From Paracoccaceae bacterium (GTDB taxonomy: Bacteria; Pseudomonadota; Alphaproteobacteria; Rhodobacterales; Rhodobacteraceae): a stretch of DNA of 56,431 bases. Positions 1-56,431 of the stretch are shown here, piece after piece. How positions within the stretch are numbered: the stretch's first letter is position 1; every line of letters begins with the position of its first letter. The stretch is from contig JAFGXY010000056.1 in the NCBI GenBank assembly GCA_016936395.1, forward strand, positions 1 to 56,431, in the 5' to 3' direction. A program made the position numbers and the translations under genes. The notes beneath the pieces were generated by a model that was not told the origin of the DNA, did not search any database, and saw only the letters and a list, made by a program, of their open reading frames with translations.

Positions 1-185
1 ACGATATAGGACTGGTTCGCAGGCGACGGGCCGATGTGGATCGCCTCATCCGCCATGGTCACATGCAGCGCGTTGCGGTCGGCATCGGAATAGACCGCGA
101 CGGTCTTGATGCCCATCTTGCGCGCGGTCTTGATGACGCGGCAGGCGATCTCGCCCCGATTGGCGATCAGGATCTTGTGGAACAC
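1..185 (-). CDS. pccA: Propionyl/acetyl-CoA carboxylase biotin-carboxylase subunit, N-terminal part only
   Basis: The first 61 codons are visible; the gene runs off the left edge. The N-terminus reads [17 protein letters not shown], the start of the biotin carboxylase ATP-grasp fold that carboxylates the biotin of propionyl-CoA carboxylase (alpha subunit). I chose a GTG start at 185 because it gives the family N-terminus and follows a GGGAGAGAG ribosome site. Its pairing with pccB on the same strand supports pccA rather than acetyl-CoA carboxylase accC, but the biotin-carrier end is not in the window. Confidence 0.88.
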
Positions 186-236
186 GGCTCTCTCCCTTCA
201 ACCCGACCGGACCAAGGCGGTCCGGCGGCAATTGTG

Positions 237-272
237 AAAAGGCCATCCGGGGGGCTGCCCCGAATGGCCTTT
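237..272 (-). terminator. Hairpin terminator between lipoprotein gene and pccA
   Basis: Arms 241-252 and 258-269 pair over 12 bp with one mismatch around a 5-base loop. On the minus strand the stem is followed by TTTT. It lies between the lipoprotein gene and pccA, so it may terminate or attenuate transcription entering pccA. Confidence 0.6.
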
Positions 273-349
273 GTGGTGGCGATGCCCTGCGCGCGATTGC
301 GCGGCGGGGCTTTATAGCGGTGCCGCGCGACAGCGCGCGGCGGGTCAGA

Positions 350-559
350 TCAATAGCAGGCGGGCAGGCCCGGAACGCCGCAGGATGCAGCACCGGCAAG
401 ACCGCCAAGGGCCGCACCTGCAACAATGTTGCTGTCGGTGGCATCGGCAATGGCCGCGCCGACAACGGCACCGGCAAGGCCGCGCTCTTGCGGGGTGGCC
501 ATGCAGCCGGCAAGCGATGTGGCAAGAAGGGCTGCGAGAAGGACGTGTTTCGTGACCAT
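350..559 (-). CDS. Glycine-zipper lipoprotein (69 aa)
   Basis: The protein begins MVTKHVLLAALLATSLAGC, a lipoprotein signal with its lipobox cysteine at residue 19. A Gly/Ala-rich stretch follows (GLAGAVVGAAIADATDS, then GAALGGLAGAASCG) of the glycine-zipper type found in small outer-membrane lipoproteins. The ATG at 559 fits the signal peptide and has GAGG nine bases upstream. A second protein of this type lies at 20147-20404. Its role is unknown; position between pccB and pccA is the only functional hint. Confidence 0.7.
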   Translation of the reverse strand: MVTKHVLLAALLATSLAGCMATPQERGLAGAVVGAAIADATDSNIVAGAALGGLAGAASCGVPGLPACY

Positions 560-737
560 GTGTGACTGCCTCGTGTCAGGGTTATTATTGTGGCCAAGCA
601 TAGCTTATCCACAGCGACAGAACAGTGAAAAAACGTAAGGCCTTGTGCATTGGCAAAGCTTGGCTGGTATCCCCGCGGCAGCGCAGTATCGGCACGGCAT
701 GGCGCTTTCGGCCATAGGCCGGGTAAAGGGGCGTGCA

Positions 738-1136
738 TCAGTCGTCATCCCCATCGTCATCGTCGTCCCAGTCGATTGCGGGCGCGTTGGCGGCAAACAC
801 CTCGGGGAACGAGATTTCGGCGCGCTTCAGGTCGATGCGCAGAAGGGCATCATAGCTTGCGGGGTCAAACGGGTCTTCGGCGGGCACCACTTCGCGGCCA
901 AACAGCCAAGACAGACGGCCTGCGTCCAGATTGCCGCGCTCAAATGGCTCTTCGCCAAAGCATTGCCAAAGGGCGGCCATGAACCCCGCATCCGCCTTGC
1001 GGTCGGCAGTCTTGCGGTCGGCATAGCGTTCGCGCCGGATGATCTTTGCGGGACCATCTTTCTTGTTGGCGCGGCGGATGGTGAATTGAAAGTCGGTGCC
1101 GGGAAGGCGGCCCGGAAAGCCGCGATGCTTCAGCAT
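738..1136 (-). CDS. Conserved-looking hypothetical protein with acidic tail (132 aa)
   Basis: I do not recognise the family. The protein is soluble, starts MLKHRGFPGRLPGTDFQFT, has a basic N-terminal half (RRANKKDGPAKIIRRERYADRK) and ends in a nearly pure aspartate tail (DWDDDDDGDDD). The ATG at 1136 was preferred to the one at 1166 because it follows a GGGGG stretch. It is co-directional with pccB and pccA, so it may be cotranscribed. No transmembrane segment or catalytic motif is evident. Confidence 0.6.
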   Translation of the reverse strand: MLKHRGFPGRLPGTDFQFTIRRANKKDGPAKIIRRERYADRKTADRKADAGFMAALWQCFGEEPFERGNLDAGRLSWLFGREVVPAEDPFDPASYDALLRIDLKRAEISFPEVFAANAPAIDWDDDDDGDDD

Positions 1137-1217
1137 GATATGCCCCCATGATGTGATGGGGCGCACAGGTAAGGGTGGGCGGGCATCAGGCCAAGGCCAA
1201 ATGCCCGCCCGAACCGA

Positions 1218-1355
1218 TTATTTGTATTTGCCGGTGTAGGTCGGTTCGACCGTGACGGGCTCATCCACATAAACGATTTCTTCTTGCTTCGGTGCGCAGG
1301 CAGCCACAAAGGCCAGCATGCAGAGCGAAAGCGTGATTTTCGTGCTCTTCGACAT
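1218..1355 (-). CDS. Very small lipoprotein (45 aa)
   Basis: A short gene with a strong ribosome site (AGGAGTAGAGG directly before ATG). The signal is MSKSTKITLSLCMLAFVAAC, with the lipobox cysteine at residue 20. The mature part is only about 25 residues and ends VEPTYTGKYK. The tail resembles small Rhodobacteraceae lipoproteins found next to pccB (from memory). Function unknown; likely anchored in the outer membrane or periplasm. Confidence 0.75.
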   Translation of the reverse strand: MSKSTKITLSLCMLAFVAACAPKQEEIVYVDEPVTVEPTYTGKYK

Positions 1356-1566
1356 CCTCTACTCCTGTATTCTTGGAAGGCGTTTCCAGAACGCCCGGAA
1401 ACAGACCCTTCATGCGAGGCAACGGTCGCTTGGGTTCGACCAGCCACCAGCATAGCGCAGCGCGCGGCAGTTTGACATGCACGTTGTGTCATGGTTGCGT
1501 GCTGTGACTCTGCTACATCAGACCATGGGCGATGCAGCGCCAAGACAACCACATATTGGGGTCGCA

Positions 1567-1962
1567 TCAATACATCTCCCAGATGCAGGCCCCGTCTTGC
1601 ACCGAGAACGCCTCGAAAAACTGCGTGGCTTCGGGGGCAGCTTCGCCAAACGGCACAGGCACATCCGACAGCGAGATGATCACCTGCGCCGGTTGCGGCC
1701 CGAATTCGGACAGCCGGGGCAGCGCATAGGTCTGGCACAGGTGCTGCATGTCTTCGGACGCGACGGCATAATCCACCGTGCCGCCGTTGCGCGCGATCTG
1801 CGGCGCCAAAAAGCGAAAGCGCAGCGTAAGGCCTTCGGGGCCGGGGGCGTTCCAGACCACATCGTGCAACACCACGGGTTGACCCGATGGCACCGGGATC
1901 GGCATATCGCCGCCCGGCACGATCTGCGCGCCGTCGCGCTGCACCAGAACGGGGTCGGTCAT
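1567..1962 (-). CDS. Short hypothetical protein downstream of pccB (131 aa)
   Basis: A soluble protein starting MTDPVLVQRDGAQIVPGGD and ending CIWEMY. It lies 63 bases after the pccB stop on the same strand and is probably in its transcript. I believe it belongs to a short family restricted to Rhodobacteraceae (DUF6497-like, sometimes mislabelled acetolactate synthase), but that is memory and unchecked. No acetolactate synthase motif (thiamine diphosphate or FAD binding) is present and the protein is far too short for that enzyme. Confidence 0.65.
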   Translation of the reverse strand: MTDPVLVQRDGAQIVPGGDMPIPVPSGQPVVLHDVVWNAPGPEGLTLRFRFLAPQIARNGGTVDYAVASEDMQHLCQTYALPRLSEFGPQPAQVIISLSDVPVPFGEAAPEATQFFEAFSVQDGACIWEMY

Positions 1963-2025
1963 TGACCACCCCCCTGCCCTGCCGTCGTGTTTGCCATGGC
2001 TGCACCCCCATTCCCTGCTGTATCG

Positions 2026-3558
2026 TCACAGAGGGATGTTATCGTGCTTCTTCCACGGGTTCGCCAATTTCTTGTTCCGAAGGCTGGCAAAAGCGCGGGC
2101 CACGCGGCGGCGGGTGGACTGCGGCATGATCACCTCGTCGATAAAGCCCTTTTCGGCCGCCACAAACGGGTTGGCAAAGCGGTCTTCATAGTCTTTCACC
2201 CGGGCCGCGATCTTGTCGCGGTCGCCAAGTTCGCTGCGATACAGAATCTCGACCGCCCCCTTGGCCCCCATCACCGCGATTTCGGCGGTGGGCCAGGCAT
2301 AGTTGAAATCGCCGCGCAGGTGTTTGGAGGCCATCACGACATAGGCCCCGCCATAGGCTTTGCGGGTGATCACCGTCACCTTGGGCACTGTCGCCTCGCC
2401 ATAGGCGAACAGCAGCTTGGCACCATGCTTGATGACGCCGCCGTATTCCTGGGCAGTGCCGGGCAAAAAGCCGGGCACATCGACCAAGGTCAGGATCGGG
2501 ATTTCGAACGCATCGCAGAACCGCACAAAGCGCGCGGCCTTGCGGCTGCTGTCAATGTCCAGACAGCCGGCCAGAACCATCGGCTGGTTGGCCACCACGC
2601 CGACCGACTGACCCTCGATCCGGATGAAGCCGGTGATGATGTTGGCGGCAAAGGCGGCCTGAATCTCGAAGAAATCGCCTTCATCGGCGATCTTGGTGAT
2701 CAGCTCTTTCATGTCATAGGGCTGGTTCGGGTTGTCGGGGATCAGCGTATCAAGGCTTTTCTCGATGCGGGCCGGATCATCGAAAAACGGCCGCACCGGG
2801 GCTTTTTCGCGGTTGTTCAGCGGCAGAAAGTCGATCAGGCGGCGGGTTTCGGCCAGCGCCTCGACATCGTTTTCAAACGCGCCATCGGCCACCGAGGATT
2901 TGCGGGTATGGGTAGCCGCGCCGCCCAGTTCTTCGGCGGTAACCACTTCGTTCGTCACGGTCTTCACCACATCAGGGCCGGTCACGAACATGTAGCTGGA
3001 ATCCTTCACCATGAAGATGAAGTCGGTCATCGCCGGCGAGTAGACCGCGCCCCCCGCGCATGGCCCCATGATCAGCGAAATCTGCGGCACCACGCCGGAG
3101 GCCATAATGTTGCGCTGAAACACCTCGGCATAGCCGGCAAGGCTGGCAACACCTTCCTGAATCCGCGCACCACCGGAATCGTTGATGCCGATCACGGGCG
3201 CGCCGTTCTGGATGGCCATATCCATGATCTTGCAGATTTTCTGCGCATGGGTTTCCGACAGCGACCCGCCGAACACGGTGAAATCCTGCGAAAACACATA
3301 GACCATGCGGCCATTGACCGTGCCCCAGCCGGTGACGACGCCATCGCCTGCGGGACGGTCTTCCTGCATCCCGAAATCGGTGCAGCGATGCGCCATGAAC
3401 ATGTCGAACTCTTCAAAGCTGCCCTCGTCCAGCAACAGGTCGATACGTTCGCGGGCGGTCAACTTGCCCTTGGCGTGCTGGGCGTCGATGCGGCGCGGAC
3501 CACCGCCTTGGCGGGCAACCTCGCGGCGGCTTTCCAACTGGGCCAGAATATCTTTCAT
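2026..3558 (-). CDS. pccB: Propionyl-CoA carboxylase beta (carboxyltransferase) subunit
   Basis: 510 residues, the normal length. It transfers CO2 from carboxybiotin to propionyl-CoA, giving methylmalonyl-CoA for the methylmalonyl-CoA and ethylmalonyl-CoA pathways. The N-terminal crotonase half has the oxyanion segment [15 protein letters not shown] (129-143) and [16 protein letters not shown] (165-180). The C-terminal half has [16 protein letters not shown] (359-374) and [15 protein letters not shown] (421-435). The ATG at 3558 follows AGGGGGG and gives the family N-terminus [12 protein letters not shown]. At the acyl-chain specificity position (GGAYDVM in actinobacterial and human PccB) this protein has valine (GGAYVVM, V407). 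Its leader faces a divergent DUF486 gene. Confidence 0.96.
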
Positions 3559-3600
3559 CGCAGGCGTCCCCCCTTCAGATTCCGGGCACAATAGGCAGGC

Positions 3601-3679
3601 TTTGCAGGCAGGCAAAGCGGATTCAGGAATATTTGCATATCTTGCCGCATTTTGATTCTGCGAAACGCAAATCTGCAAA
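3601..3679 (-). promoter_or_regulatory. Candidate PccR operator region upstream of pccB
   Basis: The pccB leader holds five TTTGC/GCAAA elements in 79 bases (TTTGC at 3601 and 3632, GCAAA at 3612, 3667 and 3675). PccR of Rhodobacter sphaeroides acts at a doubled TTTGCAAA motif before pccB (known). Here no perfect octamer is present, so this is inferred from half-sites and from the perfect octamers before pccR. Confidence 0.4.
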
Positions 3680-3767
3680 CTACGGCCCGCCCCCGCCTCA
3701 CGTGACAGCTTTCTTTTGGCCAGCCGGACGCTATACCCCGCGCAAGCCCTGTCTGATGGAGTGCGCC

Positions 3768-4124
3768 ATGTCTCTGCCCCTTCCGGTTCCTGTCATCACC
3801 ATCGGTCTGCTGCTGGCCAGCAATGTATTCATGACCTTTGCCTGGTATGGTCATCTGCGGTTCAAGGATGCCTCGCTGGTGTCGGTGATCGTCATCAGTT
3901 GGGGCATTGCGCTGTTTGAATACATGCTGATGGTGCCGGCCAACCGCATCGGCCACGGGCATTGCAGCGCGGCCGAGTTGAAGACCATTCAAGAGGTCAT
4001 CACCCTTTCGGTGTTCGCGGTGTTTTCGGTGGTCTACCTGAAAGAGCCGCTGACATGGAATTACCTTGCAGGCTTTACCTGCATCGGGCTGGGCGCGTTC
4101 TTCATTTTCCACAAATGGGCATAG
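3768..4124 (+). CDS. DMT-superfamily DUF486 small membrane protein
   Basis: 118 residues with four hydrophobic helices: [20 protein letters not shown], the [15 protein letters not shown] helix, [15 protein letters not shown] and the [16 protein letters not shown] helix. This is the DUF486 pattern, a half-size drug/metabolite transporter relative whose substrate is unknown. I placed the start at 3768 (MSLPLPVPV) since GGAG precedes it; an ATG four codons earlier is possible. It is divergent from pccB and shares its 209-base intergenic region. Confidence 0.85.
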
Positions 4125-4187
4125 GCGCACAGAGCGCCCTGCCGGAATGGCGTGGACAGGGCTGCCGTGCCGCCGTAGCACTGCCAG

Positions 4188-5399
4188 ATGACCAACAGCA
4201 TTTTCCTTGATCGCACCACACCGCCGCATATTGCGACGCTGATCCTGCTGGCCGGGCTGTCGGCACTGGCGATGAACATCTTCCTGCCGTCACTGCCCGG
4301 CATGGCGGCGTGGTTCGGCGTGCCCTATGCATTGATGCAACTTTCGGTCGCGCTGTATCTGGCATTGTCGGCGGTGCTGCAAATTCTGATCGGGCCGATT
4401 TCCGACCGTTATGGCCGGCGCCGCGTGCTGATCGGGTCGCTGATCCTGTTCCTGATCGCGACCCTGGGCACGCTCTTGGCCCCCAATGCCACGGTTTTCC
4501 TGATCTTTCGCATGTCGCAGGCGGTGATAGCCTCGGGCATGGTGCTGAGCCGCGCCGTGGTGCGCGACATGGTGCCCGACGCGCAGGCCGCCAGCATGAT
4601 CGGCTATGTCACCATGGGGATGAGCATCGTGCCGATGATCGGCCCGGTGATCGGCGGCGTGCTGGAAGAGGCGATTGGCTGGCAGGCCAACTTTGGCCTG
4701 CTGTTCGTGCTGGGGCTGTTCACGCTGTGGCTGACCTGGGCCGACCTGGGCGAAACCGCGACAATCCGCCCGGTCACGCTGATCGAACAAGTGCGGAAAT
4801 ACCCGCAACTGCTGCGATCACAGCGGTTCTGGGGCTATGCGCTGGCAGCGGCCTTCGCCTCGGGGTCGTTCTTTGCCTATCTGGGCGGCGCGCCCTATGT
4901 CGGCACCGAGGTGTTCGGGCTGTCGGCCTCGGGCGTGGGCGCGCTGTTTGCGCTGACCGCGATCGGCTACGCGCTTGGCAATTTCCTCGCCGGGCGGTTT
5001 TCGGTGCGGCTGGGCATGAACCGTATGGTGCTGATCGGCGCGCTGGTCACCGTGACGGGGCTTGGGCTATTGATGCTGGTGACGCTGGCGGGGGTACATT
5101 CACCATATGTGTTCTTCGGCTTCACCTCGCTGGTCGGCCTTGGCAATGGCATCACCCTGCCCAATGCCAATGCCGGGATGCTGTCGATCAAGCCCGAACT
5201 GGCGGGCACGGCCTCGGGCCTTGGCGGCGCGATCATGATCGGCGGCGGCGCGGCCTTGGCGGCGTTGGCTGGGGCCCTGCTGGGGCCGGGCTCGGGTGAG
5301 TTGCCGCTGGTGTTGCTGATGCTGGCCTCGGCCATCGGGTCGCTGCTGGCGATCCTGTGGGTCCGGGCGCGGGCGCGGGCTTTGGGGTTGATGGCTTGA
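4188..5399 (+). CDS. MFS multidrug efflux transporter, Bcr/CflA type
   Basis: 403 residues with about twelve predicted membrane helices. The loop between helices 2 and 3 has the MFS signature GPISDRYGRRRVL. An RAVVRDMVPD segment and a GPVIGGVLEEAIGWQANF region (helix 5 antiporter motif) match the Bcr/CflA drug:proton antiporters of the inner membrane. It probably exports a drug or metabolite, but the substrate cannot be read from the sequence. It lies 48 bases before pccR on the same strand; the TTTGCAAA boxes in that gap make a separate pccR promoter likely. Confidence 0.88.
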   Translation: MTNSIFLDRTTPPHIATLILLAGLSALAMNIFLPSLPGMAAWFGVPYALMQLSVALYLALSAVLQILIGPISDRYGRRRVLIGSLILFLIATLGTLLAPNATVFLIFRMSQAVIASGMVLSRAVVRDMVPDAQAASMIGYVTMGMSIVPMIGPVIGGVLEEAIGWQANFGLLFVLGLFTLWLTWADLGETATIRPVTLIEQVRKYPQLLRSQRFWGYALAAAFASGSFFAYLGGAPYVGTEVFGLSASGVGALFALTAIGYALGNFLAGRFSVRLGMNRMVLIGALVTVTGLGLLMLVTLAGVHSPYVFFGFTSLVGLGNGITLPNANAGMLSIKPELAGTASGLGGAIMIGGGAALAALAGALLGPGSGELPLVLLMLASAIGSLLAILWVRARARALGLMA

Positions 5400-5406
5400 C
5401 GCCCGC

Positions 5407-5434
5407 TTTGCAAAGGCGATGATAGCTTTGCAAA
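5407..5434 (+). promoter_or_regulatory. Paired TTTGCAAA operator before pccR
   Basis: Two perfect TTTGCAAA palindromes occupy 5407-5414 and 5427-5434, separated by 12 bases, so their centres are 20 bp apart (two helical turns). The second ends 13 bases before the pccR ATG and adjoins its GGGAG ribosome site. PccR uses the same octamer in pccB leaders (known); autoregulation, probably repression, is inferred. Confidence 0.75.
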
Positions 5435-5447
5435 ATCGGGAGATCGC

Positions 5448-6845
5448 ATGGCCATTCAAAAGCTCTATGCCGGGGCCAAGCTGCGCGAGATGCGGGCGCG
5501 CCTTGGGCTGACGCAAAAGGTGTTTGCCGAAAAGCTTTCGGTCTCGCTGCCCTATCTGAACCAGATGGAAAACAACCATCGTCCGGTGTCAGCCGGGGTG
5601 GTGCTGGCCTTGGCACAGGAATTCGGGCTGGACGTGACCGAATTGACCGTGGGCGAAAGCGAGCGGCTGGTCAGCGACATGAAAGAGGCGCTGGCCGACC
5701 CGGTGTTTGCCACGGCTGCGCCGCCCTTGGCCGATCTGCGCTTGGCCGCGTCAAACGCCCCGGCCCTTGCGCGTGCCTTTCTTGACCTGCACCGCGCCTA
5801 CCGCCAGACGCATGAGAGGCTGGCCTCGCTGGATGAGGCGTTGGGGCGCGAAGATGCAACTTTGCGGCCATCGCCATGGGAGGAAGTGCGCGATTTCTTT
5901 CACTATTGCGACAATTACCTGGATGCGGTGGATCGCGCCGCCGAGCATTTCATCACCGGGCCGCAGGGCCGCCGGGATGTGATCAGTGCCGCGCGCGACG
6001 CGCTGGACCGACGCGGCATCAGCCTGCATTTCAGCGACACGGCCCCCTTGCGCCACTATGATCCAGCGGCAAAGCGTCTGGATGTCTCGGCCCGCACGGC
6101 GGGGCCAACCCAGCGCTTTCAACTGCTGCATCAGGTGGCGCTGATCACCCAGAATGACCTGCTGGAGGCGACGCTGGATCTGGCCCGCTTTCACACCCCC
6201 GAAGCGCGTGAAATCGCCAAGATCGGCCTTGCCAACTATTTCGCCGGGGCGGCGCTGCTGCCGTATCGCGCCTTCATGGAGGCGGCAAGCACCACAAGGC
6301 ATGATCTGGAACGGCTGGCCGATATCTTCGGGGCCAGCATTGAACAGGTGGCGCACCGGCTGTCGACGTTGCAAAGGCCGGGGGCCAAGGGAATACCCTT
6401 CTTCTTTGTCCGGGTCGATCAGGCCGGCACCATCACCAAGCGCCATTCGGCCACGCGGTTGCAGTTCGCGCGCTTTGGCGGGGCGTGCCCATTGTGGAAC
6501 GTGCACCGCGCCTTTGAAACACCGGGACAGTTCCAGCGGCAACTGGCCGAAACACCCGATGGGGTGCGCTATCTGTGCCTGTCACGCGATGTGTCAAAGT
6601 CCGGCGGGTCGTTTCATGCCCTTACCCGGCGCTATGCCATCGGCCTTGGTTGCGAGGTGCAGCATGCCGGCGCGCTGGTCTATGCCGACGGGCTGGACCT
6701 GAAGGGCCGGTTTGAGCCGATCGGGATCTCGTGCCGGATTTGCGAGCGGCCCGATTGCCACCAACGCTCGGTGCCGCCGTTGGAGCGGCGGCTGCGGGTA
6801 GACCCTGACCGGCGCAATGTCTTGCCCTATGAGATCATGCCGTAA
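5448..6845 (+). CDS. pccR: ScfR-family short-chain acyl-CoA regulator PccR
   Basis: 465 residues. An XRE helix-turn-helix lies at about 8-65 (LREMRARLGLTQKVFAEKLS with LPYLNQMENNHRPVSAG). The centre resembles the IrrE-like region without its zinc motif. The C-terminal short-chain acyl-CoA regulator domain ends in the conserved cysteine cluster CRICERPDCHQR. In R. sphaeroides PccR controls pccB in response to propionate or acetate (known), and here pccB lies about 2 kb away. The ATG at 5448 has GGGAG upstream. The TTTGCAAA pair in its leader suggests self-regulation. Confidence 0.9.
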   Translation: MAIQKLYAGAKLREMRARLGLTQKVFAEKLSVSLPYLNQMENNHRPVSAGVVLALAQEFGLDVTELTVGESERLVSDMKEALADPVFATAAPPLADLRLAASNAPALARAFLDLHRAYRQTHERLASLDEALGREDATLRPSPWEEVRDFFHYCDNYLDAVDRAAEHFITGPQGRRDVISAARDALDRRGISLHFSDTAPLRHYDPAAKRLDVSARTAGPTQRFQLLHQVALITQNDLLEATLDLARFHTPEAREIAKIGLANYFAGAALLPYRAFMEAASTTRHDLERLADIFGASIEQVAHRLSTLQRPGAKGIPFFFVRVDQAGTITKRHSATRLQFARFGGACPLWNVHRAFETPGQFQRQLAETPDGVRYLCLSRDVSKSGGSFHALTRRYAIGLGCEVQHAGALVYADGLDLKGRFEPIGISCRICERPDCHQRSVPPLERRLRVDPDRRNVLPYEIMP

Positions 6846-6848
6846 AGC

Positions 6849-6874
6849 AAAGGGCGGCCCGAAGGCCGCCCTTT
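6849..6874. terminator. Bidirectional terminator between pccR and the YdcH gene
   Basis: A perfect 11-bp stem, AAAGGGCGGCC paired with GGCCGCCCTTT around CGAA. It has A/T at both outer ends and lies between two convergent genes, so it should stop transcription from either side. Confidence 0.8.
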
Positions 6875-6896
6875 GGTGCCCGCTTGCACCCTGGCC

Positions 6897-7148
6897 TCAG
6901 CCGTGCTGGGCCCCATGGGCCAGATGATGGGCAATGTGATCCTTCAGGTGTGACCGGTGACGGCGCAATTCGTTCTCGGCCGCTTCGGTCATGGTATCCA
7001 GCCGGGTTTCGGCGCGGTGGACCGCCTTGTTGACCTCATTGTATTGCTCGACCAGCTTGGCAAAATGCGCATCCGCCATTTTCATCGCGTGGATCTTTTC
7101 CACTTCGCCTGGGAATTCTTCGGCCAGATCGTGCGGTGTGGTGGACAT
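6897..7148 (-). CDS. YdcH family (DUF465) small helical protein
   Basis: 83 residues, nearly all helical and charged. The segment PHDLAEEFPGEVEKIHAMK followed by DAHFAKLVEQYNEVNKAVHR is the classic YdcH/DUF465 pattern, a small cytosolic coiled-coil protein of unknown function. The tail is histidine-rich (RHRSHLKDHIAHHLAHGAQHG), which is unusual and could bind metal. I chose the ATG at 7148 because AGAGGAG lies seven bases upstream; an ATG two codons earlier is less well placed. Confidence 0.85.
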   Translation of the reverse strand: MSTTPHDLAEEFPGEVEKIHAMKMADAHFAKLVEQYNEVNKAVHRAETRLDTMTEAAENELRRHRSHLKDHIAHHLAHGAQHG

Positions 7149-7238
7149 GGGCATCTCCTCTTCGTGCTGATTGGACGTAACCCTAGGAGGCGGCAATGAC
7201 CAGCACCTTGACACCGATCAAGTCCGCGGCGGGTCAGG

Positions 7239-7901
7239 TCAGCGGCGCGCGGGGCGAAACCCCGCGTCCTTTGCATCGCTTTCGCTGCAAAACCACGCCT
7301 CGCCCTTTTCCGGGGTGATCCGGGTCGCGTCATAATCGCGTTGGCCGGGCATGTGGTAGATACGGCTGGGGCCGTTGATGTTGCCCTTGATGGCGCAGCC
7401 ATGGCGGGCCGGTTCCGAGGCGAGTTGCGCGACCGGGTGCCGGTGGGCCTCGGGTGTGACCATGCGCCCGGCCCAAACACCGGCGCGGGCGGTCTGGGCC
7501 TTGGCCTGATCGGGCAGGTAACGGTCGGAGTAGCGAACATAGGCCTGCGCCGCCCCGGCGCGCACCTGCGCCTGCCCCAGATCGATCTTGCCGGCATGGC
7601 AGATCGCCACGGTGCGGCCAAAGCGGTCGCGGTCTTGCGGGGTGCATGTCACCTGCCCCGCCTGCACTGCGCGCGCCAGCATGGCGGCAGACCACGCGCC
7701 ACACTCCCATGTCTGACCATTGCGGTCACAGCTTTGGCCGCGTTCGGGCGCGTCGATGCCGAACAGGCGGATCTTTTCGCCCCCAAGCTCAAGGCTGTCA
7801 CCATCCACCACCCGCACCGCGCCAGACTGCGTCAGCGCAACCGCGACAGGGGCGGACAACAGCAGCGTAGACAGAACAAGAAGCGAACGAAGGGTTAACA
7901 T
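7239..7901 (-). CDS. Secreted thermonuclease-like (SNase fold) protein
   Basis: 220 residues with an N-terminal signal (MLTLRSLLVLSTLLLSAPVAVA). The SNase core follows: VRVVDGDSLELGGEKIRLFG, IDAPERGQSC, and DRDRFGRTVAIC, which carry the acidic and arginine residues of the staphylococcal nuclease active site. A cysteine-containing C-terminal extension (CAIKGNINGPSRIYHMPG) is common in bacterial SNase homologues. It probably degrades nucleic acid in the periplasm or outside the cell. The start was set at 7901 so that the signal peptide is intact. Confidence 0.87.
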   Translation of the reverse strand: MLTLRSLLVLSTLLLSAPVAVALTQSGAVRVVDGDSLELGGEKIRLFGIDAPERGQSCDRNGQTWECGAWSAAMLARAVQAGQVTCTPQDRDRFGRTVAICHAGKIDLGQAQVRAGAAQAYVRYSDRYLPDQAKAQTARAGVWAGRMVTPEAHRHPVAQLASEPARHGCAIKGNINGPSRIYHMPGQRDYDATRITPEKGEAWFCSESDAKDAGFRPARR

Positions 7902-7978
7902 GCCCCGATGTTTCAGGGCATTCTGCCCGCCGCACAAGGGGAAATCTTAACAAAGAGTTAATAAAAGTTAACCAGACT

Positions 7979-9628
7979 CTAGCGCTGCGCGGTCTGCCAG
8001 TTGGGGTTGATCCATGGCTCAAGGTTCATCGGCGCCAGCGGCGCGCGGCCCAGAATGTGGTCGGCGGCCTTTTCGCCCACCATGATCGACGGCGCGTTCA
8101 GGTTGCCATTGGTCACTTGCGGAAAGATCGAACTGTCGGCCAGACGCAGGCCATCGACCCCGATCACCCGGCATTCGGGGTCCACCACCGCCATCGGATC
8201 GCTGGCCCGCCCCATCCGCGCCGTGCCGCAGGGGTGATAGGCAGACTCGGCATGGGCGCGGATGAAGGCATCGATCTGGTCATCACTTTGCACATCCGGG
8301 CCGGGTTGCAGCTCGCCCTTCACAAAAGGCTGCATGGCAGGCTGGCCAAAGATTTCGCGCGTCAGGCGAATGCAGGTGCGAAACTCATCCCAATCCGACG
8401 CTTGCGACATGTAGTTGAAGCGGATCACCGGCGCATCGTGCGGATTGGCCGAGCGCAGGGTGATCGACCCGCGCGATTTGGACCGCATCGGCCCGACATG
8501 CGCCTGAAAGCCATGCCCCGCCGCCGACACCTTGCCATCATAGCGCACGGCGATCGGCAAGAAGTGATACTGGATGTCGGGATAGTCGATCCCGGCGCGC
8601 GAGCGGATGAAGGCGCAGGCCTCGAACTGGTTCGATGCCCCCAGCCCCTTGCCGGAAAACAGCCATTGCGCGCCGATGACAGCCTTGCCCCACAGGTTCC
8701 AGTATTTATACAGGGTGATCGGCTGGCGCGAGGCATATTGCATATAGATTTCAAGGTGATCTTGCAGGTTCGCGCCCACGCCGGGGCGGTCGGCCACAAG
8801 CGCTATGCCATGCCGTGCCAATTCCGCCGCCGGGCCGATGCCCGACAGCATCAGCAGTTTCGGGCTGTTGAGAGATGAGGCAGCAATGATCACCTCGCGC
8901 TTGGCCTGAAGGATGAAAGGGGCCGCCCCCCGGTCAACCTCGACCCCGGTGGCACGGCCGTTTTCGATCACCACCCGCCGGGCCGTGGCGTGAACAATCT
9001 GCACATTCCCGCCCGCCATCGCCGGTTTCAGATAGGCATTGGCGGCCGACCAGCGGCGGCCTTTCCAGATGGTTGCCTCCATCGGGCCGAAGCCTTCCTG
9101 CTGCGCGCCGTTGTAATCTTCGGTCACCGGATATCCCGCCTGCGCGCCCGCCTGGATGAAGGCATCAAACAGCGGGTTGTGGCGCGGGCCACGGGTGATG
9201 TGCAAGGGTCCGTCGGTGCCGCGATAGTCGGGGCCAGAGCCGCCATGCGACTGCTCCATCCGCCGGAAATAGGGCAACACATCGGCATAGGACCAGCCAT
9301 CCGCCCCCATCTCGGCCCAGGTGTCAAAGTCGCGCGCGTGGCCCCGCACATAGACCATGCCGTTGATGCTGCTCGACCCGCCGATGACCTTGCCGCGTGG
9401 GGTGGCAAGGCGGCGGTTGTTCAGATGCGGTTCGGGTTCAGATTGCAACCCCCAGTCATAACGGGCCATGTTCATCGGGTAGGACAGCGCGGCGGGCATC
9501 TGGATGAAGGGGCCGGCATCCGACCCGCCCGCCTCGATCACCACCACACGGCGACCGGCCTCGGCCAGCCGATACGCCATCGCGCAGCCCGCTGACCCAG
9601 CCCCGATGATCACATAATCCGCGTGCAT
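7979..9628 (-). CDS. betA: Choline dehydrogenase (GMC oxidoreductase)
   Basis: 549 residues. The N-terminus [20 protein letters not shown] is the FAD-binding GMC Rossmann motif. [20 protein letters not shown] is GMC signature 1, and the C-terminal [12 protein letters not shown] holds the catalytic histidine region, with [19 protein letters not shown] after it. It oxidises choline to betaine aldehyde, usually at the inner membrane surface. It is the last gene of betI-betB-betA, 30 bases after betB. The next gene clockwise is divergent choX, which supplies the choline. Confidence 0.94.
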
Positions 9629-9658
9629 GTGCTTGGTTTCTTTCGTGATTTCAAAGGG

Positions 9659-11113
9659 TCAATAGGGCGCGTCGACCGGCCCCATGCCAACATAGACCGA
9701 CTTGACCTGCGTGTAGTGCTGCACGGCCGCATGGCCGTTTTCGCGCCCGACGCCCGAAGCCTTGACGCCGCCAAACGGCACCTCAACCGGCGTCAGATTA
9801 TAGGCGTTGACCCAGCAGGTGCCCGCCTGCACCTGCCCGATCACCCGATGGCCGCGCACAAGGTCGGCGGTAAAGACGCCTGCGGCAAGGCCATATTCGG
9901 TGGCATTGGCGCGGGCGATCACCTCGTCCTCGGTGTCAAAATCCAAGACCGCCATCACCGGGCCGAACACCTCCTCACGCGCAAGGGTCATGTCGTCGGT
10001 CACATCGGCAAAGACCGTGGGCTGGACATAAAAGCCCGCGTTCAGCTTGGCCCGGTCGCCCCCGGTGACCAGCCGCGCGCCTTCAGCCTTGGCCCCCGCG
10101 ATATAGCCCATCACCTTGTCAAGGTGCACAGCACTCACCAAAGGCCCCATTTGCGTGGCCGGATCCATTGGGTCGCCCAAGGTGATGGCGGCGGTGCGGT
10201 CGGCCAGACGGGCAAGAAAGCGGTCCTTGATGCCTTTTTGCACGAACACCCGAGTGCCGTTGCTGCACACCTGCCCCGCCGAATAGAAGTTGGCCAGCAT
10301 CGCGGCCCCGACCGCATCTTCGACACTGGCGTCGTCAAAAATAATCAGGGGGGATTTGCCGCCCAGTTCCATCGTGACATGGCGCATGCCCTCGGCCGCG
10401 GCGGCATAGACGCGCCGACCCGTGGGCACCGATCCGGTCAGGCTGACCTTGGCCACACGCGGATCCGTGACCAAGGCCGCGCCGACCGCGCCACGCCCCT
10501 GCACCACGTTGAACAGGCCCGCAGGCAGGCCCGCTTCAACAAGGATTTCCGCCAGTTGCAGCGCACCCAATGGGGTGACCTCGGAGGGTTTGAACACCAT
10601 CGCATTGCCAAGCGACAAGGCGGGCGCCGCCTTCCAGCAGGCGATCTGGCTGGGGTAATTCCACGCGCCGATGCCGACACAAACCCCCAAAGGTTCGCGC
10701 AATGTGTAAACGAAATCACGGCCCAGCGGGATGGTTTCGCCCACCACCGTGGGGGCCAGCCCCGCGAAATATTCCAGCGCATCTGCCCCCGAGGGCCAGT
10801 CGGCGACCTGCGTTTCCTGAATGGGCTTGCCGGTATCCAGCGTTTCCAGCCGCGCCAGAGCCGCGCCCCGGTCGCGGATGATGTCGGCGGCCCGGCGCAA
10901 GATGCGGGCGCGGTCCACCGGACGAGTGGCGGCCCAAGCGGTCTGGGCGCGGGCGGCACTCGCCAGGGCGCGGTCGATCAGCGCGGGCGTTGCCTCGTGC
11001 AGGCGGGCGATCACCTCGCCGGTGGCGGGATAGATCACCGCGATCTCGGCCCCTGCCGCGTCTTCGGCATAGTCTCCGTCGATGAAATGGCTGGCCTGTG
11101 GCTGCGCGATCAT
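9659..11113 (-). CDS. betB: Betaine aldehyde dehydrogenase
   Basis: 484 residues, typical for BetB. It oxidises betaine aldehyde to glycine betaine with NAD(P)+. Visible motifs are [19 protein letters not shown] (cofactor-binding), [18 protein letters not shown] (catalytic Glu) and [19 protein letters not shown] (catalytic Cys). The ATG at 11113 gives the family start [15 protein letters not shown], and it overlaps the betI stop by four bases, so the two are translationally coupled. Confidence 0.94.
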
Positions 11114-11694
11114 GCGTCTTGTCCTGTCAGTTGGGTGTTCAGATAGTCCAGCGCCATCTGCACCGCCGCCGCACCATCGGGAGGGCCGGATTTCAGCACC
11201 TCGCGCAGGTAAAGCCCGTCGATCATGGCCCCCAAGCCATCGGCCAAAGCCTCGGCCCGGGCACCCGCCAAAGGCCGCAGGCAAGACAGAAGGTTTGAGC
11301 GCAACCGGCGCTGGTAAATGGCCAGCAAGCGCCGCGCCTGTGGCACGGTTTGCGCCAGCACCCAGAAGTTCAGCCAGGCCCCCACCGCCTCACGCCGGAA
11401 ATTGCCGGGGCTGAAACTGGCGCGCAGAATCGCCTGCAACCGCGCCTCGGGCCCTTCGGCGCTGGCCAGAGCGCCACGCACCTCGGCCCCATAAAGCGTC
11501 ATGATGTGGCGCATCGCAGCCAGAAACATCTCTTCCTTGGCGCCGAAATAATGATGTGCAAGGGCCGAAGACATGCCTGCGCGCCGGGCAATCTGGCTGA
11601 CCGTCACATCCAAAGTTCCGGCCCGCCCGATCTCGATGATCGTGGCTTTGACCAGCGCATCCTTTCGGATAGGCTTCATTCCAAGCTTCGGCAC
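11110..11694 (-). CDS. betI: TetR-family repressor of choline/betaine genes
   Basis: 194 residues starting from GTG at 11694, which gives [11 protein letters not shown], matching the conserved BetI N-terminus; the upstream ATG at 11721 would add nine unrelated residues. The helix-turn-helix is [20 protein letters not shown] (about 31-50). BetI represses the bet genes until choline binds (known for E. coli). It heads betI-betB-betA, with a dyad operator 45 bases upstream of its start and betB coupled by an ATGA overlap. Confidence 0.93.
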
Positions 11695-11738
11695 GGCAGA
11701 ATTCCAACATAACGGTTGCATTTTTCTGGATGCTTGAA

Positions 11739-11760
11739 GTTTATTGACTCGTCAATCAAC
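11739..11760. promoter_or_regulatory. Likely BetI operator between betI and choX
   Basis: A perfect dyad ATTGACTCGTCAAT (11743-11756) extends to a 22-bp palindrome with one mismatched pair. It sits between divergent betI and choX, 18 bases before choX, so one bound BetI dimer could shut both promoters. It resembles the ATTGA..TCAAT core of known BetI sites; binding is inferred. Confidence 0.65.
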
Positions 11761-11778
11761 AAAAAACAGGGAGATACC

Positions 11779-12708
11779 ATGACACTGCGTTCCACCCTTC
11801 TTGCCAGCACCGTCACCCTTGCCCTTGCAGGCAGCGCCTTTGCCGAAGGCTGCGACACAGTGATCTTCTCGGATGTTGGCTGGACCGACATCACTGCCAC
11901 CACCGCCGCCACCACCGTGGTGCTGGAGGCGCTTGGCTATGCGACCGAAACCAAGGTGCTGTCGGTTCCGGTCACCTATACCGGGCTTGCGGGCAAAGAC
12001 ATTGACGTGTTCCTGGGCAACTGGATGCCGACAATGGAGGCCGACATCGCCCCCTATCGCGACGCGGGCACGGTTGAAACCGTGCGCGTGAACCTGGAAG
12101 GCGCGAAATACACCCTTGCCACCAATAGCGCCGGGGCCGCCCTTGGGATTGCCGATTTCAAGGACATCGCCGCGCACAAGGATGCGCTGGAGGGCAAGAT
12201 CTATGGCATCGAGCCGGGCAATGACGGCAACCGCCTGATCCTGGACATGATCGCCAGCGGGCCGTTCGGGCTGGACGGGTTCGAGATCGTCGAATCGTCG
12301 GAACAGGGGATGCTCGCGCAGGTGAAGAAGGCCGAAGAAGACGGCAAGCCGGTGGTGTTTCTGGGTTGGGAGCCGCACCCGATGAACGCCAATTTCAAGA
12401 TGACCTATCTGACCGGTGGCGACGATTACTTTGGCCCCGATCTGGGCGGCGCGGTGGTCGCGACCAACACCCGCAAGGGCTATGTCACCGAATGCCCGAA
12501 CACCGGCAAGCTGTTGCAGAACCTGAGCTTCACGCTGGCGATGGAAAACGAGATCATGGGCGCGATCCTGAACGACGGGACTGACCCGGTGGAGGCGGCA
12601 AAGTCCTGGCTGGCGGCCAACCCGGGCGCATGGGAGGGCTGGCTGGACGGGGTGACCACCAAGGACGGCGGCGATGCTCGGGCGGCGGTGGCGGCAGCGC
12701 TGCAATAA
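11779..12708 (+). CDS. choX: Choline ABC transporter substrate-binding protein
   Basis: 309 residues. The signal peptide MTLRSTLLASTVTLALAGSA ends before FAEGC. The mature part is an OpuAC-type binding protein: VIFSDVGWTDITATTAATTV, FLGNWMPTMEAD and VFLGWEPHPMN supply the aromatic residues that box a quaternary ammonium, as in Sinorhizobium ChoX (known family). It delivers choline to the ChoW-ChoV permease in the periplasm. The ATG at 11779 was chosen because the signal peptide begins there and AGGGAG precedes it. Confidence 0.93.
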   Translation: MTLRSTLLASTVTLALAGSAFAEGCDTVIFSDVGWTDITATTAATTVVLEALGYATETKVLSVPVTYTGLAGKDIDVFLGNWMPTMEADIAPYRDAGTVETVRVNLEGAKYTLATNSAGAALGIADFKDIAAHKDALEGKIYGIEPGNDGNRLILDMIASGPFGLDGFEIVESSEQGMLAQVKKAEEDGKPVVFLGWEPHPMNANFKMTYLTGGDDYFGPDLGGAVVATNTRKGYVTECPNTGKLLQNLSFTLAMENEIMGAILNDGTDPVEAAKSWLAANPGAWEGWLDGVTTKDGGDARAAVAAALQ

Positions 12709-12730
12709 GCGCGGCGCAACTGGCATCGGC

Positions 12731-12759
12731 GGGTCCGGGGGTTTCACACCCCCGGACCC
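12731..12759. repeat. Palindromic intergenic hairpin between choX and choW
   Basis: A perfect 12-bp stem, GGGTCCGGGGGT paired with ACCCCCGGACCC around a five-base loop. The downstream CCCGTGGGATATTTGCGGAAA tail recurs after such palindromes in Rhodobacteraceae (from memory). Between a binding-protein gene and its permease, such a hairpin could stabilise the 5' message and reduce readthrough. Confidence 0.6.
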
Positions 12760-12801
12760 CCGTGGGATATTTGCGGAAAGAGAAAGGCGCGGGCCAAGGT
12801 G

Positions 12802-13632
12802 ATGGACTGGCTGACCGATCACAAGCTGCCTGTCGGCCGCACCGCGAAGGCGGTGTTCGACTGGATGAACACCCATCTGGGCGGGCTGTTCGATGCGGTC
12901 TCGGCGGTCATGGAGGCGATGATCGACGCGATCCTGTGGTGTCTGGAGACACCGCATCCCCTGACGGTTATCGCGGTGTTTGTGGCCTTGACCTGGGGCT
13001 TGCAGCGCAAGTGGAAGACCTGCGTCGGGGTCTTGGCGGGGTTCTTGTTCATTCTGAATCAGGGGTATTGGGACGAGACGATGGAAAGCCTGACGCTGAT
13101 CCTGTCGGCCTGCGTGGTCTGCATGGGTCTGGGCGTGCCAATCGGGATTGCCACCGCGCACCGGCCCCGTTTGTATGCGGCGCTGTCGCCGGTGCTGGAC
13201 CTGATGCAGACGCTGCCGACATTCGTCTATCTGATCCCGGCGATCGTGTTTTTCGGGCTTGGCATGGTGCCGGGCCTGATGGCGACGGTGATCTTCGTGT
13301 TGCCCGCGCCGATCCGGCTGACGCATCTGGGGGTGTCCTCCACCCCGGTGGCGCTGCTGGAGGCGGCGACCGCCTTTGGCGCGACGCCGACGCAGCGCTT
13401 GTGGAAGGTGGAACTGCCTTATGCGTGGCCGCAGATCATGGTCGGGCTGACGCAGACCATCATGCTGTCCTTGTCGATGGTGGTGATTGCGGCGCTGGTC
13501 GGGGCCAATGGTCTGGGCGTGCCGGTGGTGCGGGCGCTGAACAGCGTGAACACGGCGCTGGGGTTCGAGTCGGGCATCATCATCGTGGTGGTGGCCATTT
13601 TGCTGGACCGGATGCTGAAGGTGACGCGATGA
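12802..13632 (+). CDS. choW: Choline ABC transporter permease
   Basis: 276 residues with about six membrane helices, of the ProW/OpuAB type. The cytoplasmic coupling loop EAATAFGATPTQRLWKVELP is the EAA motif that contacts the ATPase. The helix LMQTLPTFVYLIPAIVFFGL is characteristic of glycine-betaine/choline permeases. I used the ATG at 12802; a GTG one codon earlier is possible. Its stop overlaps the choV start as ATGA. Confidence 0.92.
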   Translation: MDWLTDHKLPVGRTAKAVFDWMNTHLGGLFDAVSAVMEAMIDAILWCLETPHPLTVIAVFVALTWGLQRKWKTCVGVLAGFLFILNQGYWDETMESLTLILSACVVCMGLGVPIGIATAHRPRLYAALSPVLDLMQTLPTFVYLIPAIVFFGLGMVPGLMATVIFVLPAPIRLTHLGVSSTPVALLEAATAFGATPTQRLWKVELPYAWPQIMVGLTQTIMLSLSMVVIAALVGANGLGVPVVRALNSVNTALGFESGIIIVVVAILLDRMLKVTR

Positions 13633-14654
13633 CAGCGGTGGAATTTGACCGGGTGTCGATCGTGTTCGGCGACCACCCCAAGCGCGCGCTGCCCCTGATG
13701 GACGAGGGCCTGAGCCGGGCCGAGGTGCAGGCCCGCACAGGGCAGGTGCTGGGCGTGCATGACTGCAGCCTGAGCGTGGCGACCGGCGAGATCCTTGTGC
13801 TGATGGGCCTGTCGGGCAGCGGCAAATCCACGCTTTTGCGCGGGGTGAATGCACTGAACCCGGTGGTGCGGGGCGAGGTGCGGGTAAATGATGGCGGCGG
13901 CATGGTGTCGGTCACCAAGGCGGGGCCCGAGGCGCTGCGCAAGCTGCGCCTGAGCCGGATTGCCATGGTGTTTCAGGCCTTTGGCCTGCTGCCCTGGCGC
14001 ACGGTGCGCGAGAATGTCGGGCTGGGGTTGGAGCTGGCGGGGATCAGCGGGACCGAGCGCCGCGATCGGGTGGACCGACAATTGGCGCTGGTGAACCTGG
14101 GCGCCTGGGCCGAGCGCCGCGTGGGCGAGTTGTCCGGTGGCATGCAGCAGCGGGTGGGTCTGGCGCGGGCCTTTGCCACCGAGGCACCGATCCTGCTGAT
14201 GGACGAGCCTTTCAGCGCGCTGGACCCGCTGATCCGCGCCAAGTTGCAGGACGAATTGCTGGACCTGCAGGCCAAGCTGAAGCGCACCATCATCTTCGTC
14301 AGCCACGATCTGGATGAGGCGTTCAAGATCGGCAACCGGATTGCCCTGATGGACGGCGGCCGCATCGTGCAATGCGGCACGGCGCGGCAGATCATCGCCA
14401 ATCCGATCAACGACTATGTGCAAGAATTCGTGGCCCACATGAACCCGCTGTCGGTGCTGACGGCGCGCGATGTGATGGAGCCGGGGAAGACAGCGGCCGC
14501 TCAGGCGGTGGATGCCGAAACCCCAGTCAAGCAGATCATGGCGATGATGCGGGATGGCGCAGGGGAAATCGCGGTCGAAGAGGCCGGCGCGCGCATCGGC
14601 GTGCTGCGCGCGGGGTCGATCATGGGGCGGCTGATCAACCCGCGCGGGGCCTGA
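13629..14654 (+). CDS. choV: Choline ABC transporter ATP-binding protein
   Basis: 341 residues of the ProV/OpuAA type. Walker A is LMGLSGSGKSTLLRGVNALN, the Q-loop is MVFQAFGLLPWRT, the signature is ELSGGMQQRVGLARAFATEA, and Walker B is LLMDEPFSALDPL, with SHD as the switch histidine. A shortened CBS-like tail follows (LTARDVMEPGK to GVLRAGSIMGRLI), which in relatives senses ionic strength. It powers choline uptake with ChoX and ChoW. Its stop meets the topA stop inside a 14-bp perfect palindrome. Confidence 0.93.
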   Translation: MTAVEFDRVSIVFGDHPKRALPLMDEGLSRAEVQARTGQVLGVHDCSLSVATGEILVLMGLSGSGKSTLLRGVNALNPVVRGEVRVNDGGGMVSVTKAGPEALRKLRLSRIAMVFQAFGLLPWRTVRENVGLGLELAGISGTERRDRVDRQLALVNLGAWAERRVGELSGGMQQRVGLARAFATEAPILLMDEPFSALDPLIRAKLQDELLDLQAKLKRTIIFVSHDLDEAFKIGNRIALMDGGRIVQCGTARQIIANPINDYVQEFVAHMNPLSVLTARDVMEPGKTAAAQAVDAETPVKQIMAMMRDGAGEIAVEEAGARIGVLRAGSIMGRLINPRGA

Positions 14655-14663
14655 GGCCTCAGG
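14650..14663. repeat. Palindrome spanning the choV and topA stop codons
   Basis: CCTGAGGCCTCAGG is a perfect palindrome containing the TGA of choV and, on the other strand, the TGA of topA. Only four bases separate the two genes, leaving no room for a conventional terminator. Confidence 0.6.
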
Positions 14664-17298
14664 TTGGCGCCGTTTTTGCCGGGGTCTTTTTGGCGGCGGG
14701 CTTTTTCGCAGCAGGCTTTTTTGCCGGGGCCTTCTTGGCCGCAGGTTTTGCCGCCGCTTTGGAGGTCGGCGTTTCGGCCTTTGCCGCGGCGGGTTTTGCA
14801 GCCTTCTTGCGCGCGGCCTTTTTCCTGCCCGGAGACTTCGCGACCTTTTCGGCAATCAACTCCAGCGCCTGATCCAGATTGACATCTTCGGGGGCAATCT
14901 CCTTGGGCAGCGTCGCGTTGATCTTTTCCCATTTGATATAGGGCCCATAGCGCCCCGGCATCACGGTGATCGCCCCACCTTCGGGATGGTCGCCAAGCGC
15001 CTTGATCGGCTCGGCGGGGGCGGCAGCCCCGCGCCCGCGGCTGGCCTTTTGCGCCAGCACCTCCATCGCCCGGTTCATGCCGATCGAAAACACCTCTTCG
15101 ACATCGGGAATGTTGGCATAGGTGCTCTTGTGCTTGATATAGGGGCCATAGCGGCCGATGCCGGCCTCGACCGGGGCAGCATCTTCGGGGTGCGGACCGA
15201 TCAGGCGCGGCAGGGCAAGCAGATCCAGCGCGCGTTCCAGTGTCAGACTGTCGGCGGCCCAGCCCTTGGGAAGGCTGGCGCGGTCGGGCTTGGGCTGGTC
15301 TTCGGTCGCCTCGCCGCGCTGGACATAAGGGCCAAAGCGGCCCGCCCGCAGGGAAATCGGCAAACCGTTTTCATCTGTGCCCAGAATGCGGCCATCGGCA
15401 GACCCCGCATCTTCGCCGCCGGTGATCGGGCGGGTGTAGCGACATTCGGGGTAATTCTTGCAGCCAATGAAGGCAGATCCCGACCGCGCGGTCTTAAGGT
15501 GCAGTCGCCCGGTGCCGCAGGTGGGGCAGATGCGCGGGTCTGATCCATCAGTGCGCAAGGGGTAAAGGTGCGGGGCCAGAAACTCGTCGATCTTTTCCAG
15601 CACCTCGCCGATGCGCAAATCGGCGGTTTCGGCCACGGCGGCAGAGAAATCGCGCCAGAACCGTTCCAGCACGTCCTTGTAGCCGCGCGATCCGGCCGAA
15701 ACATCGTCAAGCTCGGTTTCCAGATCGGCGGTGAAGTCGTATTCCACATATTTGCGGAAATAGTTGGTCAGGAACGCCGTGACCAGGCGGCCCTTGTCTT
15801 CGGGGATCAGGCGGTTCTTGTCCTTGCGCACATATTCGCGGTCCTGAATCGTGGACAGAACCGAAGCATAAGTTGACGGCCGCCCGATGCCCAACTCCTC
15901 CATCCGCTTGACCAACGTGGCCTCGGTATAGCGCGGCGGGGGTTGGGTGAAGTGCTGCTCGGGTGCCACGCTGCGCTTGTCGGCGGCCTCGCCTGCCACG
16001 ATCTGCGGCAGGCGACCGCCTTCTTCATCCTCATCGTCGCGGCCTTCGTCATAGACCTTGAGGAAGCCATCGAATTGCACCACTTGGCCCGTGGCGCGCA
16101 GCACGACCTGCCCATCGGCACTGCCGACATCAACCGTGGTGCGCTCCAGCCGGGCTGCGGCCATCTGGCTGGCGATGGTGCGCTTCCAGATCAGGTCATA
16201 GAGGTTGGTCTGATCCTTTTCCGACAGGCGCAGCTTTTCGGGCGCGGCCATCATGTCGGTCGGGCGGATACATTCATGCGCTTCCTGCGCGTTCTTGGCC
16301 TTGTTCTTGTACATCCGCGGGGCGTCGGGCACATAGGCCGCACCGAAACGGTCCTTGATTGCATCACGCGCCGCCATCACCGCCTCGGGGGCCATGTCGA
16401 TGCCATCGGTCCGCATATAGGTGATGTGGCCCGCCTCATACAGCCGTTGCGCCGCGTTCATGCATTGCTTGGCGCCCATGCCGAACTTGCGGCTGGCTTC
16501 CTGTTGCAGGGTCGAGGTCATGAACGGCGGGTAGGGGTTGCGGGTGGCGGGCTTGGCCTCCACGCTTTGCACGGTCAATGTTCGGGAAGTGACAGCCTGC
16601 ACGGCCAATTCGGCAGCCTCAGACGTGGGAATGTCGAATTTGTCCAGTTTCTTGCCGCCCAGCACCGTAAGCCGGGCCTGAAACTCTTGCCCCCGCGGCG
16701 TGGTCAGGGTGGCGATCACGGTCCAGTATTCGCGGGCGCGGAACGCCTCGATCTCCATCTCGCGCTCGACAATCAGCCGCAGGCAGACCGATTGCACCCG
16801 CCCCGCCGATCTGGAGCCCGGCAGTTTGCGCCACAGCACCGGCGACAGGGTGAAGCCCACCAGATAATCCAGCGCGCGGCGGGCAAGATAGGCCTCGACC
16901 AGCGGCGTGTCGATTTCACGCGGGTGCTGCATCGCCTTGGTCACGGCATCCTTGGTGATGGCGTTGAAGGTGACGCGGGCCACTTTCTTGCCCTTCTTCA
17001 GCGCCGGGGCCAGCGCCTGTTGCAGGTGCCACGAAATCGCCTCGCCCTCACGATCAGGGTCGGTGGCAAGGATCAGGGTGTCGTCGGTTTTCAGGGCTTC
17101 GGTGATGGCGCGAATGTGCTTTTTCGAATCGGCGGCCACCTCCCATGTCATGGCAAAATCATGCTCGGGATCGACCGAACCATTCTTGGCCGGCAGATCG
17201 CGGACATGGCCGTAAGACGCCAGTACGGTGTAATCCGACCCGAGATATTTGTTGATTGTCTTGGCCTTGGCAGGAGATTCGACAACGACGACGGCCAT
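14659..17298 (-). CDS. topA: DNA topoisomerase I (type IA)
   Basis: 879 residues. It relaxes negative supercoils through a tyrosine-DNA intermediate. The Toprim domain starts MAVVVVESPAKAKTINKYLG and has ATDPDREGEAISWHL near 78-92. The catalytic tyrosine is Y294 in HITYMRTDGIDM. One C-terminal zinc-finger unit (CPTCGTG ... GCKNYPECRYTRPI) is followed by several Topo_C repeats (RFGPYVQRG, RYGPYIKHK, RYGPYIKWE). The last ~55 residues are a lysine-alanine-proline tail (KKAPAKKPAAKKPAAKK) that should bind DNA non-specifically. It lies 119 bases downstream of dprA on the same strand. Confidence 0.97.
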   Translation of the reverse strand: MAVVVVESPAKAKTINKYLGSDYTVLASYGHVRDLPAKNGSVDPEHDFAMTWEVAADSKKHIRAITEALKTDDTLILATDPDREGEAISWHLQQALAPALKKGKKVARVTFNAITKDAVTKAMQHPREIDTPLVEAYLARRALDYLVGFTLSPVLWRKLPGSRSAGRVQSVCLRLIVEREMEIEAFRAREYWTVIATLTTPRGQEFQARLTVLGGKKLDKFDIPTSEAAELAVQAVTSRTLTVQSVEAKPATRNPYPPFMTSTLQQEASRKFGMGAKQCMNAAQRLYEAGHITYMRTDGIDMAPEAVMAARDAIKDRFGAAYVPDAPRMYKNKAKNAQEAHECIRPTDMMAAPEKLRLSEKDQTNLYDLIWKRTIASQMAAARLERTTVDVGSADGQVVLRATGQVVQFDGFLKVYDEGRDDEDEEGGRLPQIVAGEAADKRSVAPEQHFTQPPPRYTEATLVKRMEELGIGRPSTYASVLSTIQDREYVRKDKNRLIPEDKGRLVTAFLTNYFRKYVEYDFTADLETELDDVSAGSRGYKDVLERFWRDFSAAVAETADLRIGEVLEKIDEFLAPHLYPLRTDGSDPRICPTCGTGRLHLKTARSGSAFIGCKNYPECRYTRPITGGEDAGSADGRILGTDENGLPISLRAGRFGPYVQRGEATEDQPKPDRASLPKGWAADSLTLERALDLLALPRLIGPHPEDAAPVEAGIGRYGPYIKHKSTYANIPDVEEVFSIGMNRAMEVLAQKASRGRGAAAPAEPIKALGDHPEGGAITVMPGRYGPYIKWEKINATLPKEIAPEDVNLDQALELIAEKVAKSPGRKKAARKKAAKPAAAKAETPTSKAAAKPAAKKAPAKKPAAKKPAAKKTPAKTAPT

Positions 17299-17417
17299 GC
17301 ACTACCCTTTGTCCACAATGCCAGAACAGGCCGGGAAAGATGTGTGCGAAGCGGCGGGAATGTCAATGCGCCAATCCGGGACCGTCTGGCATCACGCGGT
17401 TTCAGCCACAGGTTGCG

Positions 17418-18575
17418 TCAATCGGCGCGGCTGAGAAGCCCGCCGGGGGCGCGAAGGATGCGCCCCTCCAGCTCCAGCGTCAGCAGGTGTTGCGACACGG
17501 TGGCGGGGGGCAGCGACAGGTCGCGGATCAACTGATCCTCGGCCAGCGGGCTGGGGCCAAGGCGGGCAAGGATCTGGCCGTGCAGGCTGGCGATATCGGC
17601 CAGCGGGCGGCGCGGCGGCGTGGGGCCGGGCACGGGGGGCAACAGCGCGGCATCCTCAACGACCCCGCTGGCGGCGGGAAACGGCACCACCTCGGCCCCG
17701 ATCGCCTCCAGCACATCGGCCGGGCCGCGCACCAACGTGGCCCCGTCGCGCAACAGCATGTTGCAGCCCGCCGCACGGGCATCGAACGGATGGCCGGGGA
17801 CCGCCAGCACCTCACGCCCCTGATCCAGCGCGTTTCGGGCGGTGATCAGGCTGCCGGACCGGGCCGCAGCCTCAACCACCACCACCGCGCGCGACAGGCC
17901 CGAGACGATGCGGTTGCGCTGCGGAAAATGCCGCGCCTGCGGTTGCAGACCCGGGGGGTGTTCGGAAATCAGGCAACCCTTCGCAGCAATTTCGGCAGCA
18001 AGGGCAACGTTTTCATCGGGATAGGCCACATCAACCCCGCCTGCCTGCACCGCCACAGTGCCGCTTTCCAGCGTGGCGCGATGGGCTTCGGCATCAATGC
18101 CGCGCGCCAGACCCGACACGCTGACAAAGCCCGCCTGCCCCAGCCCTTCGGCCAGCCGCCGCGCCATGCGCAGGCCAAGGGAAGATGCATTGCGCGCGCC
18201 GACCAGCGCCACCATCGGGCGGTGCAGCAGGGCCACGTCGCCCTTGGCCCACAAAACCGGCGGCGCATCGGGCAGGTCGATCAGCGACGGCGGATAATCG
18301 GCACTGCCCCAGACGATCAGCGCGGCCCCCAACAGGCGACCTGCCGCCAGCTCGTGCCGCGCCACCTCAACCGGGCAGGGGCTGTAATTTTCAACGCCCG
18401 CCGCATGGGCCACCTGCGGCAGCGCCAGCAGCGCCGCGCGGGCCGTGCCGTGTTCAGCCATCAGCCGGTGCCATGTCACCGCGCCAACCCTGCGGGAGCG
18501 AATGAGGCGCAAAGTGTCCACCGGGTCATCGTCCAGGGGTGTGGGGTGGGGTGTGGGTTTGGATGTCAGTCCCAT
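17418..18575 (-). CDS. dprA: DNA-processing protein DprA
   Basis: 385 residues. DprA loads RecA on incoming single-stranded DNA during natural transformation. The Rossmann-like core carries VALVGARNASSLGLRMARRL, SVSGLARGIDAEAHRATLES, and SEHPPGLQPQARHFPQRNRI, followed by VVVEAAARSGSLITARNAL. A C-terminal winged-helix (SPLAEDQLIRDLSLPPATVS) gives the long DprA form common in alphaproteobacteria. It lies just upstream of topA, a usual order in this group. The start at 18575 gives a slightly proline-rich leader that may be a few residues too long. Confidence 0.94.
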   Translation of the reverse strand: MGLTSKPTPHPTPLDDDPVDTLRLIRSRRVGAVTWHRLMAEHGTARAALLALPQVAHAAGVENYSPCPVEVARHELAAGRLLGAALIVWGSADYPPSLIDLPDAPPVLWAKGDVALLHRPMVALVGARNASSLGLRMARRLAEGLGQAGFVSVSGLARGIDAEAHRATLESGTVAVQAGGVDVAYPDENVALAAEIAAKGCLISEHPPGLQPQARHFPQRNRIVSGLSRAVVVVEAAARSGSLITARNALDQGREVLAVPGHPFDARAAGCNMLLRDGATLVRGPADVLEAIGAEVVPFPAASGVVEDAALLPPVPGPTPPRRPLADIASLHGQILARLGPSPLAEDQLIRDLSLPPATVSQHLLTLELEGRILRAPGGLLSRAD

Positions 18576-18764
18576 GTCCGCCTCGCCTCATTCGCAGCCC
18601 CACCGTGCACCGATGAGGGTTAACAGGAGGTGAATCAAAAAAAGAAACGCGGCCTTTGACGAAAACTTGCCACCTTGCGTCGGGAAGGCGATTGCCGCGG
18701 CCGCCAAAGTTTGATCAAATGTCGGAAATCAGGCCCGAGGTCGGGCCGTTTTGGAGCCCTTGCC

Positions 18765-20039
18765 ATGAAGAACGCCGATGTAGCGCTGCGCCGTGATGAT
18801 GCCATTTCGCGTGGCGTGGGCATGATGACCCAGATCTACGTGGATCGCGCCCTGAACGCCGAGGTCTGGGACATCGAGGGCAACCGCTATATCGACTTTG
18901 CGGCAGGCATTGCCGTGGTCAACACCGGCCATTGCCACCCGCGCGTGATGGCGGCGGTGACCGAACAGATGGGCCGCTTTACCCACACCTGCCATCAGGT
19001 GATGCCCTATGAAAACTATATCCGGCTGGCCGAACGCCTGAACGCGGCGGTGCCGGGGGATTTTGCCAAGAAGACGATCTTTGTCACCACCGGGGCGGAA
19101 GCCTGCGAAAACGCCGTGAAAATCGCCCGCATCGCCACCGGGCGCAATGCGGTGATCGCCTTTGGCGGCGGTTTCCATGGCCGCACCTTCATGGGCATGT
19201 CGCTGACCGGCAAGGTGGAGCCCTACAAGAAAGGCTTCGGCGCGATGATGCCCGATGTCTTTCATGTGCCCTTCCCGATGGGGCCGCATGGCATTTCCAC
19301 CGCCGATTCGCTTGCCGGTATCGAAAAGCTGTTCAAGGCCGATCTGGACCCGGCCCGCGTGGCGGCGATCATCTTTGAACCCGTGCAGGGCGAGGGCGGC
19401 TTTTACCCCGCGCCCACCGACCTTGTCCGCGCCATCCGCGCGCTGTGCGACACGCACGGCATCGTGATGATCGCCGACGAGGTGCAGACCGGCTTTGCCC
19501 GCACCGGTGCGCTGTTCGCGATGCAGGCCTATGGTGTCGCTGCCGATCTGACCACCATGGCCAAGGGTCTGGCCGGTGGCCTGCCCTTGGCCGCCGTCAC
19601 CGGCCGGGCCGAGATCATGGATGCCGCCAACCCCGGCGGCCTTGGCGGCACCTACGGCGGCAACCCCCTAGGGATCGCTGCCGCCAATGCGGTTCTTGAC
19701 GTGATCGAGGACGAAGACCTCTGCGCCCGCGCCAATGAACTGGGCAGCCGCCTGAAGCAACGGCTGGAGGCGATCCGCTCGACTGCGCCCGAGATCATCG
19801 ACATCCGCGGCCCCGGCTTCATGGTGGCGGTCGAGTTTGCCAACCCCGCCACGCAGGAACCGGATGCCGGGTTTACCGGACGTGTCAGGGCAGAGGCGCA
19901 AAAGCGCGGGCTTATCCTGCTGACCTGCGGCGTTTACGGCAACGTGGTGCGTTTCCTTGCCCCGATCACCATTCCCGATGCGCATTTCGCCGAGGCGATG
20001 GATATTCTCGAGGCTTCGGTGGCGGCCGCCCGCCATTAA
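18765..20039 (+). CDS. gabT: 4-aminobutyrate transaminase
   Basis: 424 residues, class III aminotransferase. The PLP lysine is K267 in TTMAKGLAGGLPLAAV; D238 in MIADEVQTGFARTG binds the pyridine nitrogen; TTGAEACENAVKIAR binds phosphate. It transfers the amino group of GABA (or another omega-amino acid) to 2-oxoglutarate. A gabD partner is not next to it, so the substrate assignment rests on sequence likeness. A GGCCCGA/TCGGGCC hairpin followed by GTTTT lies 18-33 bases before the start and could attenuate or delimit expression. Confidence 0.88.
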   Translation: MKNADVALRRDDAISRGVGMMTQIYVDRALNAEVWDIEGNRYIDFAAGIAVVNTGHCHPRVMAAVTEQMGRFTHTCHQVMPYENYIRLAERLNAAVPGDFAKKTIFVTTGAEACENAVKIARIATGRNAVIAFGGGFHGRTFMGMSLTGKVEPYKKGFGAMMPDVFHVPFPMGPHGISTADSLAGIEKLFKADLDPARVAAIIFEPVQGEGGFYPAPTDLVRAIRALCDTHGIVMIADEVQTGFARTGALFAMQAYGVAADLTTMAKGLAGGLPLAAVTGRAEIMDAANPGGLGGTYGGNPLGIAAANAVLDVIEDEDLCARANELGSRLKQRLEAIRSTAPEIIDIRGPGFMVAVEFANPATQEPDAGFTGRVRAEAQKRGLILLTCGVYGNVVRFLAPITIPDAHFAEAMDILEASVAAARH

Positions 20040-20146
20040 GGCGGTCTGCGGCAGGCAGGATACCGCGCAATCATGCAACCGTGATTGGAACGGATCGGCA
20101 GGATGGCGCGTTGTCGGGGGGTAAACAACCCGGAAAGGTTTGTCCC

Positions 20147-20404
20147 ATGAAGAGAATCGCCCTTATCCTGCCGATGGTGGCCCTGCTGGCCGCCTGCCAG
20201 ACCGCCAACCAGAACGCCGCCCTTGGAGCCCTTGGCGGTGCCGCTGTCGGTGCTGCGGTGTCCAGTGACAAGGACCGCACCCAAGGCGCGCTGATCGGCG
20301 CGGCGGTGGGTGTTGCGGCCTCCACCCTGATCGGCCCAGCCGGGCAGCCCGGCCAGTGCATCTACCGCGATCAGCAAGGCCGCCGCTTTACCGCCGCCTG
20401 CTGA
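20147..20404 (+). CDS. Glycine-zipper lipoprotein (85 aa)
   Basis: The signal MKRIALILPMVALLAAC has its lipobox cysteine at residue 17. Two glycine-zipper runs follow (GALGGAAVGAAVSSDKDR and GALIGAAVGVAAST), then a short cysteine-containing tail (GQCIYRDQQGRRFTAAC). It is an envelope lipoprotein of the YMGG/17-kDa-antigen type, similar in layout to the one at 350-559. The ATG at 20147 was chosen for the signal peptide. Role unknown; transcribed alone. Confidence 0.8.
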   Translation: MKRIALILPMVALLAACQTANQNAALGALGGAAVGAAVSSDKDRTQGALIGAAVGVAASTLIGPAGQPGQCIYRDQQGRRFTAAC

Positions 20405-20568
20405 CCGGACCGCGCAAGCGGCGGGCAGAATGCGAGGGGTGGCCGGGCAAAACCGCGCCACCTTCACGAACGCAGTGGCCTGATCTGCACCCAAGGCACT
20501 ACACAGCTTGGCAGCCGAGGCGCTGCCAGATATGACCGGGGCCTGACCTGAACCAAGGCCCCAACACC

Positions 20569-21312
20569 ATGTCCGTTCCGCCACGTGCCGATGCTGACGG
20601 CATCCTGTTGCAAGATGCGGCCGTCACCCTGTCGGGAAGGCTGGTTCTGCACGGGCTGTCGCTGCACCTGACCGAGCGGCGGATCGGCATCATCGGGCGC
20701 AACGGGTCGGGGAAATCGACCCTGTTGCGCCTGATGGCAGGCCTGATTGCCCCCAGCACCGGCATCGTGCGGGTCGATGGCCTCGACCCGGCCCATGACC
20801 GCAAGGCCATGCTGCACCGCCTTGGCATCCTGTTCCAGAACCCCGACCATCAGATCCTGTTTCCCATTGTCGCCGAGGAACTGGCGTTTGGCCTGATCCA
20901 GATGGGCACACCCAAGCCGCAGGCGATGGCGCGCGTGGCGGCACATCTGGCAAGCCATGGCCGCGCACACTGGCACGATGCCGCGGTCTCGACCCTGTCG
21001 CAGGGCCAGCGCCATTGGCTTTGCCTGCAAGCCGTGCTGCTGATGCAGCCCGCGACGATCCTGCTGGATGAACCCTTGGCCGGGCTGGACCTGCCAACCC
21101 AGGCCCGCCTGATCCGGGCCTTTGCCGCCTTGCCACAGCGCCTGATCAGCATCACCCATGACCCCGCCACGCTGGCAGGGGTGGATCGGGTGATCTGGCT
21201 GGACGCCGGGCGGATCGCTGCCGATGGCACACCCGGCGATGTGCTTCCCGGCTTTGCCCGCGCCATGCACCAGATCGGAGGGCAGGATGCTGACGCTGAC
21301 CTCGCCGGTTGA
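20569..21312 (+). CDS. bioM: Biotin ECF transporter ATPase BioM
   Basis: 247 residues. Walker A is GIIGRNGSGKSTLLRLMAGL, the Q-loop is GILFQNPDHQILFP, the signature is a modified LSQGQRHWLCLQAVL, and Walker B is ILLDEPLAGLDLPT. The NPDHQ Q-loop is typical of energy-coupling-factor ATPases. With bioN and bioY downstream it forms a dedicated biotin uptake system (BioMNY, known in Rhodobacter capsulatus). Its 3' end overlaps bioN by 26 bases. No BioR-like operator was seen in its leader. Confidence 0.9.
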   Translation: MSVPPRADADGILLQDAAVTLSGRLVLHGLSLHLTERRIGIIGRNGSGKSTLLRLMAGLIAPSTGIVRVDGLDPAHDRKAMLHRLGILFQNPDHQILFPIVAEELAFGLIQMGTPKPQAMARVAAHLASHGRAHWHDAAVSTLSQGQRHWLCLQAVLLMQPATILLDEPLAGLDLPTQARLIRAFAALPQRLISITHDPATLAGVDRVIWLDAGRIAADGTPGDVLPGFARAMHQIGGQDADADLAG

Positions 21313-21883
21313 CACGCCGCTGCACCACCTGCCCGCCGGGGCCAAGCTGGCCGCGCTGGCCGCGACAACCCTTGCGCTGTTTGCCACCCACAGCACCGTG
21401 CTGCTTGCCGCAGCCCTGACGCTGATCGCCGCCCTGCACCTGATCGGCGGCCCCCGCTTTGCCGCGCATGGCGCACGGATGCTGACCCCACTTTGGCCTT
21501 TTGTTGCCGTGGTGGCGCTGTGGCACCTGTGGGCCGGTCAGGCCCAGCAGGGCGGCACCATCGTGCTGCGGATGCTGGCGGCGGTGGCGGCGGCCAACCT
21601 TGTCACCGTGACCACCCGCCTGTCGGACATGATGACCGTGTTGGAACGCCTCGCCCGCCCGCTGTCCCCCATCCTGCCGCCGCGCCGCCTTGCCCTTGCC
21701 ATCGCGTTGGTCATCCGCTTCATCCCGGTGCTGTCCGAGCGCATGGCGTTGCTGGCCCAGGCCTTTCGCGCCCGCAGCCCGCGCCGCAGCGGCTGGCGCT
21801 TGCTGGCCCCGGCGGCGCTGGCCGCCCTTGATGATGCCGACCATGTGGCCGATGCCTTGCGCGCCCGCGGCGGTGTGGGCTAA
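21287..21883 (+). CDS. bioN: Biotin ECF transporter transmembrane coupling protein BioN
   Basis: 198 residues with four to five hydrophobic helices. The two Ala-Arg motifs that touch the ATPases in EcfT proteins are present, as FRARSPRR and ALRARGG near the C-terminus. The ATG at 21287 lies inside the end of bioM, so translation is probably coupled. It links BioM to the substrate-binding BioY in the inner membrane. Confidence 0.88.
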   Translation: MLTLTSPVDTPLHHLPAGAKLAALAATTLALFATHSTVLLAAALTLIAALHLIGGPRFAAHGARMLTPLWPFVAVVALWHLWAGQAQQGGTIVLRMLAAVAAANLVTVTTRLSDMMTVLERLARPLSPILPPRRLALAIALVIRFIPVLSERMALLAQAFRARSPRRSGWRLLAPAALAALDDADHVADALRARGGVG

Positions 21884-21908
21884 GATCAAGACAGCAAACG
21901 GAGAGCCC

Positions 21909-22451
21909 ATGGAACGCAGCCTGACCCACATCGCCCTTTTCGCCGCGCTGATTGCCGTTTTGGGTCTGGTGCCGCGCCTTGATCTGGCCACAGGGGTGCC
22001 GGTCACCGCGCAATCCTTGGGCATCATGCTGTGCGGCACCGTGCTGGGGGCCAAACGAGGGGCGCTGGCCGTGCTGTTGTTCTTGCTGCTGGTGGCCCTT
22101 GGCCTGCCGCTGCTGTCGGGCGGGCGGGGGGGGCTTGGCGTATTCGTCGGCCCGACGGTCGGCTTTCTGATCGGCTTTCCCATCGCCGCCTTTGTGGCGG
22201 GCTGGGTGATGGAACGCACCACCCTGGCCCCGGTCTGGGCCGCCGGGGCGGGGGCGGTGATCGGCGGCATCGGCGTGCTTTACCCCTTTGGCATCCTGGG
22301 GATGAGCGTGGTTCTGGACAAGACCCTGCCCGAGGCTGCTTTGCTCGCGCTGGTCTTCCTGCCGGGCGATATCCTCAAGGCGGCTCTGGCCGGGCTGGTC
22401 ACTCAGGCCATCGCCCGCGCCCGCCCGGCGGCGCTGTTGTCGCGCGCCTGA
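21909..22451 (+). CDS. bioY: Biotin-binding S component BioY
   Basis: 180 residues with six hydrophobic helices. The segment VPVTAQSLGIMLCGTVLGAKRGA is the BioY signature loop, and FVGPTVGFLIGFPIAAFVAG with a conserved lysine near FLPGDILKAALAGL completes the substrate fold. It binds biotin at nanomolar affinity in characterised relatives. It follows bioN by 25 bases with GGAGAG upstream of the start. Biotin uptake supports the biotin-dependent PccAB encoded at the left end of this window. Confidence 0.92.
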   Translation: MERSLTHIALFAALIAVLGLVPRLDLATGVPVTAQSLGIMLCGTVLGAKRGALAVLLFLLLVALGLPLLSGGRGGLGVFVGPTVGFLIGFPIAAFVAGWVMERTTLAPVWAAGAGAVIGGIGVLYPFGILGMSVVLDKTLPEAALLALVFLPGDILKAALAGLVTQAIARARPAALLSRA

Positions 22452-22504
22452 AGCCATACCGCCGGGCACGCGGCAGCCGTGCTGCACCAAAAGAACCCGT
22501 TGGA

Positions 22505-22537
22505 TTGCTGCTTTGCCAAATACTCCCGCCGGAGGCA
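22505..22537. repeat. Dispersed 33-bp intergenic repeat, copy 1
   Basis: This 33-base element differs by one base from 28970-29002. Its core TACTCCCGCCGGAGGCA contains a CTCC/GGAG hairpin. It sits between convergent bioY and aroQ, consistent with a transcript-end or REP-like role. Confidence 0.75.
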
Positions 22538-22570
22538 TCCGCCGTTTGCCGCCAAAGACCGGCGAAACCC

Positions 22571-23011
22571 TTACGCGGCGATCAAGCTCTTCATCCGGCG
22601 CAGCGCCAGCAAATAGCCCTCGGTGCCACAGCCCGCGATTACCCCATCGGCGCGCAAAGACACATAGGAATGTTGCCGAAACGCCTCGCGCTTGTGCACG
22701 TTGGAAATATGCACCTCCAGCACCGGGCCGTCAAAGGCGTGCAGTGCATCCAGAATGGCCACCGAGGTATGGGTATAGGCCGCCGGGTTGATGATGATCC
22801 CCGCCCCCTGCCCGCGCGCCTCTTGCACCCAATCCACCAACTGCCCTTCATGGTTGGTCTGATGGAAGCAGATCACCAGCCCCAGATCCATGGCCAAAGC
22901 CGCACAGGCCGCGGCCACATCCTCCAGCGTCTCGCGGCCATAGATCTCGGGCTGACGCTGGCCCAAAAGGTTCAGGTTCGGGCCGTTCAGAATGTAGATG
23001 GGCTTTGACAT
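22571..23011 (-). CDS. aroQ: 3-dehydroquinate dehydratase, type II
   Basis: 146 residues, the usual length. It makes 3-dehydroshikimate in the shikimate pathway. The active-site tyrosine lies in [33 protein letters not shown] holds the substrate loop, and [20 protein letters not shown] holds the catalytic histidine. I set the start at 23011 ([17 protein letters not shown]) because AAGGA lies six to ten bases upstream; an ATG two codons earlier overlaps that site. Confidence 0.95.
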
Positions 23012-23218
23012 GGGCATTCCTTGCGCAACTCGCCCGAAGATAGCCAGACAGCGCAGCGGAAGGAACCGCTTTCCGGCGCGGCCCGCAAAAACCGGTGCGC
23101 ATCGGGCGTCTTTGCCCGCCTTGCCCCGCGAAGTCTGCGCCAAGGCGGCAACCGCGCGCCGCACAGGCCGGGACCATCCACACCCGGGCCGGATCAGACT
23201 GCCGGGCTCACCCAGCGA

Positions 23219-24085
23219 TCAGGCGACCTTTTCCAGCGTTACCTCGGGCGTGATGCCAAGGGCGCGCACCACTTCGCGGGTCAGGTGCGGGCGGTTCAGA
23301 GTGTAGAAGTGCAGGTCTTCCACACCGCCTTGCAAAAGGTGGTCGCAAAGCTGGGTGCAATGGGCCAGCGCATACAGCTCTTCGCGCCCGTCGCGGGCGG
23401 CCGTGGTAAAGGCCTCGTCCAGCTTCACCGGCACCGCCGAGCCACAGCGCAGCGCGAACTTCTTGGCGCCCTGCCAACTGGTGATCGGCAGGATACCCGG
23501 AATGATGGGCGCGGTGATGCCTTCCTTCACGCACAGGTCGCGAAAGCGGAAAAAGGTTTCGGCGTCAAAGAAGAACTGGGTGATCGCGCTGCTGGCCCCG
23601 GCATCCAGCTTGCGCTTGAGCCAGCGCACGCCAGAGATTGCGTCGGCCGCATCGGGGTGCGGCTCTGGGTAGGCGCCCACCCGCAGCGTGAACTTGCCGG
23701 TGGCGGCCAAGGCCTCGATCAATTCCACCGCCGAGGCAAAGCCCTCGGGGTGCGCGGTGAACCGCTCGGCCCCCTTGGGCGCATCGCCGCGCAGGGCAAC
23801 AATCTCGGTGACACCCGCCTCGGCATAGGCGGCGGCAATTTCCATCGTCTCGGCACGGGTGGCATCGACACAGGTCAGGTGCGCCGCCACGTTCAGCCCA
23901 TAGTGGCGGCCAATGGTCGTCACCGCCTCATGCGTCAGCTTGCGGGTGGCGCCGCCCGCACCATAGGTGACCGACACAAAGCCGGGCTTCAGCGGCGCCA
24001 GCGCCTGCACGGTTTCCCACAGCCGGAACGACGCATCCAGGCTTTGCGGCGGAAAGAACTCGAACGAAATGCGTGGGCTGGCCAT
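23219..24085 (-). CDS. metF: 5,10-methylenetetrahydrofolate reductase
   Basis: 288 residues, a FAD-dependent TIM barrel. It makes 5-methyl-THF for methionine synthesis. RISFEFFPPQSLDA is the family start, FVSVTYGAGG and EIVALRGDAPKG bind flavin and folate, and ITQFFFDAETFFRFRD follows. It is divergent from metR, its likely activator, across 87 bases that contain a MetR-like dyad. Confidence 0.95.
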   Translation of the reverse strand: MASPRISFEFFPPQSLDASFRLWETVQALAPLKPGFVSVTYGAGGATRKLTHEAVTTIGRHYGLNVAAHLTCVDATRAETMEIAAAYAEAGVTEIVALRGDAPKGAERFTAHPEGFASAVELIEALAATGKFTLRVGAYPEPHPDAADAISGVRWLKRKLDAGASSAITQFFFDAETFFRFRDLCVKEGITAPIIPGILPITSWQGAKKFALRCGSAVPVKLDEAFTTAARDGREELYALAHCTQLCDHLLQGGVEDLHFYTLNRPHLTREVVRALGITPEVTLEKVA

Positions 24086-24128
24086 GGCAGTCTCCTATGA
24101 TGCGCCCCTTGTCGCAGACTTGCCGATG

Positions 24129-24141
24129 TGAGACCAATTCA
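24129..24141. promoter_or_regulatory. Candidate MetR site between metF and metR
   Basis: TGAGACCAATTCA matches the MetR consensus TGAA-N5-TTCA with a single mismatch. It lies midway between the two divergent starts, where MetR usually controls both itself and met genes (known in enterics). Binding is inferred. Confidence 0.5.
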
Positions 24142-24172
24142 TAATCCTCACGATCATCTTGCGGTGAACCTC

Positions 24173-25117
24173 ATGTATATCGAATTGCGCCACCTGCGCA
24201 CCATCCGCGCCATCCATCAGGCGGGCGGCCTTGCCCGTGCCGCCGACCTCCTGAACATGACGCAATCGGCGCTGTCGCATCAGGTCGCCAATCTCGAGGA
24301 TCAGGCCGGGATGGAATTGTTCGTGCGCCGCTCCAAACCGATGCGGCTGTCGGCGGCAGGCGTTCGGATGCTGCGCGCTGCCGAGCGCATCCTGCCGGAA
24401 ATCGAGCAGATGGAAGAGGAATTCCGCTCCCTGCGCTCGGGCAAGACCGGGCGGCTGCACATCGCCATCGAATGTCACGCCTGTTTCGACTGGCTGTTTC
24501 CGGTGCTGGAATTGTTCCGCCGCGCCTGGCCCGAGGTGGATGTCGATATCCGCGCCGGGCTGGCCTTTGACGCCCTGCCCGCCCTGAACCGCGAAGAGGT
24601 GGATCTGGTGATCTCGTCCGACCCGGTGCCCTTGCCCGGCATCACCTTCAACCCGCTGTTCGATTACCACCCTATGTTCGTCGGGTCGGCCCAGAACCCC
24701 TTGGCGGCAAAAGATTTCATCACCGCCGAGGATTTCCGCGACCAGACCTTGCTGACCTATCCGGTCAGCCGCGACAGGCTGGATGTGTTCACCGAACTGC
24801 TGACGCCCGTACGCGTCGAACCCCGCGCCCAGCGCCCGGTGGAACTGACTGCCGTGATCCTGATGCTGGTGGGGTCCAACCGGGGCGTCTCGGTCCTGCC
24901 CGACTGGGTGCTGCGCGATGTGAAATCCAACGCCGATTACATCACCCGCCCGCTTGGCCCCGAAGTGGTGACAAAACGCCTCTATGCCGCCACCCGCAGC
25001 GAAGACGCGGCCAAACCCTACATGGCACATTTCCTGAAACTGGGGCGGTCCGAGCCCGTAAAATTGCAGCGGGCATCGGGGTTCCTTGCCGCACCCGCGC
25101 CTGCCGACCGGCCCTGA
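24173..25117 (+). CDS. metR: LysR-family transcriptional regulator MetR
   Basis: 314 residues. The N-terminal helix-turn-helix is GGLARAADLLNMTQSALSHQ, and ELFVRRSKPMRLSAAGVRML ends the DNA-binding domain. The effector domain from about residue 90 includes FRSLRSGKTGRLHIAIECHA, the MetR homocysteine-pocket region. Divergent placement beside metF makes it the methionine regulator rather than a generic LysR. I chose the ATG at 24173 because MYIELRHLRTI is the MetR N-terminus; an upstream start would add 15 unrelated residues. Confidence 0.9.
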   Translation: MYIELRHLRTIRAIHQAGGLARAADLLNMTQSALSHQVANLEDQAGMELFVRRSKPMRLSAAGVRMLRAAERILPEIEQMEEEFRSLRSGKTGRLHIAIECHACFDWLFPVLELFRRAWPEVDVDIRAGLAFDALPALNREEVDLVISSDPVPLPGITFNPLFDYHPMFVGSAQNPLAAKDFITAEDFRDQTLLTYPVSRDRLDVFTELLTPVRVEPRAQRPVELTAVILMLVGSNRGVSVLPDWVLRDVKSNADYITRPLGPEVVTKRLYAATRSEDAAKPYMAHFLKLGRSEPVKLQRASGFLAAPAPADRP

Positions 25118-25122
25118 CAGCA

Positions 25123-25154
25123 AAAGGCCCCGGAGATGGCTCTCCGGGGCCTTT
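25123..25154. terminator. Strong bidirectional terminator after metR
   Basis: A perfect 14-bp stem, AAAGGCCCCGGAGA with TCTCCGGGGCCTTT around TGGC. A and T runs flank it on both strands, and it separates convergent metR and the VPLPA-CTERM gene. Confidence 0.85.
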
Positions 25155-25192
25155 CGGGGACTGACACTTGCTTCAGCCCGCCACTATGTCGC

Positions 25193-25786
25193 TCAGGCCG
25201 TCTTGCGGCGGCGCAAGGCCGCCAGACCACCCAGACCAGCCAACAGCATCAACCCTGCCGCAGGCACCGGCACGACCGACGGACCCGGCTCTGGCTTCGG
25301 CGGCGCAGCGCCGTCAGTGGTAAGCGACGATTTCGCCAAGGTCACGTACCACCCTGAATTTGTCGAATCGATATCCATCTTGACCTGAAGGCCGTTCACG
25401 ACGTCATCCAACAGGTCGGCGCCCAGAACAAACTCAGTGAACTCCCAAGCGTCATTGGCACCGATCAGAAAGCCCAGTGACAGCCAGGACATCGTGGCGG
25501 CGTCATAGGCAAAGATCTCATCGCGTTCGCCCTGATTGTAATCGACGTCGAAGGCACTGATCAGAAGGGATGCCGTGGTGAACGGGCTGGCGATGGCGCC
25601 GTGAACCCAACCCCAATCCTCATATGCTTTGCGCCAGTAGGTGGCATCGTATTTCAGATCATCCGACGGCACGAAGTAGCCGGTCGGCGCTTCAACCGTG
25701 TCGACCGTCGCAGCGGATGCCAACCCCGGCACCACAAATGCCAGCGAAATTGCGACAGCGGCATTCTTGAGCAATTCAGAAGTCAT
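25193..25786 (-). CDS. Secreted VPLPA-CTERM sorting-domain protein
   Basis: 197 residues. The signal peptide is MTSELLKNAAVAISLAFVVP followed by GLASAA. The mature region is acidic and aromatic, with no known catalytic motif. The C-terminus is PSVVPVPAAGLMLLAGLGGL and then ALRRRKTA: a VPxPA motif, a hydrophobic helix and an Arg cluster, as in the VPLPA-CTERM sorting signal processed by an exosortase-like enzyme (known family). It is probably exported and cleaved. The exosortase is not in this window. By eye its coding sequence is less GC-rich than its neighbours. Confidence 0.8.
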   Translation of the reverse strand: MTSELLKNAAVAISLAFVVPGLASAATVDTVEAPTGYFVPSDDLKYDATYWRKAYEDWGWVHGAIASPFTTASLLISAFDVDYNQGERDEIFAYDAATMSWLSLGFLIGANDAWEFTEFVLGADLLDDVVNGLQVKMDIDSTNSGWYVTLAKSSLTTDGAAPPKPEPGPSVVPVPAAGLMLLAGLGGLAALRRRKTA

Positions 25787-25979
25787 GATAGACCTTTCTA
25801 TTTACAAAACCCGAATACACTGCCTGCGGCAGCATTAACTCTTTAGCTAAAAGTTTACCGAAAGTCATCACGATTCTGGTATTCGCCCTTGATTTGGTTT
25901 TGATACGGTCCAAGCCGCTGCCGCATCGATAGGCGGGGCGTCATCTGAAAGCCCAGCTTTTCCGGCCTCCGCAAACCCC

Positions 25980-26276
25980 ATGCACCAAGATGCGAACCCG
26001 ACCATGTCGGTCAGGCCCCCCCGCACCGGCAAGATCACCTCGACCGGACAGTGGCGTGGCGCGCTGCGGCTGCCACGTAACCATCGCTCCAGCCACCACA
26101 AAAACGCGCCGATGCCCTGTGCCAAATTCCAAGGCGGCCCCTATGTCGTCCGCGCCACCGGTCAGGTGACCAAACCTGACCGCCCCGCCAGCGCGGGCTG
26201 CGTGCGGCTGCACACCGACATCGAAAGGGTGCTGTTCAACAGGGTCCGCGCGAAGGGCAAGGCAAACCTGCGCTGA
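25980..26276 (+). pseudogene. Remnant of an L,D-transpeptidase (YkuD) gene
   Basis: Only the C-terminal third is readable. NAPMPCAKFQGGPYVVRATG and RPASAGCVRLHTDIERVLFN align by eye with the YkuD pattern NAPMPYAIFFxGGYAIHGT ... RPASHGCIRL. The catalytic cysteine remains, but both signature histidines are lost (HGT to RAT, SHGC to SAGC). No upstream frame continues the catalytic domain. It is probably a decayed cell-wall cross-linking enzyme gene. The 190 bases before it hold no other gene that I can support. Confidence 0.55.
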
Positions 26277-26352
26277 CGGCGCCTTGGCGACAGCCTTGCC
26301 CGACTCACGCAACTCTGGCGTAATCGGCGAAGCCTTTGCCGCGAGACGTGCC

Positions 26353-27228
26353 ATGACCCTGACACCTGCCTTTGTATTGTCCCACCTGCGGGCGCTGATC
26401 TTGATCATGGTCGGTGTCCTTTTGCCCGGCGCAATCCACGCGCAAGAGATGCGCCTGTCGATGGAGGGCGGACCAGAGCGGTGGCGTGTCACCGGCATCG
26501 CGCAAAACCAGCAAATCGCCCTGACCAAGCTGCCGACGATGCTGTTTGAGACAACCGGGACGGTGCGTGGCGGCGAGGTCGTGGCCAACCTCGGCTGTGG
26601 CAAACTGCTGGGCGAGCGCTGGTGCCGGGTGGAGAAACTGTCGGGCACCCGCGCCAAGGGTTATATCGCGCAGAAATACCTTACCCCCGCCCCGCAACGC
26701 CCGACCGATCCGACGCCGGACGATTCGCTGGCAGGCGGGCCGGATGCCTGGCAGGTCACCGGCCTGAAACCGAATGACCGGTTGAACATCCGCAGCATGC
26801 CCTCGGCGCAGTCCAGGGTGCTGGGCAGCCTGCGCAACGGCGAAACGGTTCGCAATCTTGGCTGCCGGATGGAGGGCAGCACCCGCTGGTGCAAGATCCG
26901 CACCTATTCTGCGCCAAACATCACCGGCTATGTCAACGGTCGCTACTTGCGCGAAGGGGCTGCCCCACCCCCGCCCAAGCCGCTTCCCGATGACAACCTG
27001 ACCGGCGGGCCGGATTACTGGCGTGTGCGCGGCCTCAAACCCGGCGATACGCTGAACGTCCGCCAGGCGCCCTCGACCAGCAGCAGGGTGCTGGCCACGC
27101 TGCGCGAAGGCGAACGGGTCCGCAATCTGGGCTGCCAGATGTCCGGCAAGACCCGCTGGTGCCTGATCCGGTCCACCACCGGCATGGACGTGACCGGCTA
27201 TGTTGCCGGTGCCTATCTGCGCGAATAG
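26353..27228 (+). CDS. Exported protein with three bacterial SH3 repeats
   Basis: 291 residues. A signal peptide (about 1-33, ending PGAIHAQE) is followed by three repeats of about 75-80 residues, each beginning with a GGP..W.V.G motif and ending in a GYV.G.YLRE motif. The second and third are very alike (LNIRSMPSAQSRVLGSLRNG and LNVRQAPSTSSRVLATLREG); the first is more divergent. Each carries two cysteines (NLGC and RWC), suggesting one disulphide per repeat in the periplasm. SH3b domains often bind peptidoglycan peptides. It follows the L,D-transpeptidase remnant by 76 bases. The ATG at 26353 fits the signal peptide. Confidence 0.85.
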   Translation: MTLTPAFVLSHLRALILIMVGVLLPGAIHAQEMRLSMEGGPERWRVTGIAQNQQIALTKLPTMLFETTGTVRGGEVVANLGCGKLLGERWCRVEKLSGTRAKGYIAQKYLTPAPQRPTDPTPDDSLAGGPDAWQVTGLKPNDRLNIRSMPSAQSRVLGSLRNGETVRNLGCRMEGSTRWCKIRTYSAPNITGYVNGRYLREGAAPPPPKPLPDDNLTGGPDYWRVRGLKPGDTLNVRQAPSTSSRVLATLREGERVRNLGCQMSGKTRWCLIRSTTGMDVTGYVAGAYLRE

Positions 27229-27318
27229 CGCCAAGTCCGCCGTCTCCGCCGCATCCCCCCTTCCCTTGCGCCCGGCAGCCCTGTAGGCAGGCGCCAAAGC
27301 GGAACGGAGTCTTTTCCC

Positions 27319-28113
27319 ATGCAAGGCAGCGCCAACCTGAACCTGATGATCAAGGCCGCGCGCCGGGCTGGCCGCAGCCTCGTGAAAGACTTCCGCGAGG
27401 TGGAAAACCTGCAAGTCTCGTCGAAAGGCCCCGGGGATTTCGTCACCAAGGCCGACCGTGAGGCCGAACGCCTGATCAAGGAAGACCTGATGGGCGCGCG
27501 CCCGACCTATGGCTGGCTGGGCGAGGAAACCGGCACCAGCGCCGGGGCCGACCCAACGCGGCGCTGGATCGTCGACCCGCTGGACGGCACCACCAACTAC
27601 CTGCACGGCCTGCCGCATTGGGCGGTCTCGATCGCGCTGGAGCACAAGGGCGAAATCGTGTCGGGCGTGATCTTTGACGCCGCCAAGGATGAGATGTTCT
27701 GGGCCGAGAAAGGCGCGGGCGCCTGGCTGAACGACAGCCGCCGCATCCGGGTGTCGGGCCGCCGCCAGATGAGTGACGCCATCTTTGCCACCGGGGTGCC
27801 GTTTGCCGCCAAGAAAACCCTGCCCGCCACCTTGCAGGATCTGGCCCGCCTGATGCCGGGCTGTGCCGGCGTGCGCCGTTGGGGGTCGGCCGCCCTTGAC
27901 CTCGCCTATGTGGCGGCCGGCCGCTATGACGGGTTCTGGGAACGCGAACTGTCGCCCTGGGACGTGGCCGCCGGCATCTTGATCGTGCGCGAAGCAGGCG
28001 GCATCGTCACCGGCATCCGCGACGGCCAGGATCCGCTGGAAGACGGCAGCCTGATCGCCGGCAACGACGGTCTGTTCGAGCCGTTCCGCAAGATCATCCG
28101 CAACGAAGACTGA
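27319..28113 (+). CDS. suhB: Inositol monophosphatase family protein
   Basis: 264 residues, the usual length. The metal sites are GWLGEETGT, WIVDPLDGTTNYLHGLPHWA and the C-terminal ELSPWDVAAGILIVREAGG, the two signatures of Mg-dependent, Li-sensitive phosphatases. It hydrolyses inositol-1-phosphate or related phosphates, and in E. coli SuhB also takes part in rRNA antitermination. The start MQGSANLNLMIKAARRAGRS is the family N-terminus. Confidence 0.93.
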   Translation: MQGSANLNLMIKAARRAGRSLVKDFREVENLQVSSKGPGDFVTKADREAERLIKEDLMGARPTYGWLGEETGTSAGADPTRRWIVDPLDGTTNYLHGLPHWAVSIALEHKGEIVSGVIFDAAKDEMFWAEKGAGAWLNDSRRIRVSGRRQMSDAIFATGVPFAAKKTLPATLQDLARLMPGCAGVRRWGSAALDLAYVAAGRYDGFWERELSPWDVAAGILIVREAGGIVTGIRDGQDPLEDGSLIAGNDGLFEPFRKIIRNED

Positions 28114-28137
28114 CCGGGGCAGCTATTACCGGGGCCG

Positions 28138-28884
28138 TTATCGCGGCCGGCGCGGCACCTGCGGCACCCGCGATTTGCCCAAGGCATAGGCCGCCTCGGG
28201 ATGCGGCGGCGTGCCATGGGTGCGGTTCCAGAACCCGATGCCGCCGCGCCGCAGCCAGACCGGCACCGTCAGCACCACCCCGGCGATAAAGCCGCCTGCA
28301 TGCGCCCAATAGGCCACGCCGCCGCCATCCACCGGCGTCACCGCGCCGTTGAACAGCTGCAAGCCGAACCAGACGCCCAGCACAATCCAGGCCGGTATCG
28401 GGAAAATCCGCACAAGGATCACGATGATGACCAGCACATCAACCCGCGCGCGTGGAAACAGCAGCAGATAGCCCCCCATCACCCCGGCAATCGCCCCCGA
28501 CGCCCCCACCATCGGGATCTCTGACATCGGCTCGGCCGCATATTGCAGTGCCACCGCCGCAAGCCCCACCGCAAGGTAGAACAGGGCAAAGCCGAAATGC
28601 CCCATCTCGTCTTCCATGTTGTCACCGAAAACGAACAGGAACAGCATGTTGCCGATGATATGCATCCAGCCGCCATGCAAGAACATATGCGTCACGATCC
28701 CGGCAAAGCCCTGCCCTTCACTTACGAAACGCGGCACAAACCCCCAGTTATAGAAGAAATAGCTCAGCTGAGGTTCCTGTAACGTCAGGTAATACGCCAG
28801 AAAGACCGCCACATTGGCGGCGATCAGCGCATAGGTGACAAAGGCCACACGGCCCGATGGGTTGTGATCGCGAATTGGAAACAT
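28138..28884 (-). CDS. Rhomboid-family intramembrane serine protease
   Basis: 248 residues with six or seven hydrophobic helices. The catalytic serine is in VGASGAIAGVMGGYLLLFPR and its histidine partner in YWAHAGGFIAGVVLTV; the HMFLHGGWMHIIGNMLFLFV segment forms the oxyanion helix. It cleaves membrane-spanning substrates, which are unknown. The extended N-terminal cytoplasmic strand MFPIRDHNPSGRV is common in alphaproteobacterial members. It is convergent with suhB, 24 bases away. Confidence 0.93.
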   Translation of the reverse strand: MFPIRDHNPSGRVAFVTYALIAANVAVFLAYYLTLQEPQLSYFFYNWGFVPRFVSEGQGFAGIVTHMFLHGGWMHIIGNMLFLFVFGDNMEDEMGHFGFALFYLAVGLAAVALQYAAEPMSEIPMVGASGAIAGVMGGYLLLFPRARVDVLVIIVILVRIFPIPAWIVLGVWFGLQLFNGAVTPVDGGGVAYWAHAGGFIAGVVLTVPVWLRRGGIGFWNRTHGTPPHPEAAYALGKSRVPQVPRRPR

Positions 28885-28969
28885 GGCCCGACACCTTTTC
28901 TAATGCCCGCCAGACAAACACCCGGCACGGCAAAGCATCCCGGTCCGATGCCAAAAGCGCAACCCGGAT

Positions 28970-29002
28970 TTGCTGCTTTGCCAATTACTCCCGCCGGAGG
29001 CA
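28970..29002. repeat. Dispersed 33-bp intergenic repeat, copy 2
   Basis: 32 of 33 bases match 22505-22537. It lies between the putA stop and the rhomboid gene start, about 80 bases past putA. Confidence 0.75.
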
Positions 29003-29077
29003 CGCCCGCGGTGCCGCGCGAAGGCGCGGTGCCAAGACAAATCCTCGCGGCGCAGCCGCACAGCCTGCCTGACCGCC

Positions 29078-32000
29078 TTACCCCGCGACAGCCGCCAGCA
29101 AATGCGCATTGCCCCCCGACGCCGTGGTGTCGATGCAGCAATGGCGTTCGAGTTGCGCATGGCCTGCGTCGGGCAGGTCGGTGATCAGCGGCAGAATCGG
29201 GCCGGGGCGGGCGGCAAGCGCCTGAACACAGGCACGGGCGCGGACGCTATCGCCCCACCAGATCGCGGCGGAAAACCCGTCCGTCGTGCTCAGCGCCTCT
29301 GGTGCAAGGCCGGGCACTTCGACCGCCCGCCCGCCAAGGGCCCGTATCGCCTCGGCCTGCGCCCGTGCGCCGGCGGCCGATGGCCCAAGGCACAGCACCG
29401 GCGCGCGGGCATGGGCAGACAGGCGGTTCGACTCGCCCGTCGGCCCGGGCAGGTCGATCACCCGCGGGGCGGCGGCGTCAGGCACAAGCGCGAGGGCCGC
29501 GCGCAACTCGGCGGCGGAGGTTGTGCGGCCATCGTCTTGCGGCACCGGGGCCGCCTGCCGGGTGAAACGCGCCAGATACTGCGGCCCGCCCGCCTTTGGT
29601 CCGGTGCCCGACAGGCCTTCGCCGCCAAACGGCTGGCTGCCGACCACCGCGCCAATCTGGTTGCGGTTGACATAGATGTTGCCCGCGCGCACCGCCCCCA
29701 CCACCTGCTGCACCCGGTCGTCGATGCGGCTGTGCAGGCCAAAGGTCAGGCCATAGCCGGTGGCGTTGACCGCCGCGATCACGGCGTCCAGCGCAGTGGC
29801 CTTGAACCGGGCGACATGCAGCACCGGCCCGAACACCTCGCGCTGCATCTGCGCGATACCCGTCACCGCCAGCACTGTCGGCCCGACAAAGGTGCCACCC
29901 ACCGGGGCCGACACCTCCTTCAGCACCCGGCCTTCGGCCCGCGCCGCCTCGACGTAGCCAAAGATCGCGGCCTGCGCCTCGGCATCGATCACCGGGCCGA
30001 TATCAGTAGCCAGATCCCACGGATCGCCCGTCGCCAGTTCGTCCATCGCGCCAAACAGCATCTCCAGCACGCTGTCGGCCACGTCTTCCTGCACATACAG
30101 ACAGCGCAGCGCCGAGCAGCGTTGCCCCGCCGACTGAAAGGCTGAGGCCAGAATATCGCGCACCGCCTGTTCAGGCAGGGCGGTGCTGTCCACGATCATC
30201 GCATTCAACCCGCCGGTTTCGGCAATCAGCGGCGCGCCGGGGGCCAGATGTTCGGCCATGCTGGCGCGGATGCGCCCCGCCGTATCGGTGCCGCCGGTAA
30301 AGGCCACCCCGGCAACGCGCGGATCGCGGGTCAGCATCGCCCCCACCGCACCGTCACCGGGCAGCAGTTGCAGCGCGGTCACCGGCACACCTGCGCGGTG
30401 CAGCAGACCAACGGCATGCGCCGCAATCAGCGGCGTCTGTTCGGCCGGCTTGGCCAGCACCGCATTGCCCGCAGCCAGCGCCGCCGCGATCTGGCCGGTA
30501 AAGATCGCCAGCGGAAAGTTCCACGGGCTGATGCAGGCAAACACCCCCCGCACGGGGTGGATCAAGCCGCCCGCACCATCTGCATGATAGCGCAGGAAAT
30601 CCACCGCCTCGCGCAACTCCGACACCGCATCGCTGTGGGTCTTGCCCGCCTCGCGCGCCAAAAGCGCAAAGATCGGGCCAAAATCGGCCTCATACAGATC
30701 CGCCGCTCGGCGCAGCACCACAGCGCGTTCAGGCGCGGCAGCAGCCCATGGCTCGGCCAGCCGCAGCGCGGTGTCCACATCGGCCTGCGCCGCATCGGTC
30801 ACAAAACCGACCCGGGCACCGGTGGCGGGGTCTGTCACCTCATGCCGCACGCCGCCGGCCGCACGCCCGGCCAGCAGCGGCGCCGCCTCGAACACGGTGT
30901 CGCGAAACGGCGCGCGGGCGGCGTCGATCACGGCCAGATCGGGGGTGGCGGTCAGATCGAACCCGCGCGAATTGCGGCGACTGCCGAACAACAGGGGCCC
31001 GGTCAGCAGCGCCGGGTTGGGCAGGTCCAGCCCCTCTACCGTCGTCAGCGGGCACCGGGCCACCCGCGCGGGCGGCACGCCTTCGTCCACGATCTGGTTG
31101 ACAAAGCTGGAGTTTGCACCGTTTTCCAGCAGCCGCCGCACCAGATAGGCCAGCAGGTCACGATGGGCCCCGACTGGTGCATAAATCCGGCAGCGCGTGC
31201 CGCGGTCGGCCCGCACGATGTCGTGCAACCGCTCGCCCATGCCATGCAGGCGTTGGAACTCGAACGCCGTCGGGTCCACACCGGTCTCGGCGGCCATCTG
31301 CAACACCGCTGCCACGCTGTGCGCGTTGTGGGTGGCGAACTGCGGATAGATCCGCCCGGTCATGCCCAGCAATTTACGGGCGCAGGCGATATAGGACACA
31401 TCCGTCGCTTCTTTGCGGGTGAACACCGGGAACGACGGCAGGCCCAGCACCTGCGCCCGCTTCACCTCGCTGTCCCAATAGGCGCCCTTGACCAGCCGCA
31501 CCATCAGCTTGCGATCCAGCCGCCCCGCCAGATCGTGCAGCCAGTCGATCACCGCCCCCGCCCGGCGGCCATAAGCCTGCACCACCACGCCAAAGCCGTC
31601 CCATCCGGCCAGCGACGGGTCCGAGAGCACCGCCTCGATCACCTCCAGCGACATCTCCAGCCGGTCGGCCTCTTCGGCGTCGATGTTGAAGCCAAGCCCC
31701 GCTGCCCGGGCAAGCCCCGCCAATTCGCGCACCCGTGGCACCAGTTCGGCCATCACCCGGGCGCGCTTGGCCACCTCGTATCGCGGATGCAGCGCCGACA
31801 GCTTGACCGAAATCCCCGGATTGGCACGAATGTCATTGCCCTTGGCCGCCGCGGCAATCGCCGTGATCGCGCGGGAATAGGCCAGATGATAGCGCCCCGC
31901 ATCGTCCCGCGTCCGCGCAGCCTCACCCAGCATGTCGTAACTGTAGCTATAGCCCTTGGCCTCCAGCTCCCGCGCGCGGTCCATCGCGGTGTCGATGGTT

Positions 32001-32527
32001 TCGCCCAGCACGAAGGCGCGGCCCATTTCGGTCATCGCCCGCGCCACCGCCGCCCGGATCACCGGCTCGCCCAGCCGTTTGACGGCGGCGCGCAGATGGC
32101 CCACCACGCCGGGCTCACGGTCATCCAGCACCCGCCCGGTCAGCATCAGGGCCCAGGTCGAGGCATTGACCAGACTGGAGGCCGATTTCCCCAGATGCCG
32201 CCCCCAATTGCCGGGCGCGATCTTGTCTTCAATCAGCGCGTCCATGGTCTCGGCATCGGGCACCCGCAACAACGCCTCGGCCAGACACATCAGCGCGATG
32301 CCTTCATCGGTGGACAGGCCATATTCGGCCAGAAACACCTCCATCAGCCCCGGCTTGGCACCGGCGCGGATGCGGCGGACCAGATCGGTGGCCAGGTCCA
32401 CAATCGCGGCACGGGCATCGGTTGAAAGCTTTGCCTGCGCCACCAGATCGGCGACCAGCGTGGCTTCGTCCCGCAAGCTGCCGGTCTGGAGGGTTGACCA
32501 AGGGTCCAATGCGGAAACCTGCGACAT
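29078..32527 (-). CDS. putA: Bifunctional proline dehydrogenase / P5C dehydrogenase PutA
   Basis: 1149 residues. Proline is oxidised by the FAD barrel to P5C, and the NAD-dependent aldehyde dehydrogenase half turns P5C into glutamate. The barrel (about 160-480) has GNDIRANPGISVKLSALHPR, LVKGAYWDSEVKRAQ and FATHNAHSVA. The dehydrogenase half has CISPWNFPLAIFTGQIAAAL, the catalytic Glu in IAETGGLNAMIVDSTA, and the catalytic Cys in FQSAGQRCSALRCLYVQ. A C-terminal extension covers the last ~180 residues, as in long PutA forms. There is no ribbon-helix-helix at the N-terminus, so it should not repress its own gene. The start at 32527 fits MSQVSALDPWSTL. Confidence 0.95.
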   Translation of the reverse strand: MSQVSALDPWSTLQTGSLRDEATLVADLVAQAKLSTDARAAIVDLATDLVRRIRAGAKPGLMEVFLAEYGLSTDEGIALMCLAEALLRVPDAETMDALIEDKIAPGNWGRHLGKSASSLVNASTWALMLTGRVLDDREPGVVGHLRAAVKRLGEPVIRAAVARAMTEMGRAFVLGETIDTAMDRARELEAKGYSYSYDMLGEAARTRDDAGRYHLAYSRAITAIAAAAKGNDIRANPGISVKLSALHPRYEVAKRARVMAELVPRVRELAGLARAAGLGFNIDAEEADRLEMSLEVIEAVLSDPSLAGWDGFGVVVQAYGRRAGAVIDWLHDLAGRLDRKLMVRLVKGAYWDSEVKRAQVLGLPSFPVFTRKEATDVSYIACARKLLGMTGRIYPQFATHNAHSVAAVLQMAAETGVDPTAFEFQRLHGMGERLHDIVRADRGTRCRIYAPVGAHRDLLAYLVRRLLENGANSSFVNQIVDEGVPPARVARCPLTTVEGLDLPNPALLTGPLLFGSRRNSRGFDLTATPDLAVIDAARAPFRDTVFEAAPLLAGRAAGGVRHEVTDPATGARVGFVTDAAQADVDTALRLAEPWAAAAPERAVVLRRAADLYEADFGPIFALLAREAGKTHSDAVSELREAVDFLRYHADGAGGLIHPVRGVFACISPWNFPLAIFTGQIAAALAAGNAVLAKPAEQTPLIAAHAVGLLHRAGVPVTALQLLPGDGAVGAMLTRDPRVAGVAFTGGTDTAGRIRASMAEHLAPGAPLIAETGGLNAMIVDSTALPEQAVRDILASAFQSAGQRCSALRCLYVQEDVADSVLEMLFGAMDELATGDPWDLATDIGPVIDAEAQAAIFGYVEAARAEGRVLKEVSAPVGGTFVGPTVLAVTGIAQMQREVFGPVLHVARFKATALDAVIAAVNATGYGLTFGLHSRIDDRVQQVVGAVRAGNIYVNRNQIGAVVGSQPFGGEGLSGTGPKAGGPQYLARFTRQAAPVPQDDGRTTSAAELRAALALVPDAAAPRVIDLPGPTGESNRLSAHARAPVLCLGPSAAGARAQAEAIRALGGRAVEVPGLAPEALSTTDGFSAAIWWGDSVRARACVQALAARPGPILPLITDLPDAGHAQLERHCCIDTTASGGNAHLLAAVAG

Positions 32528-32803
32528 CGGAAGCTCCTGTTTCGGCCATGAAATCCGGAACATCAAAGGCAGTTGTCCGAGTTTCTTCCAAGCTTTGCAA
32601 ACCTAACCGAAGGACAGCGGAAATCCAATGCAATCTGCCCGAAATGACCATGACCGCTGCACTCCCGCAGGGACAGGCCGAACGCATCAGCGCCCTGCCC
32701 AAGTCACCCACCCGCGGATCGCCACAACCTGACGCCCCGGCCTCTCTTGACATTCCCCTGCCGGTCTTGCCACCGTGGTCCCATCCCAAGGACAGGCCCA
32801 ACC

Positions 32804-34051
32804 ATGCCCCGCTTTGATGCCGAACTGACCGACCGCCTGATCCGCTATGCCGCCATCGACAGCCAAAGCGATGCGGCCTCGCCCAGCGGCCCGTCTACCG
32901 CGCGGCAATGGGATATCCTGCGTCTGCTGCAAACCGAGCTGACCCAGATCGGCGCAGCGGATGTGCGGCTGACCGAGTATGGCACCGTGCTGGCCACCCT
33001 TCCCGGCACCGCCCCCGGCCCGACCATCGGTCTTCTGGCCCATGTCGATACCGCGCCGCAATTCAATGCCACCGGCGTCAAGCCCCGCGTCATCCGCGGC
33101 TACAACGGCGGCGACATCAGCTTTCCCGATGCCCCCGGCCTGACTCTGTCGCCGACCGAGTTTCCCTATCTGGCCACCAGACAGGGGCATGACATCATCA
33201 CCGCCTCGGGCACCACGCTCTTGGGCGCCGATGACAAGGCCGGGGTGGCAATCATCATGACCGCCGCGCGGCACCTGCTGGAAAACCCCGCCATCCCGCA
33301 TGGCCCGATCCGCATCGCCTTTACCCCCGACGAGGAAATCGGCCGCGGTGTCGATGCGCGCCTGCCCGCCGACCTTGCCGCCGATTTCGCCTATACCTTC
33401 GATGGTGGTGCGGTGGGCGAGGTGGAATACGAAAGCTTTTCCGCCGATGGCGCGGTGGTCTGCGTCAAGGGCGTCAGCATCCACCCCGGCACCGCCATGG
33501 GCAAGATGGTCAACGCCATCACCCTTGCCGCCAAGATCATCGCCACCCTGCCGCAAGCCACGATGACGCCCGAAACCACCTCTGGCCGCGACGGTTTCAT
33601 CCACCCGACCGAGATGACAGGCGGCTCGTCGGAAATGACCCTGCAGTTCATCCTGCGCGATTTTGAACGCGCGGGCCTTGCGCAAAAGGGCGACATCCTG
33701 CGTCAGGTCTGCGCCGCCGTGCAGGCCACCGAACCGCGCGCCGAAATCACCTGCACCATCACGCCGCAATACCGCAACATGCGCTATTGGCTGGAAAACG
33801 ACATGACCCCGGTCGAGCTTGCCCGCCGTGCCTGCACCCGCATCGGGATTGAACCCATCAGTGTGCCCATTCGCGGCGGCACCGATGGCTCGCGGCTGAC
33901 CGAAATGGGCGTGCCCTGCCCCAATCTGTTCACCGGCATGCAAAACGTCCACGGGCCGCTGGAATATGTCTCGGTGCAAGACATGGCGCAGGCCACGGCA
34001 CTGTGCCTTGCGCTGGTGCAAGAGGCAGCGGACGGGGCGCACCCGGCATGA
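32804..34051 (+). CDS. pepT: Peptidase T (tripeptide aminopeptidase)
   Basis: 415 residues, M20 family. The zinc ligands and catalytic residues are in LLAHVDTAP, TLLGADDKAGVAI, FTPDEEIGRGVD, TFDGG and the C-terminal NVHGPLEYVSVQD. It removes N-terminal residues from tripeptides in the cytosol. RGGTDGSRLTEMGVPCPNLF is the PepT substrate loop. The start at 32804 (MPRFDAELTDRL) fits the family; the ATG 57 bases earlier would add an unrelated leader. The 276 bases between putA and pepT hold divergent promoters but no gene I can support. Confidence 0.94.
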   Translation: MPRFDAELTDRLIRYAAIDSQSDAASPSGPSTARQWDILRLLQTELTQIGAADVRLTEYGTVLATLPGTAPGPTIGLLAHVDTAPQFNATGVKPRVIRGYNGGDISFPDAPGLTLSPTEFPYLATRQGHDIITASGTTLLGADDKAGVAIIMTAARHLLENPAIPHGPIRIAFTPDEEIGRGVDARLPADLAADFAYTFDGGAVGEVEYESFSADGAVVCVKGVSIHPGTAMGKMVNAITLAAKIIATLPQATMTPETTSGRDGFIHPTEMTGGSSEMTLQFILRDFERAGLAQKGDILRQVCAAVQATEPRAEITCTITPQYRNMRYWLENDMTPVELARRACTRIGIEPISVPIRGGTDGSRLTEMGVPCPNLFTGMQNVHGPLEYVSVQDMAQATALCLALVQEAADGAHPA

Positions 34052-34094
34052 CCGCCCCCTGCCAAGACCACCGCAAGGCAGGATAGCCGCGCCG

Positions 34095-34757
34095 ATGCCG
34101 CATCCGGTTTCGCCCTACCTTGTGCCCGGGTTCTACGACACGGCGCTGGCCAAGGGCCGCCACCGCGATATCGTCGGCGGCCGATGGGAGGAAACCGGGC
34201 GCATCCAGATGCAGCTTTTGCGCGACGCCGGGATGCAGCCGCATCACCACCTGCTGGACATCGGCGCGGGGTCGTTGCGGCTGGGCTGCAAGGCGGTGCC
34301 CTGGCTGAACCCCGGCCATTACTGGGCCACCGATGCCAGCCGCGCCCTGATGCTGCGGGGCCGCGCGCTGGAACTGGCCGATCCCGCCCGCCTGCCCGAA
34401 GATCACCTGATCGAGGATGCCGCCTTTGCCTTTCCCGGCGTGCCGCAAACGATCGACTACGCCATCGCCTTCGGTGTCTTCACCCATCTGCCGCTGGCAA
34501 GCCTGCGCGCGGCCCTTGCCACAGCCCGCCAGCACCTGTCCGGGGTGCAAGCCCTTTTGCTGACGGTGTTTCTTGCCCCGCCAGACCGTGCCATGGCCGC
34601 GTATCGTCAGGCCGATGGCGTTGTCACCCACCCGGATCGCCCGCCCTATCACAGCACCAGCGATCAGGTGCGGGCGACGGCCTCAGCCGCCGGTTGGCGC
34701 GCGCTGCCGTCATCGGTCATCTTGCCGCGTGGACAAACGTTGTGGACCTTGATCTGA
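34095..34757 (+). CDS. Class I SAM-dependent methyltransferase
   Basis: 220 residues, substrate unknown. SAM motif I is LLDIGAGSLRLGCKAVPWLN and the later FGVFTHLPLASL matches motif IV/V of small-molecule methyltransferases (the SLRLG wording is common in proteins annotated as methyltransferase-like). The start at 34095 gives MPHPVSPYLVPGFYD; the frame stays open upstream into the pepT end, but that extension is basic and unlike the family. It lies 43 bases after pepT. Its stop is about 45 bases before the TGTGATCACA cluster. Confidence 0.78.
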   Translation: MPHPVSPYLVPGFYDTALAKGRHRDIVGGRWEETGRIQMQLLRDAGMQPHHHLLDIGAGSLRLGCKAVPWLNPGHYWATDASRALMLRGRALELADPARLPEDHLIEDAAFAFPGVPQTIDYAIAFGVFTHLPLASLRAALATARQHLSGVQALLLTVFLAPPDRAMAAYRQADGVVTHPDRPPYHSTSDQVRATASAAGWRALPSSVILPRGQTLWTLI

Positions 34758-34802
34758 CTGATCACACCGCGTGGCGAATCGGGATGCGGTGGCCTGCCCC
34801 CC

Positions 34803-34880
34803 TGTGATCACACCTTCGCAACCGGTCATGTGATCACAGCCTTATCCACTGTGATCACAGCCTCAATTCCTGTGACCACA
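34803..34880. promoter_or_regulatory. Cluster of TGTGATCACA palindromes upstream of sucC
   Basis: Perfect TGTGATCACA boxes lie at 34803, 34829 and 34850, and a one-mismatch copy TGTGACCACA at 34871. The last three are spaced exactly 21 bp apart (two helical turns); the first gap is 26 bp. A weaker 8/10 copy starts at 34757. They lie about 110-190 bases before sucC, where a TCA-cycle regulator would bind. The protein that binds is unknown. Confidence 0.75.
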
Positions 34881-34988
34881 GAAGGCGCTTTTTGCGAAGA
34901 ATTCCCGGGGTTTCGCACAAAGCCAATTGGTTTGCGCCCAATTTCGTGGCATCACGCTGGAAATATAACGACCCAAGGGACGCAATCC

Positions 34989-36182
34989 ATGAACATCCAC
35001 GAATATCAGGCCAAGGCGCTTCTGCGGTCCTATGGGGTTCCTGTCTCGGACGGCCGCGTCGTTTTGCGCGGCGAAGAAGCCAAGACCGCCGCGGGCGAGT
35101 TGGATGGGCCGCTTTGGGTGGTCAAGGCGCAAATCCACGCCGGCGGTCGCGGCAAGGGCAGCTTTGTCGAACCCGAAGCCGGCGAAAAGGGCGGCGTCCG
35201 CATCGCCCGTTCGGTGGGTGAGGCCGCCGAATTCGCCCGCCAGATGCTGGGCCGCACGCTAGTGACGCTTCAGACCACCCCGGCCGGCAAGCAGGTCAAC
35301 CGCATCTACATCGAAGACGGCTCGGATATCCAGCGCGAGCTGTATCTGGCCATGCTGATCGACCGCGTTTCCAGCCGCATCTCGTTCGTCGTCTCGACCG
35401 AAGGCGGCATGTCGATCGAAGACGTGGCGCATGACACGCCGGAAAAGATCCTGTCCTTCACCGTCGATCCCGCCTCGGGCCTGTCCGACTTCCATGGTCG
35501 CCGCGTCGCCTTTGAGCTGGGGCTGGAAGGCAACCAGATCAAGCAATGCGTCGCCCTGGTAAAGAACCTGTATCGCCTGTTCCAGGACAAGGACATGGAG
35601 ATGCTGGAAATCAACCCGCTGGTGGTCACCACCGACGGCAACCTGAAATGCCTTGACGCCAAGATGGGCTTTGACTCGAACGCGCTCTATCGCCACGCCG
35701 ATATCATCGCGCTGCGCGACGAATCCGAAGAAGACCCGAAAGAACTGGCGGCGTCGAAGTTCGACCTGAACTATATCGCGCTGGAAGGCGAGATCGGCTG
35801 CATGGTCAACGGCGCGGGCCTCGCGATGGCGACGATGGACATCATCAAGCTTTACGGCGCCGAACCGGCAAACTTCCTTGACGTCGGCGGCGGCGCCACC
35901 AAGGAAAAGGTGACCGAAGCGTTCAAGATCATCACCTCTGACCCGAACGTCAAAGGCATCCTTGTGAACATCTTCGGCGGCATCATGCGCTGCGACATCA
36001 TCGCCGAAGGCGTGATCGCGGCGGTGAAAGAGGTCGGCCTGCAGGTGCCGCTGGTGGTCCGGCTGGAGGGCACCAATGTTGACCTCGGCAAAGAGATCAT
36101 CAACAAATCCGGATTGAATGTCATCGCAGCCGACAATCTTTCGGATGCGGCCCAGAAGATTGTCAAAGCGGTGAAAGGGTAA
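34989..36182 (+). CDS. sucC: Succinyl-CoA synthetase beta subunit
   Basis: 397 residues, an ATP-grasp enzyme that, with SucD, interconverts succinyl-CoA and succinate with ATP/GTP formation in the TCA cycle. [19 protein letters not shown] is the family start; [16 protein letters not shown] is nucleotide binding, EINPLVV and [12 protein letters not shown]-like [16 protein letters not shown] lie near the metal and subunit interface. The ATG at 34989 was chosen from the family start. It heads the suc-lpd cluster, preceded by the TGTGATCACA array; a TATAAC -10-like stretch lies at 34964. Confidence 0.96.
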
Positions 36183-36187
36183 ACTTG

Positions 36188-36391
36188 ATGCGCGTCTCTC
36201 TCGTCTCTGGTCTGGTCAGCCTTGCGGCCCTTTCAGCCTGCGGTGGCAACGTGGGGGCCGATGTTTCTGGCGTCGACGAGCATATCGCAATCTGCCAAGA
36301 GCAGTCCGACATGGCGCGGGCCGGCAAGGTTCCAACCGGCGAGATAGCGATTTCCTGCCCCGCCCACGGAATTGGTGACTACGGCTCCTAA
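36188..36391 (+). CDS. Small lipoprotein between sucC and sucD (67 aa)
   Basis: Signal [18 protein letters not shown] has its lipobox cysteine at residue 18. The mature 49 residues include [19 protein letters not shown] and a second cysteine (AISCPAHG). It starts five bases after the sucC stop, so it sits in the suc transcript. I do not recognise the family; its presence between two TCA-cycle genes suggests co-expression, not a shared function. Confidence 0.75.
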
Positions 36392-36470
36392 GGCCGGTCC
36401 CCGGGCAGGCAGACCCTTCGCGGGCAACAGATGTGGCCCGAAATGCAACGTATCTCTTCAGGAGGCCCCG

Positions 36471-37355
36471 ATGGCCGTTCTCGTTAACGAAAATACCCGC
36501 GTGATCTGCCAGGGCTTTACCGGCAGCCAAGGCACGTTCCATTCGGAACAGGCCATCGCTTACGGCACCAAGATGGTCGGCGGTGTCACCCCCGGCAAGG
36601 GCGGCAGCCTGCACCTTGACCTTCCGGTGTTCAATTCGGTGCATGAAGCCAAAGCCATGACCGACGCGAATGCCTCGGTGATCTACGTCCCGCCACCCTT
36701 TGCCGCCGACAGCATCCTTGAGGCGATCGACGCCGAGATGGAGTTGATCGTCTGCATCACCGAAGGCATCCCGGTCTTGGACATGATGAAGGTGAAGCGC
36801 GCGCTGCAAGGCTCGAAATCGCGGCTGATCGGGCCGAACTGCCCCGGCGTGATGACCCCCGGCGCATGCAAGATCGGCATCATGCCCGGCAGCATCTTTT
36901 CGCGTGGCTCGGTCGGTGTGGTCAGCCGCTCTGGCACCCTGACCTATGAGGCGGTCAAGCAGACCACCGACGTGGGCCTTGGTCAATCTTCCGCCGTCGG
37001 CATCGGCGGCGACCCGATCAAGGGCTCCGAACATATCGACATCCTCGAGATGTTCCTCGCCGACCCCGAAACCCATTCGATCATCATGATCGGCGAAATC
37101 GGCGGCAGCGCCGAAGAAGAAGCCGTGCAATTCCTTGCTGATGAGAAAAAGCGTGGCCGCTGGAAGCCGACCGCCGGCTTCATCGCTGGCCGCACCGCCC
37201 CCCCCGGCCGCCGCATGGGCCATGCCGGTGCCATCGTGGCCGGTGGCAAGGGCGACGCCGAGTCAAAGATCGAAGCCATGCTCAGCGCCGGTATCATCGT
37301 CGCCGACAGCCCGGCGGGCTTGGGCGAAGCGGTGTTGAAAGCCATCGGCAAGTAA
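36471..37355 (+). CDS. sucD: Succinyl-CoA synthetase alpha subunit
   Basis: 294 residues, standard. It binds CoA and carries the phosphorylated histidine, in [40 protein letters not shown] and [20 protein letters not shown] are CoA and dimer regions. The ATG at 36471 has AGGAGG upstream and gives [16 protein letters not shown]. It lies 79 bases after the small lipoprotein gene. Confidence 0.96.
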
Positions 37356-37383
37356 CGCAAGGACGCACAGGGGGGACGGGGTC

Positions 37384-37521
37384 ATGGACAATCGAACACG
37401 CGCCGGCATCGCGTCCTTGCTGGCGCTCACCGCCCTGCTGGTTCTGATCGTGCCCTTCACGCTTGATCGCGCCCGGCCCAACCTGCCGCTGACCGAAGCC
37501 ATTCAAAGCCTGCTGAACTGA
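37384..37521 (+). CDS. Small single-span membrane protein (45 aa)
   Basis: MDNRTRAGIASLLALTALLV begins a short protein with one hydrophobic helix (about residues 8-25, SLLALTALLVLIVPF) followed by a positive, Pro-containing tail ending QSLLN. It starts 28 bases after sucD in the suc transcript. No motif beyond the helix is seen. The frame is clean, but the upstream site is a G-run rather than a classical AGGAGG, so I call it real with some doubt. Confidence 0.6.
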   Translation: MDNRTRAGIASLLALTALLVLIVPFTLDRARPNLPLTEAIQSLLN

Positions 37522-37532
37522 ACACATCGACC

Positions 37533-37566
37533 GGGGGCAGAATTTTCGCAGAAAATTCGGGCCCCC
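37533..37566. repeat. Hairpin between the small ORF and sucA
   Basis: Arms GGGGGC..GAATTTTC and GAAAATTC..GCCCCC pair around GCA, with a one-base and a two-base bulge. It lies 38 bases before the sucA ATG. A T-run is lacking, so it may process or stabilise the message instead of ending it. Confidence 0.6.
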
Positions 37567-37603
37567 ACCCCATCCGGCGCCACCCAAAGGACAGGTGCAA
37601 GAT

Positions 37604-40564
37604 ATGACCGAACAATCCCCCAACAGCCAATTCCGTGCAGGCTCTTTCCTTGACGGCGCCAATGCCGAATACATTGACCAGTTGCAGGCGCGCTATGCCA
37701 CCGACCCGGCCTCGGTCGATGCGCAGTGGGCCGAGTTTTTCCGCAGCCTTGGCGACAGTGAACTGGATGCCAAGCGCGCCGCCCATGGCCCGTCCTGGGC
37801 GCGCGCCGATTGGCCGCCCACCCCCACCGATGATCTGACCGCCGCGCTGACCGGCGAATGGCCCGCCGCCCCCCCCGCCCGCGAAGCCCGCGCCGCCGCC
37901 CAGAAGATCGTCGCCAAGGCCGAGGACAAGGGCGTCAGCCTGACCGACGCACAGGTGCAGCGCGCCGTGCTCGACTCTATCCGCGCCCTGATGATCATCC
38001 GCGCCTACCGCATCCGCGGCCACCTGATTGCCGATGTCGATCCCTTGGGCATGCGCGACAAGACCCCGCACCCGGAACTTGACCCGGGCTCTTACGGCTT
38101 TACCGACGCCGACATGGATCGCCCGATTTTCCTCGACAAGGTGCTGGGGCTGGAAGTGGCCAGCATGCGCCAGATCATGGATATCGTGAAGCGCACCTAT
38201 TGCGGCACTTTCGCGCTGCAATACATGCATATTTCCGACCCGGAACAGGCAAGCTGGCTGAAAGAGCGGATCGAAGGCTATGGCAAGGAAATCGCCTTCA
38301 CCCGCGAAGGCCGCCGCGCCATTCTGAACAAGCTGGTCGAGGCCGAGGGCTTCGAGAAATTCCTTCACGTCAAATACATGGGCACCAAGCGGTTCGGCCT
38401 TGATGGCGGCGAAGCCCTGATCCCCGCGATGGAAGCGATCATCAAGCGCGGCGGCCAGTTGGGCCTGAAGGAAATCGTCATCGGCATGCCGCACCGCGGC
38501 CGCCTGTCGGTTCTGGCCAATGTGCTCAGCAAACCCTTCCGCGCCATTTTCCACGAATTTCAGGGCGGGTCCTACAAGCCCGAGGAAGTGGACGGCTCAG
38601 GCGATGTGAAATACCACCTTGGCGCCTCGTCCGACCGTGAATTTGACGGCAACAAGGTTCACCTGTCGCTGACCGCCAACCCAAGCCACCTTGAGGCGGT
38701 CAACCCGGTGGTGCTGGGCAAGGTCCGCGCCAAGCAGGACCAGTTCAACGACACCGACCGCACCATGGTGCTGCCCATCCTGCTGCACGGCGATGCGGCC
38801 TTTGCCGGTCAGGGCGTTGTGGCCGAATGTTTCGGCCTGTCGGGCCTGAAAGGCCACCGCACCGGCGGCACCATCCATATCGTGGTCAACAACCAGATCG
38901 GCTTTACCACCGCGCCGTCGTTCAGCCGCTCATCGCCCTATCCGACCGACATTGCCCTGATGGTCGAAGCCCCGATCTTCCACGTCAACGGCGATGACCC
39001 CGAGGCCGTGGTGCATGCCGCCAAGGTGGCGATCGAGTTCCGCCAGAAGTTTCACAAGGACGTGGTGCTGGATATCTTCTGCTACCGCCGCTTTGGTCAC
39101 AACGAAGGCGACGAGCCGATGTTCACCAACCCGGCGATGTATACCACGATCAAGAAACACAAGACCACGCTGCAACGCTATACCGAACGTCTGGTGCAAG
39201 ATGGTCTGATCCCCGAGGGCGAGATCGAGGACATGAAGGCCGCCTTTCAGGCCCGCCTGAACGAAGAGTTCGAGGCCGGGCGCTCCTTCAAGCCCAACAA
39301 GGCCGACTGGCTCGATGGACGCTGGTCCGGCTTTGACCGCGACAGCGAAGACCACAACGCCGGTCACACCGCGCTCAAGCCCGAAACCATGGCCGAAATC
39401 GGCGTCGCCCTGACCCGCGCCCCCGAAGGCTTTGATCTGCACAAGACCGTGGGCCGCCTGTTGGACGCCAAGGCCAAGATGTTCGCCGAGGGCCGCGGCT
39501 TTGACTGGGCCACCGCAGAGGCGCTTGCCTTTGGCGGCCTTGTCACCGAGGGCTTTCCGGTGCGGCTGGCCGGGCAGGACTGCACCCGTGGCACCTTCAG
39601 CCAGCGCCATTCGGGCCTTGTCGATCAGACCACCGAAGAACGCTACTACCCGCTGAACCACATCCGCGCCGGCCAAGCCCGGTTTGAGGTGATCGACTCG
39701 ATGCTGTCGGAATATGCTGTTCTGGGCTTTGAATACGGGTATTCGCTGTCGGAACCCAACGCTCTGGTGATGTGGGAAGCCCAGTTTGGCGATTTCGCCA
39801 ATGGTGCGCAGATCATGTTCGATCAGTTCATCAACTCGGGCGAAAGCAAATGGCTGCGGATGTCGGGCCTCGTCTGCCTGTTGCCGCATGGCTATGAGGG
39901 TCAGGGGCCGGAACACTCGTCCGCCCGGCCGGAACGGTTCTTGCAGATGTCGGCCAATGACAACTGGATCGTCGCCAATGTCTCGACTCCGGCCAACTAT
40001 TTCCACATCCTGCGCCGCCAGATCCACCGCCGCTTCCGCAAACCGCTGATCCTGATGACGCCGAAATCGCTGCTGCGCCACCCGATGTGCGTCAGCGATG
40101 CGACCGAATTCACCACAGGGTCAAAGGTCCGCCGCGTGCTGTGGGATGATGCGCAAAAGGGCCATTCCACCCTGACGCTGAAACCCGATGACCAGATCCG
40201 GCGCGTCGTCATGTGCTCGGGCAAGGTCTATTACGACCTGCTGGCCGAGCGTGATGCGCGCGGGGCCGATGACATCTACCTTTTGCGGCTGGAACAGTTC
40301 TACCCCTTCCCGGTGCAGTCGCTGGTCAAGCAGCTTGGGCGCTTCAAGACCGCCGAGGTGATCTGGTGCCAGGAAGAACCGAAGAATCAGGGCTACTGGA
40401 CCTTTGTCGAACCCAATATCGAATGGGTGCTGACCAAGATCGGGGCCAGCCATGCCCGGCCGCGCTATGTCGGCCGCGCCGCCGCCGCTTCGCCCGCAAC
40501 CGGTCTGGCCAGCCGCCACAAGGCCGAACAAGAGGCCCTCGTGTCCGAGGCGCTGACACTCTGA
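37604..40564 (+). CDS. sucA: 2-oxoglutarate dehydrogenase E1
   Basis: 986 residues, normal for E1o. It decarboxylates 2-oxoglutarate using thiamine diphosphate and passes the succinyl group to SucB lipoate. The N-terminus [20 protein letters not shown] is the E1o subunit-binding segment. [20 protein letters not shown] and [20 protein letters not shown] with [14 protein letters not shown] are ThDP and Mg regions; [20 protein letters not shown] holds the dimer-site histidines. I chose the ATG at 37604 because AGG lies eight bases upstream; a GTG three codons earlier has poorer spacing. Confidence 0.96.
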
Positions 40565-40637
40565 TCGCCGCAGGGCCCCGTCCGGCCCTGCCCGCCCCCC
40601 GTCCAGACCGCCCGAAGTGGCTCAGAGGAAGAAGAAT

Positions 40638-41873
40638 ATGACCGACGTGATGGTTCCCGCCCTTGGCGAATCCGTGTCCGAGGCCACCGTATCGACCTGG
40701 TTCAAAAAGCCGGGCGATGCGGTCAAGCAAGACGAAATGCTGTGCGAGCTGGAAACCGACAAGGTCTCGGTCGAAGTGCCCGCGCCGGTGTCGGGCGTGC
40801 TGGCCGAAATCCTTGTGCCCGAAGGCACCACCGTCGCCGCCAATGCCCGGCTTGGCATCATCACCGAAGGTGCTGCGGCCACCGCCGCAAAGACCGAGCC
40901 CAAGGCAAGCGAGGCCACAGCCGTCAACGCGCCGGGCGCCGGACCGGAAACCCCGGCCCTGCGCGTCGATGTCGAGAATGCCCCCGCCGCGAAAAAGGCC
41001 ATGGCCGAGGCCGGCCTTTCGCCCGATCAGGTGCAGGGCAGCGGCCGCGATGGCCGCATCATGAAGGAAGACGTGGCCCGCGCGGTGGAACACGCCCCCA
41101 CCCCTGCCCCGATGCCGACGCCCGCCCCCGCCCCGGTCACCGTGCCGCGCGGCCCGGTTGCCGCCGATGACGCCGCCCGCGAAGAACGGGTCAAGATGAC
41201 CCGCCTGCGCGCCACCATCGCCCGCCGTCTGAAAGACGCGCAGAACAGTGCCGCCATGCTGACCACCTACAATGAGGTGGACATGTCCGGCATCATGGCC
41301 CTGCGCAACGAATACAAGGACGCCTTCGAGAAAAAGCACGGCGTCAAGCTGGGCTTCATGTCCTTCTTCGTCAAAGCCTGCACCCATGCCCTGAAAGAGG
41401 TGCCCGAGGTCAACGCCGAGATCGACGGCGGCGACATCATCTACAAACATTATGTCCACATGGGCGTAGCGGTCGGCACCCCCAACGGCCTTGTGGTGCC
41501 GGTGGTGCGCGACGCCGACCAGATGGGCTTTTCGCAGATCGAAAAGAAGATCGCCGAACTGGGCGCCCGCGCCCGCGACGGCAAGCTTTCCATGGCCGAA
41601 ATGCAGGGCGGCAGCTTCACCATCTCGAATGGCGGCGTCTACGGCTCGCTGATGTCCTCACCCATCCTGAACCCGCCGCAATCGGGCATCCTTGGCATGC
41701 ACAAGATCCAGGACCGCCCGGTGGTTGTGGCCGGCCAGATCGTCATCCGCCCGATGATGTATCTTGCCCTGTCCTACGACCACCGGATCGTGGATGGCAA
41801 AGGCGCCGTGACCTTCCTCGTGCGGGTCAAGGAAGCGCTGGAAGACCCGCGCCGGTTGTTGATGGATCTGTAA
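40638..41873 (+). CDS. sucB: 2-oxoglutarate dehydrogenase E2 (dihydrolipoyl succinyltransferase)
   Basis: 411 residues. An N-terminal lipoyl domain (1-77, lipoyl-lysine in [14 protein letters not shown]), an Ala/Pro linker, an E3/E1-binding domain (about 115-150, [20 protein letters not shown] and GRIMKEDV), a second Ala/Pro linker, and the catalytic domain ending in [17 protein letters not shown] with the active-site His. It forms the core of the complex with SucA and Lpd. A small gene begins one base before its stop ends (TAATG). Confidence 0.96.
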
Positions 41874-42262
41874 TGTTTGCTCGGATTTTTCGATCGAAGG
41901 AAGTTAGGTGGACCCGCGCAGCACTAGAAGAACTCCTAGACCGAAACCCGAAGTTGCAACATGTCGATATCCTAGAACGTGTGAAAAGGCGGCTTGACCC
42001 AACTTGGTGTCTCGAAGGGTTTAAACGCGGACTTTCCGCAAACCAAATAGCCGCTGTTGCGGTGTTGCAGTCGGCGGAGGAGGCTTTAGTCTTTGGGAGC
42101 GGCAACTTTGTTTATAGGGGAATGCTGACGCGAAAAGGAGCAGAACTGGTCGCGGCACATAGTCAAGCGGCACAGTTGCTGTTTGACAGCCACCTCTTTG
42201 ACCAATCCAAACTTGATGAGGTGCGCATGTCGCTTCAGCTTGAAATCGAGGCGTTAGGATAA
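41873..42262 (+). CDS. Unknown 129-aa protein inside the suc cluster, unlike its neighbours
   Basis: Soluble and charged, starting [20 protein letters not shown], with no motif I recognise. Base composition is visibly lower in GC (about half by eye) and it uses A/T-ending codons such as CTA, GTT and TTT that the suc genes avoid. It joins sucB and the next reading frame with TAATG overlaps at both ends, so it should be translated by coupling. This looks like a horizontally acquired gene inserted cleanly between two cotranscribed genes; a functional link to the complex is not evident. Confidence 0.65.
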   Translation: MFARIFRSKEVRWTRAALEELLDRNPKLQHVDILERVKRRLDPTWCLEGFKRGLSANQIAAVAVLQSAEEALVFGSGNFVYRGMLTRKGAELVAAHSQAAQLLFDSHLFDQSKLDEVRMSLQLEIEALG

Positions 42263-42454
42263 TGCCTCCCGAACTCACCGCCCTCGCCCAATCAGCGCCT
42301 CCCTCCCCCCTCGTGGGGGAGGGATGGGGAGGGGGGGGCACCCGGCAAGGGCCAAGTCGCAGCCCCCCACCCCCATCCCCTCCCCACAAGGGGGAGGGGA
42401 AGCGCATCATTCCCGAGGCCACGCCCATGACCCCCGAACTCACCGCCCTCGCCC
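42262..42454. repeat. 28-bp direct repeat flanking a palindromic insertion
   Basis: 42262-42289 and 42427-42454 match at 26 of 28 bases and both begin with ATG. They encode the same first residues as the MAPEG gene (M.PELTALA). The copies are 165 bases apart (55 codons, in frame), with the palindromic repeat between them. This reads as duplication of the gene start around an insertion. Confidence 0.8.
42301..42399. repeat. Large palindromic REP/BIME-like element
   Basis: Left half 42301-42339 and right half 42362-42399 are imperfect inverted copies (~38 nt each) around a 22-base loop. Each half is itself a stem-loop built from CCCTCCCC/GGGGAGGG. C/G-rich palindromes of this wording recur in Rhodobacteraceae genomes (from memory). 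Confidence 0.85.
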
Positions 42455-42822
42455 TCGCAGGCCTCCTGCAAGCCGTCCAATTCCTCATCTTCGCCATCCC
42501 CGCGAATATGGAACTCGGCACCAAATACACCGCGGGCCCGCGCGACCGCGCACCCGAAAGGCCGCTGTCCACCATGGCGGGCCGGTTGCAGCGCGCGCTG
42601 AACAACCACTTCGAAGGCCTGATCCTGTTCACCCTCGCCGTCGTGGTCGTGACCCTTGGCCAGCAGTCCACCGCCCTGACGCAAGGCGCGGCCTGGGTCT
42701 ATCTGATCGCCCGCGTCCTCTATGTTCCCGCCTATGCCTTTGGCCTGCGCCCGTGGCGGTCGGTGATCTGGGGCGTCGGTTTTCTTGCGACCCTGATCAT
42801 GATCATCGCCGCCTTGCTGTAA
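42427..42822 (+). CDS. MAPEG-family small membrane protein
   Basis: 131 residues with four hydrophobic helices (starting MTPELTALALAGLLQAVQFL). AGRLQRALNNHFEGLILFTL carries the Asn/Glu pattern of the MAPEG eicosanoid/glutathione-type membrane family, and LIARVLYVPAYAFGLRPWRS is the conserved C-terminal segment. Substrate unknown. The ATG at 42427 gives the normal length. The frame also stays open back through the repeat to an ATG at 42262, which would make a 186-aa protein with a low-complexity insert; I regard that upstream start as the ancestral one displaced by the insertion. Confidence 0.8.
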   Translation: MTPELTALALAGLLQAVQFLIFAIPANMELGTKYTAGPRDRAPERPLSTMAGRLQRALNNHFEGLILFTLAVVVVTLGQQSTALTQGAAWVYLIARVLYVPAYAFGLRPWRSVIWGVGFLATLIMIIAALL

Positions 42823-42916
42823 CAAGATACCCTCCCCGCGTGTGACCACGCCCGTGGCACGTTTTCACCACGGACCAACCACGCGATCCACACGCTGAAA
42901 CCCAAAGGAACGACCC

Positions 42917-44305
42917 ATGGCAGAGTTTGACGTGATCATCATCGGCGGCGGCCCCGGCGGCTATGTCTGCGCCATCCGTTGCGCGCAACTGGGGCTGAAA
43001 GTCGCCTGCGTCGAAGGCCGCGATACCCTTGGCGGCACCTGCCTGAACATCGGCTGCATCCCGTCAAAGGCGCTGTTGAACGCCACCCACCATCTGCACG
43101 AAGTGCATGAAAACTTTGAAAAAATGGGCCTGATGGGCGCCGTGCCAAGGGTCGATTGGGCGAAAATGCAGGCCTACAAGGACGATGTGATCGCCGGCAA
43201 CACCAAGGGCATCGAGTTTCTGTTCAAGAAGAACAAGGTCACCTGGCTGAAAGGCTGGGCCAGCATCCCCGCGCCCGGCCAGGTCAAGGTGGGCGACGAC
43301 ACACATTCAGCAAAAAACATAGTAATTGCAACGGGTTCCGAGCCCTCCACCCTGCCCAGCGTCACGGTGGACGAGGTGACGATCGTCACCTCCACCGGCG
43401 CCTTGGCGCTGCCAAAACTCCCCAAATCCATGGTGGTGATCGGCGCGGGTGTGATCGGGCTGGAAATGGGCTCGGTCTACGCCCGGCTTGGCGCGCAGGT
43501 GACGGTGGTCGAATACCTTGACACCATCACCCCCGGCATGGATGCCGAGGTCGCCAAGACCTTTCAGAAAATCCTTGCCAAACAGGGTCTTAAATTCGTT
43601 CTGGGCGCGGCAGTCCAAGGCGCCGAGGCAGGCAAGAAAGGGGCGAAAGTCACCTACAAGCTGCGCAAGGATGACTCGGCGCATGAGGTTGAGGCTGACG
43701 TGGTTCTGGTCGCTACGGGGCGCAAACCCTATACCGCCGGCTTGGGGCTTGACGCTTTGGGGGTCGAGATGCTGCCGCGCGGCCAGATCAAGACCGACGG
43801 GCATTTTGCAACCAATATCAAGGGCTTGTATGCCATCGGCGATGCCATCATCGGCCCGATGCTGGCGCACAAGGCCGAAGATGAAGGCATGGCGATGGCC
43901 GAGATCCTCGCCGGAAAGCACGGCCACGTTAACTATGGGGTAATCCCCGGTGTGGTATATACCACGCCAGAAGTGGCCAGCGTTGGCGCGACAGAGGAAC
44001 AGTTGAAAGACCAAGGCCACGCCTACAAGGTGGGCAAGTTCAGTTTCATGGGCAACGGTCGCGCCAAAGCGGTGTTTCAGGCCGAGGGCTTTGTCAAAAT
44101 CCTGGCCGACAAGACCACCGATCGCATCCTTGGCGCGCATATCATCGGCCCGATGGCAGGCGACCTGATCCACGAGGTTTGTGTGGCGATGGAGTTTGGC
44201 GCCTCGGCCCAAGATCTTGCGCTGACCTGTCACGCCCACCCAACCTATAGCGAGGCCGTGCGTGAGGCAGCCCTCGCCTGCGGCGATGGCGCGATCCACG
44301 CCTGA
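42917..44305 (+). CDS. lpd: Dihydrolipoyl dehydrogenase (E3)
   Basis: 462 residues. It reoxidises the lipoyl group of SucB, transferring electrons to NAD+ through FAD and a redox disulphide. [20 protein letters not shown] binds [21 protein letters not shown] has the CxxxxC pair, [20 protein letters not shown] binds NAD, and [17 protein letters not shown] carries the catalytic His. The ATG at 42917 follows AAAGGAACGACCC. A TGTGACCACG sequence 70 bases upstream (42841) is two mismatches from the boxes before sucC. Confidence 0.96.
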
Positions 44306-44322
44306 TCGCGGCGCCCCCCCGG

Positions 44323-44377
44323 CCCGTGCAGATTTGCACGGGTGTTCGCGGCGGAAACGGTCCACCGGACCGTTTCC
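44323..44377. terminator. Double hairpin between lpd and gntR
   Basis: An 8-bp stem CCCGTGCA/TGCACGGG (44323-44342) is followed by an 11-bp stem GGAAACGGTCC/GGACCGTTTCC (44353-44377). Both are perfect and lie between convergent lpd and the GntR gene, so they probably end both transcripts; T-runs are short. Confidence 0.7.
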
Positions 44378-44386
44378 AATCGCCTC

Positions 44387-45037
44387 TCACCCCGCCAGAT
44401 GCCGCAGCCCTTGCGTCACATCCGTGCGCACCGCCAGCCGCAGGCCCGGCTCGTCGCCCGCCTTGAGCGCGGCAAGGATGATCCGGTGATGATGCGGCGG
44501 TTCGCGGCGGCGCAGGCGCGAATACAGCGCCCGCATCGTCGGCCCCAGTTGCAGCCAGACCGTCTCGCAGATCGCCAGCATCGCCGGGGCCTGAGCGCGC
44601 AGATACAGCGTGCGGTGAAATTCAAGGTTGGTGCGGACATAGGCAACCGCATCTTGCCGCTGCACCGCATCTGCATTCAAGCTGTTGATCGCAGCGAGCC
44701 GCTCGATCAGTGCGAAATGGGCGCGCGGCAAAGCGCGGGCCGCCATCTCGGGTTCCAACAGCGCCCGGATCGCGGCCAGTTCCTCGATCCGTTCCGGCGA
44801 CAGTTCCGGCGTGGACACCCGCCCCGACGAGGAAATCGTCAGCGCCCCTTCGGCCACCAGCCGCCGGATCGCCTCACGCGCGGGGGTCATCGACACGCCA
44901 TGATCCTTTGCCAGACCGCGCAGGGTCAGCGGATGGCCGGGTGGCACCTCACCGTGCATCACCTGTTGGCGCAGTCTGCGATACAGCCGTTCATGCGCGG
45001 CGGCATTGGGGTCGGTGGGGCGCGGAGAAATCGGCAT
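44387..45037 (-). CDS. GntR-family regulator with FCD effector domain
   Basis: 216 residues. The winged helix-turn-helix is LRGLAKDHGVSMTPAREAIR; the C-terminal half is all-helical FCD type, with metal-ligand pattern TNLEFHRTLYLRAQAP. Such proteins sense carboxylic acids or sugars. It is convergent with lpd and adjacent to the suc cluster, so TCA intermediates are a plausible ligand, but that is context only. The start at 45037 (MPISPRPTDPN) removes a longer basic leader; 32 bases separate it from the YgjP gene upstream. Confidence 0.85.
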   Translation of the reverse strand: MPISPRPTDPNAAAHERLYRRLRQQVMHGEVPPGHPLTLRGLAKDHGVSMTPAREAIRRLVAEGALTISSSGRVSTPELSPERIEELAAIRALLEPEMAARALPRAHFALIERLAAINSLNADAVQRQDAVAYVRTNLEFHRTLYLRAQAPAMLAICETVWLQLGPTMRALYSRLRRREPPHHHRIILAALKAGDEPGLRLAVRTDVTQGLRHLAG

Positions 45038-45069
45038 GCGTCTAGCCAAGCACCGCTTTGCGCCCGCGG

Positions 45070-45774
45070 TCAATCCGTTGCATCTTGGCCCGGCCCAAAG
45101 ACATAGCCGTGCAAGGCCTGCCCTTCACGATGCAGCCAGTTGCGCTGAACCTGCCAGCGGGGAAACAACCGCTCGACCACCGCCCAGAACGCGGGCGAGT
45201 GGTTCATCTCGGCCAGGTGCGCCACCTCATGCGCGGCGACATAGTCCAGCACCGACGCAGGGGCCATGATCAGCCGCCACGAAAACATCAGCGCCCCATC
45301 CGGCGCGCAAGACCCCCAGCGAGACCGCGTATCACGCAGCGTCAGCCGGGTGTAGGGGCGGCCAAGGGCAGCGGCATGCCGGTCGCAGGCCGCCGCCAGA
45401 CGGTCGCGTGCCAGCACCTTCAGATAGGCCCCGGCCCGCACCCCCGCCTGCGCCGGATCGCCGGGCACCAGCAGCGCATCCTCCCCCAACCGCACCGACC
45501 GCCCCGCACCGGGAACAAGCTGCACCATCCGCCCTTCAAGCGGCACCAGATCGCCCAGACCCACGGTCTTTCGTCCCGGCATCTCGGCCAGGGTCCGGCG
45601 AATCCACCCCTCTTGCTCGGCGGCAAAGCGAAGCGCCTCGGATTCGCGCGCGCGCAACGGCATCGACAACGTCACCCGCCCATCCAGCCGCGACACCCGC
45701 AGCGAAAACCGCCGCGACCGGGCTGACCGGCGCAGGGTGATATCAACAGGGGGGGAACCGGGAAGCTGGGGCAT
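45070..45774 (-). CDS. YgjP-type (M48/DUF45) metal-dependent hydrolase
   Basis: 234 residues. The zinc motif is YVAAHEVAHLAEMNHSPAFW (HExxH plus a downstream His), and RDTRSRWGSCAPDGALMFSW is the family's conserved strand region. The fold matches the YgjP/UTP-pyrophosphatase-like metallopeptidases of unknown substrate. The start at 45774 gives MPQLPGSPPVDITLRRSARS. It is 32 bases upstream of the GntR gene on the same strand. Confidence 0.85.
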   Translation of the reverse strand: MPQLPGSPPVDITLRRSARSRRFSLRVSRLDGRVTLSMPLRARESEALRFAAEQEGWIRRTLAEMPGRKTVGLGDLVPLEGRMVQLVPGAGRSVRLGEDALLVPGDPAQAGVRAGAYLKVLARDRLAAACDRHAAALGRPYTRLTLRDTRSRWGSCAPDGALMFSWRLIMAPASVLDYVAAHEVAHLAEMNHSPAFWAVVERLFPRWQVQRNWLHREGQALHGYVFGPGQDATD

Positions 45775-45909
45775 CTGACGCTCTTGAACCACCCCTCCAG
45801 AATAGCCAGCTTGACATTGGCCGCAATGGGGCCAAAAGCCTTTGACAGACGCGGGCCCTTGTGGCAAGCGACACTGTCTCACAATCTGCACAGCCTTAAG
45901 GGAAACACC

Positions 45910-46242
45910 ATGCCCAAGGAAGAATGGGGTACAAAGCGCATCTGCCCGACCACCGGCAAACGCTTTTACGACCTGAACCGCACCCCGATCGTCAGCCCCT
46001 ACACGGGTGAGGTCGTGGATATCGAAACCGCGCGTCGCAAGCTGGCGGCCTCGGTGATTGCCCGTGTCGTGCCGGAAAAGGACGATGAGGTGCTGGTCGA
46101 TGATCTGGAAGCCGAAGATGATCTGCTGGAAACTCCGGCGGACGATACGGAACTGGATGATGACCTGCTGGAAGACGATAGCGATGACAACGTCTCGCTG
46201 GATGAATTGGCCGACGTGGCCGGCGACGAAGACGAGGTCTGA
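45910..46242 (+). CDS. TIGR02300 family protein with acidic tail
   Basis: 110 residues. The N-terminal part EEWGTKRICPTTGKRFYDLN with TPIVSPYTGEVV is the TIGR02300 pattern (an alphaproteobacterial zinc-ribbon-like protein; here only one Cys survives in this stretch). The rest is a very acidic tail (DDTELDDDLLEDDSDDN). Function unknown. The ATG at 45910 has AAGGGA upstream and removes an unrelated 42-residue leader. Confidence 0.85.
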   Translation: MPKEEWGTKRICPTTGKRFYDLNRTPIVSPYTGEVVDIETARRKLAASVIARVVPEKDDEVLVDDLEAEDDLLETPADDTELDDDLLEDDSDDNVSLDELADVAGDEDEV

Positions 46243-46345
46243 GTTTTCGCGTATGCGCGGGAACGGGATCAAAAAACCACTTGCACCCCCCCGCGCCCTC
46301 GCCTAAACACCGCGCATCGCAGCGGAGACGCTACGGTAACCCGGT

Positions 46346-46421
<76 letters not shown>

Positions 46422-46450
46422 AAATTCCCAAATGATTACAATGCGTTAGC

Positions 46451-46472
46451 AGGCCGCCCTTCGGGGCGGCCT
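46451..46472. terminator. Hairpin after the tRNA-Ala gene
   Basis: A perfect 9-bp stem, AGGCCGCCC with GGGCGGCCT around TTCG, 29 bases after the tRNA. A short T-containing tail (TCGCGTTT) follows. Confidence 0.65.
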
Positions 46473-46485
46473 TCGCGTTTCTGAG

Positions 46486-46510
46486 CAGTTTGCAACATTC
46501 TTGCAACATT
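46486..46510. repeat. Left inverted repeat with two TGCAACATT boxes
   Basis: TGCAACATT occurs at 46491 and 46502, 11 bases apart. The 25-base block is the reverse complement of 56062-56087 except for one extra base there. Such paired short boxes resemble integrase arm sites or element ends (inference). Confidence 0.7.
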
Positions 46511-46619
46511 TGCATCACCACGTTTAAACATGGGTGCCTTGACGCCCCTTGCCCCATGTTCGACAAACTCCTGCCACATCAGGGCGTTACCCCTCAACTG
46601 AACGAGTGGGGGCGAATCT

Positions 46620-47441
46620 GTGAACCAAGTCGCAAAGATCGAGGAGACGGCGAGCACGGCTTACAGCTTGCGCGCTGCTCATCGTTCCGACGACTTCCTC
46701 AAGATCATGCCGCCCGCCGAAGACACGGAATGGCACCCGCTTCCTGCAATCCTCGACGGGATCACGTTCGCTGCCCGCTTTATCGGCAGTTCGAAGATGT
46801 GGGGGCATCATCGCGCCTACCTCGACCATGTGCATGTTGCGCGGGGCAAGGTAATCGCGACCGACGGGAAGTGCCTTGTCGAGTACAGCGTTGGCGAGTG
46901 CCCCGACTTCTCCATCCTACCCGTGCAGGTTGCGCAGATCACAGCGTTTGGCGAGGCACCTTCCCATGTGAATCTCGACAGTCGCCTCAAGTTGAAATGG
47001 GCGAACGGCAACTATTTGATCACAAAGTTCCGCACCTTCCCAGAATTGGTTGAGCAGGTGACTCCGCTTATCGCGGCGCACGATTGGGACGACTTCATCA
47101 AGATGGACCCTGACTGGCGTGACCAGATCATCGGGCGGTTTTCCTACAAGTCTGCGCCTGACCGCGTTGGGTATAAGCGCAGTAAAGGACTCGTCTACTT
47201 CACACCTGACCGCATAGTTGGGGGGATGTATGACTTCGCTCCTGACATAGAACTGCGGATGGTCACTCACACGAAGGCGGACGTTGCGTTCGACCAGAAG
47301 CAACTACTGCGTGCGTTGAAGGTGGCGGACGAGTTCAAGTTCGTCCATGGCGATGTGTCCTACTTCTTGTTCAAGGCACCGAACGTGCGCGGGGTCATTG
47401 CACTTGACCGCCCGGTCGATCCTGTGCCGGTGCTGTCATGA
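46620..47441 (+). CDS. Putative phage sliding-clamp-like protein (273 aa)
   Basis: Not securely identified. The pattern LDHVHVARGKVIATDGKCLV, in which a strand leads to ATDG, and the C-terminal FKFVHGDVSYFLFKAPNVRG leading to VIALDRP resemble bacterial and phage beta-clamp subunits, but the length is well below a full DnaN (about 370) and no clamp-binding residues were identified. A GTG at 46620 with a G-rich upstream tract is the start. It is the first gene after the left inverted repeat, and its stop overlaps the next gene as ATGA. Confidence 0.45.
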   Translation: MNQVAKIEETASTAYSLRAAHRSDDFLKIMPPAEDTEWHPLPAILDGITFAARFIGSSKMWGHHRAYLDHVHVARGKVIATDGKCLVEYSVGECPDFSILPVQVAQITAFGEAPSHVNLDSRLKLKWANGNYLITKFRTFPELVEQVTPLIAAHDWDDFIKMDPDWRDQIIGRFSYKSAPDRVGYKRSKGLVYFTPDRIVGGMYDFAPDIELRMVTHTKADVAFDQKQLLRALKVADEFKFVHGDVSYFLFKAPNVRGVIALDRPVDPVPVLS

Positions 47442-48052
47442 GGGTGGTGTCCGAAGGGCTATTCTTCCATCCAGACGGGTCCGCACCTGCCGACGTGCTG
47501 AACCGGATGCTCGACGGCACCATGAACCCGCGACTCGACTCTCCCTTTCTGCCTGCATTTGCGGAAACCCACGAAGCGCGCGAACGTATCGTGGCACAGA
47601 TCAGCCGGACAGAAGGCCGTCTTGCGATGCTGCGGGGGATGCTTGCACGGATGGATGAACGCCTTGCGGCACAGGAGGTGGCAACCGCGCACTATGCAGA
47701 GACGGGCGAGATCGACCCTATCCTCCTGCCTTCCTGCGAGTCAGTCGCAAAGGCGGAAGTTGCCAAGCAGACGCAGCAGGTCAAAGATGAAGCTGCCTTC
47801 GTGCTGCCGGATGAGTTGGTGAAAGCCGGTTGGTCCCAGAAATCAGTGCATGTTACGGACAACGATATAATCGTGACCATCCGCAAGACGCGGACGGACG
47901 CGCCTGTCACGGTCGAGGAAACAGCCAAGGCCGTGGTCGAGAAGTTCAAGATTGCGTTGCAGCCGTTCCAAGTGGACGGTGCAAACTTCCGCGTCCTGCG
48001 TGATCGCATCGCGACGCGCCCGCAACAACCGAAAGGGCCTCCCGATGGCTGA
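47438..48052 (+). CDS. Unknown accessory protein (204 aa)
   Basis: Starts MRVVSEGLFFHPDGSAPADV. A probable coiled coil lies near 45-80 (EARERIVAQISRTEGRLAML and RGMLARMDERLAAQ), followed by a lysine- and valine-rich C-terminal domain. No family recognised. The start overlaps the previous stop by four bases (ATGA), and its own stop overlaps the next gene by eight, so these three form one translation unit. Confidence 0.65.
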   Translation: MRVVSEGLFFHPDGSAPADVLNRMLDGTMNPRLDSPFLPAFAETHEARERIVAQISRTEGRLAMLRGMLARMDERLAAQEVATAHYAETGEIDPILLPSCESVAKAEVAKQTQQVKDEAAFVLPDELVKAGWSQKSVHVTDNDIIVTIRKTRTDAPVTVEETAKAVVEKFKIALQPFQVDGANFRVLRDRIATRPQQPKGPPDG

Positions 48053-48434
48053 GATCGCTTCTGAGGACGACCTGTGGAAGCTGTTCTGGGAGAAGCCACC
48101 GAGGAACGGCCATAGGCAGAAGGGTGAACAGTTTGTCTATGGCGACACTCTGCTGACCCTCCTAGACGCGAAGTCGTTCGGTGCCACCGGAAAGAGCAAG
48201 CTGGCGCTGACCGACAAAACCAGACGCTACCTCGTCGCCCATGACAGTGCGCAGGCATTCGTGCGGCAGTGTGACCTTCGCGCAGTCATCAAGGCTTTAG
48301 CACGGGATCACGCAGGCGCTGTCCACGTCGGCTATCTTGGGACTGTCAGAACAGGGCATCAGCCTGACGAAGATGCTTCGTCAACGCGGCAACCACCTTT
48401 GCCTGCGGATCAAGCGACGTCTTTGTCAGCTTGA
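48045..48434 (+). CDS. Unknown accessory protein (129 aa)
   Basis: Starts MAEIASEDDLWKLFWEKPPR. No family recognised. It has clear coupling to the upstream gene (8-base overlap). Its last ~30 codons overlap a convergent gene by 89 bases; that tail (HQPDEDASSTRQPPLPADQA) looks composition-driven, so the protein may originally have ended earlier or this end may reflect a frameshift. Confidence 0.55.
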   Translation: MAEIASEDDLWKLFWEKPPRNGHRQKGEQFVYGDTLLTLLDAKSFGATGKSKLALTDKTRRYLVAHDSAQAFVRQCDLRAVIKALARDHAGAVHVGYLGTVRTGHQPDEDASSTRQPPLPADQATSLSA

Positions 48435-48663
48435 TGGCTTCGGCTGCGACGTCGGCGGCTGTCAGCCCTTCCAAATGAGGCTTGTTCCGAATGTTGTACC
48501 ATATGCGGAACAAGCCGCCCTCAGTCCGCTTGACTGACATTTTGTGAACCAGCAACGCAGTTTCACCACCACCATCGAGCAGGACGGCAATGTCTCGCGC
48601 GAACTGCTTGGCGTCCTTCTCGGAGATAGCGAAGGTCACGTCGAACAGGGTCAAAGCGATCAT
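48346..48663 (-). CDS. Unknown accessory protein (105 aa)
   Basis: Starts MIALTLFDVTFAISEKDAKQ. GGA precedes the ATG, which overlaps the stop of the upstream gene as ATGA. An alpha/beta segment (ETALLVHKMSVKRTEGGLFR) precedes a helical C-terminus rich in Lys and Ala. No family recognised. Last of a four-gene minus-strand unit. Confidence 0.6.
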   Translation of the reverse strand: MIALTLFDVTFAISEKDAKQFARDIAVLLDGGGETALLVHKMSVKRTEGGLFRIWYNIRNKPHLEGLTAADVAAEAIKLTKTSLDPQAKVVAALTKHLRQADALF

Positions 48664-48851
48664 AGGGTTTCCTTTGTGTTGAGCCAGCAGTCGCGGCACT
48701 CGCCCGTCTGCGTGTATCGGGCTGGATAGGGGCCATGGTGCGGGCACGGTTCGTCTGCGGCCTCGTAGAGAGGCATTTCCATCGCCTTGGCGGCGTCGCG
48801 GTCGCGATAGAACGGGACGTGGGCAAGCACGCCGTTGACGATTCCGACCAT
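48660..48851 (-). CDS. Small zinc-knuckle-like protein (63 aa)
   Basis: Starts MVGIVNGVLAHVPFYRDRDA. The C-terminal half has CPHH, then about ten residues, then CRDCW (a C-x2-H ... C-x2-C pattern), the layout of a small treble-clef or zinc knuckle found in phage endonuclease and packaging accessory proteins. Both ends overlap neighbouring genes (ATGA). Function unknown. Confidence 0.6.
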   Translation of the reverse strand: MVGIVNGVLAHVPFYRDRDAAKAMEMPLYEAADEPCPHHGPYPARYTQTGECRDCWLNTKETL

Positions 48852-49213
48852 CAGATAGGCCCCTCGTCTTGATTGTCGGCAATGTCATCCTTGAACGGTC
48901 GAAGGGAATCCTTCGGGCCGATGAAGTCGAGACGCAGCGCGGCCATTTCCTCAAGAGATGCGCCGGGTATCCAAACCTTGACGCGGTGCTTACCGCCGCG
49001 CGCGATGGTCAAAATGGGGCGTCGCTTCGGATCAAGTTCAACGCGAATATCCACCACCTCCTGCGGCACCGCGTCGATTTGATCAAGAACACGAGGCAAG
49101 ACGATCTTCTGATAGACAGCTTTGACCTGCCAAGGATAGGAGATCAGCGCAAGGATACCTTCCGCACTCTCCTTGCACAGGTTGGTGGTCAAAACGAGGT
49201 CGGTCGCGCGCAT
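48851..49213 (-). CDS. Unknown accessory protein (120 aa)
   Basis: Starts MRATDLVLTTNLCKESAEGI. Mostly beta-rich, with RRPILTIARGGKHRVKVWIP near the middle. No family recognised. The stop overlaps the next start. In the minus-strand unit 49447-48346. Confidence 0.6.
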   Translation of the reverse strand: MRATDLVLTTNLCKESAEGILALISYPWQVKAVYQKIVLPRVLDQIDAVPQEVVDIRVELDPKRRPILTIARGGKHRVKVWIPGASLEEMAALRLDFIGPKDSLRPFKDDIADNQDEGPI

Positions 49214-49447
49214 CTATCGCACCGTGTCCAGCCATTGCTTCGCTTGGGCCGCAACCTTCAACTCGGTGGCCACGATGCCTGTCGCCCACGCGTGATCTTC
49301 CTCGGCACGGCGGAGGAACGCTGCCGAGTCCTCGCGAAGATGGGCACAGGTTTTGTCCAGCATCATCGCCTCATACCAAGCCTGTGACGCGACGAGGCGA
49401 AGGCGGGTGATTTCAAGCAGGGTGGCGGCGGCTTCGGAGACTATCAT
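49214..49447 (-). CDS. Small helical protein, first of a minus-strand unit (77 aa)
   Basis: Starts MIVSEAAATLLEITRLRLVA with AAAGGA seven bases upstream. It is fully helical, including EDSAAFLRRAEEDHAWATGI. Its stop directly abuts the next start. No family recognised. Promoters must lie in the 183-base gap to the divergent exonuclease gene. Confidence 0.6.
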   Translation of the reverse strand: MIVSEAAATLLEITRLRLVASQAWYEAMMLDKTCAHLREDSAAFLRRAEEDHAWATGIVATELKVAAQAKQWLDTVR

Positions 49448-49630
49448 CTGGCATCCTTTCGATTGGAACGCCCCAAGCGTCACCGTTGATAGGCCGACAC
49501 TGGACGGAGCGCCCGACAGCGATCAAGCACGGTTCAAGGAGTGATTGAAGTCGTGTGGGTAGCGTCTCAACGGCGCTTGCCACGAGTGTCGCCATGCCGC
49601 TATCTTTCAACCAAAACGGGAGGTTGATCT

Positions 49631-50497
49631 ATGCGCTTTGTTGCCATTGACGTTGAAACCGCGAACGCCGACATGGCGTCGATATGCTCAATCGGGGCCG
49701 CTGTCTTTGAGGACGGTCAGCTTGCGGACGAGTGGTATTCGCTGATCGACCCAAAAGACTACTTCGACGGTATGAACGTGTCGATCCACGGGATCACAGA
49801 AGCCGACGTTCGCGGCGCACCTACCTTCAAAGCAGCGATGGCCGAGATTGAACGGCGGATTGGCGACCAGATCGTCGTCACCCACACCCACTTCGACCGC
49901 GTTGCGATGCACCAAGCCGCGACGCGATGGTCAGTGCCCGCTGTTCGCTGCACTTGGCTTGATTCCGCCCGCGTCGTGCGGAGGACATGGGCAGACTGCG
50001 CTCGATCAGGCTACGGCCTGTCTGCCGTCTGCAAGCGCATCGGCTACACGTTCGACCACCACAACGCGCTGGAAGATGCGAAGGCGTCAGGACACGTCCT
50101 GCTTGCCGCTATGCGCGATAGCGGCATGGACCTTGACACGATGCTCAAGCGCGTCCTGCAACCCATCGACCCTTCGGCCAGCGGGTCTGCTGCATCCATC
50201 AAGCGCGACGGGAATGCCGATGGTGAGTTTGCAGGAGAGGTGATCGTGTTCACGGGTGCCCTTGAGATACCGCGCCGTGAGGCCGCAGACCTTGCGGCAT
50301 CGGTTGGGTGCGAAGTCGGTGCAGGCGTCACGAAGAAGACGACCATGCTTGTTGTCGGTGACATGGACGTCCAGCGGTTGGCCGGGCACGAGAAGTCATC
50401 GAAGCATCGCAAGGCGGAAGAATTGGCAGCGGCGGGCTACCCCATCCGCATCATCCGTGAAACCGACTTCAAGCAATTGGTCGCGACGGCTGGTTGA
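49631..50497 (+). CDS. DEDDh 3'-5' exonuclease fused to a BRCT domain
   Basis: 288 residues. An N-terminal DnaQ-like domain carries the D7/E9 pair (MRFVAIDVETANADMASICS), ISIHGITEADVRG-like VSIHGITEADVRGAPTFKAA, and HNALEDAKASGHVLL with the H and D residues. A BRCT domain fills the end (about 198-288: GEVIVFTGALEIPRREAADL with AASVGCEVGAGVTKKTTMLV). The pairing occurs in some bacterial exonucleases; here it sits among phage genes. The expected role is processing or repair of DNA at ends. The ATG at 49631 has GGGAGG upstream. Confidence 0.85.
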   Translation: MRFVAIDVETANADMASICSIGAAVFEDGQLADEWYSLIDPKDYFDGMNVSIHGITEADVRGAPTFKAAMAEIERRIGDQIVVTHTHFDRVAMHQAATRWSVPAVRCTWLDSARVVRRTWADCARSGYGLSAVCKRIGYTFDHHNALEDAKASGHVLLAAMRDSGMDLDTMLKRVLQPIDPSASGSAASIKRDGNADGEFAGEVIVFTGALEIPRREAADLAASVGCEVGAGVTKKTTMLVVGDMDVQRLAGHEKSSKHRKAEELAAAGYPIRIIRETDFKQLVATAG

Positions 50498-50524
50498 CGT
50501 CCCCGGTGGTTCTATTCTCGTTGT

Positions 50525-50549
50525 GTGAGCCTCATCAACGGAGGCTCAC
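50525..50549 (+). promoter_or_regulatory. Hairpin masking the ribosome site of the 58-aa gene
   Basis: GTGAGCCTC (50525-50533) pairs perfectly with GAGGCTCAC (50541-50549), and the second arm contains the GGAGG two bases before the ATG at 50552. Translation could be switched by anything that opens this 9-bp stem. Confidence 0.65.
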
Positions 50550-50551
50550 CC

Positions 50552-50728
50552 ATGTTTTTCACCAGACCTGCGCCCGCTTTGCCCGAACGGCCCTTTCCCC
50601 TCGTGCTGCGCCAGTCCCAACGATGCGACCTGCCCAACCCACGGCTAGGCCGACGCCGTGCGCTTGCGCTGATCGAAGACAAACCGAAGACACCGCGGCC
50701 TGCACCTTACAAGTTTGCTGCTGAATGA
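50552..50728 (+). CDS. Small basic proline-rich protein (58 aa)
   Basis: Starts MFFTRPAPALPERPFPLVLR and is basic and proline-rich with no hydrophobic helix. A GGAGG lies within an upstream hairpin that ends two bases before ATG. No family recognised. The clean ribosome site and lack of a competing frame are the support. Confidence 0.45.
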   Translation: MFFTRPAPALPERPFPLVLRQSQRCDLPNPRLGRRRALALIEDKPKTPRPAPYKFAAE

Positions 50729-50800
50729 GGTGACTCCTGATCGCACGGTTTGAAGCCGCGCGGTCATCGCCTATCGTCCCGGCAAGCAACGGAGACGGCG

Positions 50801-51292
50801 ATGGACGATTTCAGCGATGATCTTTTCGACGGCCCTGACCGCGCGAACCCGGATCGCATTTGGGAAGCGATGATGCGCGTTCGCGGCGGCAGTGCGGCAC
50901 GCCCCGCCTTCATCCTGCACTGGATTGAAGAAGTCGGCGCAGGCGCTGCGTTCTGGCCCATCGTGACGCGTGCATGGTCAGGCTTCGACCGTATCCCGCA
51001 CGAGGAGTTTGCGGAGTGGTTCCACATCTTCCGTCGCTGGCGTCCAAAGGTCGAAGGATTGCCTCGCCGCATGAAGGTCTATCGCGGGCAAGATTCCAGT
51101 GCGCCGCTGGGGCTGTCGTGGACACGCAATCGCAAGGTGGCGGAAGACTTCGCCCGTGGGCATCGCTTCTACTTCAACCCCAACCCCATCGTGCATGAAC
51201 TGGTGATCACGCCGGGCAAAGTTGCGTTCATCTGCAACGACCGTGAGGAAGAAGAAATCGTGCTGCGCGCCATTCCAGCAGCGCCCGTCTAA
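50801..51292 (+). CDS. Putative ADP-ribosyltransferase-like protein (163 aa)
   Basis: Starts MDDFSDDLFDGPDRANPDRI with GGAGA upstream. The second half matches the R-S-E pattern of ADP-ribosyltransferase folds in order: RRMKVYRGQ (Arg strand), LGLSWTRNRKVAEDFARGHR (S-x-T strand and helix) and VAFICNDREEEEIVL (E-x-E strand). That is the compact layout of many bacterial and phage ARTs, but activity is not proven. It stands alone and convergent with the terminase unit, as accessory (moron-like) genes often do. Confidence 0.5.
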   Translation: MDDFSDDLFDGPDRANPDRIWEAMMRVRGGSAARPAFILHWIEEVGAGAAFWPIVTRAWSGFDRIPHEEFAEWFHIFRRWRPKVEGLPRRMKVYRGQDSSAPLGLSWTRNRKVAEDFARGHRFYFNPNPIVHELVITPGKVAFICNDREEEEIVLRAIPAAPV

Positions 51293-51379
51293 GGCGGGGT
51301 GATGATCACGCCCCACCACGATGCCCGCTGACGCCGATGCACCAAGCGCCGCCCAGCTCTCGCGGGCGCTCTGCCGGAA

Positions 51380-52117
51380 TCAAAACCAGCCGCGAAGTCT
51401 GTGCTGTCCCGTGATCTGCGGCTGCAACTTCTCTGACGCAAAAGCCCCGATGATCAACGCAATCCCGAGATCGCCGTGACCTGCGGCTGACCGCGACTGC
51501 GCGATGATCTGGTTTCCCGCAGCCGTCGTCTGGGTAGAGAAGCTGGCAAGGTCTTGTTCGATCTCGCTGCGGAGCGGGCAGTCGTGCGCAAACTTGATCT
51601 CGCCTGCTGCGAACATCACGGCCAAGTTTTCAACGAGGGCCGTTTTCCCTGCGTTGACGTATCGCCCTTTCTTGCTCCAGTCCTGACCGCCCGTCATTTG
51701 AATGGCCTTGTGGTCGATCCCCTGATCCCAGAGCATGTCTGAAACGACGCGGCCAATGCTTGTGCCGTCAATCGCGAGTTCCGACTTCCCGCCAAGTGGC
51801 GGAGCGTTCTTGAGGCGGATCAGGTAATCGACGACCGAGACATACGACGCGCCGCGAAACCTGTCGGCAAAGACTATGGTACGACTGCGAGGGCCAACGA
51901 TGACCGTGGTGTCGTCCACGATGGGCAGGGCCTCGTCCTTGATCACGACGACCGCTGAGAAATCGTTTGCTTGCCCCAAGTCAGCGGCGATCTGGAAGCG
52001 GCTGAAACCCGTGACGCGCGGGATGGCAGGGTCTTGCCCTGTTTCATTGACCACGCGCCCGTCTGGCAGATAGGCGAGGTTGAGGGCGTTGTACTGGTAG
52101 TTCACATTCTCGGACAA
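51380..52117 (-). CDS. Terminase large subunit, nuclease half
   Basis: 245 residues starting TTG at 52117, with AGGAGG seven bases upstream. SRFQIAADLGQANDFSAVVV (metal-binding Asp), SELAIDGTSIGRVVSDML, and GHGDLGIALIIGAFA (the late catalytic Asp in the HxDxxxA-like motif) form the RNase H-like nuclease of phage terminases, which cut concatemeric DNA. Full TerL proteins usually carry ATPase and nuclease in one chain; here they are two genes overlapping by 16 bases in different frames. Confidence 0.78.
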   Translation of the reverse strand: MSENVNYQYNALNLAYLPDGRVVNETGQDPAIPRVTGFSRFQIAADLGQANDFSAVVVIKDEALPIVDDTTVIVGPRSRTIVFADRFRGASYVSVVDYLIRLKNAPPLGGKSELAIDGTSIGRVVSDMLWDQGIDHKAIQMTGGQDWSKKGRYVNAGKTALVENLAVMFAAGEIKFAHDCPLRSEIEQDLASFSTQTTAAGNQIIAQSRSAAGHGDLGIALIIGAFASEKLQPQITGQHRLRGWF

Positions 52118-52941
52118 ATTGCGCCCTCCTGCATATTGGTGGCCTGTTCGATGGCCGAAATGTCGAAGTAGCTGACCCCGTCGGACAACATCTCGACGTC
52201 AATTTCCTGCCGAAAACGAGTGGCAGACATGGTGCGGCGCATCCGTTCGACTTTCTCTGACAGTCGTGGCAATTCAGTGCCTTTGACCACGATGCGGTGT
52301 AGATCGTTGTCCAAGCGTTCGCGCCCGTTCTCGTCGAGGAACAAACGGGCGAAGTAGTTGTTCTTCCCGGCTGGTGTGCTGCTGAAATAGACCTGCCCTT
52401 GGGTCGTGAGCATCGGCAGCACGCCTGAGATCAACGCCTCGCCGCGCACGTCCTCCGTGTCGTCGCCCTTAAGAAATGCACATTCGTCGATCACCAAGAG
52501 CGACACCGACGGGAAACCCCGAATCGTGTCGGAGGTCGAGGGGAGCGCGATAACTCGCGCCCCGTTCGACATTTCCAGTTCGGTAAGGGTTGACCGCGTG
52601 ACCACGAGGTCCGTGCGGCGAAGCTGGCGGGTGACTTCGCGGGCGATGATCTTCGCTTGCCGTTCCGACGGTGCGATGCACAGCGACAGGGATTCTGCGA
52701 CGTGCAGTTCCTCGACGCAGCGGGCGGCGAGAACAGAAGTCTTGCCAGACTGCCGCCCCACGCGCATTGCCACTTCCGATGCGACGGCGCCACCGGGCAA
52801 GGCGGACGCAGGCGGGCGGACGCTGAACGCCTCGACCTGCCAGCTATCTGGCTCGTGGCCCATCCAATGCTGCAAGCGGGCTTTCGCATCCAAAGAGCGT
52901 TCTAGACCCTCCGCCCAAGTGATTAAGCCGTCAAATGCCAA
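52102..52941 (-). CDS. Terminase large subunit, ATPase half
   Basis: 279 residues from the TTG at 52941 (an ATG at 52974 lacks a ribosome site; AAGAGGA precedes the TTG). Walker A is EVAMRVGRQSGKTSVLAARC, Walker B is VSLLVIDECAFLKGDD, and the coupling motif is FSSTPAGKNNYFARLF, as in DNA-packaging terminase motors. The chain ends at 52102, where a full TerL would run into the nuclease domain. Confidence 0.82.
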   Translation of the reverse strand: MAFDGLITWAEGLERSLDAKARLQHWMGHEPDSWQVEAFSVRPPASALPGGAVASEVAMRVGRQSGKTSVLAARCVEELHVAESLSLCIAPSERQAKIIAREVTRQLRRTDLVVTRSTLTELEMSNGARVIALPSTSDTIRGFPSVSLLVIDECAFLKGDDTEDVRGEALISGVLPMLTTQGQVYFSSTPAGKNNYFARLFLDENGRERLDNDLHRIVVKGTELPRLSEKVERMRRTMSATRFRQEIDVEMLSDGVSYFDISAIEQATNMQEGAICPRM

Positions 52942-53524
52942 TGCCCGCGTCCTCTTTCGTGACCGACAGCACATTCTGCCGCATCAGGCGGAGCAGCGGT
53001 TCGCGGGCCGCTGGAACTTCCATGCACACCTGTTGCAGGATGTTCCGAAGCTGGACCCATTCGGGTGATTGAGACAGGTTGACGGAGACGGTCAGGTTTG
53101 TGCTCATGCGTCCGTGCATGGTGGAAATGTCTCGGAGGATCTTCCGCAGGCCTTCCATTGCCGACAACGCGAACGCGTCATCCTCGTTTTCCTCGGCGCG
53201 GCTGATCAGCTTTTCGACGCGCGCGGCAAGGCTCTCGTATGTCCGCCCGACGTCAAGGCGATCCTCATTCAGGATTGCAGTGTCGCCTTCGATCTTCGAT
53301 AGGCGCACGTCCGCCAGCACGGCGCGCACCATTTCCTCGTCGATATGCTCCTTGCGGAAGCGAACGAGCGTGTCCGGGTGCAAGCCGAGACGCTTCGAGA
53401 TCGCGGCTTTCGTCATCCCGCCGGGAAGGTTGTTCTCGCCGAGGATGATCTGCTTGATGATGGTCTTGCGCTCTGGATGCAGTAGGATCGTGTTCCTACG
53501 GCCCCTGCCTTTCGGATCAGCCAT
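52931..53524 (-). CDS. Terminase small subunit-like protein
   Basis: 197 residues. An N-terminal helix-turn-helix, MTKAAISKRLGLHPDTLVRF, is followed by helical regions (VGRTYESLAARVEKLISRAE) as in TerS proteins that bind pac or cos DNA. It overlaps the large-subunit gene by 11 bases; the identification relies on this order and the HTH. The ATG at 53524 lies one base after the upstream stop. Confidence 0.7.
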   Translation of the reverse strand: MADPKGRGRRNTILLHPERKTIIKQIILGENNLPGGMTKAAISKRLGLHPDTLVRFRKEHIDEEMVRAVLADVRLSKIEGDTAILNEDRLDVGRTYESLAARVEKLISRAEENEDDAFALSAMEGLRKILRDISTMHGRMSTNLTVSVNLSQSPEWVQLRNILQQVCMEVPAAREPLLRLMRQNVLSVTKEDAGIGI

Positions 53525-53525
53525 T

Positions 53526-53927
53526 TTAAGAAACACCCGACGCTTGTGTTGCGGAGGTGATGGGGCGGCAATTATCGTCCGCATACCATCGGACACGCGC
53601 CCGAAGCCTGTCCCATTCCTCAACGGAGAGATCGACCAAATGATCGTAGACGCGATTTGCCGCCTTCACCCCCATGCCGCGCGTGAGCAGATCATGGCGA
53701 ACATTGCCAAGATTGACGCCGCCGAGGTGCAACTGCATCGCCTGAGCCAGAACGTGGATCAGCGCGTTGGTCGTGCTGCTTGACGCATCGACCTTTTCGA
53801 CGCCGTTGCGCGTCGCAATGGAAAGGCCATCGCGGAGGGCGATAACCTCGTCCTCCGCATTCATGCCGACTACGACCCGAAAGGCGTAGTCGAGACAGGC
53901 ACGATCCTCAGGAGTCGCTTTGGGCAT
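53526..53927 (-). CDS. Unknown protein upstream of terminase (133 aa)
   Basis: Starts MPKATPEDRACLDYAFRVVV. AGGAGG lies nine bases upstream. Helical; AMQLHLGGVNLGNVRHDLLT is its most distinctive stretch. No family recognised. It overlaps the upstream gene by 20 bases. Confidence 0.65.
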   Translation of the reverse strand: MPKATPEDRACLDYAFRVVVGMNAEDEVIALRDGLSIATRNGVEKVDASSSTTNALIHVLAQAMQLHLGGVNLGNVRHDLLTRGMGVKAANRVYDHLVDLSVEEWDRLRARVRWYADDNCRPITSATQASGVS

Positions 53928-54555
53928 TTGCTGCGGCCTCCTGAAGTTCGAAGATGGTCCGGGCGTGGGCGGGCAGATCGTCGAGGCTGTTGAAGGTGCG
54001 AACCTTGAAGCCTTCGCGTTCAGCGGCCATGCGGCGATTGATGATGCCTTCACCCGTCTGCATGTCTGCCCGGAGCCAGCGCACCATTTCATGCCGATCA
54101 TCGAAGGTGAAAACTTTCGACTTCATGACTTCTGGGCGTGCATTGTTCCGCATGGTTGGGTCTTCGCCGCTGTCCAGAATACGGAGAGGAACGCCACGCG
54201 AGGTAGCGGCGGCTTTGGCTTCCCGGTACGCTTGAGCGTTGCGCGCCTGATCTCTTGTCAGCACGACCTCGTTGCCATGATCACCGCCACCGGAGGCAAG
54301 GCGCACAGAGCCGTCCGGTTGCGTGACGAGGTTCAGGCTAGCGCGCTTGCGGTCGCGTTCTTCCTGTTCCAGCTTGTCGAAGATGTCGGGTGCGGGAGAT
54401 TTGGCCGCGCGCCTTGCGTCCTTCACCTCGTCCAGGAGGCGGACATTGTGATCGCGAACTCCCTGAATAAGCGCGCCTTGCTTTTGGACGGTCTCGGTCA
54501 GTGATGCGACTTGCTGCATCAAGGCTTGGATTGCGGCGGTCGTATCGTCAGGCAT
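53908..54555 (-). CDS. Unknown coiled-coil protein upstream of terminase (215 aa)
   Basis: The first 45 residues (QALMQQVASLTETVQKQGAL and QGVRDHNVRLLDEVKDAR) form a coiled coil. The rest is charged and includes a GDHGNEVVLTRDQARNAQAY linker. A scaffold or packaging accessory role is possible but not shown. AGAGGA precedes the ATG at 54555. Confidence 0.6.
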   Translation of the reverse strand: MPDDTTAAIQALMQQVASLTETVQKQGALIQGVRDHNVRLLDEVKDARRAAKSPAPDIFDKLEQEERDRKRASLNLVTQPDGSVRLASGGGDHGNEVVLTRDQARNAQAYREAKAAATSRGVPLRILDSGEDPTMRNNARPEVMKSKVFTFDDRHEMVRWLRADMQTGEGIINRRMAAEREGFKVRTFNSLDDLPAHARTIFELQEAAANAQSDS

Positions 54556-54688
54556 TGGATGGTCCTCTCATGACAAAAATGGGCGCGACTTTCGCCACGC
54601 CCTGAGTGTCAGGAAAGGGGTGCGCGCCGCGTCTTAGCTTGACGATGGAACCTTTCCCGGTTGCTCCGCAAGAAAAGGACGAGGTAAT

Positions 54689-55492
54689 TCAGGCCGCCTT
54701 GCGGGACTCTTTGAGGTAGAGGCGCAAGCCTGCGTTCGGCTGATATTGGGGCAGCCGCTTTCCTTTTGCCGTCCAGTCGATTTCGACATTCGGGAGGGCA
54801 GCGCGGAGGGTTTCGACAAAGGCGTGGGGGTCTTTCGCAAGGAAGGTGAGGGAGTTTAATCCAGCACGGGATGCCTGCGTGACCGTCCACAACGCCTGAC
54901 CGATGGGGGTGCGCAGGGACGGAAGGGGGCCAAGGATGCGAGAGGTTTCGCCGTCATTCCATTGCCGAGAAGCCCGCAAGTGCCCAGAACATGAGACAAA
55001 GAGGGGGTCATCAACCACGGTCACGTCCACGTCCTCAGGTTCGATCCGTTGCGGTACGGGCTTGATGATCGGCAGTCGTTGGCGTCGGGGCGGCGTCGGG
55101 GTGCCCATGGACGTGGGCTTGGGTTCGGTTGCGGGCTTGGCCGATGGTGTGGGCCTGTGGCCCAATGAGGCCCAGCGGGCGCGAGCGCGTTCAAGGCGTT
55201 GGGCGAGGTGCACGCCCCCGGGTGGGTCAACCTTGCCGTCTAGGATCATCCGCACGCGGGTTGCGAGCAGATCACCATCAAGGTCGAGGTAGGAACACCA
55301 CCTGTTGCGCCAGTGTGCCAACTGTCCGTAACGATCAGTCAAGTAGCGCATGGCTTGAACGGCTTCGGTATCGACGTCTTCACGCGTGCCTAGATGGAAC
55401 ATGTCCGTGAAGGCTTGGGCGAGGATCGCGGCAGCAAGGGATTGCTCAGGCGTCGAGGCGCGGGTGCGCCAGATCGGTGGCATAACAGTCAT
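54689..55492 (-). CDS. Unknown protein in the late-type unit (267 aa)
   Basis: Starts MTVMPPIWRTRASTPEQSLA. An N-terminal helical part (about 1-105), a Pro/Ser/Thr-rich linker (PTPSAKPATEPKPTSMG), and a C-terminal domain (about 150-267) with DVTVVDDPLFVSCSG. No family recognised. No clear ribosome site before 55492; an internal ATG at 55483 is possible. Confidence 0.55.
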   Translation of the reverse strand: MTVMPPIWRTRASTPEQSLAAAILAQAFTDMFHLGTREDVDTEAVQAMRYLTDRYGQLAHWRNRWCSYLDLDGDLLATRVRMILDGKVDPPGGVHLAQRLERARARWASLGHRPTPSAKPATEPKPTSMGTPTPPRRQRLPIIKPVPQRIEPEDVDVTVVDDPLFVSCSGHLRASRQWNDGETSRILGPLPSLRTPIGQALWTVTQASRAGLNSLTFLAKDPHAFVETLRAALPNVEIDWTAKGKRLPQYQPNAGLRLYLKESRKAA

Positions 55493-55502
55493 GGCGCAAC
55501 TG

Positions 55503-55772
55503 TCAGGCGTTCAGGGCGTTGCCGATGGATTGCACCCAGCGCCAAGGCAGGTCGATGTGACCGTGGATGGCCGTGATGCGCAGGCCTGTGTCCGTTGGAT
55601 ACACCTGATAGTGAGGGGTGCTGTCCACGGGGGCGGTCGAGGGGTCGGTGGCGAAGGCAATCAACTGATCACCAAGGCTGGTCGCACCTTCGATCTTGAG
55701 GTTCGAGGTGCTGTTGATCCCGGTCAGGGTGATGGTGGCGGTGGACCCGTCGAGGGCGGCTGTGAAGGTCAT
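55503..55772 (-). CDS. Unknown beta-rich protein (89 aa)
   Basis: Starts MTFTAALDGSTATITLTGIN with AGGAG eight bases upstream. Thr/Ile-rich repeats of beta type suggest a small virion or surface protein, but no family is recognised. It starts the visible minus-strand unit and ends ten bases before the next gene. Confidence 0.6.
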   Translation of the reverse strand: MTFTAALDGSTATITLTGINSTSNLKIEGATSLGDQLIAFATDPSTAPVDSTPHYQVYPTDTGLRITAIHGHIDLPWRWVQSIGNALNA

Positions 55773-56050
55773 GGGTTTGCTCCTGTGATGTGCCATCACG
55801 TTTACAACCCGCTGTGGGGGCGTTGGCGAAAGATGAAGGTGGAGCCGGGGGCAAATGAGGTGTTGTGGCAGCGCGGGCGCACGCGGGGCCAACCGCGTTC
55901 GGGCATCGGCATAGGGCGATACGTCGGGACATGCGACAGCGCCGCAGCAGATGAAGGGTGGTGTGGGGTTCGCGGGGCATTCTGCGTGATCGGGAAGGAT
56001 GCGCGTGTCACCGCCCGGTAATAGGCGACCTAGTTTGCCGACTATCCGCA

Positions 56051-56087
56051 TTGTTGCAAGCAATGTTGCAAGCAATGTTGCAAACTG
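56051..56087. repeat. Three direct 12-bp repeats and right inverted repeat
   Basis: TTGTTGCAAGCA, ATGTTGCAAGCA and ATGTTGCAAACT follow each other from 56051. Bases 56062-56087 are the reverse complement of 46486-46510 with one extra C. The direct repeats look like protein-binding iterons. Confidence 0.75.
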
Positions 56088-56134
56088 ACCGGGGCGAACG
56101 ATGATCCTGCTTTGGTTAGAATCGGTTAGCGGAT

Positions 56135-56170
56135 CAGACTACTTGATGCCAAGGCAAGTGGTCTGGTTTT
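56135..56170 (+). terminator. Stem-loop followed by GTTTT
   Basis: Arms CAGACTACTTG and CAAGTGGTCTG pair with one mismatch around nine bases and are followed by GTTTT. It looks like a rho-independent terminator on the plus strand, but no supported plus-strand gene precedes it. Confidence 0.4.
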
Positions 56171-56346
56171 CGAGGGCAGTTGCGACCAAGTCGCAAGGAA
56201 GCAGGTGGAGATAGCGGGGGAAGATAGGCCTGTGGGATGGAGCGAAGGGATCGTCGTCGTGGCCACGCAAAGGCGCAAACCACCATCGGTTTTCAAATCC
56301 CTTGCGCGAAAATTAATGGATGGATGGCTCTTTTCAAACCTCCATC

Positions 56347-56431
56347 TGTTGATTGCCACTGAGATTTGACCCGGCAGCAGCCAAAATTGTCATTGAGAAT
56401 TGACCCATGTGCAACCTTGCCCCGGCTTGAA
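56347..56431. mobile_element. End of a probable insertion sequence, cut by the window edge
   Basis: Begins TGTTGATTGCCACTGAGATT. The motif ACTGAGATTTGACCC (56358) recurs as ATTGAGAATTGACCC (56392), 34 bases later. Repeated end motifs of this wording are typical of IS21-type elements (from memory, not verified). The transposase genes would lie to the right. Confidence 0.5.

Follow-up and report, generated by a model that had tools for sequence, protein, structure and literature searches.

The window analysed here, a single whole contig (C24) of 56,431 nucleotides, carries terminase genes to the right of a tRNA-Ala gene, and the question is what kind of element such a block represents. The initial annotation proposed a satellite that packages with a helper's capsid or a decayed prophage, and considered it equally possible that a larger prophage extends past the right edge and has its virion genes there. 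We consider it likely that an integrative phage satellite of 13-16 kb is present here, of which the block makes up the left 9.9 kb, about two thirds.

Genes of the block

The features were assigned as follows (window coordinates):

46346..46421, plus strand: tRNA-Ala(GGC), integration site and left att (ARAGORN)
46490..46507, plus strand: left pair of putative arm-type repeats, TTGCAAC, 11-nt spacing (repeat comparison with relatives)
46620..47441, plus strand: beta-clamp-like protein (AlphaFold2 model and Foldseek DnaN matches)
47438..48052, plus strand: g2, conserved, adjoins the clamp gene (tblastn: L026, L027, L031, L035, L036, L041)
48045..48434, plus strand: g3, conserved (tblastn: L027, L036)
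48346..49483, minus strand: g4-g7, four small genes, variable cargo (ORFs)
49631..50497, plus strand: DEDDh exonuclease-BRCT protein, candidate defence cargo (Pfam; PADLOC PDC-S48, 4.7e-32)
50801..51292, plus strand: small cargo gene (phrog_4776, a PHROG without known function, 8.4e-8)
51380..52117, minus strand: TerL-C, nuclease half of the large terminase (phrog_27743, 4.3e-30)
52102..52974, minus strand: TerL-N, ATPase half of the large terminase (Terminase_6N, 4.4e-11; phrog_7579, 2e-29)
52931..53584, minus strand: TerS-like small terminase (place and conservation)
53526..53927, minus strand: g14, conserved, no known family (family scans, tblastn to relatives)
53908..54555, minus strand: g15, conserved, modelled with a long N-terminal helix (pLDDT 79, pTM 0.36)
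54689..55492, minus strand: g16, conserved, no known family (family scans, tblastn to relatives)
55503..55772, minus strand: g17, first gene of the packaging operon (conserved in relatives)
56050..56087, minus strand: putative internal arm-type repeats, TTGCAAC in triplicate with 12-nt spacing, some 280 nt ahead of the g17 start codon
56343..56431, no strand: IS-like repeat running off the contig end (copies at two other contig ends)

Family scans of the block genes upheld the initial picture of a terminase region without portal, capsid, tail or integrase: none of the scanned genes (right of position 46422, apart from a 67-aa frame at 50525-50728) belonged to an integrase, portal or capsid family, and the block within the window holds no frame of at least 350 aa. 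As had been noted, the gene beyond TerL-C lies on the opposite strand in the ORF list. The description of TerS and TerL as complete-looking stood insofar as both TerL halves matched PHROG families and TerL-N also a Pfam family, but TerL is encoded by two intact, separate genes and not by one, in the window and in the aligned relatives. In TerL-N, residues G77, K78 and E164 were invariant and D163 nearly so (17 aligned rows); D46, D117 and D216 were invariant in TerL-C (13 aligned rows), which matched Terminase_6C at 0.0036, below the family cut-off. A frameshift behind the two frames was rejected in view of their overlap of 16 nt, found in the window and 13 relatives, and of the sequence preceding the TerL-C start, which was GGAGG in 12 of 20 rows and GGAGA in 5 more (17/20 together). 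The TerS-like gene had no PHROG match and only a sub-threshold Pfam match (HTH_29, 0.048). Since no family exceeded the cut-off, it was named from its place and conservation. In the relatives, the packaging operon reads g17, g16, g15, often g14, TerS, TerL-N, TerL-C. Neither g14-g17 nor TerS matched a known family in the family scans, and TerL-C, TerS and g15 had no match in a phage collection.

Among the remaining genes, the exonuclease-BRCT protein was borne out by RNase_T (3.1e-15) and phrog_192 (2.7e-37), with the BRCT domain just under the cut-off (3.4e-4; 21.2 bits against 21.3). The suspected clamp likewise gained support from a model with a DnaN-like fold (pLDDT 67; best Foldseek E 3.2e-8), for which the best 50 Foldseek matches listed were beta clamps or clamp-containing complexes; clamp homologues sit at the tRNA end of some relatives. 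The name "ART-like" given to the gene at 50801 could not be confirmed, because it matched only PHROGs without known function. No tblastn match at 1e-4 was found for g4-g7 among the relative loci compared. Beside the tRNA, the cargo is variable (methyltransferases and others) and probably guards the host against other phages.

Complete relatives and the missing right end

The right edge of the window, position 56431, is the end of the contig and lies within a repeat that recurs, from about 56343, with 86 identical bases at the end of C65 and with 33 bases at the start of C45. Because the contig ends inside this repeat, the right side of the element was sought in relatives. Direct repeats of the tRNA 3' half, 29-46 bp long, were found in 12 of 15 elements in one set and in 10 of 20 loci in another; after removal of one duplicate, this gave 21 distinct complete relatives from many genera, 17 of the window clade and 4 of a sister clade. 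Strains with an intact member include Ruegeria faecimaris DSM 28009 and Rhodovulum robiginosum DSM 12329. They measure 13,062-15,927 bp, the window-clade elements above 15 kb being L114 (15.2) and G050 (15.9). The same compact gene order recurs in all 21 with varied cargo, and most combine integrase, AlpA-like helix-turn-helix protein, primase, small genes, TerS, TerL-N, TerL-C and variable cargo. In the members scanned, a tyrosine integrase, an HTH_17/AlpA-like protein and an AEP primase were identified; the named primase was unmatched in some complete relatives (e.g., L113, L115, L117).

A portal had no match in the 17 window-clade elements and was present in 4/4 sister-clade elements. Among the families listed (25 of 51 and 25 of 58, so that a structural gene of one or two elements could escape), no capsid or tail family occurred in 20 of the 21 complete elements; G050 stood outside the PHROG scans and was compared by named genes only. 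In 10 window-clade elements, 72 further proteins were scanned, and the 25 of 51 PHROG families listed were methyltransferases, helicases and families without known function; 84 proteins from a further 10 elements (6 of the window clade and 4 of the sister clade) gave methyltransferases, one reverse transcriptase and families without known function among the 25 of 58 listed. A few window-clade elements share some cargo frames of at least 350 aa.

These data bear on whether the element could be self-sufficient, with shell proteins encoded by g14-g17 that have diverged beyond recognition. The four genes are indeed conserved without a known family, and a recognised viral fold for g15 was rejected, as no BFVD match was obtained at E ≤ 0.001. 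Their products are only 89-267 aa long, the block lacks a frame of at least 350 aa, no frame of that size is common to all window-clade elements besides integrase and (mostly) primase, and the g15 model consists of a long helix plus a small domain, all of which makes this explanation very improbable. A gene transfer agent is a capsid-tail cluster without att sites of its own, whereas here flanking att repeats are present and no capsid-tail family is among those listed. Nor was the portal, capsid and tail module of a temperate prophage recognised in the relatives among the families listed.

A distance of 13-16 kb separates attR from the tRNA in the relatives, and the far side is occupied by primase, AlpA-like gene and integrase. 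The position of attR contradicts the suggestion that a larger prophage continuing past the right edge is equally possible. Such a prophage would agree with the contig stopping at 56431, and the IMG/VR viral contigs L157, L158 and L150 resemble the family in carrying TerL-N and TerL-C as separate neighbouring genes, but differ from it in that a portal follows TerL and, in L158, also a major head protein. The ORFs read by eye in the 10 kb to the left of this genome's right flank did not look phage-like and, together with the anatomy of the relatives, render a normal larger prophage extremely unlikely. A scan of viral contigs with the TerL-N alignment returned 175 distant relatives, of which 80 were kept and L130-L159 looked at; with the TerL-C alignment, none was confirmed. 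A close TerL was present in one viral contig only, L018, which carries the same genes as genome locus L037.

The search for a right end, which the initial annotation had called for, located the contig end in its repeat; in this assembly it yielded no primase (a search without positive control), family integrase, right arm sites or attR for this copy. The expected right flank adjoins unrelated genes, the chromosomal junction is rearranged, and the sequence left of the flank had only short, weak matches to three same-genus genomes. An integrase on C26 (L074) was rejected as the missing end, with 20-26% identity to family integrases over alignments of at least 262 residues and no TTGCAAC pair in the stretch compared. 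For the present copy, the integrase end is either lost or left out of the assembly. In the proposed comparison for presence and absence, 6 same-genus genomes were examined at the flank; 4 of them have an empty tRNA-Ala site, and in G002 and G010 a different element occupies the same tRNA-Ala. The satellite reading is supported for the family, with its 21 complete relatives and att repeats; for this copy, the decay reading is right in part, since its integrase end is missing, so that as assembled it is stranded and would not be expected to move without help in trans.

Loss of virion genes from an ordinary prophage, the other initial proposal, would agree with the missing integrase end and attR and with the right flank joining unrelated DNA. 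Some members of the family have decayed, as indicated by their broken TerL genes: L038, L039, L041 and L042 have partial or broken copies, L129 and G104 a stop within TerL-N, and L037/L018 no TerL-C match. The genes compared in this copy are nevertheless open and look constrained, with codon position 3 differing most in TerL-N, TerL-C, TerS, g15, clamp and g2. Moreover, a compact order recurring in 21 complete elements (17 without portal match; 4 with portal and no recognised capsid), and a tree in which 42 satellite TerL-N rows form one set apart from phage TerLs (95/82, starred, with a long-branch warning), speak against a decayed ordinary prophage, which we judge distinctly unlikely. The methyltransferase-rich cargo and the PDC-S48 match could instead suggest a defence island in which terminase genes are retained to disturb phage packaging and is not itself moved in particles; retention of integrase, AlpA-like protein and mostly primase, intact att repeats and conserved motifs in both TerL halves make this unlikely as well.

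Arm-type repeats ahead of the packaging genes

Only 3 matches occur in the 3.07 Mb assembly, the left TTGCAAC pair being one of them. Of 19 elements, 14 have a second, internal pair ahead of the packaging genes, in every case on the minus strand and with 12-nt spacing; the reversed word gave 0/20 and base shuffles 3/4000. L026, L027, L029 and L031 had no internal pair even when two mismatches were allowed. The motif variant tracks the arm-binding domain of the integrase (N-terminal 75 residues). The cluster at 56050-56087 was dismissed as an arm of attR, since in the relatives this cluster sits within the element, ahead of the packaging operon. Beside the internal pair, a second motif, which is absent in the window, was spotted by eye and then counted in the same elements (8 of 14, both-strand matches at one spot included). 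The recurrence of arm-type repeats inside the element, ahead of packaging genes, is a new observation. Judging from these sites, the integrase, perhaps with AlpA, may also control the packaging genes; if so, an integrase site shared by the att arms and the packaging operon would offer a simple means of timing packaging.

Comparison with known satellites and a proposed life cycle

The satellites described in the sources consulted redirect the helper terminase, supply TerS or come with an entire head (PMC6092414, PMC10690885, PMC10803314, PMC4936722). Gram-negative PICIs are described there as having integrase, AlpA-type regulator, primase and, in some, TerS; by the criteria given, integrase, replication module and master regulator follow in this order, structural and lytic genes are lacking, the size is about 12-15 kb, and prophages never occupy the attachment sites (PMC6092414). 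The family shares integrase, AlpA-type regulator, primase, size (13.1-15.9 kb) and TerS with them, but adds tRNA 3'-end sites and a complete two-gene TerL, none being named for PICIs in the available text (PMC6092414). Integrase, replication and regulator modules are present in the required order in most complete relatives but not in the truncated window copy, and structural genes are lacking in the window clade (families listed, 25 of 51 and 25 of 58) but not in the portal-bearing sister clade. Capsid-forming PICIs likewise have their own TerS and TerL, and also portal, capsid, protease, connectors and HNH (PMC10690885); none of the portal/capsid set was recognised in the window clade among the families listed, and the portal only in the sister clade, so neither has the full set. 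The Vibrionaceae PICMI carries int, alpA (HTH_17 in the model) and prim (DUF5906 in the model), which also occur together in most complete relatives, but its prototype has six genes and a fis site, and the word "terminase" is absent from the text of the paper (PMC10803314); the family has tRNA sites and 15-21 called ORFs of at least 70 aa in each of 10 elements. Element phiAH14b of Pseudomonas sp. ANT_H14 is similar in size (16.8 kb), has an AlpA-like regulator and uses another prophage's capsids, but no terminase of its own is noted in the part available (PMC4936722). Our literature search, partial in coverage, found no Rhodobacterales phage satellite with a terminase. Altogether, the family is best placed among phage satellites, intermediate between PICIs and capsid-forming PICIs, rather than with larger prophages.

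We propose a satellite whose intact members would insert at the tRNA 3' end by means of the tyrosine integrase and the AlpA-like helix-turn-helix protein, and whose packaging operon would supply its own DNA-choosing and DNA-pumping enzymes with no recognised shell. We infer mobilisation by a helper phage: on helper growth, the element would excise and replicate, TerS would mark satellite DNA, and the two-gene TerL would dock on the helper portal and fill helper heads, while integrase bound at the internal arm-type site might tie excision to expression of the packaging genes. A tentative and rather doubtful extension is a graded shell-less series, from TerS with two-gene TerL to the same set plus portal, in which satellite portals seed helper capsids and the window-clade integrase is an excision-packaging switch. 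A satellite portal in a helper capsid would ensure that only satellite DNA is pumped in, and in the window clade, copies of the arm-type sites ahead of the packaging operon would let the integrase act as the switch. A motor without a shell, and a motor with portal in the sister set, would show stepwise capture of packaging by a satellite, and such elements would directly test which TerL-portal and portal-capsid pairs are compatible.

Gene layout and the two-gene terminase

The element lies to the right of the tRNA-Ala on contig C24, which is the window in its entirety and belongs to an assembly of 3.07 Mb in 77 contigs. A repeat beginning at about 56343 recurs on two other contigs, C65 (at its end) and C45 (at its start).

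Features of the element in the window
46346-46421: tRNA-Ala, left border of the element
directly right of the tRNA-Ala, plus strand: clamp-like gene and the conserved genes g2 and g3
after g3, minus strand: four small genes
after these four, plus strand: exonuclease-BRCT gene and a small gene
minus-strand run, in right-to-left order: conserved genes g17, g16, g15 and g14, TerS, TerL-N (ATPase half), TerL-C (nuclease half)

The initial annotation had described the terminase as complete-looking. Both halves were indeed matched and their motifs kept, but TerL is encoded by two genes, with the ATPase half matching Terminase_6N and phrog_7579 and the nuclease half phrog_27743. The TerL-N and TerL-C ORFs share 16 nt in the window, as they do in 13 relatives. 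Of 20 rows compared, 12 carried GGAGG upstream of the TerL-C start and five others GGAGA; the start codon in the window is TTG. In the alignments, G77, K78 and E164 of TerL-N were invariant and D163 nearly so (17 rows), while D46, D117 and D216 of TerL-C, which we take to be the catalytic triad, were invariant in 13 rows. TerL-N, TerL-C, TerS, g15, the clamp gene and g2 of the window were open, with differences peaking at codon position 3 (one relative compared per gene). The beta-clamp-like protein (46620-47441) is satellite-borne and found at the tRNA end in only some members.

Relatives, complete elements and the missing integrase end

Searching with TerL-N recovered 17 loci from genome contigs plus a single viral contig, L018, whose genes are those of genome locus L037; two further close relatives, G018 and G050, came from related whole genomes, those used being of the window's own family. 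Named relatives were mainly Rhodobacterales (in the tree, Paracoccaceae and Roseobacteraceae where a family is given), and L040 belonged to Anderseniella (Parvibaculaceae). Within the window's order, TerL-N matched in 40 of 390 genomes (1e-10). Twenty-five of these matches, own genome counted, scored at least 104 bits, and 15 scored below 70 bits, the latter with uninterrupted reading frames 439-649 aa long, as expected of a one-gene TerL. Sequences of 20 loci from the order were retrieved. For the class, 8 of 385 genomes drawn gave matches (1e-20), with frames below 300 aa in four of the eight, own genome counted. L037 (8302-9787) showed a tandem pair of TerS-like genes and no TerL-C match; in G050 (L023) the TerS gene is split by an insert.

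A direct repeat of the tRNA 3' half (29-46 bp) was detected at 13.0-15.9 kb in 12 of 15 elements tested, the exceptions being the window, L034 (a stretch cut short) and L039, and also in 10 of 20 further loci. L110 and L035 are one element and were counted once, which leaves 21 distinct elements, all complete and 13,062-15,927 bp long; they are located at tRNA-Asn, -Thr, -Ala, -Lys or -Arg. Seventeen belong to the window clade (L026-L033, L035, L036, G018, G050, L111-L115) and four to the sister clade (L117, L118, L119, L122). Most contain an integrase, an AlpA-like HTH_17 protein, an AEP primase, small genes, the packaging run and a variable stretch; the clamp, g2 and g3 are present in some. 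The primase of L032 also matched DUF5906, named primase families were unmatched in some complete elements (e.g., L113, L115, L117), and L027 has a 1019-aa gene with no clear family match at the primase place.

Searches of the window's genome revealed no second tRNA 3'-end copy (up to 3 mismatches allowed), no primase (one primase type as query, no positive control) and, across the 3.07 Mb, no right-arm repeat pair; the family integrase search returned remote integrases only. In six same-genus genomes examined out of 15 other genomes, the same tRNA was an empty site in four and held another element in two. Their right flank was found on C30 of the window's genome (93% identity to G003), abutted on its left by sulfotransferase-, glycosyltransferase- and RTX-like genes (L079 1-10320, frames read by eye), and the tRNA-to-flank spacer was absent. 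Because these parts are missing or remote and the flank is joined elsewhere, the integrase end of the window's copy is deleted or unassembled. In G002 and G010 (L064, L067), the element occupying tRNA-Ala is 92% alike between the two over 2.7 kb. The contig of L079 opens with a repeat that C19 also has at its start, as does C15 in shorter form, and a different integrase + HTH pair lies near the end of C26 (L074 9788-11237).

Shell genes and the portal-bearing sister clade

In ten window-clade elements, 72 proteins outside named families matched 51 PHROG families (1e-3); the best 25 of these included no capsid or tail family, all being methyltransferases, helicases or of unknown function. For ten more elements (G018, L111-L115, four sister elements), 84 such proteins matched 58 families (1e-5), and the best 25, which include every family matched by at least two proteins, again held no capsid or tail, only methyltransferases, one reverse transcriptase and families of unknown function. 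The scans cover 20 of the 21 complete elements, with the named genes covered for G050; the window's conserved genes were family-scanned singly. PADLOC on the first 72 proteins gave methyltransferases and mad2 among the best 25 of 178 matches. No frame of at least 350 aa was common to all window-clade elements besides the integrase and, in most, the primase; some cargo frames were common to a few (e.g., 529 aa in L029, L032, L113). In viral contigs of a related split-TerL lineage, a portal lies downstream of TerL-C (L157, L158, L150), and L158 also encodes a major head protein.

L070, L117-L128, L072/L073 and L221 encode a DUF4055 protein, its gene placed between g16 and the HTH or primase gene (in L121 the frame as given has one stop). 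All five scanned matched portal family phrog_145 (2e-98 to 2.5e-112), and that of L221 matched a solved portal structure (1.2e-39). The portal search gave no match in the window clade, L069, L071 or L129. The TerL-N tree has 57 rows and carries a long-branch warning; its 42 satellite rows stood apart from those of phages, plasmids and other viral contigs (support 95/82). The window's clade comprised 24 rows, several of them partial loci, all without portal match (support 100/100); its sister set had a portal in 15 and none in three. The portal-bearing sister element of L221 (1811-10478) resides on a 391 kb plasmid of Rhodobacteraceae SC52. Two small circular plasmids, pSR11 of Salinibacter (L219, 11 kb) and one of Streptomyces virginiae (L220, 16 kb), carry a P4-type primase together with an apparently split TerL.

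Probable arm-type repeats and known satellites

A TTGCAAC pair with 11-nt spacing adjoins the tRNA. On the integrase-start side a pair occurs at 10-12 nt and, farther out, a single inverted copy in many elements. Elements of class B (L032, L035, L036) have the motif TTTCAAAC, those of class C (L026, L027, L031) have CTGCAACA. A usable left pair was present in 19 of 22 elements examined (none in L118 and L119, an unrelated pair in L117), and a right pair in all 18 complete elements among the 19. An internal pair with the same words was found at one place in 14 of the 19, always on the minus strand with 12-nt spacing; its distance to the tRNA was 8.7-11.2 kb, and it lay between the packaging genes and the integrase-HTH-primase block, where this block is present and matched. 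Reversed words gave 0/20 and base-shuffled interiors 3/4000. In L122 the internal pair is spaced by 11 nt and includes one mismatch; no such pair was found in L026, L027, L029 and L031 with up to 2 mismatches. Genome-wide (3.07 Mb), the pair pattern matched three times, always within the window's element (control 0). A second motif, CAACCGNYTGA (up to 1 mismatch), spotted by eye in the same elements and counted afterwards, accompanied the internal pair at a distance of 25-27 nt in 8 of 14 elements, and in 13 of 21 it stood close to the right end; its density per kb was 7.8 internally, 2.6 at the right and 0.19 elsewhere, both-strand matches on one spot being counted twice. In the window it was absent from both places.

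Most probably the repeats serve as arm-type sites for the integrase, because motif class follows the N-terminal 75 residues of the integrase (class B, 82-91% identity within, 28-46% to the other 15), whereas AlpA separates the classes less well (58-63% within, up to 69% outside). The internal site might control the packaging genes. PMC7379572 describes excisionases that double as regulators of transcription, among them P2 Cox; in PICMI, in contrast, expression of alpA reportedly left the satellite's genes unaltered (PMC10803314).

Intact window-clade relatives agree with the PICI criteria of PMC6092414 in the order of their genes, in size and in having no recognised structural genes. A further criterion there is that prophages never use the att sites; at the window's tRNA-Ala, two same-genus genomes hold another element. 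The PICI section of that paper gives TerS for some PICIs and mentions no TerL; cf-PICIs have a whole head (PMC10690885). Among the papers listed in a literature search, none described an element with such a terminase. Judged by their genes, the satellites of the window's family appear to lie between PICIs and cf-PICIs, and the family is therefore classed here as PICI-like, equipped with a terminase of its own in two genes, rather than as cf-PICI.
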